Below the pieces are notes generated by a model that searched no databases, was not told the DNA's origin, and saw nothing but the letters and a program-made list of their open reading frames with translations. Both the position numbers and the translations under genes were made by a program. Of a stretch of 64,000 nucleotides of DNA, positions 1-64,000 are shown piece after piece (positions within the stretch are counted from its first letter, which is position 1; the number at the start of each line of letters is the position of its first letter). Source of the stretch: Rhizobium viscosum (GTDB taxonomy: Bacteria > Pseudomonadota > Alphaproteobacteria > Rhizobiales > Rhizobiaceae); the NCBI RefSeq assembly GCF_014873945.1, contig NZ_JADBEC010000001.1, forward strand, positions 62,001 to 126,000, in the 5' to 3' direction.

Positions 1-1005
1 CCGCTCTACCGCACCTGCCGCCATCGCATCGCCGAAACGGGCGATCACATCATCAGGATCGCGCGATGTCATGATCGCAGCCTTTTCCTCGCCGGAAAGG
101 TCCGGCGCGAAGCGCTCCAGATACCAGCCGAGATGTTTGCGGGCGTGCCTGACGGCAACCGCCTCGCCATAGAATTCCAACATCATGCTATAGTGCTCGA
201 CGGCGATGGCCGCGATCTCCTCACGCTCGGGTTCACGGGCACCTGCCAGAACACCGGCATGCCACGGCCTGCCCTGGCTGCCACGGCCGATCATGACCGC
301 ATCGGCGCCCGAGCGGCGCAGGATCTGCTGCGCATCCTCAGCCGTTTCAACATCGCCATTGGCGATCAGCGGCACGGAAATGACATCGCGCACGGGGCGA
401 ATGGCATCCCAGTCCGCCCTGCCCGTATAAAACTGCATACGAGTGCGGCCATGGATGGTGATGAGTTGAACCCCCGCCTCTTCGGCACGCTTGGCTATAT
501 GTGGCGCATTAATGGAATTCTCGTCCCAGCCGAGGCGCATCTTCAGCGTCACCGGGATATCGACTGCCTTGACGGTCGCCTCGATGAGTTCAAGCGCATG
601 ATCGGGATCGCGCATCAGCGCCGAACCGGAATAACCGCCGATGACCTTCTTGGCCGGGCAGCCCATGTTGATGTCGATAATATCGGCGCCGTGATCGGCC
701 GCGATCTTGGCAGCTTCGGCCATCCAGTGCGCCTCGCGGCCGGCAAGCTGCACCATATGCGGACGGAAACCGGCAGCTCGAAGGCGCGCCCAGGATTCGG
801 CGGTATCGTTCACCAGTTCCCGGCTTGCCACCATTTCGGTCACGACGAGGCCCGCGCCATGGCGCCAGGCAAGCTCGCGGAATGGCATGTCCGTGACACC
901 CGACATGGGCGCAAGCACAACGCGGTTCCGCACGGGCACGGGTCCGATTCGGAAAGGCGATGCGAGGTCCTTGGAAATCAAATGATTATCTTTCAGGCAC
1001 AGCAT
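1..1005 (-). CDS. dusB: tRNA-dihydrouridine synthase DusB (NifR3), 3' end cut off
   Basis: FMN/NADPH-dependent enzyme that reduces uridine to dihydrouridine in tRNA. The N-terminal half carries the Dus signatures VLAPMSGVTDMPFR and, further in, INMGCPAKKV, which holds the catalytic Cys. About 335 codons are present and the C-terminus runs off the left edge. An ATG at 1005 begins MLCLKDNH; a TTG at 981 in the same frame begins LISKDLASPF and is an equally possible start, since neither has a strong ribosome binding site. It is divergent from ispDF. In rhizobia this gene is known as nifR3 and usually precedes ntrBC, which would lie outside the window. Confidence 0.93.
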   Translation of the reverse strand, partial: MLCLKDNHLISKDLASPFRIGPVPVRNRVVLAPMSGVTDMPFRELAWRHGAGLVVTEMVASRELVNDTAESWARLRAAGFRPHMVQLAGREAHWMAEAAKIAADHGADIIDINMGCPAKKVIGGYSGSALMRDPDHALELIEATVKAVDIPVTLKMRLGWDENSINAPHIAKRAEEAGVQLITIHGRTRMQFYTGRADWDAIRPVRDVISVPLIANGDVETAEDAQQILRRSGADAVMIGRGSQGRPWHAGVLAGAREPEREEIAAIAVEHYSMMLEFYGEAVAVRHARKHLGWYLERFAPDLSGEEKAAIMTSRDPDDVIARFGDAMAAGAVER

Positions 1006-1146
1006 GTAACTGCATTATTTTTAGCCATAGTTCTGCGGCTTGCCAAGAGGGTCCAGAGCGAATTGATATTTTTTGGGCAAATGCTGGAAAAGGTCCGAGC
1101 AAGACGATAGAGCAACTGACATCCATTCCGCATATTTCAGGGATTT

Positions 1147-2367
1147 ATGCTGCAAATGCATACTAAGCAACCGATATCGGCTGGAATTGTCGTCGTTGCG
1201 GCGGGCCGCGGCGAACGCGCCGGATCGTCAGAGGAAGGCCCCAAGCAGTACCGGATGATCGGCGGCAAACCGGTTATCGTCCACACGCTTGAAAACTTCA
1301 TGACATGGGAACCCGCGACACACATCGTCGTCGTCATCCATCCAGACGACGAAGCGCTTTTTGCCAGAGCGTCCCGGCACATCATCTCCGCAACGCCGAT
1401 CGAGACGGTTCACGGCGGCGCGACCCGACAGCAATCGGTGCTGGCCGGTCTTCGGCACCTTAAGGATAAGGGCATCAGCCATGTGCTCATCCATGATGCG
1501 GTGCGCCCCTTCTTCGATCACCAGCTTCTCGACCGGATCGCCGATACGCTTTCGGCCGGCGCGCCGGCCGTGTTGCCTGCGGTACCTGTTGCCGACACGC
1601 TGAAGCAGGCCAGCAGCGACGGAACCGTGCTCAGGACCATTCCGCGCGATCAGCTCTATGCGGCCCAGACGCCGCAATCCTTCGATTTTGCCACCATCCT
1701 CGAAGCGCATGAGAAGGCAGCGGAAAGCGGCAAGACGGATTTCACCGACGACGCCTCGATTGCCGAGTGGCTCGGTATTCCCGTGACGATCGTCGAAAGC
1801 GCTGCAAGCAACGTGAAACTGACAGTCAAGAGCGATATCACCATGGCCGACGATAAACTCTCGAGCGCCCGTATTCCCGATGTGCGGACCGGCAACGGCT
1901 ATGACGTGCATCAGCTCGAACCCGGCGACGGTGTAACGCTCTGCGGCGTCTTCATTCCGCATGACCAGAAGCTCAAAGGCCATTCGGATGCCGATGTGGC
2001 ACTGCATGCGCTGACGGATGCGCTGCTTGCCACCTGCGGCGCCGGCGATATCGGAGACCATTTCCCACCCTCCGATCCGCAATGGAAGGGTGCGGCTTCC
2101 CGTATCTTCATCGAACATGCCGCAAAAATCGTGCGTGATCACGGCGGAACCATTACCAATGCGGATGTCTCGCTGATTGCGGAAGCGCCGAAGGTCGGGC
2201 CGCATCGCGAAGCCATGCGCGCCAATCTTTCGGAATTTCTCGGCATCGACGTCGAGCGCTGCTCGGTAAAAGCCACCACCAACGAGAAGATCGGTTTCGT
2301 CGGCCGCCGCGAGGGGATTGCTGCGATCGCAACGGCAACCGTCGTCTATGGAGGCAAGAAGCGATGA
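1147..2367 (+). CDS. ispDF: Bifunctional IspD/IspF (MEP pathway)
   Basis: Fused enzyme of the non-mevalonate isoprenoid pathway. The N-terminal part (about residues 12-235) is 2-C-methyl-D-erythritol 4-phosphate cytidylyltransferase, with the nucleotide-binding stretch [11 protein letters not shown] and the HDAVRPF motif. The C-terminal part (about 245-405) is 2-C-methyl-D-erythritol 2,4-cyclodiphosphate synthase, with the metal-binding D253-x-H255 in [11 protein letters not shown] and a GHSDADV motif. The 406-residue fused form is typical of alphaproteobacteria. The stop overlaps the next gene's start (ATGA), so the two are probably translationally coupled. Confidence 0.96.
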
Positions 2368-2858
2368 GCCTGTTTCCCGCAGATATCACGTCGATGGCGG
2401 AAAACATCATCCGCAATTTCACGGCAGCGGGCCTGATGGTGTCGACGGCAGAGTCCTGCACCGGCGGACTGATTGCCGGCGCGCTCACGGAAATTTCGGG
2501 TTCGTCCGCTGTCGTTGACCGTGGCTTCGTGACCTATACGAACGTGGCCAAGATGCAGATGCTCGGCGTGCACGAGGAAACGCTTGCCCATTTCGGTGCG
2601 GTTTCGGAGGAGACGGCCCGGCAGATGGTGCATGGCGCCCTCTTCCGCTCCCGCGCCCACCTGGCGGTCGCAGTGACGGGTATTGCCGGTCCCGGGGGCG
2701 GATCGCCGGAAAAGCCGGTCGGGCTGGTGCATCTTGCGGCGAAATCACGTTCAGGTAAGCTTGTCCATCGTAAGATGCTGTACGGAGACATCGGCCGCAC
2801 GGATGTCCGGCTGGCGACGATCCGCACAGCACTTCAAATGCTTATCGAGATTGTGTGA
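2364..2858 (+). CDS. pncC: CinA C-terminal family protein, nicotinamide-nucleotide amidase
   Basis: A 164-residue stand-alone CinA C-terminal domain. The family deamidates nicotinamide mononucleotide to nicotinic acid mononucleotide in NAD salvage. Visible family motifs are the [10 protein letters not shown] stretch near residue 30 and the glycine-rich [15 protein letters not shown] near residue 110. The N-terminal MoaB-like domain of full-length CinA is absent, as is usual for this class. It overlaps ispDF by 4 nt (ATGA) and was probably once the second gene of a two-gene unit. It is often annotated simply as cinA or a competence-damage protein, but a role in competence is not implied. Confidence 0.9.
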
Positions 2859-2937
2859 TTTTGAGTGACGGAACAAAAGGCAGGAATTTCAGTTTCTGCC
2901 TCGTCCAGGCAAGAGCCGGTTTTGAGGGACCAGTCAA

Positions 2938-3243
2938 ATGAGATATTTCGCATGCATCGGTGTCGTCTTGAGCCTCGCCTGCGTTTCGGCGGCTGAAGCA
3001 CCATCCAACTATCAGGTTTATGGCGGCGTGCGGGTGGATTCCGATCCCGTTCTGCTGCGCAAATACGACCATGCGCTCCGCCGCTGCGAGCCGGAAGCGC
3101 TAGGCTATCGCGGATCGCCTGATACCACCAGCCTGCTCTACAACGCGGCACTCAGAGGCTGCCTCTATCGCTACAGCTTCACCGATCGCGGTGCCTACGC
3201 CTATCCGGCAACACAGATCTTCGACCATTTCTTCGATCGCTGA
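2938..3243 (+). CDS. Small secreted protein of unknown function
   Basis: 101 residues with a clear N-terminal signal peptide (hydrophobic residues 4-17, likely cleavage after VSAAEA). The mature part is hydrophilic and aromatic, has two cysteines (in RRCEP and RGCLY) that could form a disulfide, and ends FFDR. It resembles small conserved rhizobial hypothetical proteins; no domain is recognised. It follows pncC after 79 nt and converges on the COQ10-like gene with only 8 nt between the stops, so it may be co-transcribed with ispDF-pncC. Function unknown. Confidence 0.7.
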   Translation: MRYFACIGVVLSLACVSAAEAPSNYQVYGGVRVDSDPVLLRKYDHALRRCEPEALGYRGSPDTTSLLYNAALRGCLYRYSFTDRGAYAYPATQIFDHFFDR

Positions 3244-3251
3244 GCAAGGCT

Positions 3252-3701
3252 CTATCGGCTGTAGATCGTCGCTGCCCGCTTTTCGAAGGCTTCCGTGAAC
3301 ATGCGGAAAGCCCTGTCGAACATTGACCCCATGAGCGCGCCGAGAATGCGGCTCTTGAACTCATAGTCGATGAAGAAATCGACCGTGCAGCCGTGGCCTT
3401 CCGCCTCAACGAACCGCCAGCGATTGTCGAGGTAGCGGAACGGGCCGTCGATATATTTGACATCGATGACGCGCTCGGCCCTGTTGAGCAGAACCTGGGT
3501 GGTGAAGGTTTCGCGGATTGCCTTGTAGCCGACCGTCATGTCGGCGATCAGCAACTCCTTGCCGTCGCGCTCCTTGCGGTTCTTCACCGACAGGGCTTCG
3601 CAGAGCGGCAGGAATTGCGGATACCGCTCGACATCTGCGACGAGGTCGAACATCTGGTCGGGCGTGTGCGGGACGGAGCGATGCGTTTCGAATTGCGGCA
3701 T
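3252..3701 (-). CDS. COQ10/RatA-type START-domain protein
   Basis: 149 residues, a whole-length match to the COQ10-like polyketide cyclase/START family: opening stretch MPQFETHRSVPHTPDQMFDL, then VADVERYPQFLPLCEA, and a central YKAIRETFTTQV strand. In mitochondria and alphaproteobacteria the family binds ubiquinone and supports its use in respiration. The E. coli relative RatA was described as a ribosome-association toxin, so either name may appear in databases. In alphaproteobacteria the gene is often close to lipA, as here. Start chosen at the ATG, which gives the canonical N-terminus. Confidence 0.85.
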   Translation of the reverse strand: MPQFETHRSVPHTPDQMFDLVADVERYPQFLPLCEALSVKNRKERDGKELLIADMTVGYKAIRETFTTQVLLNRAERVIDVKYIDGPFRYLDNRWRFVEAEGHGCTVDFFIDYEFKSRILGALMGSMFDRAFRMFTEAFEKRAATIYSR

Positions 3702-3710
3702 GAAGCGCAG

Positions 3711-4298
3711 TTAAGCTGGCACACGGAGAAGATCAAGAAGCGCGCGCATCTGCCGGCGGGATTTCACCTGCAAAACCGGTACATGCGGCCCATGGGCGGC
3801 GATCGCGGCTTTGACTCTCGGCGTAAATTTTTCTTCGAAAGTCCAGATGAACTCCAGAAACTGCCAATCGACCTTTTCGATGCAACCGGGCGCCATTTCC
3901 GGACGCGTGCGGCCGAGATGCTTCAACCAGCGCGTCATCACGCCCCAGACGCAGAGCAGGCGCGGCATGCGCACCCAGATGACGATATCGGTGCGCGGCA
4001 GGCGGATATCGAAAGTGGAGGTATTGGTGCCGTCCATGATCCAGCGCTCGCCGGCGATCCTTTCGACGATCCGCTCGCGCTGCTCTTCCTTGCTGCGCTC
4101 GACCCAGCCGGGCAGCCAAAGAATATCGCGGTCGATCGAGAGATAGGTCAGTTCGAACCGGCGCGCCAGCTTCTGCGCAAGCGTCGACTTGCCGCCGCCT
4201 GAGCAGCCGATGACCATGATGCGCCTTGCGTCACGGATCCGGCCGGCGGCAAAGGCGTCGTCGACATAGTTGATTACCTCGTCCGATTGCCGTTCCAT
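3711..4298 (-). CDS. P-loop nucleotide kinase-like protein (FlaR / topology-modulation type), copy 1
   Basis: 195 residues. The N-terminal half has a Walker A motif GCSGGGKSTLAQKLARRF near residues 32-49, followed by SIDRDILWLPGW and later the RWIMDGTNTSTF lid-like segment. This is the adenylate-kinase-like family annotated as DNA topology modulation protein FlaR; the real substrate is unknown. It is a tandem paralog of the gene just upstream: the Walker A region, the RDI.WLPGW block and the RTRPEMAPGC block all match. The ATG at 4298 has a GGGAG site 6 nt upstream. It probably shares a transcript with its paralog. Confidence 0.82.
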   Translation of the reverse strand: MERQSDEVINYVDDAFAAGRIRDARRIMVIGCSGGGKSTLAQKLARRFELTYLSIDRDILWLPGWVERSKEEQRERIVERIAGERWIMDGTNTSTFDIRLPRTDIVIWVRMPRLLCVWGVMTRWLKHLGRTRPEMAPGCIEKVDWQFLEFIWTFEEKFTPRVKAAIAAHGPHVPVLQVKSRRQMRALLDLLRVPA

Positions 4299-4312
4299 CG
4301 CAAACTCCCTTC

Positions 4313-4909
4313 TTAGCCATTTGCAGCCGGCAATCTGGAAAGCAGTTCATCGCTCTCCCGGAAGGATTTCAGCGTCAGAATCGGGATGCCGCGGCCATGG
4401 CTTGCCAGCATCGCCTCGAATTGCGGCGCCTCTCGCTTTTCGAACGTCCAGATGTATTGCAGGAATTGCAGGTCGATCCGCTCAGGGCATCCCGGTGCCA
4501 TTTCCGGCCGGGTCTGGCCGCGATATTTCCACCAGCGTCCAAGCACGCCGCGCACGGCAATGCTACGCGGCGGGCGGCGCCAGAGCACCATATCGGCGCG
4601 CGCCAGGCGGATCGGCAATGTGCTCGGGCTATTGCCGTCCATGATCCAGCGCTCGCTGGCAATGGCATCGCGGATGCGCTGAACGGATTCCTCGCGCGGA
4701 CGCAGCTTCCAGCCAGGCAGCCAGAAGATATCGCGGTCCATGGAGATGTAAGTCAGTCCGAAGCGCCGCGCGAGTGCCTGGGCAAGCGTCGACTTGCCGG
4801 TGCCGGAGCAGCCGAAAATCAGAAGACGCTCGACGCGAGGAATGATATCGGCAGCCTCGGCAACAGAGACAGCACGAATGGGTTCAGGCGACGTCGTCAC
4901 TTGATGCAT
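4313..4909 (-). CDS. P-loop nucleotide kinase-like protein (FlaR type), copy 2
   Basis: Tandem paralog of the preceding gene, with Walker A GCSGTGKSTLAQALARRF, then SMDRDIFWLPGW and RTRPEMAPGC-type blocks in the same order. The open frame extends to 5017, but the start is placed at the ATG beginning MHQVTTSPEP because its upstream bases (GAGTTTGC before the ATG) match those in front of copy 1, which suggests the duplication included the ribosome binding site. This gives 198 residues. Only 14 nt separate the two copies, so they are almost certainly one operon. Function is not established beyond a nucleotide-binding fold. Confidence 0.8.
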   Translation of the reverse strand: MHQVTTSPEPIRAVSVAEAADIIPRVERLLIFGCSGTGKSTLAQALARRFGLTYISMDRDIFWLPGWKLRPREESVQRIRDAIASERWIMDGNSPSTLPIRLARADMVLWRRPPRSIAVRGVLGRWWKYRGQTRPEMAPGCPERIDLQFLQYIWTFEKREAPQFEAMLASHGRGIPILTLKSFRESDELLSRLPAANG

Positions 4910-5018
4910 GGCAAACTCGCTTTCGACAGGATCGCCTTCGCGCAGGGACTTAACTGCGAAGAGCGGCGTGCTGGCTAGCTGCTTCGCATGACCTGATGAT
5001 GACAGTGAAGTGCACAAC

Positions 5019-5045
5019 GAAAAACCGCGGCAAAAATCGCCGCGG
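5019..5045 (-). terminator. Intrinsic terminator after lipA
   Basis: Arms of 7 bp (CCGCGGC at 5025-5031 and GCCGCGG at 5039-5045) enclose a 7-nt loop. Read on the minus strand, the stem is followed by a run of five T. It lies 26 nt beyond the lipA stop. Confidence 0.75.
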
Positions 5046-5070
5046 CCCCATCAAAACAAAGGGGTAAGCT

Positions 5071-6042
5071 TTACTCGGCCGCCATCAGCAGCTTTTTCTC
5101 ACGCGCAGCCTTCAGGCGGGCGAAGTCGTCGCCGGCGTGATGCGAGGAGCGCGTCAGCGGACTGGAAGCGACCATCAGGAAGCCCTTGGTGTAGGCGACC
5201 GTCTCGTAGGACTTGAACTCTTCCGGCGTGACGAAGCTTTCGACCTTGTGGTGCTTGCGAGTCGGCTGCAGGTACTGGCCGATCGTCAGGAAATCGACAT
5301 CGGCGGTTCGCAGGTCATCCATGAGCTGAAGAACTTCGTTCCGTTCTTCACCGAGGCCGACCATGATGCCCGACTTGGTGAACATGGTGGGGTCGAGTTC
5401 CTTCACGCGCTGCAGCAGGCGGATGGAATGGAAATAGCGTGCGCCAGGACGAACCGTCAGGTAGTTGCCGGCGACCGTTTCCATATTGTGGTTGAAGACA
5501 TCGGGCTTGGCGGCGACAACGCGTTCCAAAGCGCCGGGCTTCTTCAGGAAGTCGGGCGTCAGGATTTCGATCGTCGTCAGCGGCGATGCGGCACGGATTG
5601 CCCAGATCACCTTTTCGAAATGCTCGGCGCCGCCGTCTTCCAGATCGTCACGATCGACAGAGGTGATGACGACGTGGCTGAGGCCCATCTGCTTGACTGC
5701 CTTTGCGACGTTTTCGGGCTCTGCCATGTCGAGCGCGTTCGGCTTGCCGGTGGCGACATTGCAGAAGGCACAGGCGCGGGTACAGATCTCGCCCATGATC
5801 ATGAAGGTCGCGTGCTTCTTGTCCCAGCACTCGCCGATATTCGGGCAGCCTGCCTCTTCGCAGACGGTGACGAGCTTGTGCTCCTTTACGATCGAACGGG
5901 TCTCGGCATAGCCTTTCGAGGTCGGCGCCTTCACACGGATCCAGTCCGGCTTGCGCAGGACTTCCGTATCCGGGCGATGCGCCTTTTCCGGATGCCGCAC
6001 GCGCTTTGCGTCTGGATTGATCGTGTCGAGAATGGTGACCAT
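5071..6042 (-). CDS. lipA: Lipoyl synthase
   Basis: Radical-SAM enzyme that inserts two sulfurs into octanoyl groups on lipoyl domains, completing the cofactor of pyruvate and 2-oxoglutarate dehydrogenases. 323 residues, normal length. Both iron-sulfur signatures are visible: [12 protein letters not shown] (auxiliary cluster) near residues 61-72 and CTRACAFCN (radical-SAM CxxxCxxC) near 87-95. The closing RSSHHAG segment holds the conserved serine that ligates the auxiliary cluster. GGAAAG precedes the ATG. It sits upstream of the pdh block, whose E2 and E1-beta lipoyl domains are its substrates. Confidence 0.97.
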
Positions 6043-6136
6043 GTCAGTTCAACTTTCCGCCGCCCCATGCGGCCCGGATTGTCATATTGCGCATCATTCC
6101 TTTATTCAAATCTTTCGATCTGAACGGTCATGCGCT

Positions 6137-6385
6137 CTATCTTCGCACTAGGCGCGCGAGGAATATCAGGAGGCAGGCACCGATGAAACCCGTCACGAAA
6201 TAGCCGAGCCTGCCGCCGGCGACCTCGATATGGAACTGCGCCAGGATGGCCGTGGCGACGACCGAACCGACAATGCCGAGCACGATGTTCAGCAGGATGC
6301 CGTAACGCGCTTCCATCAGCTTGCCCGCGAGCCAACCCGCAAGTCCGCCGACGATGATTGCCGAAATCCAGCCGATGCCTTCCAT
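6137..6385 (-). CDS. GlsB/YeaQ/YmgE-family stress membrane protein, copy 1
   Basis: 82 residues with three hydrophobic segments separated by glycine-rich turns (GGLAGWLAGKLM near residues 13-24; TGFIGACLLIFLARLV at the end). This is the transglycosylase-associated family of small inner-membrane proteins, often induced by general stress; the molecular function is unknown. It lies 12 nt after a second member of the same family, so the two form a pair. Confidence 0.82.
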   Translation of the reverse strand: MEGIGWISAIIVGGLAGWLAGKLMEARYGILLNIVLGIVGSVVATAILAQFHIEVAGGRLGYFVTGFIGACLLIFLARLVRR

Positions 6386-6397
6386 CCTGTCTCTACC

Positions 6398-6652
6398 CTA
6401 CGCTATCGCCCTTGCGATCAGCACCACAACAATGGCGCCGACAGTGGCGTGGATGATCTGAACCACCAATGCATTTTCAATGCCCAGAGAAATCCCCAAT
6501 GCATTGAACAAAAACCCGCCCACGAACGCGCCGATGATGCCGCTCAGGAGGCATCGTATCAACCCACCACCACCAACGACGAGGCTTGCGAGAAAGCCCG
6601 CGACCAGGCCGATCAGCAGAAAGATGAGAAGCGACTGCGTGCCCATAGACAT
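6398..6652 (-). CDS. GlsB/YeaQ/YmgE-family stress membrane protein, copy 2
   Basis: 84 residues, three predicted membrane segments and the family's glycine-rich pattern (GLVAGFLASLVVGGGG near residues 16-31). It precedes the related gene at 6137-6385. An AGGAAA site stands before the ATG. The leader between it and lpdA contains competing inverted repeats (see 6677-6735). Function unknown; the family is associated with envelope stress. Confidence 0.82.
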   Translation of the reverse strand: MSMGTQSLLIFLLIGLVAGFLASLVVGGGGLIRCLLSGIIGAFVGGFLFNALGISLGIENALVVQIIHATVGAIVVVLIARAIA

Positions 6653-6676
6653 GATGATTTCCTTTCGTTTTTTCCA

Positions 6677-6735
6677 GCCCGGGACGGGATGGATTTTCTA
6701 TCCCGGGCGATGGCGCTCTGCCACGCCGGGATAGA
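6677..6735 (-). promoter_or_regulatory. Mutually exclusive inverted repeats ahead of the glsB pair
   Basis: Three arms are visible: GCCCGGGA (6677-6684), TCTATCCCGG with its extension TCCCGGGC (6697-6708), and CCGGGATAGA (6726-6735). The middle arm can pair perfectly with either neighbour (8 bp or 10 bp) but not with both. On the minus-strand transcript the order is lpdA stop, arm three, arm two, arm one, glsB-type start. No U-run follows, so this is not a simple terminator. A regulatory function is inferred only. Confidence 0.4.
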
Positions 6736-6753
6736 GGGCAGCCCAGGAAATTA

Positions 6754-8217
6754 TCAAGCGTTCAGAACGCGACCGTAAGCATCGAGCACGCTTTCCTTCA
6801 TCGTTTCCGAAATGGTCGGATGCGGGAAGATCGTGTGCATCAGTTCTTCTTCGGTCGTCTCAAGGTTCATGGCGACGACGAATCCCTGGATGAGTTCGGT
6901 GACTTCAGCACCGACCATGTGGGCGCCGAGCAACTCACCGGTCTTCTTGTCGAAGATTGTCTTGACCAGACCCTGATCTTCACCGAGCGCAACGGCCTTG
7001 CCGTTGGCACTGAAGGGGAAGCGGCCGACGCGGATATCGCGGCCCAGTTCCTTGGCCTTGGCTTCGGTCAAACCGACGGAGGCGACCTGGGGGTTGCAAT
7101 AGGTGCAGCCCGGGATCTTCAGCTTGTCCATCGGATGCACATTCGGCAGGCCGGCAATCTTTTCGACACAGACGACGCCTTCATGCTCGGCCTTGTGGGC
7201 CAGCAGCGGCGGGCCGGCAACGTCGCCGATCGCGTAGATACCAGGCACATTGGTCTTGCCGTAGCCGTCGATGGCGATGAAGCCACGATCGGTCTTGACA
7301 CCGACAGCCTCGAGACCGATGCCTTCGACATTGGCCTGCACGCCCACAGCCGAAATCATGCGGTCAGCGGTGATCGTCTCAGTCGTGCCATCCTTCTTCT
7401 CGATGGTGGCAGTGATCGAGTTTGCGCCCTTCTCCACCTTGGAGACCTTGGCCTCCAGATGGATCTTCATGCCCTGGCGTTCGAACTGCTTCTTGGCGAG
7501 AGCGGAGATTTCCGCATCCTCGACCGGCATGACCTGGCTCATGATTTCGACGACGGTGACGTCGACGCCCATGGTGCGATAGAAGCTTGCGAATTCGATG
7601 CCGATGGCGCCCGAGCCCATGACGAGCAGGGACTTCGGCAGTTCGTCGGCCTTCATCGCTTCGAAATAGGTCCAGATCAGCTTGCCATCCGGCTCGATGC
7701 CCGGCAGCGCACGCGGACGGGCGCCGGTCGCAATGATGATGTGCTTGGCACTGTAGGTGCCCTCGCCCAGCGCGTTCTTCGGCACCGGACCCATCGGTTC
7801 CATCGGCTTCTTTGTCGTCTTGGAAACGACAATCTCGGCCATTTGTGAACCAGAAGAGGGCTTGGTGATCTTGGCTTCGCCCCAGATGACATCGACCTTG
7901 TTCTTCTTGAACAGGAAGCCGACACCGTTGTTCATGCGGTGTGCGATGCCGCGCGAACGGGTAACAATCGCCTTGATGTCGGGCTTGATCGTGCCTTCCA
8001 GCACCAGGCCGTAATCCTTGCCGTGCTGGGCGGTATGAAGGACGTCAGCCGAGCGCAGCAGCGCCTTGGTCGGAATGCAGCCCCAATTGGAGCAGATGCC
8101 GGCCAAATGTTCGCGCTCGACGCAGGCGACCTTGAGGCCGAGCTGTGCGGCGCGGATGGCGGCGATATAGCCGCCGGGACCGGAACCGATGACGATGACG
8201 TCGTAGGATTGAGCCAT
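6754..8217 (-). CDS. lpdA: Dihydrolipoyl dehydrogenase (E3)
   Basis: FAD enzyme that reoxidises dihydrolipoamide for the pyruvate dehydrogenase complex. 487 residues. Domains: FAD-binding GSGPGGYIAAIRAAQLG near residue 12; redox-active disulfide in GICSNWGCIPTKALL near residue 42; NAD-binding GSGAIGIEF near residue 198; C-terminal dimerisation domain with the HPHPTISE motif carrying the catalytic His-Glu pair. The spacer before the FAD-binding IIIATGARPR strand is a little longer than usual. It ends the minus-strand pdh block; two unrelated small enzymes separate it from pdhC. Confidence 0.96.
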   Translation of the reverse strand: MAQSYDVIVIGSGPGGYIAAIRAAQLGLKVACVEREHLAGICSNWGCIPTKALLRSADVLHTAQHGKDYGLVLEGTIKPDIKAIVTRSRGIAHRMNNGVGFLFKKNKVDVIWGEAKITKPSSGSQMAEIVVSKTTKKPMEPMGPVPKNALGEGTYSAKHIIIATGARPRALPGIEPDGKLIWTYFEAMKADELPKSLLVMGSGAIGIEFASFYRTMGVDVTVVEIMSQVMPVEDAEISALAKKQFERQGMKIHLEAKVSKVEKGANSITATIEKKDGTTETITADRMISAVGVQANVEGIGLEAVGVKTDRGFIAIDGYGKTNVPGIYAIGDVAGPPLLAHKAEHEGVVCVEKIAGLPNVHPMDKLKIPGCTYCNPQVASVGLTEAKAKELGRDIRVGRFPFSANGKAVALGEDQGLVKTIFDKKTGELLGAHMVGAEVTELIQGFVVAMNLETTEEELMHTIFPHPTISETMKESVLDAYGRVLNA

Positions 8218-8233
8218 TGCTTTCCTGCCTTTG

Positions 8234-8812
8234 TTACGCTCCCGCGCGGGTCATCAAAACCCATGCGTGCTTCTTGCTGTTATCGAAGAGCGGCACCGCA
8301 CTCATGCGCGCCGCTTCCGAAAATCCGTTTCTTCCGTAAAGCGACAGAGCCGCTTCGTTACTATCCGACGTGATCAGGCTGACCGACAGCCCGTCTGCCC
8401 TTGCGAGCTGATCTTCCAGCAACCTCTTGCCGATGCCGATACCGCGCATATGGCGATAGACCGCGAGACTGCCAATGAACCAGTTTCCGATCACCGATCT
8501 CTGCATCGCCAGCATCGGCTCTATGGCCGGATGCCGCGCTTCGAGATCGCGTATGCCTTCATCCACTTCATAACCGATCGCCATACCGGCGATCTCGTCA
8601 TAGGCCTCGCCGATGACGGCATTCTTCCAGCCGCCGAGCGCCTCGTCGCTCATCTTCAGCCGGCCCCGCTCCAGCGGCGTATCGCTCATGCCGCTTGCGA
8701 CATCGGCAAACCAGAGCCATGAGGCAAAGCCGTGAGAAGCAATATCCGCCAGTATCGCCAGTTCCGAAGCATCCCGGCGGGAGGCCTGCCGGAGAGCGAG
8801 AAAGGCAGTCAT
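8234..8812 (-). CDS. GNAT-family N-acetyltransferase
   Basis: 192 residues. The acetyl-CoA-binding motif A is visible as MRGIGIGKRLLEDQLARADG in the second half, followed by the motif B-like LYGRNGFSEAARM. Substrate unknown. It lies 2 nt after the SGNH hydrolase gene and 16 nt before lpdA, so it belongs to the pdh transcription unit by position. Nothing in the sequence ties it to pyruvate dehydrogenase. Confidence 0.82.
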   Translation of the reverse strand: MTAFLALRQASRRDASELAILADIASHGFASWLWFADVASGMSDTPLERGRLKMSDEALGGWKNAVIGEAYDEIAGMAIGYEVDEGIRDLEARHPAIEPMLAMQRSVIGNWFIGSLAVYRHMRGIGIGKRLLEDQLARADGLSVSLITSDSNEAALSLYGRNGFSEAARMSAVPLFDNSKKHAWVLMTRAGA

Positions 8813-8814
8813 CG

Positions 8815-9456
8815 TCAGAGACCCAGCATCATCCGCACGATGGGCTCAAGGCCGCGACCGAGCGCACGCGTATTCTCCGCATCGAGGTGAATACCGTCGA
8901 TCGGCGTGGTCCTGGCGACGGAATTGCCGTCGAAGAAGCCGCAACCGAGTTCGTCGGCAAGGTCACGGTAAAGCGTCGGAAGCTTTGCCGATTCCTCGAT
9001 ACCACCGGGAAACGAAGCCGCGAAGGGCACATTGCCCGTCGCGCAGATTGCCGGCGGCGCCACGATCAGGATCTCCGGCCCGTCGAATTCGAAGGGCCAG
9101 GCATGATTGCGGATCAGCCGCACCAGACGGCCGATGCCCTGGCACGCTGCAAAAGCCGAGCCGGCGACGACCGGCTTCATATCGTTGGTGCCGAGCAGCA
9201 GGATGACGAGATCGAGCGGCGCGTGCGTCTGCAGAACGGTCGGCAGAATGCGTGCGCCGTTGCGATCGCAATCGGCAAGATGGTCGTCAAAGGCGGTCGT
9301 GCGGCCGTTCAGGCCTTCCGCGATGACGCGAGCCTCGCTTCCGAGCGTTGCCTGAAGCACGCTCGGCCAGCGGTTCTCATAGGCATGACGACCGATCGTG
9401 TCGGCGTCATAGCCCCAGGTCAGCGAGTCACCATAGCAAAGAACAGTCTTCGTCAT
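8815..9456 (-). CDS. SGNH/GDSL-family hydrolase (arylesterase-like)
   Basis: 213 residues. Block I is CYGDSLTWGYD near residue 7, with the nucleophilic Ser in GDS. Block III is LLGTNDMK near residue 87, and block V is DGIHLDAE near residue 188, with the catalytic Asp and His. No signal peptide is seen, so it is probably cytoplasmic. The natural substrate is unknown; relatives hydrolyse short acyl esters. A GGAGGG site precedes the ATG. It is inserted between pdhC and the GNAT gene with short spacing. Confidence 0.87.
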   Translation of the reverse strand: MTKTVLCYGDSLTWGYDADTIGRHAYENRWPSVLQATLGSEARVIAEGLNGRTTAFDDHLADCDRNGARILPTVLQTHAPLDLVILLLGTNDMKPVVAGSAFAACQGIGRLVRLIRNHAWPFEFDGPEILIVAPPAICATGNVPFAASFPGGIEESAKLPTLYRDLADELGCGFFDGNSVARTTPIDGIHLDAENTRALGRGLEPIVRMMLGL

Positions 9457-9477
9457 GTCCGCCCTCCCGCGTCCTGC

Positions 9478-10830
9478 TTAGACCAGCATGCCCATCGGAT
9501 TTTCGATGTAGCCCTTGAAGGCCTGCAGCAGCTCGGCGCCGAGAGCACCGTCAACGCAACGATGATCGGTCGAGAGCGTGACGGTCATGACGGTTGCAAT
9601 CGCCATTTCGCCGTTCTTGACGATGACGCGCTGCTCACCCGCGCCAACTGCGAGGATCGTCGCATGCGGCGGGTTGATGACGGCTGCGAAGTTCTTCACG
9701 CCCATCATGCCCATGTTGGAAACCGAGGTCGTGCCGCCCTGATATTCCTCGGGCTTCAGCTTGCGGTCCTTGGCACGCTTACCGAGATCGCGCATCTCGT
9801 TGGAGATGGTCGACAGCGTCTTTTCCTCAGCCTTGCGGACGATCGGGGTGATCAGGCCGCCGGGGATCGAGACAGCCACGCCGACATCGGCATGCTTGTG
9901 CTTGACCATGGCACTTTCGGTCCAGGAAACGTTGGCATCCGGAATGTCGCGCAGCGCCAAAGCCATGGCCTTGATGACCATGTCGTTGACGGAGAGCTTG
10001 TAGGCCGGAGCGCCGTCCTTGCGGGGAGCGGCGTCGTTCAGCTGGGCACGCAGCGCCATCAGCGCATCGAGTTCGCAATCGACCGACACGTAGAAGTGCG
10101 GAACGGTCTGCTTGGATTCGACGAGGCGGCGGGCGATCGTCTTGCGCATGCCGTCATGCGGCACGAGCTCGTAGGAGCCCTGTTCGAAGAGCTTGAGCAC
10201 GGCTTCGTCCGAAGCGCCCTTGGGAGCGGCAGCGGCCGGAGCCGGTGCCGCAGCCCGCGGGGCAGCCGCAGCGCCCGGGGCAGCCTTGGCTCCACCACCC
10301 ACAGCAGCAGCCTCGATATCGCTCTTGACGACGCGGCCATATGGACCGGTGCCGGCAACGGCGGAAATATCGATACCGGCTTCCTTGGCGAGGCGGCGGG
10401 CAAGCGGCGACGAGAAGGTGCGCGAGCCGTTCGAAGAGACTGCAGCCGGTGCCGGGGCAGCGGCCGGAGCCGACGGTGCCGGAGCAGGTGCGGCCTCAGC
10501 CTTTGTTTCGGCTTGAGCGGGAGCAGCGGCAGGCTTCGGAGCCGGAGCGGCAGAGCCGGCGCCGCTTGCAGCAGCGGCGACATCCTCGCCATCGACGGCG
10601 AGAACGGCGATCAGGGCATTGACCTTGACGCCTTCGCTACCGGCCGGAACGACGATCTTGGCAACCGTTCCTTCGTCAACGGCTTCGACTTCCATCGTCG
10701 CCTTGTCGGTTTCAATCTCGGCGATCACATCGCCGGACTTGACCTTATCGCCTTCCTTGACCAGCCACTTGGCCAGGTTGCCTTCTTCCATGGTCGGAGA
10801 GAGGGCGGGCATCGTGATATTGATCGGCAT
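9478..10830 (-). CDS. pdhC: Pyruvate dehydrogenase E2, dihydrolipoyllysine acetyltransferase
   Basis: Core of the PDH complex; transfers the acetyl group to CoA. 450 residues. Order: one lipoyl domain (residues 1-78, lipoylation site in the [11 protein letters not shown] stretch); an Ala/Pro-rich swinging linker; a peripheral-subunit-binding domain ([16 protein letters not shown] near 143-180); a second Ala/Pro linker; and a catalytic domain ending with the active-site [13 protein letters not shown] motif. One lipoyl domain is usual in alphaproteobacteria. The linkers make the DNA here highly repetitive. LipA, encoded nearby, supplies the cofactor. Confidence 0.96.
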
Positions 10831-10845
10831 CGAAAGGCCCTCCCC

Positions 10846-12237
<1,392 letters not shown>

Positions 12238-12252
12238 GGGTTCCCTCCCCGA

Positions 12253-13317
12253 TTAGAGCAGAATGTCGGTGTAGAGTTCGGATGCATCCGGCTCCGGATC
12301 GGCCTGGGCGAAATCGGCGCTGTCGGCGACGATATCGCGGACTTCCTTGTCGATCGCCTTCAGATCGTCCTCGGTTGCCCAGCCCTTTTCCATCACGCGC
12401 AGACGGACCTGCTCGATCGGGTCCTGCTCGGAGCGCATCTTCTGCACTTCTTCCTTGGTGCGGTACTTCGCCGGATCCGACATGGAGTGGCCGCGATAGC
12501 GATAGGTCAGCATTTCAAGGATGATCGGGCCCTTGCCCGAGCGGCAGTGTTCAAGCGCTTCATCGGCAGCGGCCTTGACGGCGCGAACATCCATGCCGTC
12601 CACCTGCATGCCGGGAATGCCGAAGCCGGAACCGCGGAGCGAATAGTTCGACTGCGCAGTAGCGCGAGCCGTCGAGGTGCCCATGGCGTAGCGGTTGTTT
12701 TCGACGATGTAGATGATCGGCAGCTTCCAGAGGGCAGCCATGTTGAAGCTCTCGTAGACCTGGCCCTGGTTGGCAGCGCCGTCACCGAAATAGGCGATCG
12801 AGACGCTGTCATTGCCGCGGTAGCGGTTGGCGAAGGCGAGACCGGTGCCGAGCGACACCTGGGCGCCGACGATGCCGTGGCCGCCGTAGAAATGCTTTTC
12901 CTTGGAGAACATATGCATCGAACCGCCCTTCCCGTGGGAATAACCGTTACGACGCCCGGTCAGCTCAGCCATGACGCCGCGGGCTTCCATGCCGGTAGCC
13001 AGCATGTGACCGTGGTCGCGATAGGCGGTAATGACCTGATCACCTTCCTTCTGCGCCATCTGCATGCCGACGACGACAGCTTCCTGGCCGATGTAAAGGT
13101 GACAGAAACCACCGATGAAGCCCATACCATAAAGCTGGCCCGCCTTTTCCTCGAAACGGCGGATGAGCAGCATCTCACGATAGGCCTTCAGCTCCTCGTC
13201 GCGATCGAAATCGGCAATGGGACCGCCATTCGACGCCTTGGCCGCGGACGATGCCTTGGCTGCGGATTTCGCACTGTTTTTGCGGCTGGAAACGGTCGCG
13301 GTTTTGCGCAACGCCAT
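12253..13317 (-). CDS. pdhA: Pyruvate dehydrogenase E1 alpha subunit
   Basis: Thiamine-diphosphate-binding half of E1, which decarboxylates pyruvate. 354 residues. The N-terminal 30 residues are a Lys/Ser/Ala-rich low-complexity tail before the folded domain at DEELKAYREMLLIRRFEEKA. The ThDP motif GDGAANQGQVYES runs to the conserved Asn pair, and phosphorylation-loop-like YRYRGHSMSDPAKYR is present near residue 275. First gene of the pdh operon; a promoter and a hairpin overlapping the ribosome binding site lie just upstream. Confidence 0.97.
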   Translation of the reverse strand: MALRKTATVSSRKNSAKSAAKASSAAKASNGGPIADFDRDEELKAYREMLLIRRFEEKAGQLYGMGFIGGFCHLYIGQEAVVVGMQMAQKEGDQVITAYRDHGHMLATGMEARGVMAELTGRRNGYSHGKGGSMHMFSKEKHFYGGHGIVGAQVSLGTGLAFANRYRGNDSVSIAYFGDGAANQGQVYESFNMAALWKLPIIYIVENNRYAMGTSTARATAQSNYSLRGSGFGIPGMQVDGMDVRAVKAAADEALEHCRSGKGPIILEMLTYRYRGHSMSDPAKYRTKEEVQKMRSEQDPIEQVRLRVMEKGWATEDDLKAIDKEVRDIVADSADFAQADPEPDASELYTDILL

Positions 13318-13324
13318 TCAACCC

Positions 13325-13368
13325 TCCCTATGGGTTTATCGGTTCTCAGGTGGCGCGTACCATAGGGA
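13325..13368 (-). promoter_or_regulatory. Hairpin that can mask the pdhA ribosome binding site
   Basis: Perfect 9-bp arms, TCCCTATGG and CCATAGGGA on the transcript (13360-13368 and 13325-13333), are separated by 26 nt. The downstream arm runs into the GGGAGGG Shine-Dalgarno sequence of pdhA, so pairing would hide part of it. It lies within the short leader expected from the promoter at 13392-13420. The pairing is visible; a role in translation control is inferred. Confidence 0.45.
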
Positions 13369-13391
13369 AGAAAAATGACCACAGCAATGCC

Positions 13392-13420
13392 ATAATTGCA
13401 TGGCTCATATTCGCAGACAA
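13392..13420 (-). promoter_or_regulatory. Predicted sigma-70-type promoter of the pdh operon
   Basis: TTGTCT (-35, 13415-13420), a 17-nt spacer and AATTAT (-10, 13392-13397) on the minus strand. This gives a leader of about 65 nt before pdhA. Rhizobial promoters often have a CTTG-type -35 element, as here. Confidence 0.4.
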
Positions 13421-13463
13421 GTCATTGATAAGAAACAATAATTTCAAATTAACCCAAATCCGG

Positions 13464-13784
13464 TTAATTGCGATAATGGTTGTAGATTACAATCTCATCC
13501 GCGCGCGACATGTTGAGCTGATATCGTGCCTTTTCGTCGAGCATATCCTTGTCCAGCGAGCCGTCACTGAGGAGCGCCACCTGCGCTTCCAGATGCTCGC
13601 GCCTAGCCTTCAGCACTGCCAGTTCCTTTTCGCGCGCGACACGCTGGCGCTCGAACGCCTCCGTCGCACGCAGACCATAGTCACCGTGAATACAATGATA
13701 ACCGAAATAGGAGAGGAAGGCGACAGTCATGGCCGGAATGACGAAGCGACCGGTCTTTCTCTTCTTATGATGCTTTGTCCACAT
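13464..13784 (-). CDS. ftsB: Septum formation initiator, FtsB/DivIC family
   Basis: Small bitopic division protein: a basic N-terminus (WTKHHKKRKTGRF), one membrane segment (about residues 12-28), then a coiled coil (RVAREKELAVLKARREHLEA), ending with the LDKDMLDEKARYQLNMS block typical of the family. The start is placed at MWTKHHKK (106 residues); an upstream ATG in frame at 13814 is possible because neither has a strong ribosome binding site. Position between eno and pdhA is the usual one in rhizobia. It should act with FtsL and FtsQ in the divisome. Confidence 0.85.
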   Translation of the reverse strand: MWTKHHKKRKTGRFVIPAMTVAFLSYFGYHCIHGDYGLRATEAFERQRVAREKELAVLKARREHLEAQVALLSDGSLDKDMLDEKARYQLNMSRADEIVIYNHYRN

Positions 13785-13874
13785 ACACTCATGCTCTGAC
13801 GCATTACCAATCATTTCAACTTAACGCGCAGAGTTTAACCGTTCGTTGACTCTGAGCGATTCCGGAAGAGACTC

Positions 13875-13903
13875 AACAAAAAACCCGCGCCGGAGCGCGG
13901 GTT
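13875..13903 (-). terminator. Intrinsic terminator after eno
   Basis: Arms AACCCGCG and CGCGGGTT (13882-13889 and 13896-13903) with a 6-nt loop. On the minus strand the stem leads into a run of T. It lies 27 nt past the eno stop. Confidence 0.88.
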
Positions 13904-13929
13904 CCAAATGCCTGATTTCCAAGATCGTA

Positions 13930-15678
<1,749 letters not shown>

Positions 15679-17490
15679 ATGAAACTCAATATCGCACGCA
15701 GCCTTGCCATTTTCGGTGCCGTTGTCATCCTCGGACTGGTCACCTCCATCGGCTTGCAGAATTACGCATTCAACATGCTTCGTGTGAACGGCCTGATGTA
15801 TAAACAGATCATCTATGGCAAAGATCTCGTCGCCGATATTCTCCCACCGCCGCTCTATGTCATCGAACCCTATATGCTCGCGCTCGAAGCCGTCGAGCAG
15901 CCGGCTACGGCAACGGCCAATATCGAACGCATTCGAACGGTTCTGAAGTCGGCTTATGAGGACCGCCGCAAATATTGGTCCGAAACGCCGCTCAGCGCCG
16001 ATCTCAAACGCAAGCTTCTCGATGACGTTCTCGTCAAGGGCGACGCCTTCTGGCAAGTCATGGATGAGGAGGCGGTCCCTGCGATCCTCAAGGGCGACAA
16101 GGCCGCCGTCGAACCGGCGCTCCTCGAGCTTGCGACGAATTTTCATGTTCACGAAAAGGCCGTGAACGAACTCGTGGCGATGGCGAACGCCTTCCAAGCG
16201 GATGCCGAAAAACAGGCAGCAGAACAGACGGAACTGCTCTCCGCCGTCACGCTATCGGCCGCGGCACTTTCATTCGTGCTCATCGTTGCCGGGCTCTACA
16301 TGTTCCGTCGGCGCGCGATCGTGCCGCTATCGGCGATGCGCGACTACATGGCCGTCCTCGCGAGCGGCGACTATTCCCGCGAAGTTCCCTATGTCAGACG
16401 ATCCGACGAAATCGGAGAAATGGCGCGCGCAGTCACGGTCTTTCGCGAATCGGCAGAAGAACGGAACGCCATACGCGCGCATCAGGACGAGGAACGGCAG
16501 ACACAGATGCGCCGCGATGCCGAACTCGACGCATCGAAGAGCGCGGAGAATGCCACGCGCCAGGGCGTCATCGAAAGCCTGAGTGCCGGCTTGGAGCGTC
16601 TTTCACGCGGCGACCTGACCGTGCGTCTCGACGAGCAGTTCGCCAACACTTATGAGAAGCTTCGTGAGACCTTCAATACAAGCATCATCATTCTTTCCGA
16701 TGCCATGAAAGACATTTATGCCGCCACGAATACGGTCGGCGACAGTTCGCGCGAAATCGCGCTCAGCACCAATGATCTGGCACAGCGCACCGAGAGTCAG
16801 GCTACTTCACTCGAACAGGCGGCTTCGGCGCTGGATCAGATCACGGTCACGGTGAAAAACTCCTCGGAGCGGGCCCAGGAAGCCAATGCGATGATGTCGG
16901 CCACGAAGGAAAGTGCAACGCATTCCGCCAAGATCGTTTCCGAAGCGGTTACCGCTATGGAAAAGATCGAGGAATCTGCTGTCAGGATCGGCGATATCAT
17001 CAACGCCATCGATGAAATCGCGTTTCAGACCAATCTTTTGGCGCTCAATGCGGGTGTCGAAGCAGCACGTGCCGGAGACGCCGGGAAGGGTTTTGCCGTC
17101 GTCGCCCAGGAAGTCCGCGAGCTCGCCGGCCGGTCCGCCAATCTCGCCAAAGAAATCAAGCTTCTCGTCGAGACGTCGTCGCGACAGGTTTCCGCAGGCG
17201 TGGCACTTGTCAACCGTACCGGCGAGGCACTCGGCGATATCGACCGCCAGGTGCTGCAGGTGACGGCGCTGATCGAAGCGATCGTGCGCTCGTCTTCGGA
17301 ACAGTCGGTCGCGCTCGTCGAGGTCAATGCTGCCGTCAACCGTATGGATCAGGTGACACAGCAGAATGCGGCGATGGCCGAGGAGACGAATGCCGCCTGC
17401 CGAGAGCTCGGCAATGAAGCGTCCCATCTCGGGCGCCTGCTCTCCCGCTTCGCGCTTGAGGAAAGAACCCCGTCCCGCGCGGCAGCCTGA
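15679..17490 (+). CDS. Methyl-accepting chemotaxis protein
   Basis: 603 residues. An N-terminal membrane segment (about 6-26) is followed by a periplasmic ligand-binding domain of about 160 residues, a second membrane segment (about 190-212), two HAMP-like regions (about 213-265 and 290-340), and a signalling domain whose hairpin tip reads EIAFQTNLLALNAGVEAARAG. The C-terminus ends shortly after the methylation helices with no CheR-binding pentapeptide. The ligand is unknown. It is a single gene, converging on kdsA with 13 nt between stops; no che genes are in the window. Confidence 0.93.
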   Translation: MKLNIARSLAIFGAVVILGLVTSIGLQNYAFNMLRVNGLMYKQIIYGKDLVADILPPPLYVIEPYMLALEAVEQPATATANIERIRTVLKSAYEDRRKYWSETPLSADLKRKLLDDVLVKGDAFWQVMDEEAVPAILKGDKAAVEPALLELATNFHVHEKAVNELVAMANAFQADAEKQAAEQTELLSAVTLSAAALSFVLIVAGLYMFRRRAIVPLSAMRDYMAVLASGDYSREVPYVRRSDEIGEMARAVTVFRESAEERNAIRAHQDEERQTQMRRDAELDASKSAENATRQGVIESLSAGLERLSRGDLTVRLDEQFANTYEKLRETFNTSIIILSDAMKDIYAATNTVGDSSREIALSTNDLAQRTESQATSLEQAASALDQITVTVKNSSERAQEANAMMSATKESATHSAKIVSEAVTAMEKIEESAVRIGDIINAIDEIAFQTNLLALNAGVEAARAGDAGKGFAVVAQEVRELAGRSANLAKEIKLLVETSSRQVSAGVALVNRTGEALGDIDRQVLQVTALIEAIVRSSSEQSVALVEVNAAVNRMDQVTQQNAAMAEETNAACRELGNEASHLGRLLSRFALEERTPSRAAA

Positions 17491-17503
17491 TGCTGCCTGT
17501 CGT

Positions 17504-18352
17504 TCACGCGGCTTTGGCGACCGCGTCGAAGGCGAGAAGCTTCTCCAGAAGCCGCGGCATGTCCTTGAGATAGACCATGTTCGGTCCGTCGCAGGGCGCG
17601 TTGTCCGGATCCTGATGGGTTTCGATGAAGACACCAGCGACGCCGACAGCGACGGCCGCACGGGCCAGCGTCTCCACGAACTGCCGCTCGCCGCCGGAGG
17701 TTTCCCCCTGCCCGCCAGGCTGCTGGACTGAATGCGTGGCGTCGAAAATGACGGGGGCACCCGTTGCTGCCATGATCGGCAGGGAACGCATGTCGGAGAC
17801 CAGCGTATTGTAACCGAAGGACGCACCACGCTCGCAGAGCAGAATGTTCGGATTGCCGCTCTGGTTCAGCTTGCCGAGCACATTCTTCATGTCCCAAGGC
17901 GCCAGGAACTGGCCCTTCTTGACGTTGATGACGCGGCCGGTCTTGGCAGCCGCGACCAGGAGATCCGTCTGGCGAGACAGAAAGGCTGGTATCTGCAGGA
18001 TATCGACGACCTTACCCACTTCGGCGCATTGTTCTTCGTTGTGGATGTCGGTCAGAACCGGAATGCCGAGTTCTTTCTTGAGATCGGCGAAAACTTCCAG
18101 CCCCTTTTCAAGGCCGACACCGCGTTTGCTCGACAAGGAAGAACGGTTCGCCTTATCGAAAGAGGTCTTGTAGACGAGCCCGATGCCGAGCTTGGCGCAG
18201 AGTTCCTTCAATGTGCCGGCAACCATGAACGCATGGTCACGGCTTTCCATTTCGCAAGCGCCGGCAATCAGCGACAGGCGTGAAGCATTGGAGAAAGTGA
18301 CCTTGCCGACGCCTTCGCCGACCGTCACCACGGAGTTGGTAGTAGAGCTCAT
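17504..18352 (-). CDS. kdsA: 3-deoxy-8-phosphooctulonate synthase (Kdo-8-P synthase)
   Basis: Condenses phosphoenolpyruvate with arabinose 5-phosphate to make Kdo-8-phosphate for the LPS inner core. 282 residues, normal length. Motifs include [14 protein letters not shown] near residue 30, [14 protein letters not shown] near residue 63, and [11 protein letters not shown] near residue 205. Its start codon overlaps the stop of the upstream VOC-protein gene (ATGA). In many alphaproteobacteria kdsA lies near pyrG and eno; here it is near eno with a receptor gene between. Confidence 0.96.
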
Positions 18353-19236
18353 GATGTTTCCTCAAAGGCGAAGAGCACGCCCTGGCCGGGCGCAGGCTTC
18401 ACCAGAATACGGTTGCCCTTGCGTGTATAGGTCACCCCGTTAGCAGCCAAATGCGCTTCTGTCACGGCCAGATCGCCGACAGCAAAGCGGATCGCCCGAC
18501 CGCGCAGACCACGATCGGTATCCGACGTGGCAAGATCGAAATAAGCCTCCAGCCCTTCCGGGGTCATCAGGCTGATCTTTGCGTTTCCGGTGGACACATC
18601 CAACCCGAAACTCGTGACATCAGCAGAAGCGGCTTTTGCCATCGAGCAAACGAACTCGCCGAAAGCTGTCGGCTCGGGGGCCGCGAGCACGATCTCTGCA
18701 ATGCCTGTGACACCATTGGCATGGGCCTCCAGCGTATTCCGGTTGGCAGGGAGAGGATTGATGCGCTCGACAGCGAAGAGAAAGAAATCCGGTGCCCGGA
18801 GGTCGCCAGCGAAGGCGAGCCGGAAGCCGGCAATATTCTCCGTGCCATCCGGCATTTTCACCGGGCGCTCGAACTGCAACACAGAACCGGCACTCACACT
18901 GTCTTTCACGAATCGAGCATGTTCGTGCTTTGCATCCGCCGTCGCGAAGGCAATCGCAGACAGTCCTTCGCTACCGCACCGGAAACGAAAAGCCTGATTG
19001 CGGGCGGTGAAGACATTGCCTTCGCGCGCTGTCTCCTCGCTCACTTCGACGCTCGCAACGCCTAGCGGCTCCAGATAGGTTTTGTCGGCGAAGAAAACGC
19101 AGGCATTTTCCGTCCCGAAGGGATGGCGGGCATCCGGCGCGACGGTGAAACCAAGTTTGCCCAGTCTTTCGCGGGCAAGGTCGATATCGGTAACCGGCAA
19201 AACGAGATGATCGATCGGAAGCGTGACTTGGCTCAT
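18349..19236 (-). CDS. VOC-family (glyoxalase-like) protein
   Basis: 295 residues. The N-terminal part ([23 protein letters not shown]) is a classic vicinal-oxygen-chelate betaalpha motif, with a second related module in the C-terminal half (residues from about 160). The family includes dioxygenases, glyoxalases and resistance proteins; the substrate cannot be told. The ATG for MSQVTLP is chosen because a GGAGGGG site lies 5 nt upstream. The open frame extends 7 codons further. The 4-nt overlap with kdsA indicates translational coupling. Confidence 0.83.
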
Positions 19237-19371
19237 TAGGTCCCCTCCAGCAGTCACAAGGAGATGTGCTTCAGCAGGCGTTGCGAGACAAGGCCGGGAA
19301 GGCTTGGGGCCGAGAAAAATAAAATTCTCATCAGAATGAACAGAAGTTTTACGAAAATTTAGCTACTTGCG

Positions 19372-19386
19372 GAACACATATGGAAC
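19372..19386 (+). promoter_or_regulatory. LexA box (SOS operator), GAAC-N7-GAAC
   Basis: Direct repeat GAAC at 19372-19375 and 19383-19386, spaced by exactly 7 nt. This is the published alphaproteobacterial LexA recognition pattern (GTTC-N7-GTTC read from the other strand). It lies 46 nt before the lexA ATG, consistent with autorepression. Confidence 0.8.
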
Positions 19387-19432
19387 ATATAGTGTCCGTT
19401 CTGGATTTGTTTCAAGACTGGGGTTACACGCC

Positions 19433-20158
19433 ATGCTCACGCGCAAACAACAGGAACTCCTTCTTTTCATTCACGAAAGGATGAAGGAGTCAGGCGTTCC
19501 GCCGTCTTTCGACGAGATGAAGGATGCGCTGGATCTGGCCTCGAAATCCGGCATTCATCGGCTGATCACGGCGCTCGAAGAACGCGGCTTCATTCGCCGG
19601 CTTCCGAACCGGGCACGTGCGCTCGAAGTCATCAAACTGCCGGAAGCTTATAGCCCGAGCCTGCAGCCACGGCGTGGCTTTTCGCCGAGCGTCATCGAAG
19701 GCAGCCTTGGCAAGCCCCAGCCAGTAGCACCTCCCGCCTCGGCAAAGCCAGCACCTGCTGCAGACAACGGCAATTCGGTTTCCGTTCCTGTCATGGGCCG
19801 CATTGCCGCCGGTGTGCCGATCTCGGCAATCCAGAACAATACGCATGACATTACCGTTCCCACCGATATGCTCGGCTCCGGCGAACATTATGCGCTCGAA
19901 GTTCGCGGCGACTCGATGATCGAAGCCGGCATCTTCGATGGCGATACCGTCATCATCCGCAATGGCAGCACGGCTAACCCGGGCGATATCGTCGTCGCGC
20001 TCGTGGATGACGAGGAAGCAACGCTCAAGCGCTTCCGCCGCAAGGGCGCATCGATTGCGCTCGAGGCAGCAAACCCTGCCTATGAAACACGTATCTTCCC
20101 GCCGGATCGCGTCAAGGTTCAGGGAAAACTCGTCGGCCTCATTCGCCGCTATCACTGA
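19433..20158 (+). CDS. lexA: LexA repressor
   Basis: SOS regulator with a self-cleaving peptidase domain. 241 residues. Winged-helix DNA-binding domain at 1-65 ([20 protein letters not shown], then [12 protein letters not shown]). Linker rich in Pro/Ala at about 75-115. Cleavage site A126-G127 in GRIAAGVP, catalytic S161 in GDSMIEAG and K199 in EATLKRF. The ATG is chosen because it gives the canonical N-terminus; an in-frame TTG upstream would lie across the LexA box. The 3' end overlaps comEC by 20 nt on the opposite strand. Confidence 0.96.
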
Positions 20159-22514
20159 CCGGTGACTGGCCTGCGTCTGTGAATGTATCACTGCGCCAGT
20201 CATAGGCGCGGTGGCGTATCCAGGGTCTCTGCAATGGACCGAATGAGGTTACGACATCGATTCCCTTAGCGGTGAATCGAAGTTCGACAGAACCTGTCTT
20301 GCGCAGCGTCTCGCCGGTAAAGAGCAGCGCGCCGGAACGGCAACGGTCGAAGTGCAATCGGACGGGTGTCACGACGATATCAGCCGTATCGCAGGCTGGT
20401 CCGAGATAGGCAGCATCGTCGATGACGATCAGCCTCTTTCCATTGCCGAGCAAGGTGGTGCACCAGGCGCCCTTCAGGCAGGAGAAGCGTGACGCCGGGT
20501 TGATGGCGACTGCCTGTCTCATTGTCTCTCTGGCTTCATTCTGCTGATCGGGTGACAGTCGCAGTCTTTTGCCATCAGCCGCAGTCAGCGCACTTGCAGC
20601 TTGGAGCATAACCGGCTTCTGATGCTCTTCGATGGCAAGTGCCCTTTGCCATTGTTGGAAGATGAAGGCGGGCGGCTTTTCACGGTTCGAAGCCATCACC
20701 TCTCCATCGATTATAGCGACCAGGCTGCCATCTTCGGAGATGGTGATGTCGGGTATCGCCTCTGACGGAAACAGTACAACAGCGATCGTCGAGACCGCGA
20801 CAATCGCCGTTCCCATGTGCCGTAGCCGGGTCCTGAGGAGGGTCAGCAGCAGAAAGCCAAGGACGGCTGTTGGAAAATACCAGCCGGGCAAACGGCCCAC
20901 ATCTATATTACCGCCCCAAGTCGATACCGTCTTTGCGATGACGATTACGAGATCGAGCCCGAAGCCTGCCACCTGCCATGCCCAGCCGTCCAGGCCAAAG
21001 GGCATCAGCAACATGGCAATCATGCCGAATGGCATGACGACAAACGTAATGACAGGCATCGCCGCGAGATTTGCCGGCAAGCCATAGGCCGTCAGCCGGT
21101 GGAAATGCTCGATCGAAAACAGTGCCGTCGAAAAGCCACCGATCAGCGACGTCAGGAAAACGCCACCAAAGAAGCCACCGACCACGAAGAAGGGTTTCAT
21201 GATCGGAAGTTTGGCGAAGGCATTCTCCCGCATCGGTCGCCCCTTCCAGAGGTCGTATCCGGCGACCAGGGCAAGTGTTGCGGCGAAAGACATCTGAAAG
21301 CTTGGTCCGAGCACTTCCGATGGCGAGACCGCGAGGATCACGAGAGCGGACAGGGCGACGTTTCTGAGACTGATCGACGGCCGATCGAAGAAGACGGCAA
21401 CCAGCATGATCGCCATCATGATGAAGGCGCGTTCCGCGGAGACGGCAAAACCCGAGATCAGATAGTAAGCAGTTACCGCTGCGAGTGCGCCGGCAGCCGC
21501 AATCTTCTTGGTCGGCCACGCATGTGCAATGCCTGGGAACAGGCTGAGGATGACGCGCAGACCGACGAAGAAGATACCGGCGGAGAGCGCCATGTTGAGG
21601 CCGGAGATCGCGATGATGTGGGCAAGACCGGATTGGCGCAGCGCTTCTGTCGTCTCATCCGAAATCGCCCGTCTCTCGTCGGTGACAAGCGAAGCGGCAA
21701 AGGCTCCGGTGTCGCCGGGCAAGGTGGTGCGGATCCGATCGCCGATGCCGCTTCTCAGCCGGTAGAGCCACTCCAGGGCAGTCTCATGGACCGAACCGGC
21801 TCGCTCCGGCTGTTCTGCAGCCCTCTTCGGTGCTCCGTAGAAGAAGCCGTTGGCGCCAATGCCGTCAAAATAGGCGCTGAAGGCAAAGTCATTGAGGCGG
21901 GGAAGCGCCGGTCCTGCCGGAGGCGTGAGACGCGCCCTGCCCTCGATGACATCGCCGAGTTCGAACGGCTGGGTAGCCCCGCGGACCAGCACTGAGATGC
22001 GTTCGGGCGGACGCTTGATCGCAGGAGCATCCGTACCGGTGACGTCAAGAATATAACGCCAGCGCCCTTGGCCATCGCCTTCTCGGCGTTCGATCCGGCC
22101 GGTCACCGTTGTCGTTACGGCTGAATCGAGGATCAGGGTCTTTGTCCGCCATGTTTCGATCTGCGCCGAGAGCATTCCACCGGCAAAAAGAAGGAGAGCA
22201 AGCAGCGTCGCCCGCAGTTTCGTCCGGGCATAACCGCAGAGCGCAACGGCAGTAAGGAGCACAGCCAGGCAGAGGGCGAGCGAGACGGCCGAAAAGTCCG
22301 AGGCGGCCAGAAACCAGGTCGCGGCACCCGCGCCAAGGAAGACCGGCGAGAAGAGGATGAGGCGACCGTGGCCGGCCTCTTCGGCGGCCATACGCATCGA
22401 CAACCCGACGTATCGTTTCGCAACGGTCGCCAATCGCCATCGAAATGGGATTTCAACCTGCGTCCTCGCCGATTGCGTCACAATGGCGCGCAGGGCAATA
22501 CCGGCAAAATCCAT
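20139..22514 (-). CDS. comEC: ComEC/Rec2-family DNA-uptake channel protein
   Basis: 791 residues, many predicted membrane segments. The N-terminal third has an OB-like region ([18 protein letters not shown]), then the Competence domain with [20 protein letters not shown] near residue 295, and a long hydrophobic stretch. The C-terminal 200 residues are soluble but do not show the HxHxDH metal-ligand motif of a full metallo-beta-lactamase domain. The start is uncertain: the ATG at 22514 lacks a good ribosome binding site and an internal start is possible. Role in natural transformation is inferred from the family. It converges on lexA and their ends overlap. Confidence 0.88.
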
Positions 22515-22854
22515 CTTTTCATCAATGGATTGCTCTTGTCGTTCTCTGTCTCTAACCCCACCATAATCGCCTGGACCCGCCCCCGGATACCGGCAGAATG
22601 CAACCTGAAATCAAAACGAGCAAACAATAATCGATTGAAATTCGAGGAAAATTCACGGGAGCGAAAAATCCAGTCAAATCATGGTGTTCTGATATGCATT
22701 TAGCTCATCGCTGCAGTGCCTAAAAGATGATGCCGCAATGCACAAAATGGCATCACGGTAACTTGGCATTAGCTTCGCGATCATATAGCTATCGCTGAGG
22801 ACGCTTAACTCTTATGGCGCTTTTGCGGCGCCACCGCCACTCCGGAGGATCAGC
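22515..22854. other. Divergent intergenic region between comEC and gltA
   Basis: 340 nt. No coding frame stands out. The right half is AT-richer than the genes and should hold the gltA promoter: a TTGGCA near 22762 is followed by CATATAG at a slightly short spacing, so I do not mark it as a feature. A tidy GGAGGA site precedes gltA. No gltX gene is present in this gap. Confidence 0.45.
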
Positions 22855-24144
22855 ATGACGGATCAAAGCGCTACAATCAAAATCGGTGACAAATCAGTCG
22901 ACCTCGCCGTCCGAAAAGGCACAGTCGGACCTGACGTCATCGATATCGGTCCACTCTACAAAAATACGGCTTCCTTCACGTACGATCCCGGGTTTACGTC
23001 GACCGCATCCTGTGAATCGAAGATCACCTATATCGATGGCGATGAAGGTGTTCTGCTGCATCGTGGCTACCCGATCGAGCAACTTGCCGAGCACGGCGAC
23101 TTCCTCGAAGCCTGCTACCTGCTGCTCTACGGCGAACTGCCGACCGCCGCTCAGAAGAAGGACTTCGACTACCGCGTCACGCACCATACGATGGTGCATG
23201 AGCAGATGAGCCGCTTCTTCACCGGCTTCCGTCGCGACGCCCACCCGATGGCCGTTATGTGCGGTTGCGTCGGCGCGCTGTCGGCTTTCTATCACGACTC
23301 TACCGACATCACCGATCCGCATCAGCGCATGGTCGCCAGCCTGCGAATGATCGCCAAGATGCCGACGCTCGCCGCGATGGCCTATAAGTATCATATCGGC
23401 CAGCCCTTCGTTTACCCGAAGAACGATCTCGATTACGCGTCCAACTTCCTGCGTATGTGCTTTGCCGTCCCCTGCGAGGAATATGTCGTCAATCCCGTGC
23501 TCGCACGCGCCATGGACCGCATCTTCATCCTCCATGCGGATCACGAGCAGAACGCATCGACCTCGGCGGTCCGTCTCGCAGGCTCCTCAGGTGCCAACCC
23601 GTTCGCCTGCATCGCTGCCGGCATCGCCTGCCTCTGGGGCCCCGCTCACGGCGGCGCCAACGAAGCAGCCCTCAACATGCTGACGGAAATCGGGACTGTC
23701 GACCGCATTCCGGAATATGTCGCCCGCGCCAAGGATAAGAACGATCCGTTCCGCCTGATGGGCTTTGGTCACCGCGTTTACAAGAACTACGATCCGCGCG
23801 CCAAGATCATGCAGAAGACCACGCATGAAGTTCTCGGCGAACTCGGCATCAAGGACGATCCGCTTCTCGAAGTCGCCATGGAGTTGGAGCGCATCGCTCT
23901 GACCGACTCATACTTCATCGAGAAGAAGCTCTACCCGAACATCGACTTCTACTCCGGCATTACGCTGAAGGCCCTGGGCTTCCCCACGACCATGTTCACC
24001 GTGCTCTTCGCTCTGGCCCGTACCGTCGGCTGGATCGCACAGTGGAACGAAATGATCGAAGATCCGGAACAGCGTATCGGCCGTCCGCGCCAGCTCTATA
24101 TCGGCGAACCGAAGCGCGATTACGTGCCGGTCTCCAAGCGCTAA
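22855..24144 (+). CDS. gltA: Citrate synthase
   Basis: First TCA-cycle step, acetyl-CoA plus oxaloacetate. 429 residues, the length of the type II, NADH-sensitive Gram-negative form. Active-site residues lie in [20 protein letters not shown] (His near 244), [14 protein letters not shown] (His near 305) and the later Asp in YPNIDFYSG. The N-terminal 50 residues form the extra beta domain found in this form. It receives acetyl-CoA from the pdh complex encoded 10 kb to the left. Followed by a terminator shared with lpxB. Confidence 0.97.
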
Positions 24145-24166
24145 ACGCAGACTTCGAAGCGAAAAG

Positions 24167-24196
24167 AAAACCCGGTCAGGAATGGCCGGGTTTTTT
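24167..24196. terminator. Bidirectional terminator between gltA and lpxB
   Basis: Arms AAAACCCGG and CCGGGTTTT with a 10-nt loop. On the plus strand six T follow and on the minus strand four. The lpxB stop codon (24176-24178) lies in the loop, so the lpxB coding region ends inside the hairpin. Confidence 0.88.
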
Positions 24197-25345
24197 GTTG
24201 GCGAGAACATCAAGCAATATCTGCGCGGCATGTTCGCCTGGCGGCCTCTCCGTCTGCATACGCTGCCAGATGAGCTCGTAGCCTTCCTTCATCGCCTTGA
24301 GTTGGTAGGTGTCGGCTGACAGCCTCTCCATCCAGCGCGCGAGGCTTGCGCCGCGCACGATGTCGTTCAGATATTCCGGGACGACCGCGTAGTCGGCGAT
24401 CAGATTGGGCAGTGCGCCGCTCCAGGTCTTGATGCCTGATGTCAGCATGCGCATGATCCAATCGACCTTGTAGGCCGAAACGACGGGAACATCGGCGAGC
24501 GCCAGTTCAAGAATCACGGTGCCAGAGGCCGCCATGGCTGCATCGGCTTCGGCAAAGGCTTTCCACTTCGCCTCGGCGCCGACAACGATCTCGGGCTTTA
24601 CCGTCCAGCCCGACGTCATCTCCCGCACGAGCGCTTCCTTGTGCGTCACGGTCGGCAGAATGAAACGCTTCGCGCCATTGCGGGCCACGAACTCCTGGGC
24701 CGCAACTTCGAAATAGGGCAGAAGCTTTTTGATCTCGGACGAGCGCGAGCCGGGAAGAAGCAGGATTGATCCGATACCCGCCTCGCGACCGGCGCGCAGG
24801 CGACGGGTTTGCAGCAGCGCGGGATCGGCGATCAGGCGATGCCCTACATAGGTGGTCGCCGGGCCGTTCAGGCGCTGCATCGCGGCCGGTTCGAACGGCA
24901 GCACTGCAAGCACGTGATCGACATAGGCGAGCATGCGTTGCGCCCGATATTCCTTCCAGGCCCAGACGCTCGGGCAGACGTAATTGACCACAGGCAGCTC
25001 AGGCAGTGCCGTGCGCACGCGCTTGGCGACGCGATGGGTGAAATCCGGGCTGTCGATGATGAGGAGGATATCGGGCCTGGCGGCAACGATCGCAGCAGTC
25101 GTCTGTCGGATAAGAGACCAGAGCCTGGGCAGCTTGGCCAAAACCTGGGTAATGCCCATGATGGAAAGCTCGGAGAAATCGAAGAGCGATTTCAATCCCT
25201 GGCTCTGCAGCCCCTCACCGCCGACGCCGACGAGTTCGATCGGCCCTGAATGGATCTTCCTGAGCCCGGCGATGAGATCGGCACCTAAGAGATCGCCGGA
25301 GACTTCGCCGGCTACGACGGCAATCTTCAGCGGTCTGTCGCTCAT
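24176..25345 (-). CDS. lpxB: Lipid-A-disaccharide synthase
   Basis: Joins UDP-2,3-diacylglucosamine and lipid X into the lipid A disaccharide. 389 residues from MSDRPLKIAVVAGEVSGD, whose glycine-rich stretch is the family's N-terminal signature; YVCPSVWAWKEYRAQRM near residue 120 and LLLPGSRSSEIKK near 190 are also diagnostic. The ATG is chosen because it overlaps the lpxI stop (ATGA); the frame extends four codons upstream. Last gene of the lpxD-fabZ-lpxA-lpxI-lpxB run. Confidence 0.96.
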   Translation of the reverse strand: MSDRPLKIAVVAGEVSGDLLGADLIAGLRKIHSGPIELVGVGGEGLQSQGLKSLFDFSELSIMGITQVLAKLPRLWSLIRQTTAAIVAARPDILLIIDSPDFTHRVAKRVRTALPELPVVNYVCPSVWAWKEYRAQRMLAYVDHVLAVLPFEPAAMQRLNGPATTYVGHRLIADPALLQTRRLRAGREAGIGSILLLPGSRSSEIKKLLPYFEVAAQEFVARNGAKRFILPTVTHKEALVREMTSGWTVKPEIVVGAEAKWKAFAEADAAMAASGTVILELALADVPVVSAYKVDWIMRMLTSGIKTWSGALPNLIADYAVVPEYLNDIVRGASLARWMERLSADTYQLKAMKEGYELIWQRMQTERPPGEHAAQILLDVLANKKPGHS

Positions 25346-26223
25346 TGAAGCCCCCATCCCGGCAAGCCCTTGTCGATACCGCAGACAAAAAGACCGTTTT
25401 CATCTGCCACTTTAATGAGCGCGTCGCGATCAAGCATCAGCGCCCGGCCAGCTTCGACGGCCACCCCTGCAAGCCCGGCGGCTTTTGCGTTGAGCACGGT
25501 AGACACGCCAATCGCCGGCAGATCGGCGCGGATGTCCTGCTGCGGCTTGCTGAGCTTGACCAGCACACCGCGCCGGCGCGGCGATATACGGCCTGCTGCT
25601 CTCAGGGCCGCGACGCGGTCAAGCATGCCGTCCGTGCCCTCAACGCCTTCAACAGCGACGACGCGCCCGCCGATCGAGACGGCGCCCTGCCCGATATCCA
25701 GACTGCCAAGCACGTCCGCCGCCTTGCCTGCGCGCTCTATGTCACGACGATCATCTTCATTGGGCGAAACAGCGCCCAGCGGGCCTGCTGTTGCCAGCAG
25801 ATCCGGTGCAATCTCATGGGCGCCGACGACACGCAAACCTCGCCCTTCTATCAGGTTGATGACCATCTTCAGAACGGTATCGTCGCCCCCGGAAAGCAGA
25901 GTACGGATGGCGGCGGGTACCTTGGTCAGAATACGCAGCGTCGGCCGTACCTCGCGCCATTCCGGTCGTCGGCGGACGCTGCCCGACATGACGACACGGC
26001 CCACTCCATACCGCTTGAAAAGTCGATCGAGCGAAGCGAAATCACCGATACCGATCGTAGCGTGGTCGAAACCGTCCCAACGACGATCGCCCTCATCCTT
26101 CAGGACAACGATAACAGGATTTTCACCGGCAGAACGCGCAGCCTCGGCGACATAGGACGGCAAAAGGCCGCCGCCGGCAATGATCGCCAGCCGGCCTTCA
26201 GCAGTGTCGCCGTCGGAAGCCAC
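25342..26223 (-). CDS. lpxI: UDP-2,3-diacylglucosamine pyrophosphatase LpxI
   Basis: Hydrolyses UDP-2,3-diacylglucosamine to lipid X, the alphaproteobacterial replacement for LpxH. 293 residues, whole-length match to the former DUF1009 family: LAIIAGGGLLPSYVAEAAR at the N-terminus and the C-terminal LVKLSKPQQDIRADLPAIG block, which carries the catalytic Asp. The start is a GTG three bases after the lpxA stop, with AAGGG upstream. Position between lpxA and lpxB is the common one. Confidence 0.94.
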   Translation of the reverse strand: MASDGDTAEGRLAIIAGGGLLPSYVAEAARSAGENPVIVVLKDEGDRRWDGFDHATIGIGDFASLDRLFKRYGVGRVVMSGSVRRRPEWREVRPTLRILTKVPAAIRTLLSGGDDTVLKMVINLIEGRGLRVVGAHEIAPDLLATAGPLGAVSPNEDDRRDIERAGKAADVLGSLDIGQGAVSIGGRVVAVEGVEGTDGMLDRVAALRAAGRISPRRRGVLVKLSKPQQDIRADLPAIGVSTVLNAKAAGLAGVAVEAGRALMLDRDALIKVADENGLFVCGIDKGLPGWGLQ

Positions 26224-26226
26224 AAA

Positions 26227-27045
26227 TCAGCCCTTCTGTCCCCGGCTCGGCGAAGACAGCGCGCGATCGCTTTCGGCCGCGATGAAATCGAGGATCTCGA
26301 CCACCTGCTCGCAATCGGCATATTCGTCGCGGATCTGGGCTGCATTCTCGCGGATCGAGCCGGCGCCCTCGAAGATCGCCTTATAGGCACGGCGAACCGT
26401 GTGAATGACGGCGCGATCAACGCCGGCGCGCGTCATGCCGACAACGTTGAGGCCGCTCAAAATGCCGGGATTGCCGTTCAGCATGCCGTAGGGAATGACA
26501 TCGTAACTCACGGCCGAGAGACCGCCGACAAAGGCATATTTGCCGACTCGCGTGAACTGGTGCACTGCGGCGCCGCCGCTGATGATTGCGTGATCACCAA
26601 CCGCGACATGGCCAGCCAGCATGACATTGTTCGACATGATGACATGGTTGCCGACGCGGCAATCATGGGCAACATGCGAATAGGCAAGAAAAAGGCTGTT
26701 GTCGCCGATTACCGTCGAACCCCCATGTTCGACGGTGCCGGTGTTCATCGTAACACCCTCGCGGATCGTGCAGTTGCGCCCGATGATCAGCGACGTGTCG
26801 ACGGCGCTGTGTCGGGCGCTTTGCGAGTCGCCTCCAATGACGGCCGAAGGAAATATACGCGTACCGGCGCCGACAGTCGTCAAACCGAGAACTACGACGT
26901 GGCTGATCAGTTCGACATTGTCGTGAAGCGTGACCTTGGGACCAACATGGCAAAACGGGCCGACCACCACACCTTCACCGACCGTGGCGCCGTCTTCGAC
27001 CACGGCCATCGGATGGATTCTGGCGCTTTCGGCGATCATGCTCAT
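26227..27045 (-). CDS. lpxA: UDP-N-acetylglucosamine acyltransferase
   Basis: First step of lipid A synthesis. 272 residues forming a left-handed beta-helix of hexapeptide repeats ([14 protein letters not shown] and similar), followed by an alpha-helical tail. The catalytic His is in [13 protein letters not shown], and [18 protein letters not shown] is also conserved. The start overlaps the fabZ stop (ATGA); a second ATG two codons on is equally possible. Confidence 0.96.
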
Positions 27046-27509
27046 GCGTTGTCCTTACGTACGATCATCGCGCCGATATCGGCCTCAGCGACGAGTGCAC
27101 CGTCGACCTTTGCGTCGCAATGGAATTTCCAGATATTGCCGCGCTGCTTGATTTTTTGCACGTGATATTCAACGCGGTCGCCCGGCACGACCGGTTTGCG
27201 GAAGCGGGCATTGTCGATCGTCATGAAGTAGACGAGGTTGCCGGTTTGGCCTTCCTTCTTGGCGCAGATGGCGCCTGCCGTCTGCGCCATGCCTTCGACG
27301 AGCAATACGCCCGGCATGATAGGTGCGTCAGGGAAGTGGCCGGTAAAATGCGGTTCGTTGACCGTTACATTCTTGATGCCCACGGCAGCATTGTCGCCAT
27401 CGATATTGACGATCTTGTCGACCATCAGAAACGGATAGCGATGCGGCAGCAGCTTCATGATTTCCAGGATGTCCGCCGAAGAGAGCGTCGCGGCTGTTTC
27501 CTCAGTCAT
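27042..27509 (-). CDS. fabZ: 3-hydroxyacyl-ACP dehydratase FabZ
   Basis: Dehydrates 3-hydroxyacyl-ACP in fatty-acid elongation, competing with LpxA and LpxD for the same acyl substrate. 155 residues from MTEETAATL; hot-dog fold with [12 protein letters not shown] and the catalytic His/Glu in [20 protein letters not shown]. The start is placed at this ATG because it overlaps the lpxD stop by 8 nt and gives the normal length. The open frame extends 18 codons further, which would run deep into lpxD. Confidence 0.95.
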
Positions 27510-28563
27510 TCTTGCCTCCCTTTTTTCCGCGCGCTCCCGATTTTGCCAAGAGCTGCGTAGCATATTTCAAGTAGTCGTTTAGCGGACGTGCCGGTATTCC
27601 ACCATAGCGGCCGCCAGCAGCAAGATCGGTCATGACACCACTTTTTGCAGCGATCTGCGCGCCATCGCCAATGGTGATATGTCCTTTGAGGCCGACCTGT
27701 CCACCGATCTGCACACCATCGCCGATGATGGTGCTGCCGGCCATGCCGACCTGCGAAACGATGGCGCAATGGCGACCGATACGGACGTTGTGGCCGATCT
27801 GCACCTGATTGTCGATCTTGGTTCCCTCGCCGATGACGGTATCGTCCATGGCGCCGCGATCAATCGTTGTATTGGCGCCGATCTCGACATTGTCCTGGAT
27901 GATAACCCGACCGATTTGCACGATCTTGATCATGCCACGCGGACCCGGCGCATAGCCAAATCCATCCTGGCCGATACGGACACCGTTGTGGATGATGACG
28001 CCATTGCCGATCAGCGCGCAGAGAATGCTCGCGCCCGCCGCGATGGAACCGTTGCGGCCGATCTTGACGTTGGGACCGATGATCGACTGAGCGCCGATGC
28101 GCGTACCCTCGCCGATCTCCGCGCCAGGGCCGATGATTGCCATCGGCTCGACAATCACGCCCTTCTCGAGCCGCGCGGTCGGATCAATGATAGCGCTCGG
28201 AGCGATCTCCGTCTCGCCGGACGAAAAGGTGACCGGCTTGAGAGCGGCAGGATAAAGATACCCGCCGGCCATCGCGAAGGCAGCATGCGGATTGGAAGAG
28301 ATCACGACAGGGATATGCGGCGGCACCAGCTCAGCCAGCGCCTTGTCGCAAATCACGGCCGACGCCTCGCAGGTCAGGAACTCGTCGCGGTTGCGGCGAG
28401 AGAGGATATAACAGATATCCCCTGCCTGCGCTCTGGCTATAGGAGAGACAGAGCGGATAATGACATCGCCATGGGCGGGATTGCCAAGTTCTGCCCCAAG
28501 AAATTGCGCTAACTCAGCGAGTCTCACGCCTTCATGGGGCAGAAAAAAAGTATTTTGCTCCAT
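27502..28563 (-). CDS. lpxD: UDP-3-O-(3-hydroxyacyl)glucosamine N-acyltransferase
   Basis: Third step of lipid A synthesis. 353 residues: an N-terminal uridine-binding domain (to about residue 105), then a long hexapeptide beta-helix (IGENTTI-like repeats such as [17 protein letters not shown]) and the catalytic-His region [20 protein letters not shown]. The C-terminal tail is rich in Lys and Gly. The ATG for MEQNTFF is chosen because GGAG lies 8 nt upstream. It follows bamA, the usual order in Gram-negatives, though skp is absent. Confidence 0.96.
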
Positions 28564-28613
28564 CGGCAAAACTCCAGAACGGAATTGAAATTTACAGTTC
28601 CGGACTGCCGATA

Positions 28614-30962
28614 TCAGAATTGGTTGTTAATGCCAAACTTGAAGCGCTGAGTCTTGTCGAAGTCTTCCTTCACGACCGGGATCGCGTAGTCGACGCGCAG
28701 CGCCCCGAAGGGCGACTGCCAGATCAGACCGACACCGACCGAAGCACGCAACGAGGAACCGTCACCTTCTGCAGTATCCGAACCGAGAAGCTCGACATCG
28801 TTGCCAAACAGCGTGCCGGCATCTGCGAAGACTGCGCCACGCAGGTTGAAGTCACGCGGGAAGCCCGGCATCGGGAACGTCGCTTCGGCAGAAGCGGTAA
28901 AGTAAGTCGTGCCACCAAGCGGGTCATCCGGGTTGGTGATACGCGGGCCGATACCCTTGTTTTCGAAGCCGCGAATATCGGAATTGGTGAGCGTGAACTG
29001 GTCGAAGACATTCAGGTGATCACCGAAGCCAACGACATAACCAGCTGAAGCCGAGAGCGAACCGATGATGTCGGCATCGTCAGCGAGCAGATGGTAGTAA
29101 CGGGCCTTACCGTAGATCTTATAGTACTGGGAGTCGCCGCCAAGGCCGGCAATTTCCTGCGTCGCAGTAGCATAGATACCTTCACGCGGCAGAACGGTAT
29201 CGTCAAGCGTATTGTAGGTCAGCGTCTGCGATATGGAAGACCGCGTCCACGGGCTTTCGTTGACCAGGTTCTGATAGGTAGCGGACAAATCGGCCAGACT
29301 GTTTCCGCTGGAATCGTACTTCATCTGCTTGTAATTATAGCGGAACGTCGTCGCCAGATCTTCGGTGATCGGCGCCGTTACGCGCAGAACACCGCTGGTT
29401 TCCTCGTAATCGTAGTTGTCGTTGCTGGACGTCTCACTGTGATTGACGTCGAAACCAGCGGCAAGCCGATAACCGAGGAAGTAAGGCTCGGTGAAGTTGA
29501 TACCGTAGGCGCGCGAGCCTTCCTGACCGCCACCGGCCGAAATACGGATATACTGGCCGCGGCCGAGGAAGTTCTTTTCTTCGACCGAAGCTTCGAGCAA
29601 CAGACCGTCGCCGCCCGCCGCATAACCGGCACCAATACCGAACGAACCGGTCGACTGATCCTGCACATCGACGACGATGACGACGCGATCAGGCGAACTG
29701 CCCGGCTGGGTCGAAATGTTGACTGAGGAGAAGTAGCCGAGCGCTTCAAGACGGCGCTTTGCGCGGGTGATCATCTGCTGATTGAAGGCGTCGCCTTCGC
29801 TAAGGTCGAACTCGCGGCGAATAACGTAATCGCGCGTGCGGCTGTTGCCGCGGATTTCGATACGCTCGACATAGGCGCGCTCGCCCTGGTCGACGAGGTA
29901 TTCGACACCGATCGTATTGTTGTTCAGGTCGCGATTGCCGCGCGGCGTGACGCGCGCGAAGGGATAACCGGCCGAAGCAACCTGATCGGAAATCGCCTCA
30001 ATGGACTTCTGAACTTCCTTGGCGCTGTAGACTTGGCCTTCGCGGGTTCTGACCAGCCCCTGAAGCTGCTGGGCATCGACACCTTCAACGGTCGACTGAA
30101 CGCTGACCGCGCCGAAATCATAACGCGGGCCTTCTTCGATGTTGAAGGTCAGCGTGTACTTGTTCGTCGCTTCGTCGAAAGTGGCATCGGAAGAAACGAT
30201 GCGCATGTCGGCATAACCGCGATTGTAATAGAACTGGCGCAACGCGTCTTCATCAGCGTGTAGCTTGTCTTCGTTGTAGACGTCCTTGCGGGTCAGGAAC
30301 GAGAGGAAATTCGAACGCTTGGTCTGAATGACCGCGGCGAGACGGCCGGCGCTATAGGCCTGGTTGCCAACGAAATTGATGGCATCGATCTTGGTGCGGT
30401 CGCCTTCATTGATGACGAAAGCGAGGTTAACGCGGCCTTCGCCGAGCGGGACGACCTGCGTCGTCACTTCGACTTCGCTGCGGCCGGTAGCGGCATAAGC
30501 TTCCTTGATCGCCGCGATATCGGACTGGATCTGCGCATCGCTATAAGGACCAGCGGCACGCGTCTTGACGACGGCTGCCAGCTTGTCGTCCTTGACCTTG
30601 CGGTTGCCGTTGAAGACGACCTGATTGACGAGCTGCGCTTCCTGAACGTTGACGACGAGAGTACTGCCGGAAACCGAAATCTTGACATCGGAGAAGTAAC
30701 CGGTGCCGTAAAGCTGCTTTACGGAGTCGTCGATATCAGTGTTGGAGAAGCTTTTGCCGGGGGTAATGGTGAGGTTCGACCGAACAGCCTCAGCACCGAC
30801 GCGGCTTGCACCGTGCACGTCGATCCGCTGAATGACGGCAGCTTCCGCAGCCGTAGCCGAAACGAAAGTCAAAGCACCTGCGCCAGAAGCAACAACACTA
30901 GCAGACAGCGCAATCGCCGATACTGCGTTCAAAAACTTTGAACCAGCCTTCATTTCACCCAT
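28614..30962 (-). CDS. bamA: Outer membrane assembly factor BamA (Omp85)
   Basis: Central pore of the beta-barrel assembly machine. About 782 residues: signal peptide (hydrophobic stretch [18 protein letters not shown], cleavage near AEAAV), five POTRA domains (about residues 50-420), and a C-terminal 16-strand barrel from the [20 protein letters not shown] region to the terminal NNQF, which ends in Phe as outer-membrane barrels do. The start is uncertain between MGEMKAG (chosen) and MKAG nine bases downstream. Signals before it include an AAGG site. It lies between rseP and lpxD. Confidence 0.95.
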
Positions 30963-31153
30963 TACCTTTTTTCCCTCGTCTCCGGCCCCAGGGGACACCC
31001 CGATTCCGGCCACGTGTGTCGTTTTACCCGCTTTTGACATACAAGCAAGGGAGCTCGTTAATTTCTGTTTACTTCATTTCGAAGCGTGACCCATTCGCCA
31101 CTACAGCTTTGAAACATCGTAAATAAACAGTAATTTTCCCTATCTTTTACGCG

Positions 31154-32287
31154 CTAGCCGATGAGCGCGCTAATGTCATTCCAGGTGGCAAAAACCATTA
31201 ATGTAAGCACCATGGCCAGGCCAATGCGAAACGCAATTTCCTGAGCCGAAGAACCCAGCGGTCTTCCCCTAACCGCTTCCACCGCATAGAACATCAGGTG
31301 GCCGCCATCAAGTACCGGAACCGGCATCAAATTCAGCAATCCAATCGAAACTGACAAAACCGCAGCAAGCTGCAGCAACGCGCCTATTCCAAGCGTAGCC
31401 ATCTGGCCCGAAGCTTGCGCCACGCGGATCGGCCCACCCAATTGATCGGCTTTCATCGATCCGTTGAGCAGATTGCCGATATATTTGAAGGTGCCGGTCA
31501 CGATATGCCAGGTCTGGGTTACGCCCTCATGCAGCGCTTCCAGCGGCGTAAAGGTTTGCAGGCGGAAGTGGCCGACCTCCTCGTTCGTGACGATCCCGAT
31601 CAGGCCAACCTCGATCTTGTTGCCGAACTGGTCGGTGATGTCGGTGCGCTGCGGGACCATCGGCAGATCCATCATCTCGCCATTACGCTCAACGGTCACG
31701 ACGATGTTCTGGTTCGGACGGATGCTGACATAACGCCGCACGTCGTCGAAAGTCTGGACCTTGGTGCCATCGATTGAGACGAGCAGGTCGCCCGGTAGCA
31801 CGCCAGCTGCCGCTGCAGCGCTGTCCGGCTTCACTTCAGCGACAACAGGATCGGACACCGTGCGGCCGTAGACTGCGAAAAGGACCGTGAAGATGGCAAT
31901 GGCAAGGATGAAGTTGGCGATCGGGCCGGCTGCGACGGTTGCGGCGCGCTTCCAAAGCTTTGCGCCAGCGAAGGAACGTTCTCGCTCCTCATCCGTCATC
32001 GCGGCTAGCCTGTCCGTATCCGGCTTGCTGGACGCATCCTCATCGCCGAAAAAGCGAACATAGCCGCCGAGCGGGATTGCCGATATTTTCCATCGCGTTC
32101 CGTGGCGATCGGTGAAACCGGCGATCTCCGGGCCGAAGCCGACGGAAAAGGCGAGGATACGGATACCGCTCCAGCGCCCGACCAGATAATGGCCCATCTC
32201 ATGCACGAAGACGAGCAGCGACAGCACGATGACGAAGGGGACGATGTAGCCCGTCAAAAAACCGAATATGCCGGTCACCGCTTCCAT
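31154..32287 (-). CDS. rseP: RIP metalloprotease RseP
   Basis: Site-2 intramembrane zinc protease that cleaves anti-sigma factors or signal-peptide remnants. 377 residues. Zinc ligands HEMGH at 29-33 within the first membrane helix; a central PDZ region (LPGDLLVSIDGTKVQTFDDV, about residues 155-200); and the LMPVPVLDGGHLMFYAVE motif carrying the third ligand. Four membrane segments are predicted. Upstream of bamA and downstream of cdsA, the standard order. Confidence 0.95.
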   Translation of the reverse strand: MEAVTGIFGFLTGYIVPFVIVLSLLVFVHEMGHYLVGRWSGIRILAFSVGFGPEIAGFTDRHGTRWKISAIPLGGYVRFFGDEDASSKPDTDRLAAMTDEERERSFAGAKLWKRAATVAAGPIANFILAIAIFTVLFAVYGRTVSDPVVAEVKPDSAAAAAGVLPGDLLVSIDGTKVQTFDDVRRYVSIRPNQNIVVTVERNGEMMDLPMVPQRTDITDQFGNKIEVGLIGIVTNEEVGHFRLQTFTPLEALHEGVTQTWHIVTGTFKYIGNLLNGSMKADQLGGPIRVAQASGQMATLGIGALLQLAAVLSVSIGLLNLMPVPVLDGGHLMFYAVEAVRGRPLGSSAQEIAFRIGLAMVLTLMVFATWNDISALIG

Positions 32288-32316
32288 GACTTCCTTCTTC
32301 TATCTGGCCGTAATGA

Positions 32317-33150
32317 TCAAAGGCCGAACAATGCCGCACCGAGCGACGTGGTCCCGCCGCCCTTTATCAGCGAAAAAAGGCCAGCAAGCAAGAACGCCGA
32401 AAAACAGGCAAAAATCAGTCCATCGACACGGTCCATGACCCCGCCATGTCCCGGAATAAGGCGGCTGGAGTCCTTCACGCCGAATTTTCGCTTGATAAAA
32501 CTTTCGAAAAGATCGCCCGACTGGCTGAAAACGGACAGGACGAGCGCGATCACCGCGGCGCGATCCAGGGCTTCCGGCACCAGGAAATGGACAACGGCAG
32601 CGCCGGCAACAACGGCTGAAATGGCGCCGCCCACCGCCCCCGACCATGTCTTGCCGGGCGATATGCGCGGAGCAAGTTTTGGACCGCCAAGCGCGCGCCC
32701 GACGAAATAGGCCAGAATATCGGTCGCCCAGACCACGGCGAAGATGAAGAGCATCGCATAGAGGCCGAGCGGTTCATCGCCGCGGATCGCGGCAAGCGCC
32801 AATCCTGTGCCGCCGGCGTATAAAAGGCCCGGTGCGAACCAGCGGCTGGCGCGATGCAGGAAGATCATGGCGATGCCGAGAGCAGTCAAGGCGATCAGCA
32901 TTCCCAGGGCATATTCGAATGCGCCCGCCAGAACGAGCAGGGCAAGCAGCACCTCACCCACCCAGCCGAGCATGTTCGTGACCCGGTCGCGTGCGATGCC
33001 TGTGATCGTCGACCATTCGTAATAGATCAGAAGCGCAATCGCCGCCGCCACAATGCGGAAGATAAAGCCGCCATACCAGGTGGCGGCAAGAATGATGATC
33101 GCGAGAATCAGGCCTGAAACGATACGGAGCTTCAGTTCCTGCTTCATCAT
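32317..33150 (-). CDS. cdsA: Phosphatidate cytidylyltransferase
   Basis: Makes CDP-diacylglycerol for phospholipid synthesis. 277 residues with several hydrophobic segments; the C-terminal signature region SRLIPGHGGVMDRVDGLIF is present, with KDSSRLIPGHGG preceding the conserved aspartates. The ATG at 33150 shares one base with the uppS stop (TGATG); a second ATG one codon later is also possible. Confidence 0.94.
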   Translation of the reverse strand: MMKQELKLRIVSGLILAIIILAATWYGGFIFRIVAAAIALLIYYEWSTITGIARDRVTNMLGWVGEVLLALLVLAGAFEYALGMLIALTALGIAMIFLHRASRWFAPGLLYAGGTGLALAAIRGDEPLGLYAMLFIFAVVWATDILAYFVGRALGGPKLAPRISPGKTWSGAVGGAISAVVAGAAVVHFLVPEALDRAAVIALVLSVFSQSGDLFESFIKRKFGVKDSSRLIPGHGGVMDRVDGLIFACFSAFLLAGLFSLIKGGGTTSLGAALFGL

Positions 33151-33893
33151 CAAGTGTTCACTGCTGCGGCCTGCGCGGAAAGACCGCCGAAGCGGCGGTC
33201 GCGCGAGGCAAACTTCTCAAGCGCCGAAAGGAAAAGCTCGCGGCTAAAATCGGGCCAATATTCCGGCAGGAAGACGAATTCCGAGTAAGCAGCCTGCCAA
33301 AGCAGGAAGTTGGAGAGCCGCTCTTCGCCGCTCGTGCGGATGATGAGATCAGGATCGGGGATGCCGGCGGTATCTAGCCGGGCATCGATCAGCGCAGCGG
33401 TGATATCCTGCGACCTGAGACGCCCCTCCTCCACATCCTTGGCGAGGCTCATCATGGCACGAGCGATCTCGTCGCGAGAACCATAGTTGAAGGCGATGAC
33501 GAGTGTCAGCGCCGTATTGGCCTTGGTCGTCTCCTCGGCTTCCAGCAGAAGCTTGAGGATATCGCTGCGCAGATTGACGCGATCGCCGATCACCCTGATG
33601 CGCACGTTCTGCCGATGAAGCTCGGCGAGATCGCTGCGGATGAAGGCCTTCAGCAGGCCGAGGAGATCGGTTACCTCGGCCTCCGGGCGACGCCAGTTTT
33701 CCGAGGAGAAGGCAAAGAGCGTCAGGTATTTGATGCCAAGATCGCCGGCAGTGCGCACGGTCTGGCGAACGGTCTCGACCGCCCTGCGGTGTCCCATCGT
33801 CCGCGGCAGGCCGCGCTGCTTTGCCCAACGACCGTTGCCATCCATGATGATCGCGACGTGTTCTGGCGCAGTCAAAAATGAAGTTTCCGACAT
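33150..33893 (-). CDS. uppS: Isoprenyl transferase, undecaprenyl diphosphate synthase
   Basis: Builds the C55 lipid carrier for peptidoglycan and O-antigen from isoprenoid precursors made by IspDF. 247 residues from [20 protein letters not shown]; the P-loop [13 protein letters not shown] carries the catalytic Asp. [11 protein letters not shown] and the later [19 protein letters not shown] are further signatures. The ATG is chosen on canonical length, since the open frame reaches back into the frr leader. It follows frr. Confidence 0.95.
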
Positions 33894-33930
33894 TTTCCGT
33901 CCGGTCTTTCTTGGCGAGGACGCAAGTATA

Positions 33931-34491
33931 CTAGACCTGCATGATTTCCTTTTCTTTCTCGCCAAGCAAGCGGTCGATTTCCAAAATCGTCTCGTCCGTC
34001 ATTTTCTGAACGCGTTCCGACTGTGCCCGGCTTTCGTCCTGGCCGATTACGCCATCCTTTTCGGCTTTCTTAAGGCCGTCCATGCCGTCGCGGCGAACAT
34101 GGCGAATCGCAACCTTGCTCTTTTCGGCATAGTCATGGGCGACCTTGACCAGAGACTTGCGGCGCTCTTCGTTGAGCTCCGGCAGCGGTATGCGAAGGTT
34201 CTGGCCGTCGACGATCGGGTTCAGGCCGAGATTCGATTCGCGAATCGAACGGTCCACGGCGCCAACCATGCTCTTGTCCCAGACGGACACCGTCAACATG
34301 CGCGGCTCCGGCACGGTGATGTTGGCGACCTGGTTCAGCGGCATGCGCGAACCATAGGCTTCCACCGTCACCGGATCGAGAATGTTGGCCGAAGCGCGGC
34401 CCGTACGCAGCGATGCAATGTCGCTCTTGAACGCGGAAACAGCGCCGTCCATGCGGCGCTTCAGTTCCTTGATGTCGATACCTTCACTCAT
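33931..34491 (-). CDS. frr: Ribosome recycling factor
   Basis: Splits post-termination ribosomes with EF-G. 186 residues, normal length. Helical; conserved [20 protein letters not shown] near residue 30 and the [15 protein letters not shown] stretch. An AGGAG site stands before the ATG. It lies downstream of pyrH in the common rpsB-tsf-pyrH-frr order. Confidence 0.97.
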
Positions 34492-34542
34492 ACCTATTCT
34501 CCTGTCTCAGAAGATTTGCGCCGGCAACGGCGCAGCTCCCTA

Positions 34543-35265
34543 TCAGTTGTCGGATACGATGGTCTTGAGACCACCACCCGTCAAGATTTCAGCGAAACGT
34601 CCCTTCTCGTGAATCGAGAAAACAACGATCGGAATGGAATTCTCGCGCGCGAGCGCAACAGCGGCCACATCCATGACCGCAAGGCCCCGGTCGAGAACCT
34701 CCTTGTGTGTCAAATGGTCGAAACGCGTCGCTTCCGGATCCTTCTTCGGATCGGCGGTGTAGATACCGTCGACCTGCGTGCCCTTGAAGATTGCCTCGGC
34801 GCCCATTTCGGCGGCGCGCAGTGCTGCAGCAGAATCAGTGGTGAAGAAAGGATTGCCCGTGCCGCCGGCGAAAATCACCACCCTGCCGAGCGACAGGTGA
34901 TACAACGTGGCGCGCTGCGAGAAGCTTTCGCAGATTTCCGGCATGGAGATTGCCGACAGAACCACGGTATCGATGTTCAGCTTGCGCAGCGAGGTCGCGA
35001 GCGCCAGCGCATTGATGACCGTGCCGAGCATGCCCATGTGGTCGCCGGTGACGCGGTCGCCACCCTTGGACGCCACGGCCACGCCGCGGAAGATGTTACC
35101 GCCGCCGATAACGACGCCGACTTCGACGCCCATCTGCCTTGCATCGGCAATGTCGGACGCGATGCGGTCTGCCACCGCAACGTCGATACCGAAGCCCTGG
35201 GCACCCATCATGGCTTCCCCGGAAGCCTTGAGTAGAACACGTTTGTAGATTGGTTCCGACGTCAT
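34543..35265 (-). CDS. pyrH: UMP kinase
   Basis: Phosphorylates UMP to UDP; hexameric amino-acid-kinase fold. 240 residues. RVLLKASGEAMMG at the N-terminus and VVIGGGNIFRG near residue 50 bind phosphate. GTGNPFFTTDSAAALRAAEM is the conserved nucleotide-binding segment. A CGAGGAG site precedes the ATG. Confidence 0.97.
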   Translation of the reverse strand: MTSEPIYKRVLLKASGEAMMGAQGFGIDVAVADRIASDIADARQMGVEVGVVIGGGNIFRGVAVASKGGDRVTGDHMGMLGTVINALALATSLRKLNIDTVVLSAISMPEICESFSQRATLYHLSLGRVVIFAGGTGNPFFTTDSAAALRAAEMGAEAIFKGTQVDGIYTADPKKDPEATRFDHLTHKEVLDRGLAVMDVAAVALARENSIPIVVFSIHEKGRFAEILTGGGLKTIVSDN

Positions 35266-35302
35266 GTTGGCTCCTCGTATATTGCCGCAATTGCCCGATA
35301 CA

Positions 35303-35340
35303 CGAAGGGCACCGCGTTGTCACGCGATGCCCTTCGGTTT
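35303..35340. terminator. Strong hairpin between tsf and pyrH
   Basis: Arms CGAAGGGCA and TGCCCTTCG (35303-35311 and 35328-35336) are followed inward by a mismatch and another CGCG/CGCG pairing around a 6-nt loop. TTTT follows only on the plus strand. On the minus-strand transcript it could be a partial terminator or RNA-processing site separating tsf from pyrH expression. Confidence 0.5.
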
Positions 35341-35360
35341 TCCCAAATATGGCTGAAAGA

Positions 35361-36287
35361 TCAGCCCTTGGCGACAGCAGCGACTTCAGCTGCGAAGTCG
35401 GTCTCTTCCTTCTCGACGCCTTCGCCGAGGAGCAGACGGGCCATGCCGACGACTTCGATCGCAGCGCCGGCTTCCTTTTCGGCTGCCTTGACCGCAGCGC
35501 CGACCGTCAGTTCCGGGTTGATGACGAAAGACTGCGAGAGAAGGGCTACTTCTTCGAAGAACTTGCGCATGCGGCCTTCGACCATCTTTTCGATGATGGC
35601 TTCCGGCTTGCCGGATTCGCGGGACTGCTCGATGAAGACGTTGCGTTCGCGTTCGGCGACTGCGGCATCGACTTCTTCGGCACGGATCGCCAGCGGGTTG
35701 GTCGCGGCAATGTGCATGGCAACCTGACGGCCGATCGAGGACAGAACGGCCTTGTCGCCCACCGACTTCAGCGCGACGAGAACGCCGAGCTTGCCGATGC
35801 CGTCGCCGGCAGCATTGTGGATGTAAGTCGCGACGACGCCGTGCTCGACTTCCAGCTTGGCTGCACGACGAAGCGTCATGTTCTCGCCGATGGTTGCGAT
35901 CGCTTCCTTGACGGTGTCGGCGACCGGCTTGCCGGATGCCGGATAGGTCGCAGCCGAAATGGCTTCGACGGTGCCGTTGGTGGAGAGCGCAACTTCAGCG
36001 ATGCCGCGTGCGAGATCCTGGAAGGCATCGTTACGGGCGACGAAGTCGGTTTCGGAATTGAGCTCGATGACGACAGCCTTGTGACCGGCGCCGGCGATGG
36101 CGACCAGGCCTTCAGCAGCGGCGCGGCCGGACTTCTTGTCGGCCTTGGAGATGCCCTTGGCGCGCAGCCAGTCGATCGCGGCTTCGATGTCGCCGTTGGT
36201 CTCGGTCAGCGCCTTCTTGCAGTCCATCATGCCTGCGCCGGACTTTTCGCGCAGTTCCTTCACCAGTGCAGCCGTAATCTCGGTCAT
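35361..36287 (-). CDS. tsf: Translation elongation factor Ts
   Basis: Nucleotide exchange factor for EF-Tu. 308 residues. N-terminal UBA-like domain with the signature [16 protein letters not shown] (residues 11-26) and the [16 protein letters not shown] block near residue 75. Normal length for the alphaproteobacterial form. AAGAGGAAG precedes the ATG. Confidence 0.97.
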
Positions 36288-36443
36288 AAGCTTCCTCTTG
36301 TCGGTTTATTCGGTGGCCCGCAGAACGCGGTGCGGCACCGGATTGAGGCACGAAATGTACCTGTATGTATGACAGCGTTATGAAGACGCGCCATACAGAA
36401 TTCATGGAGGCAAAAGCAATCACAGCTTCCGCCTGAAACGGGC

Positions 36444-36479
36444 AAGGCCGCCGAACTTCTGAGAGTCGCGAGCGGCCTT
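36444..36479 (-). terminator. Hairpin after rpsB, weak terminator or attenuator
   Basis: Perfect 8-bp arms AAGGCCGC and GCGGCCTT (36444-36451 and 36472-36479) with a 20-nt loop, 48 nt past the rpsB stop. No T-run follows on the minus strand, so intrinsic termination is doubtful. Confidence 0.35.
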
Positions 36480-36526
36480 TCCCAATCTTTGCAAGCTTGG
36501 GCGGAGTTTTGCTCCACCCGCTTTTA

Positions 36527-37294
36527 TCAGGCTTCGCTCGCCTCATCGAGCGCCGGCTCGAACGGAACTTCGGTCGAAGCGCCGAGGTCGCGGCCCGATC
36601 CGCTCTGCTGACGGGCGATACCATCGATCGCAGCGCGAGCGATCAGGTCGCAGTAGAGAGCGATGGCGCGCGAGGCGTCGTCGTTGCCCGGGATCGGATA
36701 GTCGATCAGGTCCGGATCGCAGTTCGAGTCGATGATGGCGACGACCGGGATGCCGAGACGCTTGGCTTCGTCGATCGCGATCTTTTCCTTGTTGGTGTCG
36801 ATGATGAACATCAGGTCCGGCGTGCCGCCCATGTCCTTGATACCGCCGAGGGCCTTGTCGAGCTTTTCGCGCTCGCGCTCGAGGTTCAGGCGCTCCTTCT
36901 TGGAGTAGCCGGACTGCTCGGAAGACAGAATTTCGTCGAGCTTGCGCAGGCGCTGGATCGAGTTGGAGATCGTCTTCCAGTTCGTCATCATGCCGCCGAG
37001 CCAACGCGAGTTGACGTAGTACTGGGCAGAACGCTTGGCCGAGTCAGCGATCAGCTCGGAAGCCTGACGCTTGGTGCCGACGAAGAGAACGCGGCCGCCA
37101 CGAGCAACGGTGTCGGACACGACCTGCAGGGCGCGCGACAGCATCGGAACGGTCTGAGCCAGGTCGATGATGTGGATGTTGTTACGATCGCCGAAAATGT
37201 ACGGCTTCATCTTCGGGTTCCAGCGGTGAGTCTGGTGACCGAAGTGGACGCCTGCTTCGAGAAGCTGGCGCATAGAAAAATCAGGCAATGCCAT
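36527..37294 (-). CDS. rpsB: 30S ribosomal protein S2
   Basis: 255 residues from [20 protein letters not shown], the family N-terminus. [19 protein letters not shown] and [11 protein letters not shown]-like stretches are conserved, as is [21 protein letters not shown]. The C-terminal tail is acidic and Ala/Glu-rich, as in rhizobia. The start is set here rather than at the frame's upstream limit because the upstream part is a leader; a GGAG site precedes the ATG. First gene of the rpsB-tsf-pyrH-frr block. Confidence 0.96.
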
Positions 37295-37516
37295 GCCTTT
37301 TACTCCTTTGCCGGTTGAACCTCCGCAAGGCGAACAGCATCCTCTTCGAAGATGCCACCGGGCGGAAAAGCCGGATTTCTCCCGGACGATCCCATGCCTT
37401 ACGTGTGGAATGCGCGTGGCCTTACATCCGATTTGCCGCAGAAGCAAGGCTCGTGCCAAAAAAATTGACGAGAACGGACGAATGAGCCGCGCCGTCAATA
37501 TATACGCGTCGCCGGC

Positions 37517-38619
37517 TCAGCTTGCCAGCATGTTCAGCAGCGAGAGCATGACGCCGGCATCCGGGATCGGCAACACGCCATCGATCTCCGCCGGCAGCAG
37601 ACCGGCGACGGGACCTTTAGTATCGCCGGTCGCCGTGCCGAGCGGCCCGCGAAAACCATGTTTGGCCCAGGCAAGCTCCTGCAGCTTTGAGCTCGTCAGC
37701 ACGTCGACCAGACGTTCGGCCGTTTCGTCCACCACGATCAGCGGATGGGCCGAATAGACGGACGGGCGCGGATAGAGGACGACGGGCTTGGCGCCCTGCC
37801 CCGACTGGATGCGGTTCCATCGGTCGGCATCGGCAAGCGCCCATTCGACGAGTTGATTCTCGTAACCGACTATCATCGGTTCGCCGCCGAGGCCGCCTGC
37901 CAGATACTGATCGAACAGCTTGCCCGACGACGGCGACTTGAAACCCATATTGCGGAAGATCGACTGCACCTTGCCGCCATATTGGGCGAGGTCGTCTGAT
38001 GTCGCGACATTGCCGCTGAAGAGGCTGAGCGCGAGGCCCGAAAACATGAAGCCCGAATTCGACCGGTTCGGATCGGTCGAGACGATACGAGCGCGACCGT
38101 AGAGCGCATTGACGCCAAATTTCGACCAGTCCGTCCGGCAAGGATGGCGTCGAGCAAGGCCTTCAGGTCGAGCTGGTGATGGCCGTCGATCACCGTCACG
38201 AGGCCTGATTTGATCAACCCGTCCACAACAGGCTGCCACGTATACACGACAACGGGCGTATTGAGCATGACCCGGTCATCGCGGATCTTCACGCCGCTCT
38301 GGCGGGCAATATCCACCATGATGGAGGAGGACGGCCAGAGAAATTGCGGGCTCTGCGAAAGCAAGGCCTGTTCGCGCACCATCTCGACGGAGCCAGCGAC
38401 GCGACTGTCGATCGAAAGGCCATAGCCCTTGATAGCGTCGACGACATCGGGATCGGCAAGGAAAGCCTCTTTTTCGCCGCCGATGAAGCCGAACAGCTTT
38501 GTGCGCGTACCCAGCAGGCCCTGCAGTTCCGGCCTGTCGCGGACGGCGAAATAGCCGCCCGTGCCGGCAATACCGGTGGCGAGCAGTCCAACTCCAAAGG
38601 CGCGGCGGGAAAGGGCCAT
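37517..38619 (-). pseudogene. Tat-exported periplasmic binding protein (SBP_bac_11-like), frameshifted
   Basis: Two overlapping frames together give one protein of about 367 residues. The first opens MALSRRAFGVGLLATGIAG, with a twin-arginine signal SRRAFGVG, and continues to LKALLDAILAGR. The second picks up DWSKFGVNALYGRARIVS and runs to LSLLNMLAS. Adding a single G near 38132 (CGGAC to CGGGAC) joins them with no loss. The module resembles the binding domain of the neighbouring vWA lipoprotein (WPSSSIMVD versus WPASSVWVD). Either a recent inactivating deletion or a sequencing error. It starts with a TGATG overlap after the xpaC-like gene. Confidence 0.78.
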
Positions 38620-39236
38620 CAGCGTCCGAGATCCTCTTTGAGCGATGCCTGGATGAGGCGCAGGTCGGTATCGAGCGTGCCAAGCTCAGCATCGACAAGG
38701 CCATCGGCATAGTGAACGAAGGCATCCTCGAGCTTCACCAGCACGGCGCGAACATCCTCCAACTGCCTGATGTCAGGGGCGCGTTTCGCCTCGATCACCG
38801 CAAAGCTCTCGGCGACTTCAGCCGCACGCGGCAGATAGTAGCTGAGGAAGCGGCGTACGGAATTGGCACTTTCCGGCCTCGCCTCCACCTTGCGGAAGAC
38901 ATCGGCGGCGATTTCCACTAGGTGGCGCACGCGCGCTGCCGTCTGCTTGTCAGTGATATCGTCCGCGGTCGTTTCCAGCCTTTGTGCGGCGGGCACAGCC
39001 CCTTCCAGCAATTCTCTCGCGAAGGCAACGCGACCGCGGCCGATCATCTTGATATCGAGACCTTCGAAAAGCCTGCGTGGCGCCAGCAGGAAAACGAGGC
39101 CGGCAAAAACCAGAAGGCCGATAACGGCGGCAATCCAGAACGGCATGCCGGCAGCAAAAGCCAGAACGGGGACGAGAATGGCCGTCACCACTCCCGCCAC
39201 GATCCAGTTGCCGTCATTGCCGAGCCAGTTACCCAT
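38619..39236 (-). CDS. XpaC-like / 5-bromo-4-chloroindolyl phosphate hydrolysis family protein
   Basis: 205 residues from MGNWLGNDGNW. Two closely spaced hydrophobic helices (about residues 11-50) are followed by a soluble helical region with VRRFLSYYLPRAAEVAE, the recognisable motif of the XpaC family. The name comes from a Bacillus plasmid assay and does not state the real function. In Bacillus subtilis xpaC adjoins yaaN, a TelA homolog; here a TelA gene is two genes upstream. The start gives the conserved N-terminus, and it lies 8 nt after the vWA lipoprotein gene. Confidence 0.78.
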   Translation of the reverse strand: MGNWLGNDGNWIVAGVVTAILVPVLAFAAGMPFWIAAVIGLLVFAGLVFLLAPRRLFEGLDIKMIGRGRVAFARELLEGAVPAAQRLETTADDITDKQTAARVRHLVEIAADVFRKVEARPESANSVRRFLSYYLPRAAEVAESFAVIEAKRAPDIRQLEDVRAVLVKLEDAFVHYADGLVDAELGTLDTDLRLIQASLKEDLGR

Positions 39237-39243
39237 GCCGGTC

Positions 39244-40815
39244 CTAGTTATAACCGCGGGCGGTGCGGAACGCTGCCGCAAGGTCCGAGCGACCGTCGAA
39301 GACGCGGGCCGCTGTCGCCGCCGCCAGACTGTCCAGCTGGGTCTTGTCCGCATCGCCGAAGGTAATGCCGAAGATCGGCACGCGTGGTTCCATAGCGTTC
39401 CAATCGCTCATGAAGGCCGCACTTTGGTCATCGGATCTGCCGTCGGTCATGATGATGATCGCCGGCAGATAATTAGACAGATCAGCCGTTTTTGCCATCT
39501 GCTGGAGCGCCCTTTCGGCGCAGGCATACATATTGGTGCCGCCGCCGGCATGCTGGCCGGACACTGCGTTGAGAAGCCCCTGCTGCTCCATCGCATCACC
39601 CGAAGCCGAAAAGATATCGCGGACATTGGCATCGAAGGGAATGACGAAGATGTGGTCGGCCGGCGACCATTGCACCAGCACCTTGCTTGCTTCCTCGGGC
39701 GTGAAGAGGAAACGCATCGCCTGCTGCAGACTGTTCTCGCCGTCCCCCTGCATGGAGCCCGAAAAATCGAGGCAGAGCGCCGTCAGTGACGGTTTGCGAA
39801 GTGCCGCCTGATAGAGCGTGAGTGCCTGACGGATTACCGTTGGTTCCGGCATGCGGATCGCGGTCACCAGTTTGGCCGGATCGAAATTCCAGCTCGGCTC
39901 CGGTTCAGCAGTGACGCCGCCGAGCGGCAGGCGGCGACCGGTTTCGGCAATCTTCTTCTGAACATCGGGCGAGCGCAGATAGGCGAGCAAGTCCTTGAAG
40001 AAGGTCTGGACCTCAGGACCGCGGCCATGATCGACAAAGCCGATTGGTGAATCCGCCATCGCCACGCCATCGGCGGGATAGATGGCGTAAAGCGGCTCCT
40101 TGCCCATACCCGTGAGCTTGTCGTTGGTTTCCTTGATGACCGCCTCATAATTCCACATGGCATCGTAGGTCGTGCCGTTGCTGGCGGAATCCGTATAGAG
40201 GTCGGCGAGCCAGCCCGAAGAGCCGGAGGAGCGCGCGACACCGGCAAGCAGGCTTCGAACGGTGTCCTGAACCGTCTTGTCGTCAAGATCGCCGGGTTCG
40301 ATCACCGGCTTGTTGCCGAGCGCACTGGAGAGCATGGAGAGATAGGCGCTGGCACCGGAGTTCGACTGGGTAGCCGATGTCATCAGAAACTTCATCGAGC
40401 CGCTTTTCACGGCCGCCAGGATATCCTTCATGAAAACATCCTTGCCGACCCAGCCGAACTGCTCGGCCTTCGACTTGCGCACGCCGAGGATGACGGGCGT
40501 CTGCGCTACAGACGTCAGGTCCTTGACCCTGCGTTTGGTATCGAACATGTCGACCCAGACGCTGGAGGCCGGCCAGACGGCGTCCTGCTCGACACCCTGA
40601 TCGCTTTGCAGCGCGAGGCCGATATCGAGCGTGCCTTCATATTTGAAGGAGCAGGTCGCGTGCTTCTCCTTACAGAACTCCTCGATGATCGGCTGCAAGA
40701 CGGTGTTTTCCGAGCCGGAAACGACCGAGAAATTCGGACCGCCGCTGAAAGCATCACAGCCTGCCAACGCAGCGAGACCAGATAGCGCCAGTGCGCAGAG
40801 GAATGATCGGATCAT
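39244..40815 (-). CDS. Lipoprotein with a substrate-binding domain fused to a von Willebrand A domain
   Basis: 523 residues from MIRSFLCALALSGLAALAGC, a lipoprotein signal whose lipobox LAGC ends at Cys20. Residues about 30-330 form a periplasmic binding domain of the SBP_bac_11 type (VWPASSVWVDMF, then SATQSNSGASAYLSML). Residues about 345-520 are a vWA domain with the MIDAS motif DFSGSM and a second conserved TDGRSDD stretch. A GTG start at 40830 overlapping the telA stop is possible, but the ATG gives the proper signal peptide. Probably anchored in the periplasm; partners unknown. Confidence 0.86.
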   Translation of the reverse strand: MIRSFLCALALSGLAALAGCDAFSGGPNFSVVSGSENTVLQPIIEEFCKEKHATCSFKYEGTLDIGLALQSDQGVEQDAVWPASSVWVDMFDTKRRVKDLTSVAQTPVILGVRKSKAEQFGWVGKDVFMKDILAAVKSGSMKFLMTSATQSNSGASAYLSMLSSALGNKPVIEPGDLDDKTVQDTVRSLLAGVARSSGSSGWLADLYTDSASNGTTYDAMWNYEAVIKETNDKLTGMGKEPLYAIYPADGVAMADSPIGFVDHGRGPEVQTFFKDLLAYLRSPDVQKKIAETGRRLPLGGVTAEPEPSWNFDPAKLVTAIRMPEPTVIRQALTLYQAALRKPSLTALCLDFSGSMQGDGENSLQQAMRFLFTPEEASKVLVQWSPADHIFVIPFDANVRDIFSASGDAMEQQGLLNAVSGQHAGGGTNMYACAERALQQMAKTADLSNYLPAIIIMTDGRSDDQSAAFMSDWNAMEPRVPIFGITFGDADKTQLDSLAAATAARVFDGRSDLAAAFRTARGYN

Positions 40816-40826
40816 GGTTTTGCCGG

Positions 40827-41903
40827 TCACGCCTGGGTCATCGCCTTCTTGAGGTCGATCGTCAGCTGTTCCATCTGCTGCTCGGCCTGGGCGCGCTTCT
40901 TGCGGCCCTCCTCCTGCACGCGCAGCACGCCGGTGACGGTGTCGATCAGATCCTGATTGGCCTTGGCAAGCGTCTCCATATCAACGATGCCGCGCTGCGA
41001 CTGCTGCTCGATGGCAATCGCCTGATCCTTCATCATTTCCGAGGCCTGGCGGATCATGTCATTGGTGGCGTCGGTCACCGTCTTCTGCAGGTCGAGGGCC
41101 GATTTCTGCTGGGTAAGACCGAGAAGGATGACCATCTTCTGCTTCCACGCAGGGACCGTCAGCGCCGAGGTCGCCTGCAGATTCTCGATCAATGTTTCGT
41201 CGCCGGCCTGGACGATGCGGATCTGCGGAAGCTGCTGGATGCCGAGTTGGCGGGCCTGCTGCAGATAGAAGATACGCTTTTCCAGCCGGTCGAGCGCCTG
41301 GAGACTGTCCTGATAGGTCTGGGCTTCCAGCATGCCGCCGCCGGGGCCGGAGACCGCGGCGTCGGCGGCGCTCTTCAGCTTCGGCAGCTCGAGCGAGCGG
41401 AAATGCTCGGCGAAGTTCTTGCCTGCCTGCACATAGGCATCGAGCCTTACGATCGACTGTTTCGTCTCTTCATGCAGATCGTCGAGCAGGGCGATGTCGC
41501 GGCGCAGCGTATCCTTGTGGCGGTCGAGCTCCAGGCCGATGCGGTCGATCTGGCCAGCTACGTCTTCGAACTCCTCCTTGAAGCGTTCGAGACGCGCCTT
41601 GGCGGAGAGGAACATGCGGCTCAGGAAACCCTTGTCCTTGAGGGACGCTGGATCGAGGCTCTTCGATTTCAGGATGATGTCGGTCAAAAGCCTGCCGACA
41701 TCGCCGAGATCCTTGTTGCGCACCTCGCGCAGGATCCTGTCGGCATAGTCACTGACGGCCTGCTGCGCGCGGTCGCCGTAGACGGAAATTCCGGCGCGGT
41801 CCGCAATACTGATGGTGTCGGTAATGCGGGCGACTTCGGAGAGATCGGCAGCAACGGGCGGCAGGGCGGCATTCTGAACAGTTGCGAGATCGGTGTCGGC
41901 CAT
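40827..41903 (-). CDS. telA: TelA/KlaA-family toxic anion resistance protein
   Basis: 358 residues from MADTDLATVQN, predominantly alpha-helical and coiled coil. The family signatures SLDPASLKDKGFLSRMFLSA, LERFKEEFEDVAGQID and VPAWKQKMVILLGLTQQKSA are present. TelA proteins were named from tellurite-resistance plasmids, but the chromosomal forms are tied to membrane and stress systems. No membrane segment is seen. First gene of the four-gene cluster; an in-frame ATG at 41933 is an alternative start. Confidence 0.87.
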   Translation of the reverse strand: MADTDLATVQNAALPPVAADLSEVARITDTISIADRAGISVYGDRAQQAVSDYADRILREVRNKDLGDVGRLLTDIILKSKSLDPASLKDKGFLSRMFLSAKARLERFKEEFEDVAGQIDRIGLELDRHKDTLRRDIALLDDLHEETKQSIVRLDAYVQAGKNFAEHFRSLELPKLKSAADAAVSGPGGGMLEAQTYQDSLQALDRLEKRIFYLQQARQLGIQQLPQIRIVQAGDETLIENLQATSALTVPAWKQKMVILLGLTQQKSALDLQKTVTDATNDMIRQASEMMKDQAIAIEQQSQRGIVDMETLAKANQDLIDTVTGVLRVQEEGRKKRAQAEQQMEQLTIDLKKAMTQA

Positions 41904-42110
41904 TCGGGTCGTCTTTCTCGGCTTGTGGTGCAATTGGTCTTACGAATTGCAAACCCATTTTAGCGGCAAATGGATCATCCACTTTCGAGGCTGGGAAACT
42001 CGGCATCCACGCAATACCGGCTCCGCAACGACTCATTTGCGAGCTCACAGTTTAGCGGCACTAGAAATAAGCTTTTATGACAGTCGCTTAAGCTTGCGGC
42101 GAATGCCGCC

Positions 42111-42950
42111 TTACTGGCAGACCGGCGCGGCCTTCTTGTCAAGAAGCTCGAGCTTGGCAAGCTTACCGGTCAGCACGAAATCGCCGTAGTCCATCGTCAA
42201 ATCCCGCGTAATGCCATTCTCATAGAGCTTGAACGACATGCGGTAGACCGGCAGGGTGTCGGATTTGGCATTCTCGTTGAAATAGGAGATCGTCACCGGC
42301 CAGAAGGCGGCCTTGGCGAACTGGCCGGCATTGCCGGCATCTGCCTCATCCGTGACCGGAGTCTCTTGCTTGCCCACGATCGTCGTTGTCACCAAGGATT
42401 TGTCGCCATCGTCGGAACCGTCGAAGACGCGGGCCTCGAAGAAGCGCTTGCCATCCTTGGCGTTCTTGATGACGTCGAGCATGTGCTCGGTCGGAAAGCG
42501 GCTTTCCTCGAGCTGGAGTTCACGGCTTGCCGGCTGCGTGAGGTCTACCTTCACGCCTTCCGGCTTATCCTGAGCCGCACCGTTGACTTCCTTGTCGAGC
42601 TGGTCGTCGGTGAAAGACTTTGTATCGAAGGTGAACTTGCCATCCTTCAGGCTCTCGAACGTCTTGGTCTGCTGGTCGCTGACGCGCACGTTGTCGCCGG
42701 TATCGATCTGGGTGACGAAGCGGAAATTGGTGGTAAAGCCTTCGCAGTAATTGCCGTCGAACTCATAGACCATGCGGCCATACATGGAGGCGATGCCGGA
42801 GCGCTCCGAAGCGTCCTTCAGTTCCAGGTCGTAAACGGCGCGGTGAGCGACGAGCCCGGTCGCGATCGCAGCGCTCGTCGCCGGCGCGGCCGCCGAACCA
42901 TTGGCGGAGACGCTCGCGAGGAGAAGAGCGGCAAGTGACGATCGGAACAT
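42111..42950 (-). CDS. eipB: Cell envelope integrity protein EipB (DUF1849)
   Basis: 279 residues. N-terminal signal peptide (LAALLLASVSANGSAAA), mature beta-rich domain beginning at LVAHRAVYDLELKDASERSG, which is characteristic. The two cysteines (GNYCEGF and the C-terminal APVCQ) are the positions that form a disulfide in the Brucella protein. In Brucella EipB is a periplasmic protein supporting envelope integrity. A good GGAG site stands before the ATG. Divergent from ridA, so the promoters lie in the 150-nt gap. Confidence 0.92.
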   Translation of the reverse strand: MFRSSLAALLLASVSANGSAAAPATSAAIATGLVAHRAVYDLELKDASERSGIASMYGRMVYEFDGNYCEGFTTNFRFVTQIDTGDNVRVSDQQTKTFESLKDGKFTFDTKSFTDDQLDKEVNGAAQDKPEGVKVDLTQPASRELQLEESRFPTEHMLDVIKNAKDGKRFFEARVFDGSDDGDKSLVTTTIVGKQETPVTDEADAGNAGQFAKAAFWPVTISYFNENAKSDTLPVYRMSFKLYENGITRDLTMDYGDFVLTGKLAKLELLDKKAAPVCQ

Positions 42951-43100
42951 TCATTAACTCCTATTGGACTCGTCCGCGATGTTATAAGAACCGTTTCGGC
43001 CAAATCGAGGCGGCCAAATCGAGGCTCGAAACTGTCACATTAAAGATTCTAGTCTTGATGCATAATTTTTGAAGCATTGACAACAAAAGCGGAGACGAAA

Positions 43101-43568
43101 ATGTCCGATCAAATCGCAACGCGCCTGTCGGAAATGGGGATAACCTTGCCCGAAGCCGCAGCACCTGCCGCCAATTATGTCCCCTATGTCGTCAGCGGCA
43201 ATCTTCTCACTATTTCCGGTCAATTGCCGCTCGAAGGCGGCAAGGTCGCCGTGACGGGACATCTCGGCAAAGATGTCGATGTTGCCACGGGCCAGCGCGC
43301 CGCAGAGCTTTGCGCCATCAACATTCTTGCGCAGGCGAAGACAGCCCTTGGCGGCGATCTCAGCCGCATCCGCCGCGTCATCAAGCTCAACGGCTTCGTT
43401 GCGTCAGCACCTGATTTTGTCGAGCAGCACCTCGTCATCAACGGCGCTTCGAACCTGATCGCCGGCGTGCTCGGCGAAGCCGGCAAACATGCCCGCGCTG
43501 CCGTCGGTATGGCAGCCCTGCCGCTCAATGCAGCAGTCGAAATCGATGCTATCATGGAAATCGCATAA
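43101..43568 (+). CDS. RidA-family protein (enamine/imine deaminase-like)
   Basis: 155 residues from MSDQIATRLSEMG, a longer YjgF-type subfamily with SGNLLTISGQLPLEGGKV and the FVASAPDFVEQHLVINGAS region. The family hydrolyses reactive enamine and imine intermediates; this subfamily's substrate is not known. The ATG is chosen because GGAGACGAA stands just upstream; the upstream TTG is unlikely. It overlaps the downstream gene by one base (TAATG). Confidence 0.85.
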   Translation: MSDQIATRLSEMGITLPEAAAPAANYVPYVVSGNLLTISGQLPLEGGKVAVTGHLGKDVDVATGQRAAELCAINILAQAKTALGGDLSRIRRVIKLNGFVASAPDFVEQHLVINGASNLIAGVLGEAGKHARAAVGMAALPLNAAVEIDAIMEIA

Positions 43569-44287
43569 TGACGAATGCCGCCTGGATCAAAGAGCTGCCG
43601 GTTGCGCATCGCGGCTACCACGACCTCAACAATGCCATCTGGGAAAACACGCTCTCGGCTTTTTCGCGGGCGGTCGAAGCGGGCTTTGCCATCGAATGCG
43701 ACCTGCACTATGCCTCTGATGGCGTGCCGGTCATCTTCCATGATGAAGATCTGGAACGTCTCTGCAACCTCAAGGGCGACGTGCGGGAACGGACCTCCCA
43801 GGAACTCGGGCTGATCGCCGTCGGCGGCACGAAGGACAAGGTGCCGACGCTGAAGCAGCTTCTCGCGCTCGTGCAGGGCAAGGTGCCGCTGGTGCTGGAA
43901 CTCAAGGGCCGCGAAGCCGACGACGAGGGCTTTGCCGAAGCCGTTCTCGACGTGCTCGAGGGCTATGAAGGCAAGGTCGCGCTGATGAGCTTCGACCATT
44001 GGCTGCTGAAAGATCTCAAGGAGCTCAACGCGCCCTACCCGATCGGGCTGACGGCCAACGGCAATACGCCGGAGGAATATGCAGAGCATGAAAAAGCGAT
44101 GGGACTCGGCCTCGATTTCATCTCCTATTATTATGCCGACCTGCCGAATCCGTTCATCGCCGGCCAGCGCGACAAGGGCATTCCGGTCATCACCTGGACG
44201 GTGCGTGATGAACAGGCTCGCAAGCAGACTTTCGAGAATGCCGATCAAATGACTTTCGAGGGCTTCGATCCGCGCGCGGCGGTTTGA
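43568..44287 (+). CDS. Glycerophosphodiester phosphodiesterase
   Basis: 239 residues. The GDPD signature is complete: PVAHRGYHDLNNAIWENTLSAF at the N-terminus (catalytic His), then ECDLHYASDGVPVIFHDED with the metal-binding Glu and the second His. It frees glycerol 3-phosphate from phospholipid head groups. No signal peptide, so probably cytoplasmic. Translationally coupled to ridA by a one-base overlap. Confidence 0.92.
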   Translation: MTNAAWIKELPVAHRGYHDLNNAIWENTLSAFSRAVEAGFAIECDLHYASDGVPVIFHDEDLERLCNLKGDVRERTSQELGLIAVGGTKDKVPTLKQLLALVQGKVPLVLELKGREADDEGFAEAVLDVLEGYEGKVALMSFDHWLLKDLKELNAPYPIGLTANGNTPEEYAEHEKAMGLGLDFISYYYADLPNPFIAGQRDKGIPVITWTVRDEQARKQTFENADQMTFEGFDPRAAV

Positions 44288-44320
44288 CGCTCGCTTTTTC
44301 GACAAGATCGTGCGCAGACT

Positions 44321-44342
44321 GGGAGGGAGCCCGCTCCCTCCC
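44321..44342. terminator. Hairpin after the glycerophosphodiesterase gene
   Basis: Arms GGGAGGGA and TCCCTCCC flank a 6-nt loop; the pairing can be extended to 10 bp. No T-run follows, so it may end or stabilise the ridA-GDPD transcript rather than act as a strong terminator. Confidence 0.45.
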
Positions 44343-44364
44343 CTAACGGCTTCGCATTTGCTTC

Positions 44365-45567
44365 ATGACAGACGAATCGTCAGACGAACTTTCCATCCGC
44401 ATCGAGCGATCATTCACCGCGATTTCCCCCGAACGCTGGTCCAGGCTTTCGGGAGCATCAAAGACGTGCGACAGCGTCACTTATAATCCCTTCGTCTCGC
44501 ACGCCTTTCTCTCGTCGCTGGAAGAATCCGGCTCGGCCACCGCTCAGACCGGCTGGCTTGGCCATCACATGCTTCTGGAGACGGACAAGGGTGAACTGGT
44601 CGGCGCCTTGCCCGGCTACCTCAAGAACCACAGCCAGGGCGAATATGTCTTCGATCATGGCTGGGCAGACGCTTTTGAACGGGCCGGCGGCAGCTATTAT
44701 CCGAAGCTGCAATGCTCGATCCCGTTTACGCCCGCGACCGGCCCGCGCCTGCTCGTGGCCCAAGGGTTTGCAAGACTGCCAATTCAGAATGCGATGGCGG
44801 AAAGCCTCAAAGAGGTCGTCCGCCGCCTCGATATTTCCTCGGCCCATATCACTTTTGTGCCCGAGGACGAGATGCCGGTCTTCGAGACCGACGGCTACCT
44901 GCACCGCACCGACAAGCAGTTTCATTTCATCAATGAAGGTTATGCCAATCACGACGCGTTCCTGGAAACGCTTGCCTCCCGCAAGCGCAAGGCACTACGC
45001 AAGGAGCGTCGGACGGCGGTTGAGAACGGCATCACCATTGACTGGCTGACCGGCAAGGACCTGACCGAAAAAACCTGGGACCAGTTCTTCGCCTTCTACA
45101 TGGATACGGGCGGGCGCAAATGGGGCCGGCCTTATCTGACGCGCAAATTCTACTCGCTGATCGGCGAGCGCATGGCCGACGACATCCTGCTGGTCATGGC
45201 AAAACGCGACGGCCGTTATATAGCGGGTGCCATCAACTTCATCGGCGGCGATACGCTCTACGGGCGGCACTGGGGCTGCATCGAGGATCACCCCTTCCTG
45301 CATTTCGAGGTCTGCTACCATCAGGCCATCGATTTTGCGCTCGAAAAAGGCCTCAAGAAAGTGGAGGCCGGAGCGCAGGGCGAACATAAGCTTGCGCGCG
45401 GTTACCTGCCGGTGACAACGCATTCGGCGCACTATATCGCCCATGCGGGATTGCGGCGCGCCGTTGCCGACTATCTCGAGCGCGAGCGGGAGGATGTCGA
45501 ATATATGAATGAGATGCTTGCTGAACACACTCCCTTCCGCAAAGGCGAACGGCTGCAGGAGGATTGA
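44365..45567 (+). CDS. FemAB-like N-acyltransferase (PF04339, peptidoglycan recognition type)
   Basis: 400 residues. GNAT-type double fold; conserved motifs include YPKLQCSIPFTPATGPRLL, LASRKRKALRKERRTA and the closing AGAQGEHKLARGYLPV. The family is annotated as peptidogalycan biosynthesis or FemAB-like, but the substrate is not known. No signal peptide. The ATG has no clear ribosome binding site, which makes the start less certain than for its neighbours. Confidence 0.82.
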   Translation: MTDESSDELSIRIERSFTAISPERWSRLSGASKTCDSVTYNPFVSHAFLSSLEESGSATAQTGWLGHHMLLETDKGELVGALPGYLKNHSQGEYVFDHGWADAFERAGGSYYPKLQCSIPFTPATGPRLLVAQGFARLPIQNAMAESLKEVVRRLDISSAHITFVPEDEMPVFETDGYLHRTDKQFHFINEGYANHDAFLETLASRKRKALRKERRTAVENGITIDWLTGKDLTEKTWDQFFAFYMDTGGRKWGRPYLTRKFYSLIGERMADDILLVMAKRDGRYIAGAINFIGGDTLYGRHWGCIEDHPFLHFEVCYHQAIDFALEKGLKKVEAGAQGEHKLARGYLPVTTHSAHYIAHAGLRRAVADYLEREREDVEYMNEMLAEHTPFRKGERLQED

Positions 45568-45621
45568 CGCGCTTGGCTCCAGCGCGCTACGCGATCAAGG
45601 GAAACACGAGGAGATTTCGCC

Positions 45622-46050
45622 ATGACCAGCGCCGCCTATGACGACAACAATATCTTCGCCAAGATCCTGCGCGGCGAGATCCCGTCGCATCGCGTCTACG
45701 AGGACGACAAGACCGTTGTCTTCATGGATGTGATGCCGCAGGCGCCGGGTCATGTTCTGGTGCTGCCGAAGGCACCTTCCCGCAATATCTTCGATGCCGA
45801 TCCCGCCTCCCTTTCCCATACAATCACCGTCGTCCAAAAGGTCGCCAATGCGGTCAAGGAAGCCTTCGACGCAGATGGCGTGTTCATCGCCCAGTTCAAC
45901 GAGCCGGCGGCAGGTCAGACCGTTTTCCATCTGCATTTCCATGTCATCCCGCGGCATCAGGGAGTGGCACTCAAGCCGCATTCCGGCAAGATGGAAGACG
46001 GTGCGGTGCTCGCGGCCAACGCAGAGAAGATCAAGGCGGAACTCGCGTAA
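45622..46050 (+). CDS. HIT-family protein (histidine triad nucleotide hydrolase)
   Basis: 142 residues. The histidine triad HLHFHVIP is complete near residue 95, with the DDKTVVFMDVMPQAPGHVLV block before it. The family hydrolyses nucleoside phosphoramidates and similar bonds; the physiological substrate here is unknown. AGGAG stands 8 nt before the ATG. Confidence 0.92.
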   Translation: MTSAAYDDNNIFAKILRGEIPSHRVYEDDKTVVFMDVMPQAPGHVLVLPKAPSRNIFDADPASLSHTITVVQKVANAVKEAFDADGVFIAQFNEPAAGQTVFHLHFHVIPRHQGVALKPHSGKMEDGAVLAANAEKIKAELA

Positions 46051-46109
46051 CGGAAACACCGCTTTATTTTCCAGAATACTAAATTACTTCATCGATTTAG
46101 GAGGAAATC

Positions 46110-46400
46110 ATGATCCGCCACACCGTCGCATTCCGCCTGAAGCACGCTGCAGGCTCTGCCGAGGAAGAGGCTTTTCTCGATGAGGCGCTGACGCTCAAGC
46201 AGATCCCAAGCGTCAGAAATTTCGAGCAACTTCGCCAGACGAGCCCGAAGAACGATTTCACTTTCGGCTTCTCAATGGAGTTCGACGATCAGGCCGGTTA
46301 CGACGCCTACAACATCCACCCGCTGCATGTCGCCTTCGTGCGCGACCGCTGGGTACCCGAAGTCGCTGATTTCCTCGAGATCGACTACACCAAGCTCTAA
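46110..46400 (+). CDS. Dabb-family (stress-responsive A/B barrel) protein
   Basis: 96 residues, whole-length match to the Dabb ferredoxin-like dimeric barrel: IRHTVAFRLKHAAGSAEEEA at the start and YNIHPLHVAFVRDRWVPEV towards the end. The family includes plant stress proteins and small bacterial enzymes; function is unknown. An AGGAGG site precedes the ATG and a terminator follows. Confidence 0.85.
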   Translation: MIRHTVAFRLKHAAGSAEEEAFLDEALTLKQIPSVRNFEQLRQTSPKNDFTFGFSMEFDDQAGYDAYNIHPLHVAFVRDRWVPEVADFLEIDYTKL

Positions 46401-46415
46401 TATTCGGTAACAAAC

Positions 46416-46443
46416 AAAAAGGCCGCTTTTCAGCGGCCTTTTT
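46416..46443. terminator. Terminator between the Dabb gene and clpA
   Basis: Arms AAAAAGGCCGC and GCGGCCTTTTT with a 6-nt loop and T-runs on both strands, so it can serve both converging genes. Confidence 0.9.
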
Positions 46444-46461
46444 ATGTGTCTCACTCGAAGC

Positions 46462-48954
46462 TTACTTCTTGCGTGGAACCTTCGGAACCGTCGAGCCCTT
46501 CTTGGGGGCGTCGCGGACTTCAGGTTCAGGCTGTGGCACAGTCTTGGCCTTCGTCTTCTTGACCGGCTTGGTCTTCAGCTCGCCGTCATCCTCAGCGACC
46601 GCTCCCGGATGAACCAGCTCGGCTTCCGGCTTCGGCTTGATAGGGGCCGTTTCCGGGATAGCTTCCAGAATGAGGCCGGGCTTTCCGTCCTCCTTCGGGC
46701 CGACAGTGACGTTGACGACGCCGCCCTTTTTCAGCTTGCCGAAGAGGATTTCGTTCGCCAGCGGCTTCTTGATGTTTTCCTGGATCACACGGGACAGCGG
46801 GCGGGCACCCATCTTCTCGTCGTAACCCTTTTCGGACAACCAGGCGATCGCATCCTCGTGCAGGTCGAAGGTGACGTTGCGTTCGGACAGCTGAGCTTCC
46901 AGCTGCATGATGAACTTCTGCACGACCTTGTGGATGACAGCCGTCGGCAGTGCCGCGAACGGAATGATCGCGTCGAGACGGTTGCGGAATTCCGGCGTGA
47001 ACAGGCGGGTCAGCGCCTCTTCGTCTTCACCGGTGCGCTTGGACGAACCGAAGCCGATCGCGGCCTTGGCCATTTCCGAAGCACCCGCATTGGTCGTCAT
47101 GATCAGGATGACGTTGCGGAAGTCGATCTTCTTGCCGTTGTGGTCGGTCAGCGTGCCGTGGTCCATGACCTGCAGCAGGATATTGTAGATATCCGGATGC
47201 GCCTTCTCGATTTCGTCGAGCAGGACCACGCAATGCGGATGCTGGTCGACGCCATCGGTCAAGAGGCCGCCCTGGTCGAAGCCGACATAGCCGGGAGGTG
47301 CACCGAGCAGACGGGAAACCGTATGCCGCTCCATGTATTCCGACATATCGAAGCGCAGAATCTCGACACCCAGCGAGGCAGCAAGCTGCTTGGCGACTTC
47401 CGTCTTGCCGACGCCGGTAGGGCCGGAGAAGACATAGGCGCCGATCGGCTTGTTCGGCTCGCGGAGGCCCGCGCGTGCCAGCTTGATCGAGGTGGACAGG
47501 GCTTCGATCGCCACATCCTGACCATAGACGACCGAGCGCAGCTCCTGCTCGAGATTGGCAAGAACGGCTTCGTCGTCCTTCGAGACGGTTTTCGCCGGGA
47601 TGCGCGCCATCGTCGCAATCGTCGCTTCGATCTCCTTTTCGGTGATCAACTTGCGGCGCCTGGACGGCGGGAGCAGCATCTGGGCCGCACCGGTCTCATC
47701 GATGACGTCGATCGCCTTATCCGGCAGCTTGCGGTCCGAGATATAACGAGCCGAGAGCTCGACAGCGGTCTTGATCGCCTCGTTCGAGTAGCGCAGGTGG
47801 TGGTATTCTTCGAAATAGGGCTTCAGGCCCTTCATGATCTCGATCGCATCATCGATCGACGGCTCATTGACATCGATCTTCTGGAAGCGGCGGACCAGAG
47901 CCCGATCCTTTTCGAAGAACTGGCGGTATTCCTTGTAGGTGGTCGAACCGATGCAGCGGATCGCGCCCGAAGACAGAGCCGGCTTCAACAGGTTCGAGGC
48001 ATCCATTGCTCCGCCCGACGTTGCACCCGCACCGATGACGGTGTGGATTTCGTCGATGAAGAGCACGGCACCCGGATATTCTTCCAGTTCCTTGACGACC
48101 TGCTTGAGGCGCTCTTCGAAGTCACCGCGATACCGCGTGCCGGCGAGCAGCGTGCCCATATCCAGCGAAAAGATCGTGGCATCGGCCAGAGCTTCCGGAA
48201 CCTTGCCTTCGACGATGCGCTTGGCAAGGCCTTCGGCAATAGCAGTTTTACCGACGCCGGGGTCACCGACATAGAGCGGGTTATTCTTGGAGCGGCGGCA
48301 CAGTATCTGGATGGTCCGGTTCACCTCGGCGTTACGGCCGATCAACGGGTCAATCTTGCCGCCCTTGGCCTTCTCGTTCAGGTTCACACAGTAAGCCTTC
48401 AGCGCATCCTGCTGCTTCTTCGGCCCACCCTCTTCCTCGTTGCCGCCGCGTGCGGTCGGCTTGGATTCGGACTCTTCTTCGGCACCACGCGGCGGACGGC
48501 TTTCGGAAGCACCGGGGCGCTTACCGATACCGTGGGAAATATAATTGACGGCGTCGTAGCGGGTCATTTCCTGCTCCTGCAGGAAATAGGCAGCATGGCT
48601 CTCGCGCTCAGCAAAGATCGCGACGAGCACGTTGGCACCGGTCACTTCCTCGCGGCCGGAAGACTGGACATGGATCACCGCGCGCTGAATGACGCGCTGG
48701 AAACCCGACGTCGGCTTGGAGTCCTCGTCATAACCGGTGACCAGGTTGGAGAGTTCGTTATCGACATATTCCAGGAGCGTTTTGCGAAGCGCGTCGAGGT
48801 CGACATTGCAGGCACCCATGACCGCAGCCGCATCGGCATCGTCGATCAGGGCGAGCAGCAGATGCTCGAGCGTCGCATATTCATGGTGCCGCTCGTTGGC
48901 AAAGGTCAGTGCCTGATGGAGCGCCTTCTCAAGACTAGGCGAAAATGTTGGCAC
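46462..48954 (-). CDS. clpA: ATP-dependent Clp protease ATP-binding subunit ClpA
   Basis: 830 residues. N-terminal Clp repeats (residues 1-140), first AAA+ domain with Walker A GDPGVGKT, second AAA+ domain with [28 protein letters not shown] and the ClpP-binding loop. The C-terminal 60 residues are a Lys/Pro/Glu-rich tail seen in rhizobial ClpA. The start is a GTG ([11 protein letters not shown]), chosen for its GAGGAA site and the family N-terminus; the frame extends upstream to 49014. Partner adaptor ClpS precedes it. Confidence 0.97.
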
Positions 48955-48964
48955 GTTCAGTTCC

Positions 48965-49321
48965 TCACTTCTTTTCCATGACGCATTGCAGCGGATGCTG
49001 ATGCTGCCGGGCAAAGTCCATCACCTGGCTCACCTTGGTCTCCGCTACCTCGTATGTGAATATTCCGCATTCGCCGACGCCGTGGTTATGGACATGCAGC
49101 ATGATGCGGGTGGCACTTTCCCGATCCTTCTGAAAAAAACGCTCCAGGATGTGAATGACGAATTCCATTGGGGTGTAGTCGTCGTTCAAAAGCAGTACGC
49201 GATAGAGATTAGGTTTCTTGGTCTTCGGCTTGGTGCGCGTGATGACCGAGGTTCGATTTCCGTTGTCCCCGTTCCTTTCGCTGTCGTTCTGCATCCGGAT
49301 CGGTCTGGCGATCATTGTCAT
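48965..49321 (-). CDS. clpS: ClpS adaptor of ClpAP
   Basis: 118 residues. A 35-residue disordered N-terminal tail ([20 protein letters not shown]) precedes the folded core, with [39 protein letters not shown], and closing [10 protein letters not shown]. It delivers N-end-rule substrates to ClpA. The start has GAGG five bases upstream; an ATG two codons later is possible. Gap to clpA is 10 nt. Confidence 0.95.
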
Positions 49322-49504
49322 TCATTCCTCAATCAATCCGGCAGGGAGCATGGGAGGGGTGCTTTCCCGACGAATATCTGAAACCCTAAGGTAGTTCATA
49401 ATAGAGCGATTTTAAGCCCCTTGTTTCCGACTGCAATCACAATTCCGCAGGACTTGACGCAAAGGCCAAAAAAGTCTGCGTAAAAACCAGGGCAGGCTTC
49501 GGGA

Positions 49505-49542
49505 AACAAAAAAGACCGGCCGCAGATGCGGTGCCGGTCTTT
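49505..49542 (-). terminator. Terminator after the phasin gene
   Basis: Arms AAAGACCGGC and GCCGGTCTTT (49511-49520 and 49533-49542) with a 12-nt loop. On the minus strand the stem leads into a run of T. Confidence 0.88.
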
Positions 49543-49578
49543 GATTTTCAATAGGCGGCGCGCAACGCGCCACAAGAT

Positions 49579-49947
49579 TTATGCGGCTGCGGGGGCTACC
49601 GGGGTCGCTTTCGAGACCTTGGCAGCAGCAGCAGCCATCGGTGCTTCATAAGGCTTATAAGCATTTTTGGCGAGGTCAGCATACATTTCGCCGAGCTTGG
49701 TCGCTTCGGAAACGAAAGCCTCATAGGAAGACTTCGCATAATTGGTCTGCAGTTCGAAGGCCGCCTCGAAGCTCTTTAAGCCTGACAGCGTCTCGAAATG
49801 GGTGACGGCATCCTGGAAGGACTTCTTGGAATATTCGGCCGCCTCAGAGGCGATCGCCTGAAAACCCTTGGCAGTATCGGAATAGCTCTTGAGCATCGAA
49901 TCTACGGCTTCCTTGCTCTTCCGGTTCGCATCATCGAAATTAAACAT
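49579..49947 (-). CDS. Phasin family protein
   Basis: 122 residues, amphipathic helices typical of phasins that coat polyhydroxybutyrate granules: KEAVDSMLKSYSDTAKGFQA, then HFETLSGLKSFEAAFELQTN and YAKSSYEAFVSEATKLGEM. The tail is Ala/Pro-rich. The start is placed at MFNFDDANRK because GGAGG stands 6 nt upstream; an ATG two codons earlier touches that site. A predicted promoter precedes it and a terminator follows. Confidence 0.88.
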   Translation of the reverse strand: MFNFDDANRKSKEAVDSMLKSYSDTAKGFQAIASEAAEYSKKSFQDAVTHFETLSGLKSFEAAFELQTNYAKSSYEAFVSEATKLGEMYADLAKNAYKPYEAPMAAAAAKVSKATPVAPAAA

Positions 49948-49977
49948 GACCATCCTCCAATTGGCTGTTGCAGGCAG

Positions 49978-50005
49978 AGGGTAGCTGCAATGCACAAAGA
50001 GTCAA
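49978..50005 (-). promoter_or_regulatory. Predicted phasin promoter
   Basis: TTGACT (-35, 50000-50005), a 16-nt spacer and TACCCT (-10, 49978-49983) on the minus strand, about 30 nt before the phasin start. Confidence 0.45.
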
Positions 50006-50174
50006 GTAGTCTTGTGCGCTGCAAAACATCCATTGGTTGTAGTCGTTAGCGACATTAAAGACCGGATTTTTGGGCACGTTCGTCTTTCATTGATTTTGCT
50101 AATATATATCAGGCGACTGCAACCGCAGGGTTATCATAAATTTTGGCGAACCCGCGTATTTGGCGACCTGCGCA

Positions 50175-50214
50175 AACAAAAAAGCCATGCATCGGCTGGC
50201 GATGCACGGCTTTT
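50175..50214 (-). terminator. Terminator after the DUF3126 gene
   Basis: A long stem (AAAAGCC and TGCATCG paired with CGATGCA and GGCTTTT, one mismatch) with a 5-nt loop; on the minus strand it runs into TTTTTTG. Four T also follow on the plus strand. Confidence 0.8.
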
Positions 50215-50232
50215 GATCGAAGTGACGACCGA

Positions 50233-50436
50233 TCAGAGATCGACGTCGAGAATTGCCATCGAGAAATTGTAGGAACGGTCACCGTCCTCGTCATCGATGT
50301 AGATGACACCCAGAAATTCTTCGCCAATGTAAACTTCCGCGGAGTCGTTCTTGCGCGGGCGCGCCTTCACCACGATCTGCGGGTTCAGCGTGCGTTTGAA
50401 ATAGGCGTCGAGCTTCTTGATTTCTTCAGGCTTCAC
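50233..50436 (-). CDS. DUF3126-family protein
   Basis: 67 residues from a GTG (MKPEEIKKLDAYFKRTL), matching the length and pattern of the small DUF3126 family of alphaproteobacteria, which have an IYIDDEDGDRSYNF stretch. GGAG lies upstream of the GTG. The open frame continues 33 codons further, but that part looks like leader. Function unknown. Confidence 0.85.
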   Translation of the reverse strand: MKPEEIKKLDAYFKRTLNPQIVVKARPRKNDSAEVYIGEEFLGVIYIDDEDGDRSYNFSMAILDVDL

Positions 50437-50574
50437 TCTTTTGATCTCCGTAAGCGATCTCGGTTGGCCGCTTCTTGCACAGGTCAAGCGGCGCTGTAAA
50501 GGTCGCGGGCTCGAGTTAGCAACGACTGTCTCCAACGGGATCTAGGCGTTTTTCCGCATTTTTCCAATGAAGGC

Positions 50575-51408
50575 TCAGATATCGGCGCCGATAACCTGAT
50601 CCATTACGCGGGCAGGCTCGGAACAGCCCGCTTCACCGACGACCTTGGCGGGCACGCCTGCCACCGTGGTCTTTGGCGGCACTGCTTTCAGGACGACAGA
50701 GCCGGCCGCAACGCGCGAGCAGAAGCCGATCTCGATATTGCCGAGGATCTTGGCGCCTGCGCCGATCATTACGCCCGTGCCGATCTTCGGGTGACGATCG
50801 GCCCCTTCCTTGCCAGTACCGCCGAGCGTCACACCATGCAGGATGGAGACGTTGTCACCGATGACGGCGGTTTCGCCGACGACGAGGCCGGTCGCGTGGT
50901 CGAGGAAGATGCCCTTGCCGATGCGAGCGGCCGGATTGATGTCGGTCTGGAAGACGCTGGAGGAGCGGCTCTGCAAGTAAAGCGCGAAGTCGCGCCTGCC
51001 GCGGTTCAGCAGCCAATGCGCCAGCCGGTGCGTCTGCAGCGCGTGGAAGCCCTTGAAGTAGAGAACGGCTTCCATGAAGCGCAGGCAAGCGGGGTCGCGA
51101 TCATAGACTGCCTGAATATCCACGCGCAGGATCGAGCTCCATTCCGGCCAATCCTCCAGCATTTCCTCAAAGGTCTGGCGCAGCAGGTTTGCCTGCATGT
51201 CGGGATGGTCGAGGCGCTCGCAGATACGGTGAATGACGCATTCTTCGAGCGAGCGATGGTTGATGACCGTCGAATAGAGGAAGGCCGCCAGCACCGGATC
51301 GCTTTCCGCAGCGAGGCGCGCTTCCTCGCGCAGACTGTCCCAGATAGGGTCCATCACCTTCAGCGGATGGGCTGCGTCCAGCGTGCGGATATCCGTCTTA
51401 GCGACCAT
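50575..51408 (-). CDS. cysE: Serine O-acetyltransferase
   Basis: Makes O-acetylserine for cysteine synthesis. 277 residues from MVAKTDIRTLDAAHP. An N-terminal helical domain is followed by a C-terminal left-handed beta-helix of hexapeptide repeats with DINPAARIGKGIFLDHATGLVVG and the LGGTGKEGADRHPKIG stretch. The ATG with GAGGAG 7 nt upstream is preferred over one five codons earlier that overlaps that site. Confidence 0.95.
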   Translation of the reverse strand: MVAKTDIRTLDAAHPLKVMDPIWDSLREEARLAAESDPVLAAFLYSTVINHRSLEECVIHRICERLDHPDMQANLLRQTFEEMLEDWPEWSSILRVDIQAVYDRDPACLRFMEAVLYFKGFHALQTHRLAHWLLNRGRRDFALYLQSRSSSVFQTDINPAARIGKGIFLDHATGLVVGETAVIGDNVSILHGVTLGGTGKEGADRHPKIGTGVMIGAGAKILGNIEIGFCSRVAAGSVVLKAVPPKTTVAGVPAKVVGEAGCSEPARVMDQVIGADI

Positions 51409-51540
51409 TTCCGGTCTCCTCATTTCCCGTTGAAATGCGATTATATAGAGGAAAACGCCGATAACATAAATGGGTGCCAGCGGCAGACCGGTTCAATGCG
51501 TTTTTCCATGAAATCACGTTCATATCACTCACCGGCGACA

Positions 51541-52326
51541 TCAGCCGGCAGCGACCTTGGCGTAGAATTCCAGGACTGCCTTCTTGAACACTCGGTCACC
51601 CACGGCGAGCATGTGGTCGCGGCCGGGAATATCCAGTGCTTCGGCGTCGGGCATCAGCGCCGCAAGCTCCTGGGGAGAACCGGCAATGTCGTCTTTCGTT
51701 CCAACCCCGATCAGGGTGGGCGCATCGATCTTACCCATGTCGGCGCGAGCAACCAGATCGCGCGAACCCTTGATACAGGCGGCAAGCGCCTCACGGTCAC
51801 TCTTCGTCTGCTCGGCAAAAGCGCGGAACATCTGGCCGCGCTGGTGGGTGACGTCGGCAAGCGACGGCGCAAGCAGTGCATCGGCGATCGGGTCCCAATC
51901 GCCCACCCCGTCCGTCATGCCGATACCGAGGCCGCCGAGCACCAGCGAGCGGACGCGGTCTGGATGGGCAAGTGCCGCAAAGACGGAGATGCGGGCGCCC
52001 ATGGAGTAGCCCATCAGATTGGCCTCGGGAATACCGAGATGATCAAGCAGCGCGATCGCGTCACCAGCCATGAACCATGGCCTGTAAGCTTCGGCATCGC
52101 GCGGCTTGTCGCTGGCGCCATGCCCCCTGTTATCGATGGCAATGACACGGTAGCCGGCGTCACCCAAAGTCTTCAGCCAGCCCGGATGAACCCAGTTGAC
52201 GTTGGCTGATGAGGCAAAGCCGTGGATCAGCAGCACCGGGGGGCCGGAGGGATCGCCCTCATCGAAGAAAGCGAGTTTCAGTCCATCATGGGTAAGGCTT
52301 GAAAATGCAGGTGTATTCAGGTTCAT
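51541..52326 (-). CDS. Alpha/beta hydrolase
   Basis: 261 residues from MNLNTPAFSSL. Oxyanion HGFASSANVNW, the nucleophile elbow GYSMGARIS near residue 98, and the conserved His near the end in PGRDHMLAVG. Substrate unknown. The start is chosen for AAGGA 7 nt upstream; earlier in-frame ATGs at 52353 and 52401 are possible, but the latter would overlap the opposite gene's leader. Divergent from the zinc-finger gene. Confidence 0.88.
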   Translation of the reverse strand: MNLNTPAFSSLTHDGLKLAFFDEGDPSGPPVLLIHGFASSANVNWVHPGWLKTLGDAGYRVIAIDNRGHGASDKPRDAEAYRPWFMAGDAIALLDHLGIPEANLMGYSMGARISVFAALAHPDRVRSLVLGGLGIGMTDGVGDWDPIADALLAPSLADVTHQRGQMFRAFAEQTKSDREALAACIKGSRDLVARADMGKIDAPTLIGVGTKDDIAGSPQELAALMPDAEALDIPGRDHMLAVGDRVFKKAVLEFYAKVAAG

Positions 52327-52472
52327 CGGGCCGTCCTTATTTGGCGCGACCATAGTCGAGCGGCCTTTAAGCGTGAAGCCAAAAACTCGCATTGGAGCCA
52401 TGCTTTGGCACTACACTTTTCTTTCGAAGGCCTATAAGGTCCGCGAAGAATTCAAAGCATTCGGAGACAGAC

Positions 52473-52718
52473 ATGGCCGGCCACAGCATTCCCCACTTCC
52501 AGAACGACGGCGGTCACCGCGTTATTGAAGTCGGCGTCAAGGAATTCATGTGCACCGGCGCATCCGCTCCCTTCGACCATCCGCATATCTTCATCGATAT
52601 GGGCGACGACAATGAGAAGGTCTGCTCCTACTGCTCGACGCTTTATCGCTACAATGCTTCGCTGAAGTCCAACCAGACCAACCCGCCCGGCTGCGTCTTC
52701 CACGTCAAGGCGGCGTAA
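52473..52718 (+). CDS. Zinc-finger CHCC domain protein (NDUFS6-like)
   Basis: 81 residues from MAGHSIPHFQNDGGHRVIEV. A zf-CHCC domain: FMCTGASAPFDHPHIFIDMG followed by KVCSYCSTLYRY, with the cysteines and histidine that coordinate zinc. Related to a small accessory subunit of complex I, though in bacteria it is often encoded alone. GGAGA precedes the ATG. Confidence 0.87.
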   Translation: MAGHSIPHFQNDGGHRVIEVGVKEFMCTGASAPFDHPHIFIDMGDDNEKVCSYCSTLYRYNASLKSNQTNPPGCVFHVKAA

Positions 52719-52746
52719 TTTCCCTCCTCTTTAGATCGGATATCCC

Positions 52747-53895
52747 ATGCCGGTCGAACATGCCGCCATTATCGGCGCCGGAATTGCCGGCCTGACGGCT
52801 GCTCTGGCACTCGCAAGACGTGGTATCAGTTCCGATATTTTCGAACAGGCGCCCGAGCTTGCAGAGGTGGGGGCCGGCCTGCAGATCTCTCCCAATGCAT
52901 CGCGCGTGCTTGCCGAACTCGGCTTGCTTGACGGGCTGATCAGCCTCTGGCTCGAGCCGCAATCCATCCGGCTGATCTCAGGCAGTTCGCTGCGCGAACT
53001 TGCAGCAGTCCCGGCCGGGAGTTTTGCCAGGAGCCGCTGGGGAGCGCCCTACGGCGTCCTGCATCGCAAGACGCTTCAGAAGGCCCTGCTGGATGCGGTC
53101 AACGCCAATCCGCTCTGCCAACTCCATCTCGGAACACGTTTCGAATCGGATTTACCACAGGGCCGGCGTTCGAGCGACGTGATCATCGGCGCCGATGGTG
53201 TCTGGTCCAGATTACGGCAGACAATACCGGGTGCCCCTGCCCCGCAATTTTCGGGAAATGTCGCCTTCCGTTTCACTATCGCAGAGGCAGAGGCGCCAGG
53301 CTTTCTCGATCGCGCCAGTGTCTCGGCCCTGCTCGGTTCGTCCGCGCATATGGTCTGCTATCCGCTGAAGGAAACCGACGGCTTCAACATGGTGGCGATC
53401 ACCGCTGGCAACACGGTGCCGCAGGACTGGCAAGGCGAACCGACACGGGCTCAGCAGGAGCTTCTGCGGTCACGCTTCCGCCGCTGGCATCCGGCTGTTA
53501 CCGGCTTGCTCGGGCGGCACAGCGACATCACTTTCTGGCCGCTTTTCGAGACAACGCCGGGCAAATGGCAGGACGGTGACAAGACCGTGCTGATAGGCGA
53601 TGCAGCACATGCCATGATGCCCTTTGCGGCACAGGGGGCTGCGATGGCGATCGAGGATGCATTCGAGCTTGCAGCCTTCCTCGCCACCCGCCCGGTTTCC
53701 GAAGCCATCTCGCTCTTTGAACGGCATCGCATGCCGCGCATCGCCAAGCTCCGCCAGCGTGGCGCCTTCAACCGTTTTGCCTATCATGCAAGCGGACCGA
53801 TCCGCATCGGCCGGGATATCGTTCTGTTGCTGAAACCGCCGCAAAGCCTCGCGGCGGATCTCGACTGGATTTACGGCTACCGCTCAATCGGCTGA
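52747..53895 (+). CDS. FAD-dependent monooxygenase (UbiH/salicylate hydroxylase type)
   Basis: 382 residues. Rossmann GAGIAGLTAALALARRG near residue 9 binds the FAD ADP part, with DVIIGADGVWSRLR (DG motif) near residue 145, and LIGDAAHAMMPFAAQGAAMA (GD motif) near residue 280. Family members hydroxylate aromatic compounds; the substrate is unknown. Its stop lies in the first copy of a short tandem repeat, converging on the beta-lyase gene. Confidence 0.9.
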   Translation: MPVEHAAIIGAGIAGLTAALALARRGISSDIFEQAPELAEVGAGLQISPNASRVLAELGLLDGLISLWLEPQSIRLISGSSLRELAAVPAGSFARSRWGAPYGVLHRKTLQKALLDAVNANPLCQLHLGTRFESDLPQGRRSSDVIIGADGVWSRLRQTIPGAPAPQFSGNVAFRFTIAEAEAPGFLDRASVSALLGSSAHMVCYPLKETDGFNMVAITAGNTVPQDWQGEPTRAQQELLRSRFRRWHPAVTGLLGRHSDITFWPLFETTPGKWQDGDKTVLIGDAAHAMMPFAAQGAAMAIEDAFELAAFLATRPVSEAISLFERHRMPRIAKLRQRGAFNRFAYHASGPIRIGRDIVLLLKPPQSLAADLDWIYGYRSIG

Positions 53896-53937
53896 CCAGA
53901 TGGCGGCTGACCAGACGGCGGCTGATCAGACGGCGTT
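53893..53937. repeat. Three tandem copies of a 15-bp repeat between two converging genes
   Basis: TGACCAGATGGCGGC, TGACCAGACGGCGGC and TGATCAGACGGCGTT follow one another without gaps. The TGA of the first copy is the monooxygenase stop, and the beta-lyase stop lies in the third copy. Copies differ at one to four positions. Confidence 0.85.
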
Positions 53938-55116
53938 TGCCGCAGCAAAGCCGCGCTCGATATCGGCCTTGAGATCAACGATATCTTCGAGGCCGATCTG
54001 CAGGCGAATGACCGGGCCTTCGGCCGGCGCCTTGGCAATCTTCCGGTCAGACAGATTGACCAGCACGGCGAGGCTTTCATAACCGCCCCAGGAATAGCCC
54101 AGGCCGAAATAGGAGAGTGCATCAAGGAAGGCATGCGCCTTCGGCTTGACCTTCTGCGGATCATCGACATCGAGCACGAAGGAAAAGATGCCGCTGGCGC
54201 CCTTGAAATCGCGCTTCCAGATATGGTGCGACGGGAAGCTCGGCAAGGCCGGATGCAGGACGCGGGCAACCTCTTCGCGGTTTTCGAGCCACGTGGCGAT
54301 CGCCAGCGCGCTTTCGTAGTGGCGCTCCAGCCGGATGCCCATCGTGCGCAGGCCACGCAGGATCTGATAGGAATCGTCGGGCGCGCCGCAAAGGCCGAGC
54401 GTTCCATGCGTCTCTATCAGCCGCGGCCAGTGCTCGGCATTGGCTGAAATGGTTCCCATCAGGATATCGGAGTGCCCCGACGGATATTTGGTCGAGGCAT
54501 GAATGGACACGTCGACGCCGAAGTCCAGCGGCCGGAAATACAGAGGTGTGGCCCAGGTGTTGTCCATTAGCACGACGGCGCCGTGTTTGTGTGCCACAGC
54601 CGCGATGGCCGGGATATCCTGCATCTCGAAAGTATTGGAGCCAGGGGCCTCGGTCAGCACGACCGTGGTGTTCGGCTTGAAGAGCGTCTCGATGGCCGCG
54701 TTGATCGCCGGATCGAAATAGTCGACCTCGACCCCCATGCGCTTCAGGATCGTGTCACAGAAATGGCGCGTCGGACCGTAGACGGAATCGACGACCAGGA
54801 CGTGATCGCCCGCCGCGACATAGGCCAGGAAGGCGACCGTGACGGCAGCGAGGCCCGAGGGTACCAGCACCGTACCGGCCGAACCTTCTAGCGCATTGAT
54901 CGCTTCGGCAAGGGCGTCGGTCGTCGGCGTCCCGCGCGTGCCATAGGTGTATTTCTTGTTGCGCGTCTCCATGGACTTGGCATCGGGAAAGAGTACCGTG
55001 GACGCACGCACCACTGGCGGGTTGACGAAGCCGTGATAGTCGCTGGGATCATAGCCGATATGGGAAAGACGGGTATTGATGCCGGCGCCCGGCAGGAGAC
55101 TGTCTAGATCTTTCAT
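53926..55116 (-). CDS. metC: Cystathionine beta-lyase
   Basis: PLP enzyme that releases homocysteine from cystathionine. 396 residues, trans-sulfuration family. LSHIGYDPSDYHGFVNPPV at the N-terminus, VVLMDNTWATPLYFRPLD with the PLP-contacting Asp, and SIHASTKYPSGHSDILMG carrying the Schiff-base lysine. The 5' side has no clear ribosome binding site. Homologs can also act as a gamma-synthase, so the exact reaction is assigned from the family. Confidence 0.93.
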   Translation of the reverse strand: MKDLDSLLPGAGINTRLSHIGYDPSDYHGFVNPPVVRASTVLFPDAKSMETRNKKYTYGTRGTPTTDALAEAINALEGSAGTVLVPSGLAAVTVAFLAYVAAGDHVLVVDSVYGPTRHFCDTILKRMGVEVDYFDPAINAAIETLFKPNTTVVLTEAPGSNTFEMQDIPAIAAVAHKHGAVVLMDNTWATPLYFRPLDFGVDVSIHASTKYPSGHSDILMGTISANAEHWPRLIETHGTLGLCGAPDDSYQILRGLRTMGIRLERHYESALAIATWLENREEVARVLHPALPSFPSHHIWKRDFKGASGIFSFVLDVDDPQKVKPKAHAFLDALSYFGLGYSWGGYESLAVLVNLSDRKIAKAPAEGPVIRLQIGLEDIVDLKADIERGFAAANAV

Positions 55117-55492
55117 GTGGAAAATGGCCTTCTGGCGAGGTATGCAAAGGCCGAACTCTTGAACCCCGTCGCCATCAGGGTCAACCCCTACAACTCGACA
55201 TGACGGCCTCGCCCCGCGAAGCCGCCGACCTTTACTTCGCGATTTCAGCGCTATTTTTCCTCAAGTTGGAGCCCAATTTCTAGCCAAGTGCCTAGAGACG
55301 CAGCGCAATCTACCAAAATGCTGAATTTTGCCGCAATTATTGACCGCGACACTTGACCATAGTGACATTTGCGACTGTGATAGACTCACTCGCGCCGGGA
55401 GGGTTGCGGGAAACGGGGAGGTACACGGGCAATTTCGATCCGGCCACTCCTCAAAAAGATAAAGATAAGACAACGGAAAAAGGTTGGGAAAA
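55117..55492. other. Divergent intergenic region between metC and aapJ
   Basis: 376 nt without a convincing gene. The metC side has a short perfect hairpin (CGCGAAG at 55215-55221 and CTTCGCG at 55235-55241). The aapJ side holds a predicted promoter. No SAM riboswitch signature was recognised in the metC leader. Confidence 0.5.
55353..55383 (+). promoter_or_regulatory. Predicted aapJ promoter
   Basis: CTTGACC (-35 within) and TGATAG with a 19-nt spacer, or TGTGAT with 17. About 110 nt before aapJ. The -35 is strong and the -10 is uncertain. Confidence 0.4.
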
Positions 55493-56518
55493 ATGAAGTA
55501 CAAGCTCCTGTCCGCAGCTGTCGGCGCAGCAGTTTTCGCTCTTGGCGCTTCGGCCGCTTCGGCCACAACTCTCGGAGACGTAAAGGCAAAAGGTTTTATC
55601 CAGTGCGGCGTCAACACCGGTCTTGCCGGCTTTGCTGCCCCTGACGCGTCCGGCAACTGGTCGGGCTTCGACGTCGACTTCTGCCACGCGGTTTCCGCTG
55701 CGGTCTTCGGCGATCCCAACAAGGTAAAGTTCACCCCCCTCAGCGCCGCCAACCGCTTCCCTGCCCTGCAGTCCGGCGAAGTCGACGTGCTCGCCCGCAA
55801 TACGACCTGGACGATCAACCGCGACACCGCTCTCGGCCTGAACTTCCGCTTCGTCAACTATTATGACGGCCAGGGCTTCATGGTTCGCAAGAGCCTGAAC
55901 GTGAAGTCGGCGCTCGAACTTTCCGGCGCATCGGTCTGCGTTCAGTCGGGCACCACGACCGAACTCAACCTCGCCGACTATTTCAAGGCCAATAATCTGC
56001 AGTACAATCCGGTGGTCTTCGAGAAGCTTGACGAAGTCAACGCGGCCTATGACTCCGGCCGTTGCGACGTCTACACGACTGACCAGTCGGGTCTCTACTC
56101 GCTGCGTCTGACGCTGAAGAACCCCGACGAGCACATGATCCTGCCGGAGATCATCTCCAAGGAGCCGCTCGCCCCGGCCGTTCGCCAGGGTGACGACCAG
56201 TGGTTCGATATCGTCAGCTGGGTCGGCTACGCGATGGTCAATGCCGAAGAATTCGGCATCACGCAGGCCAATGTCGACGAGATGAAGAACTCGCCGAACC
56301 CGGATATCAAACGCTTCCTCGGCGTTGAAGCCGATACGAAGATCGGTACCGATCTCGGCCTGACCAATGACTGGGCCTACAACATCGTCAAGAATGTCGG
56401 CAACTATGGCGAAGTTTTCGAAAAAAACATCGGCCAGGGTAGCCCGCTGAAGATCGCACGCGGCCTCAACGCTCTCTGGAACAAGGGCGGCATTCAGTAC
56501 GCTCCGCCGGTTCGCTAA
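55493..56518 (+). CDS. aapJ: General L-amino acid ABC transporter, substrate-binding protein
   Basis: 341 residues from MKYKLLSAAVGAAVFALG, a signal peptide with cleavage near ASAAS. Mature bacterial solute-binding fold (family 3): FIQCGVNTGLAGFAAPDASG, the QSGEVDVLARNTTWTINRDT ligand region and SVCVQSGTTTELNLADYF. AapJ binds a broad set of L-amino acids in rhizobia. The ATG is set downstream of the TTG because it gives the signal peptide. First gene of aapJQMP; followed by a hairpin and 105 nt before aapQ. Confidence 0.95.
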   Translation: MKYKLLSAAVGAAVFALGASAASATTLGDVKAKGFIQCGVNTGLAGFAAPDASGNWSGFDVDFCHAVSAAVFGDPNKVKFTPLSAANRFPALQSGEVDVLARNTTWTINRDTALGLNFRFVNYYDGQGFMVRKSLNVKSALELSGASVCVQSGTTTELNLADYFKANNLQYNPVVFEKLDEVNAAYDSGRCDVYTTDQSGLYSLRLTLKNPDEHMILPEIISKEPLAPAVRQGDDQWFDIVSWVGYAMVNAEEFGITQANVDEMKNSPNPDIKRFLGVEADTKIGTDLGLTNDWAYNIVKNVGNYGEVFEKNIGQGSPLKIARGLNALWNKGGIQYAPPVR

Positions 56519-56540
56519 TCGGCATCGGGCATGAAAAGCC

Positions 56541-56564
56541 GGAAAGGCGGGAAACCGCCTTTCC
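56541..56564 (+). promoter_or_regulatory. Hairpin with a GAAA tetraloop between aapJ and aapQ
   Basis: Perfect 10-bp arms GGAAAGGCGG and CCGCCTTTCC around GAAA. It lies 22 nt past the aapJ stop. Such a stem can protect the upstream mRNA or lower transcription into the membrane genes, giving more binding protein than permease; this is inferred. Confidence 0.55.
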
Positions 56565-56622
56565 TCATCCTCCTATAAAAAAGCTCCGAAAAGGGGCGCA
56601 TAACGTGGGGAATTGGCCAGGC

Positions 56623-57825
56623 ATGACGCATCAAGTTGCGGATTCATCCTCTTTGACTAGGAGCGGCTGGAGCTTCCAGTCTGCCCTCTATGACCCGACA
56701 ATTCGGGGCATCTTCTTCCAAGCTCTTACCATTGTCTTGCTGGTCGCACTGATCTGGTCGATTGCTCACAATACGGCAGTCAATCTGGCGCGCGCCAACA
56801 TCGCATCGGGTTTCGGCTTTCTGAACGGCCGCGCCGGCTTCGAAATCGGCCAGTCACTGATCCAGTATTCCAGTGATTCGACCTATGGCCGTGCACTGCT
56901 CGTCGGCTTTCTGAATACGCTTCTGATCGCCGTTACCGGCATCATCACCGCGACGATCATCGGTTTCATCATCGGTATCGGTCGCCTGTCGCGGAACTGG
57001 CTGATTGCAAAGCTCTGCACGGTCTATGTGGAAGTCTTCCGCAACATTCCGCCGTTGCTGGTGATCTTCTTCTGGTATTCGGGCGTTCTGGCGATTCTGC
57101 CCAATGCCCGTGACTCGCTGCATCTACCGCTCGGTTCATATCTGAACAATCGCGGTCTCGCCTTCCCCAAGCCGATCTTCGGCGACGGTTTCTGGCTGGT
57201 CGGCGTTACCTTCGTGGTCGCGATCATCGCCACTGTTATCACCGCCCGCTGGGCGCATCGCCGGCAGGCGGCGACAGGCCAACCATTCCACACGATCTGG
57301 GTTTCGATCGGCCTCATCGTTGGCCTACCGCTCCTTGCCTTCCTTATCGCAGGAGCACCGCTTTCCTTCGATTTCCCGGTCGCCGGCAAGTTCAATTTGA
57401 CCGGCGGTTCCGTGATCGGCCCGGAATTCATGTCGCTTTTCCTGGCGCTTTCCTTCTATACGGCTGCCTTCATCGCCGAAATCGTGCGCTCGGGCATTCG
57501 CGGCGTGCCGAAGGGGCAGACGGAGGCGGCAGCGGCACTCGGCCTGCATCCTTCGGCAATCACCCGACTGGTGGTCATTCCGCAGGCTTTCCGCATCATC
57601 ATTCCGCCGCTTAGCAGCCAGTATCTGAACCTCACCAAGAACTCGTCACTGGCTATTGCCATCGGTTTTGCCGATCTCGTCGCCGTCGGCAGCACGACAC
57701 TCAACCAGACCGGTCAGTCCGTCGAGGTGATCCTGATCTGGATGGTCATCTATCTCGCCATCAGCATCGTGACATCGCTGCTGATGAACTGGTTCAACGC
57801 CAAGATGGCATTGGTGGAGAGATAA
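56623..57825 (+). CDS. aapQ: General L-amino acid ABC transporter, permease AapQ
   Basis: 400 residues from [11 protein letters not shown]. Several membrane helices; the HisM-type permease loop [20 protein letters not shown] lies near residue 295 and contacts the ATPase. A GTG start at 56605 with GGGG upstream is possible. Forms a heterodimer with AapM. Confidence 0.94.
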
Positions 57826-57826
57826 G

Positions 57827-58972
57827 ATGAGCAATAGTTTCGTCAGAACCACCATGCTGGCGCAGGAACCGCCACCGTCGGGAGAAAAGGGTGTGGGGCC
57901 CTGGATACGCCGCAACCTGCTGGCCACGCCCAAGGATATTGTCCTCACCCTTCTGGCCGTGACCTTCCTCGCCTGGGCTCTGCCGCATGCCATCAACTGG
58001 CTGTTCGTGCAGGCGGTCTGGACGGGTCCAGACCGTACCTTCTGCGCCACAACGGTTCAGGGCGGCATCCAGCCGGACGGCTGGAGCGGTGCCTGCTGGG
58101 CATTCGTCAATGCCAAGTTCGACCAGATCATCTACGGGGGCTATCCGCTCGACGAGCGCTGGCGGCCGACGCTGGTCGGCATTCTCTTCGTACTCCTGCT
58201 GGTACCGATGCTCATCCCGTCGGTGCCGCGCAAGGGCCTCAATGCCCTCCTGCTCTTCATCGTGCTGCCGGTCGTTTCCTTCATTCTGCTTTACGGCGGA
58301 TTTGGCCTCGAAATCGTCGAGACTCCGCGTTGGGGAGGGCTGATGGTGACGCTGGTGCTATCCTTTGTCGGCATCGCTGCTTCCTTCCCGCTCGGCATTC
58401 TCCTGGCGCTCGGCAGGCGCTCGCACATGCCCGTTATTCGCATGGTGAGCGTCATTTTCATCGAGGTCGTGCGTGGAGTGCCACTGATCACGGTGCTGTT
58501 CATGGCGAGCGTCGTGCTGCCACTCTTCCTGCCGGCAGGCTGGACCGTGGACAAACTGCTGCGCGCGATCGTGGGTGTATCGATCTTTGCCTCCGCCTAC
58601 ATGGCCGAGGTCATTCGCGGCGGCCTGCAGGCAATCCCGAAAGGGCAATTCGAAGGCGCCGATTCGCTTGGCCTCGGCTACTGGCAGAAGATGCGGCTGA
58701 TCATCTTGCCGCAGGCGATCAAGCTGGTGATCCCCGGTATCGTCAATACCTTCATCGGCATGTTCAAGGATACGTCACTGGTGTCGATCATCAGCATGTA
58801 CGACCTGCTCGGCATCGTTCGTTTCCTCTTCATCGATCCCAACTGGGCAACAGCGGTGACGCCGTTGACGGGGCTGATTTTCGCCGGCTTTGTCTTCTGG
58901 CTTTTCTGCTTCGGCATGTCACGCTATTCAGCATTCATGGAACGTCATCTCGACACCGGCCACAAACGATAA
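57827..58972 (+). CDS. aapM: General L-amino acid ABC transporter, permease AapM
   Basis: 381 residues, paralog of AapQ with the EAA-type loop [20 protein letters not shown] near residue 260. Long membrane-spanning N-terminal insert, as is usual in this system. It starts one nt after the aapQ stop, implying coupling. Confidence 0.94.
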
Positions 58973-58987
58973 AAAGAGGAACAAGCA

Positions 58988-59761
58988 ATGGCAGAAGCCC
59001 AAACAAAAAAGATGACCGTGTCGGCGACCGACGTTGCCGTCGAGATCATCAACATGAACAAGTGGTACGGTGACTTCCACGTTCTTCGCGATATCAACCT
59101 CAAGGTCATGCGCGGCGAGCGCATCGTCATCGCCGGCCCTTCCGGTTCCGGCAAATCAACGATGATCCGCTGCATCAACCGTCTGGAAGAACACCAGAAG
59201 GGCAAGATCATCGTCGACGGCACGGAGCTGACCAACGACCTGAAGAAGATCGATGAAGTGCGCCGCGAAGTCGGCATGGTGTTCCAGCACTTCAACCTCT
59301 TCCCGCATCTGACGATCCTGGAAAACTGCACGCTGGCGCCGATCTGGGTGCGCAAGATGCCGAAGAAGCAGGCGGAAGATGTGGCCATGCACTTCCTGAA
59401 GCGAGTCAAGATCCCCGAACAGGCCAACAAATATCCGGGCCAGCTGTCGGGCGGCCAGCAGCAGCGCGTGGCGATCGCCCGCTCGCTCTGCATGAACCCG
59501 AAGATCATGCTGTTCGACGAGCCGACCTCAGCGCTCGACCCGGAAATGATCAAGGAAGTGCTTGATACGATGGTGGGTCTTGCGGAGGAAGGCATGACCA
59601 TGCTCTGCGTCACCCACGAAATGGGCTTTGCGCGCCAGGTTGCGAACCGCGTGATCTTCATGGACCAGGGCCAGATCGTCGAACAGAATTCGCCTGCCGA
59701 ATTCTTCGACAATCCGCAGCACGAGCGCACCAAGCTGTTCCTCAGCCAGATCCTGCACTGA
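58988..59761 (+). CDS. aapP: General L-amino acid ABC transporter, ATP-binding protein
   Basis: 257 residues. Walker [10 protein letters not shown] near residue 55, signature [15 protein letters not shown] near 155, Walker [15 protein letters not shown] near 178. Drives the AapQM permease. A 15-nt gap separates it from aapM and a terminator follows. Confidence 0.96.
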
Positions 59762-59781
59762 TCAGGCAGATACAACATTCA

Positions 59782-59813
59782 AAACCCGCCGACTGATTAC
59801 CGGCGGGTTTTTC
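59782..59813 (+). terminator. Terminator after aapP
   Basis: Arms AAACCCGCCG and CGGCGGGTTT with a 9-nt loop and a run of T on the plus strand. Confidence 0.9.
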
Positions 59814-60426
59814 ATGCGTTCTGGCGGGGCGCCGCAGAGCGCAGCAGACCGCACGGCTCTGCGAGACCAGAATCATAACCCCACTGGAAACGGATATATC
59901 CCGGCAGCGAACAAGCATCTTCTTCTGGTCGTTGACGGACATTTTCCCGGAAGCGTGGGACCACCACTGTCGGCGTAGGGCTGCTTGACTGCCGGTACCG
60001 CCACCGTCGCCGGAACTCGCGCCTTCCACTTGTGCTGGCGGCTCCGAGACTAAGGTCGAGATTCGAGCCATTCGACCAGAAAGGCGTAGGAGCCGTTCCG
60101 TCACCCCCGACGCTGGCACAGACGTTTGCGGCGCTGCCCGAAATGCCGAGCGTGCGTATGTTGACACTGACACCGCCGCTACCCACCAACACCAAGATCG
60201 ACGTTGGCATTGACACCATCTCTGCCATCGACATCAGCGTTTGCTCTGGCTGTCACGCCGTTGCCGCCACCGATGCGCGCACCCACGTCACCGTTGATAC
60301 AGCGTCCGCCACTTGCGGATGCATAACATTGGCATTGGTACCGTTGGCTCCGCCCACTGAGGCATTGCTCCGGCGTCCAGACCGCTCGAAAAGCGCAAGC
60401 GAGCGCCCGTGAAACATGTCCTTCAT
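59812..60426 (-). pseudogene. Degraded gene for a glycine/asparagine-rich protein, four frameshifts
   Basis: An ATG with a strong GGAGGA site starts MKDMFHGRSLALFERSGRRS, but the frame meets TGA at 60253. A similar Gly/Asn-rich protein continues across four indels: near 60325 (a lost T), near 60182 (an extra G), near 60025 (an extra A) and near 59881 (a lost base). Reading through gives NASVGGANGTNANV, GGGNGVTARANADVDGRDG, GGVSVNIRTLGISGS, SVNDQKKMLVRCRDI and YDSGLAEPCGLL. The net shift is zero. Relatives in rhizobia are Gly/Asn-rich proteins with a Cys-containing tail. It was probably exported or surface-related, but function is unknown. Confidence 0.68.
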
Positions 60427-60702
60427 GACTTCCTCCGTTTTCCCGAAGCCGAAACCTTCCGGCAAGAAACCGAGGAACAGGCGTATCTTCGATCGAGCCG
60501 GCGACCCTCCATTGGATTAGCCCGTGCGAATTAAACGCCGCAGGCTGCGAATGTTTCAGGGAAGCTGCCGAGCGAAAATCATGGTTAAAATACCCTAAAA
60601 TTTACCGGATTCGAGCGTTTCAACCTGGCACAAATAGCACCTTTGGATGATACGACTGGCCTCTCGGACCAGTCGCGAATGCCCGTTACAATCGTCCTGA
60701 GG

Positions 60703-60876
60703 TTAGTTGCTGCCGTCGTTCGGCCGAGACTTTCGTGCCTCGGAACTGCTGGAAGATGCCGTCTTACCATCGGGCTGCTGGCCGAAATAGGTTCCGCCGA
60801 GATGTCCCCCGGCACTGGTGTTCTCGACCTGCCGCTCTGTTTTCTTGCGGATGTCGTCTGCATTGGTCTTGCTCAT
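60703..60876 (-). CDS. Small hydrophilic protein of unknown function
   Basis: 57 residues from MSKTNADDIRKKTERQVENT, with GGAG 6 nt upstream. Very hydrophilic, Ser-rich C-terminus (TASSSSSEARKSR), no membrane segment. It resembles short rhizobial orphan proteins. The coding call rests on the ribosome binding site and charged composition; it may be non-coding. Confidence 0.5.
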   Translation of the reverse strand: MSKTNADDIRKKTERQVENTSAGGHLGGTYFGQQPDGKTASSSSSEARKSRPNDGSN

Positions 60877-61063
60877 TCTGATCTCCATTGTTTGAAAATG
60901 GACATCTGGACAACCGATGCAGGCCGATAGGGTTCCATAAAAGATGGGCGCGGCAGCTTGGCGCAGGCGACTGTCGGAACCAAAATGACGGCGAAGACTT
61001 TCCTGCCTTGGTTATGACAAAGCCGACGTTATATCCTTCCAGCGATATTCACAGGAGACGAAA

Positions 61064-61588
61064 ATGAAAAAGATACTCGCGACCACAATCGCCGCAGCCT
61101 CGTTGCTCCAGGCCTTTGCCATGAGCGCCAGCGCGGCGGACCTGGTACGGACGGAGCCGCCGGCCGCTCCCGATGTAAGCGGGGGCGTGAAGATCGGCTA
61201 CCTCGATTGCGAGATCGGCGGCGGCGTCGGCTATGTGCTCGGCTCTTCCAAGCAGATCGATTGCGTCTTCCAGCCCACGAGCAGTGGCGAATCGCCTGAA
61301 CATTACAGCGGTGCTTTGCGCAAGTTCGGCGTGGATCTCGGTTTCACCACGCGTGGTCGCCTGCTTTGGGCCGTCTTCGCGCCGACAGCCGGCTATCACC
61401 GCGGCTCCTTGGCCGGCCTCTACCAGGGCGCGACCGCTGAAGCCACGCTTGTCGGCGGCGTCGGCACCAACGTGCTCTTTGGCGGTACTTCCGGCTCGAT
61501 CCACCTGCAGACAATCAGCGTCACGGGCCAGCTCGGCCTCAATGTTGCCGCGACAGGCACGTCGATGACGCTGTCGCCCGAGGGCTAA
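61064..61588 (+). CDS. DUF992-family secreted protein
   Basis: 174 residues. Signal peptide (LATTIAAASLLQAFAMSASA), then GVKIGYLDCEIGGGVGYVLG and AGLYQGATAEATLVGGVGTN, typical of DUF992. Two cysteines (LDCEI and IDCVF) could pair. A periplasmic or outer-membrane-associated location is inferred; function unknown. AGGAG stands before the ATG. Confidence 0.87.
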   Translation: MKKILATTIAAASLLQAFAMSASAADLVRTEPPAAPDVSGGVKIGYLDCEIGGGVGYVLGSSKQIDCVFQPTSSGESPEHYSGALRKFGVDLGFTTRGRLLWAVFAPTAGYHRGSLAGLYQGATAEATLVGGVGTNVLFGGTSGSIHLQTISVTGQLGLNVAATGTSMTLSPEG

Positions 61589-61613
61589 GACCCCAAGAGC
61601 CAGGAAAACAAAG

Positions 61614-61655
61614 GCCGGCGGCGCATCGGATATAACGATGCGCCGCCGGCTTATT
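61614..61655 (+). terminator. Terminator after the DUF992 gene
   Basis: Exceptionally long perfect arms, GCCGGCGGCGCATCG and CGATGCGCCGCCGGC (15 bp), around a 7-nt loop, followed by TTATTTGTT. Confidence 0.78.
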
Positions 61656-61737
61656 TGTTGTTACCGAGTTTAATGCCGCCCTTGGCCACGAACAGAGTTC
61701 ACAGTCATGTCGCGATATCTAGAAAATTCTGAAAAAG

Positions 61738-61814
61738 TGGCGACCCCTGCAGGACTCGAACCTGCGACCTGCTGCTTAGAAGGCAGCTGCTCTATCCAGT
61801 TGAGCTAAGGGGCC
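61738..61814 (-). tRNA. tRNA-Arg (anticodon TCT)
   Basis: 77 nt. The acceptor arms GGCCCCT and AGGGGTC pair (one G-T), the anticodon loop reads CTTCTAA with TCT, and the T arm holds GGTTCGAGTCC. The CCA end is encoded. Reads AGA codons. Confidence 0.95.
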
Positions 61815-61871
61815 GTCTCGCATGTCCCGGTCTCACGACATGCGGCATATCTGTCTTGAACCGCGAACGGA

Positions 61872-62177
61872 TCAATGCGTCCAGGGCTGGTTACGGGTAT
61901 AGCGGAAATTATCCGGGTAAGCGACGACCTGACGGACGGGATCCTTCGGAGCGATCACGCGGTATTCGATGCCGCTGCGCTTGGCATAGGCTTCTGCAAG
62001 TTCCTGCGTTTCGAAGGTCAGCTTGACCTGCTGGCGCATGTCGCCTGACGAGGTGTAGCCCATGATCGGATCGATCTTGCGCGGCTGCTCCTGATCGAAT
62101 TCCAGCACCCAGAGATGGGTCTTAGCCTTGCCGGACTGCATTGCGGTCTTGGCCGGACGATAGATCTTAGCAGACAT
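61872..62177 (-). CDS. NADH dehydrogenase complex I accessory subunit, NDUFS4-like
   Basis: 101 residues from MSAKIYRPAKTAMQSG. Whole-length match to the ETC complex I subunit family (PF04800): AKTHLWVLEFDQEQPRKIDP and PVRQVVAYPDNFRYTR. In alphaproteobacteria it is a supernumerary subunit of NADH:quinone oxidoreductase. Strong GGAGG site upstream. Confidence 0.9.
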   Translation of the reverse strand: MSAKIYRPAKTAMQSGKAKTHLWVLEFDQEQPRKIDPIMGYTSSGDMRQQVKLTFETQELAEAYAKRSGIEYRVIAPKDPVRQVVAYPDNFRYTRNQPWTH

Positions 62178-62539
62178 GCTGCAGTGCCTCCGATATGCGG
62201 GCGGCGCCCGCCTTTCATAAATCAACCCTGATCAGGCTCGCTGGCGTATCCCAATATCGCAGCAAGAAGTGAATTTTGATTATCCGCGAATCCTCGTTTT
62301 TTCAAGGGAAAAGCGCCGTTATCACAGCATGGACAGGTGAGCGAAACCGATTGCCGGATCGTGCGTTTCTTATAAGGAGCACCAGGCGTAACCCTCGCAG
62401 CCGGGCGTGGATAAGCGGGCAATCCTGCCACATAATCCGAAATGTTTCGGATTGTTGCATGTTTTGATCGCTTTCTAATTGTTAGAGCCGGCATAGGCGA
62501 CTAGGGTGCCTACCAACCGTTGTGACACGGGTGAGAGCT
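62178..62539. other. Intergenic region before the small membrane-protein gene
   Basis: 362 nt, AT-richer than the genes. Contains a 20-bp palindrome at 62434-62453 and no convincing gene. Minus-strand signals for the complex I gene should lie here, but none was resolved. Confidence 0.4.
62434..62453. repeat. Perfect 9+9 bp palindrome, possible operator
   Basis: AATCCGAAA and TTTCGGATT flank the dinucleotide TG. It lies 87 nt upstream of the small plus-strand gene at 62540 and about 257 nt upstream of the minus-strand complex I gene. The symmetry suggests a dimeric regulator site. No regulator is identified. Confidence 0.5.
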
Positions 62540-62650
62540 ATGAGAACCTCTGCAGAATTCCATGCCATCATGATTGGAGCCAGTATCACTGCGTTTTTTT
62601 ACGCGGCGATCAGCTATGCCCAATATGTCGGCCTGCTTGCTCAAGGCTGA
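62540..62650 (+). CDS. Possible 36-residue single-pass membrane protein
   Basis: An ATG starts [20 protein letters not shown], continuing with [16 protein letters not shown], a single hydrophobic helix of about 20 residues. GTGAG precedes the ATG, only moderately like a ribosome binding site. It is short; compositional bias or chance cannot be excluded. Confidence 0.4.
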
Positions 62651-62790
62651 ATCACGGCACGCTTAGGCAGGCGTGCTTTGCGATGTGAATGATATTGTCG
62701 TGTGTCCCCGATACCAAAGGCCTGCTTGAGACGGCAAGGGCACAACCTGTGGTGCCGATCTCAAATCACTGGGGGACATAGGGAAAAACA

Positions 62791-62867
<77 letters not shown>

Positions 62868-62950
62868 AGCCGTTGTTGGCAGCGGGAATACACGCTTCCC
62901 CCCGCCCTAGCAACCCCATAAATCCACCTAGGCCGGCAGATTTCACAGGC

Positions 62951-63439
62951 TTACTTCGCCTTTTTCGTTATCGTGGCGCTGACCAGGCGATCACCGGGGC
63001 GGATATTGAGCTTACGGGCGACACCGGCATTCACCTCGACTACATAGCGCACTTCGCCCATCGAATCGATGATGTCGCGGGAATAGGGTGTCGCGTCTTC
63101 CTTGATATGGGTGATCACGCCCCTGTTGTCCGCAAAGAGCATATCGAGAGGCAGGACGGTATTTTCCATCCACATGGTGACACGCCGCGATACGCCGAAA
63201 TCAAAGATCATGCCGGCGTCTTCAGCCATTGCCTTGCGGAACATCAGACCGTAGGCGCGCTGGTCGCCGGTCGCAGCGATCTCTACGGTGAAGTGCAGCA
63301 TTTTGCCGGCAGCTGTCTGGATGATCAGCGGCTCTCTATCGAAGTGCATTTCCTGCTGCGCGAATGCCGGCAGGGCGGCCATGAAAAAAAGCGCCATGAA
63401 GGCGCTTCTCAACATCTCAATAGAAAACAGGCTGCGCAT
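62951..63439 (-). CDS. DUF192-family secreted protein
   Basis: 162 residues. Signal peptide (LRSAFMALFFMAALPAFA), then a DUF192 domain: HFDREPLIIQTAAGKMLHFT, RAYGLMFRKAMAEDAGMIFD and GVARKLNIRPGDRLVSATI. The family binds or stabilises small molecules; function unknown. The ATG begins inside the stop of the cold-shock gene (TGATG), so the two are translationally coupled. Confidence 0.88.
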   Translation of the reverse strand: MRSLFSIEMLRSAFMALFFMAALPAFAQQEMHFDREPLIIQTAAGKMLHFTVEIAATGDQRAYGLMFRKAMAEDAGMIFDFGVSRRVTMWMENTVLPLDMLFADNRGVITHIKEDATPYSRDIIDSMGEVRYVVEVNAGVARKLNIRPGDRLVSATITKKAK

Positions 63440-64000
63440 CAATGAGACCGGCCAACCGGGCTCGGAACGTCAGGATGGATCTCGGCAGCCATCAGGCCCT
63501 TCTCGCCGTCGCCGAAGCGCACCAGCACCACCTGCCCGGGGCGCAGTTCCGTGAGGCCGAAGCGGCGGAGCGTTTCCATATGCACGAAGATATCTTCCGT
63601 GCCCTCACCGCGTGTCAGGAAGCCGAAGCCCTTGGTGCGGTTGAACCACTTCACCAGGGCACGCTCGAGGCCGCTGGTTGCGGTGACCTGCACATGGGTG
63701 CGAACCGGTGGCATCTGCGAGGGATGGATCGCAGTCGACTGATCCATGGAGAGGATCTTGAAGGCCTGGAAACCACGCTCGCGGCGCTGGATGAGAGCGA
63801 CGATGCGGGTGCCCTCGAGGATGGTTTGGTAGCCGTCGCGGCGGAGGCAGGTGACGTGCAGCAGCACATCCTGCATGCCATTGTCGGGAACGATGAAGCC
63901 AAAACCCTTGGCCACGTCGAACCATTTCACCACGCCGGTGATTTCAACGAGGTCAACCGGTTCCGCCGACATCTCTTCGAGGTCGGTAAAGCCATTCGGT
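63439..64000 (-). CDS. Cold-shock protein with two CSD domains, 5' end cut off
   Basis: Two cold-shock domains are visible: [20 protein letters not shown] in the first half and [20 protein letters not shown] in the second, each with the RNP-1 pattern. The frame stays open to the right edge ([19 protein letters not shown]), so the true start probably lies outside; an in-frame ATG at 63972 would give 177 residues. Binds single-stranded RNA or DNA. It precedes the DUF192 gene. Confidence 0.85.

Follow-up and report, generated by a model that had tools for sequence, protein, structure and literature searches.

Results

Organization of the locus

The window, that is, the whole stretch of 64,000 nucleotides of Rhizobium viscosum DNA that was analyzed, carries on its minus strand a compact gene cluster flanked by rpsB and eipB, in a genome of 7.07 Mb in three contigs. 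The cluster contains telA, a gene for a lipoprotein in which a solute-binding protein (SBP) domain is fused to a vWA domain (SBP/vWA), xpaC, and a gene for a second SBP, referred to here as gene 4 (Table 1). A sequence-only reading of this DNA had placed telA, the fusion gene and xpaC at these positions, and profile searches bore out all three assignments. The tight packing that it described is also real. The SBP/vWA gene overlaps telA by 4 nt with a GTG start at 40830 or lies 11 nt away with an ATG start at 40815, the distance from the SBP/vWA gene to xpaC is 7 nt, and xpaC shares 1 nt with gene 4; no gap between neighbors exceeds 11 nt. Its claim of four genes holds in that four genes are present and form a genuine unit, but gene 4 is in two halves in different frames. 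The broken gene 4, a PHO box and the block deletions described below were absent from that account. telA is the sole PF05816 match in the window's genome, and all four genes show low dN/dS in comparison with four relatives. None of the four proteins matched the known anti-phage defense models of PADLOC at 0.01.

Table 1. Position and basis of the cluster features in the window.
Feature	Coordinates	Strand	Basis
telA; TelA protein, 358 aa, probably cytoplasmic	40827..41903	-	PF05816 1.7e-90
SBP/vWA lipoprotein gene	39244..40830	-	SBP_bac_11 1.2e-11 + VWA 2.9e-10
Type II solute-binding domain, residues 30-346	39793..40743	-	Structure comparison and conserved loops
vWA domain, complete MIDAS, residues 347-528	39247..39792	-	PF00092 2.9e-10; invariant MIDAS
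xpaC, 205 aa	38619..39236	-	PF10112 2.4e-26; hydropathy
Gene 4, encoding a second SBP with a membrane anchor, interrupted by 1-nt deletion	37517..38619	-	Reading frames, intact relatives
Degenerate PHO-box-like site, upstream of telA	42066..42083	-	9/14 positions; first half-site perfect

Domains and predicted folds

The SBP/vWA protein has 528 residues when read from the GTG and 523 when read from the ATG. In the window its lipobox is LAGC followed by Asp; a lipobox is found in 10 of 12 diverse rows, and Asp or Asn follows the Cys in 8 of these 10. It is known from E. coli that Asp or Asn after the lipobox Cys favors the inner membrane. Carried by a lipoprotein, the vWA domain should be periplasmic. 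The MIDAS of this domain had been claimed before and proved invariant, with D355, S357, S359, T432 and D463 (D-x-S-x-S, T, D) identical in 36/36 and 12/12 aligned rows. The SBP domain is marked by the conserved loops SNSG (156-159), GSSG (203-206) and WNYE (226-229). In an AlphaFold2 (AF2) model of the protein (mean pLDDT 85.0; the input was 36 rows chosen from loci), the predicted SBP domain aligned with the sulfate-binding proteins 5um2 (VIA-align Z 28.2, rmsd 2.8, 287 aligned) and 1sbp (Z 28.0). Sulfate-binding proteins thus led its fold ranking with Z of 26-28, followed by thiamin, glucose-6-phosphate, pyridoxal-phosphate, polyamine and opine binders with Z of 22-25. By hydropathy, XpaC has a long N-terminal hydrophobic stretch, which would fit a membrane hairpin, and a soluble tail.

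Neither the halves of gene 4 nor its intact relatives matched a Pfam or NCBIfam family over cut-off, and searches of PDB sequences with gene 4 profiles gave no match in one case and two chance-like matches in another. The AF2 model of an intact relative (the L053 copy; pLDDT 87.8, from 34 rows chosen from loci) was nearest to sulfate- and thiamin-binding proteins, with Z 24.2, rmsd 3.0 and 275 aligned positions, and next to phosphate-ester and ferric binders with Z of 20-22. The models assign both the SBP domain and gene 4 to the type II, two-lobed SBP fold. Paralogy of the two binding domains, proposed earlier from short shared motifs, was confirmed by profile alignment (hhalign 98.3%, E 1.6e-14, 24% identity over 293 columns). 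The proposal that gene 4 is exported by the Tat route fared less well: S/T-R-R is present in 34/34 near-relative rows, but in just 6/8 of a more diverse set, and it is therefore the membrane anchor, not the Tat route, that is conserved.

Gene 4 is broken by the lack of one nucleotide between 38134 and 38135, as judged against seven aligned relatives, and the frame is open in the near relatives L051, L052, L053 and L067. Downstream of the break, dN/dS against four relatives is 0.11-0.14, as compared with 0.07-0.13 for six intact pairs. Long-standing decay of the gene was rejected on these values. Because selection after the break resembles that in intact pairs, the break is either recent or a sequencing error.

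Co-occurrence and gene order

Co-occurrence in a fixed order, which the sequence-only reading had offered as the check on its cluster, was evident in the named genomes. Among the best 80 of 461 loci found with an SBP/vWA alignment, a set dominated by near relatives, the order SBP/vWA, xpaC, gene 4 was found in 79, L114 being cut by a contig end. telA precedes the three genes in 76 of these 80; two of the misses are contig starts (L111, L115) and two have no detectable telA (L103, L105). Two of the 80 loci hold one gene in pieces, namely gene 4 in L087 and SBP/vWA in L108. The overlap between xpaC and gene 4 is preserved too: it is 1 nt in 68 of the 75 four-gene loci and 4 nt in 5, and of the remaining two one has its start 14 nt on and one is unplaceable.

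In a sample of the class, searched with E-value limits at which weak distant copies may be missed, TelA was over cut-off in 22/241 genomes and the SBP/vWA protein in 7/241. All seven SBP/vWA carriers had xpaC and gene 4 adjoining and six had telA; in genome G262 the three-gene set and a telA-xpaC pair lie on different contigs. Gene 4 was found in 9/387 class genomes, and the SBP/vWA protein was present in all nine. xpaC was adjacent at 15 of the 19 telA loci that were fetched, out of 23 places over cut-off in the class sample. At L037, L039, L040 and L041 no xpaC turned up close to telA; L039, L040 and L041 gave low scores with the cluster-type profile and seem to belong to a different subfamily.

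Across the phylum sample, the SBP/vWA protein occurred in 9/299 genomes, two of which, G428 and G544, belong to other classes; within the class of G428 it was detected at 1e-40 in 1/232 genomes, that of G428 itself. Both genomes have the order gene 4, telA, SBP/vWA, small membrane protein; in G218 the series runs SBP/vWA, xpaC, gene 4, telA. These arrangements can all be derived from a single order by cyclic permutation. In G428 and G544 gene 4 is clearly homologous (hhalign 100%). Their protein at the XpaC position had no PF10112 match and reached 86% only in hhalign; it is probably an XpaC homolog. Jointly inherited in this way, the four genes almost certainly constitute one unit.

Neighboring genes

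Further partners were sought in 27 lineages with gene picking based on codon-position G+C, which recovered telA in 20, SBP/vWA in 24, xpaC in 18 and gene 4 in 26 of them; an earlier, crude picking had found the four known genes in just 12-19 of 24 lineages, along with many antisense ORFs. No other gene family with a fixed place beside the cluster was found in the 27 lineages. ABC ATPase genes occur within the fetched stretch in 8/27 lineages at scattered places, and five further groups, comprising two kinds of ABC permeases, regulators and a glycerophosphodiester-phosphodiesterase-like protein (by eye), occur in 3/27 lineages each. As common families at scattered places, these were set aside as partners. 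Within the operon, which consists of the four genes only, there are no permease and ATPase genes and no histidine kinase or response regulator genes.

Several individual neighbors may be recorded. Genes of nitrate/sulfonate-type ABC importers lie near the cluster in L026 (2616-4632), L110 (1678-3637) and L118 (1639-4335), either a coincidence or a hint of the ligand. A MoxR-type AAA gene of Pseudochelatococcus (L122 14628-15581; PF07726 1.7e-61) stands on the opposite strand some 3.3 kb past the cluster. The telA of G218 is followed by genes for a ZnuA-type zinc-uptake protein (PF01297) and an ABC ATPase (L043 10310-12437).

Loss of the cluster as a block

In a genus sample of 40 genomes, the SBP/vWA protein is present in 15, and a strong telA match lies at the cluster locus of the same 15. 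telA was over cut-off in 18/40; the other three are weak matches elsewhere. We read 30 of the 40 eipB loci matched, 9 of them from carriers. At 20 of the 21 non-carrier loci rpsB follows eipB and the cluster is absent, the other locus, L164, ending with its contig. Two of the non-carriers retain deletion scars between eipB and rpsB: in L139 (2311-2913) the beginning of telA is fused to the final codons of gene 4, and in L145 (2528-3032) about 74 codons from the end of gene 4 are left. Because non-carriers join eipB to rpsB without the cluster, two of them with gene 4 remnants, the cluster was lost as a block. In another non-carrier, L151 (2335-3412), the gap between eipB and rpsB holds a gene resembling, by eye, that of a pentapeptide-repeat secreted protein.

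On a tree of the two neighboring genes eipB and ridA, which may partly reflect local recombination, presence of the cluster changes at least 8 times, 6 of which are forced by starred branches, and carriers cluster no more than they do with shuffled labels. Repeated loss shows that the cluster is dispensable. The cluster telA is broken in two carriers, by a stop in G007 (L004 422-1498) and by a frameshift in G012 (L005 3084-4156), any one of which may be a sequencing error; each of these genomes also has another, distinct telA at a different place.

A PHO box upstream of telA

A repeat like CTGTCAT-N4-CTGTCAT was found 5' of telA. The conserved PHO half-site of E. coli is CTGTCAT according to a review (PMC4415409). 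The repeat was scanned for on the coding strand over 250 bp in the window and in 75 named telA loci from the best 80 of 461, with telA starts set 1077 nt before the end of the stop and L100, where telA is cut, left out. At least 11 of 14 positions matched in 50 of the 76 regions, which are related and not independent and were scored with a consensus picked after the site was noticed, as compared with 19/1520 dinucleotide shuffles and 61/4801 other tiles of the same loci. The enrichment was sharper at 12 of 14 or better (29/76 regions, 0/1520 shuffles, 4/4801 other tiles), and the opposite strand of the same regions reached at least 11 in just 1/76.

The box is unevenly distributed. Scores of at least 12 came from Rhizobium/Neorhizobium, Mesorhizobium, Devosia, Bradyrhizobium, Zavarzinia and alphaproteobacterial records, at varied distances from the start, and 26/76 regions, the window's included, scored below 11. 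Among the low scorers are many Mesorhizobium (9-10), Pseudochelatococcus and a Caulobacterales record (8), as well as L051, L053 and the window itself (9). The window's own site matches no better than 584 of the 1520 shuffles, which also reach its score, whereas many relatives have 11-13; L132, L133 and L134 have best scores of 11, 10 and 11. With a broken gene 4 and a weak box, the system of the window strain may be impaired. Six SBP/vWA loci of the class sample had best scores of 12, 10, 9, 9, 9 and 8, with just one at 11 or more, and the box is therefore mostly unseen outside the rhizobial group. telA loci without SBP genes gave best scores of 7-9 of 14 (11 loci, 400 bp scanned, start positions rough).

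The window's genome contains nine sites with at most one mismatch and none for the reversed pattern. One precedes a PstS-like gene (PF12849) and one lies beside a DUF47-PHO4 pair in opposite orientation. A third (L194) precedes a protein that has no Pfam family and looks secreted by eye, and other sites include L197-L202. A link of the cluster to phosphate is likely in part of the family.

Discussion

The TelA and XpaC families are widespread, and no agreed mechanism is known for them. Our reading of the cluster is that of an inner-membrane sensor, linked to PhoB in many lineages, whose paired SBPs and MIDAS would signal through XpaC to TelA; we hold it tentatively, at somewhat short of an even chance. 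The four products would form one inner-membrane signaling complex with the two paralogous type II binding domains on its periplasmic face, one lipid-anchored and fused to the MIDAS vWA domain, the other, from gene 4, held by an N-terminal helix. The ligand of the SBPs is inferred to be an anion, with a tetrahedral oxyanion or a phosphate ester as the likeliest candidates. Among the closest folds, those of sulfate, glucose-6-phosphate, pyridoxal-phosphate and thiamin binders favor such a ligand, whereas those of polyamine, opine and ferric binders speak against it. Ligand binding would alter a metal-dependent contact of the vWA domain, the hydrophobic hairpin of XpaC would cross the membrane and relay the signal to TelA, and TelA, on the cytoplasmic side, would adjust the envelope, an output guessed because TelA has a role in nisin tolerance in Listeria. 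PhoB would probably switch the operon on at low phosphate in many of the Hyphomicrobiales-type genomes examined. A stronger formulation, that this is a phosphate-starvation signaling system with a kinase-free operon, that the paired SBPs are the first identifiable input of TelA/XpaC and that gene 4 founds an SBP family, is possible but doubtful.

Other functions could be built from the same parts. The TelA family name itself recalls resistance to toxic oxyanions of the tellurite type, in which the SBPs would detect or trap tellurite or arsenate, TelA and XpaC would protect the membrane, and the PHO box would reflect entry of the ion via phosphate uptake. In one paper, disruption of Listeria lmo1967, a gene of the TelA/YaaN type, is related second-hand to have raised sensitivity to nisin 4-fold and to tellurite 2-fold (PMC12791056), and AioX, a membrane-associated periplasmic arsenite sensor, has a promoter bound by PhoB1 in Agrobacterium (PMC7533571). 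However, none of the families recurring in at least 3/27 lineages is a reductase, an efflux or a detoxification family, and we consider resistance unlikely to be the function. The PHO box and the folds of transport SBPs would equally suit scavenging, with the two SBPs delivering a source of phosphorus or sulfur to an ABC transporter and TelA/XpaC as accessories. A BPD_transp_1 permease gene lies at most 8 kb from the cluster in 3/27 lineages (G262, L110, L118); given these nearby permeases and the ABC ATPases in 8/27, a transport role therefore keeps a small share of the probability. Yet the transporter genes stand at differing distances and on differing strands, none within the four-gene operon, two of the three permease loci include an additional SBP gene (NMT1-like in L026; by eye in L118), and a vWA fusion and membrane tethering are ill-suited to shuttling, which makes scavenging improbable.

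The sequence-only reading had left a choice between a membrane-spanning sensor and a chaperone. The former fits the anatomy of the cluster. For the latter, a unit in which the vWA MIDAS and TelA build or check a metal complex, one can cite the complete MIDAS, a single MoxR-type AAA neighbor (L122) and the ZnuA gene adjoining telA in L043, but neither neighbor recurs in at least 3/27 lineages and the vWA domain, being on a lipoprotein, is predicted to face the periplasm; such a metal-dependent assembly or maturation unit is very improbable. Here TelA/XpaC are tied to a pair of predicted periplasmic binding domains, in many cases together with a PHO box, and this offers a testable stimulus (phosphate limitation), a testable ligand site and defined partners. 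Strains that have lost the block beside near-relative carriers are natural controls.

The XpaC-TelA pair as such has been described before. Among the papers listed in searches of the literature, with few subscription papers covered, none was seen to describe this cluster in its title or abstract, and neither the four-part extension nor the gene 4 family nor the PHO box came up. In Bacillus the pair is xpaC-yaaN. In Listeria, lmo1966-lmo1967 is an adjacent XpaC-TelA pair linked to envelope stress (PMC12791056). The same two families stand side by side here, the PF05816 and PF10112 genes being adjacent in the window. Bacillus and Listeria have XpaC-TelA alone, whereas the present cluster also has genes for two periplasmic SBPs, one of them carrying a vWA domain, and often a PHO box upstream. 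The AioX-AioS-AioR system (PMC7533571) offers a precedent for our proposal in its use of a membrane-associated periplasmic SBP as a sensor under PhoB control. AioX signals to a histidine kinase, whereas the operon here is without a kinase and has TelA/XpaC in its place. The type II SBP fold is shared with PDB 6lkg, a 'two-component system protein' that we take to be HptA, the glucose-6-phosphate sensor; 6lkg matched the predicted SBP domain with Z 24.6 and the gene 4 model with Z 21.9. Unlike the cluster described here, it has no vWA domain and acts together with a two-component system. Ter-type stress systems, as reportedly described by Anantharaman in 2012, resemble the cluster in that TelA and vWA proteins share one genomic context; those vWA proteins are said to be cytoplasmic, whereas here the vWA domain sits on a lipoprotein.
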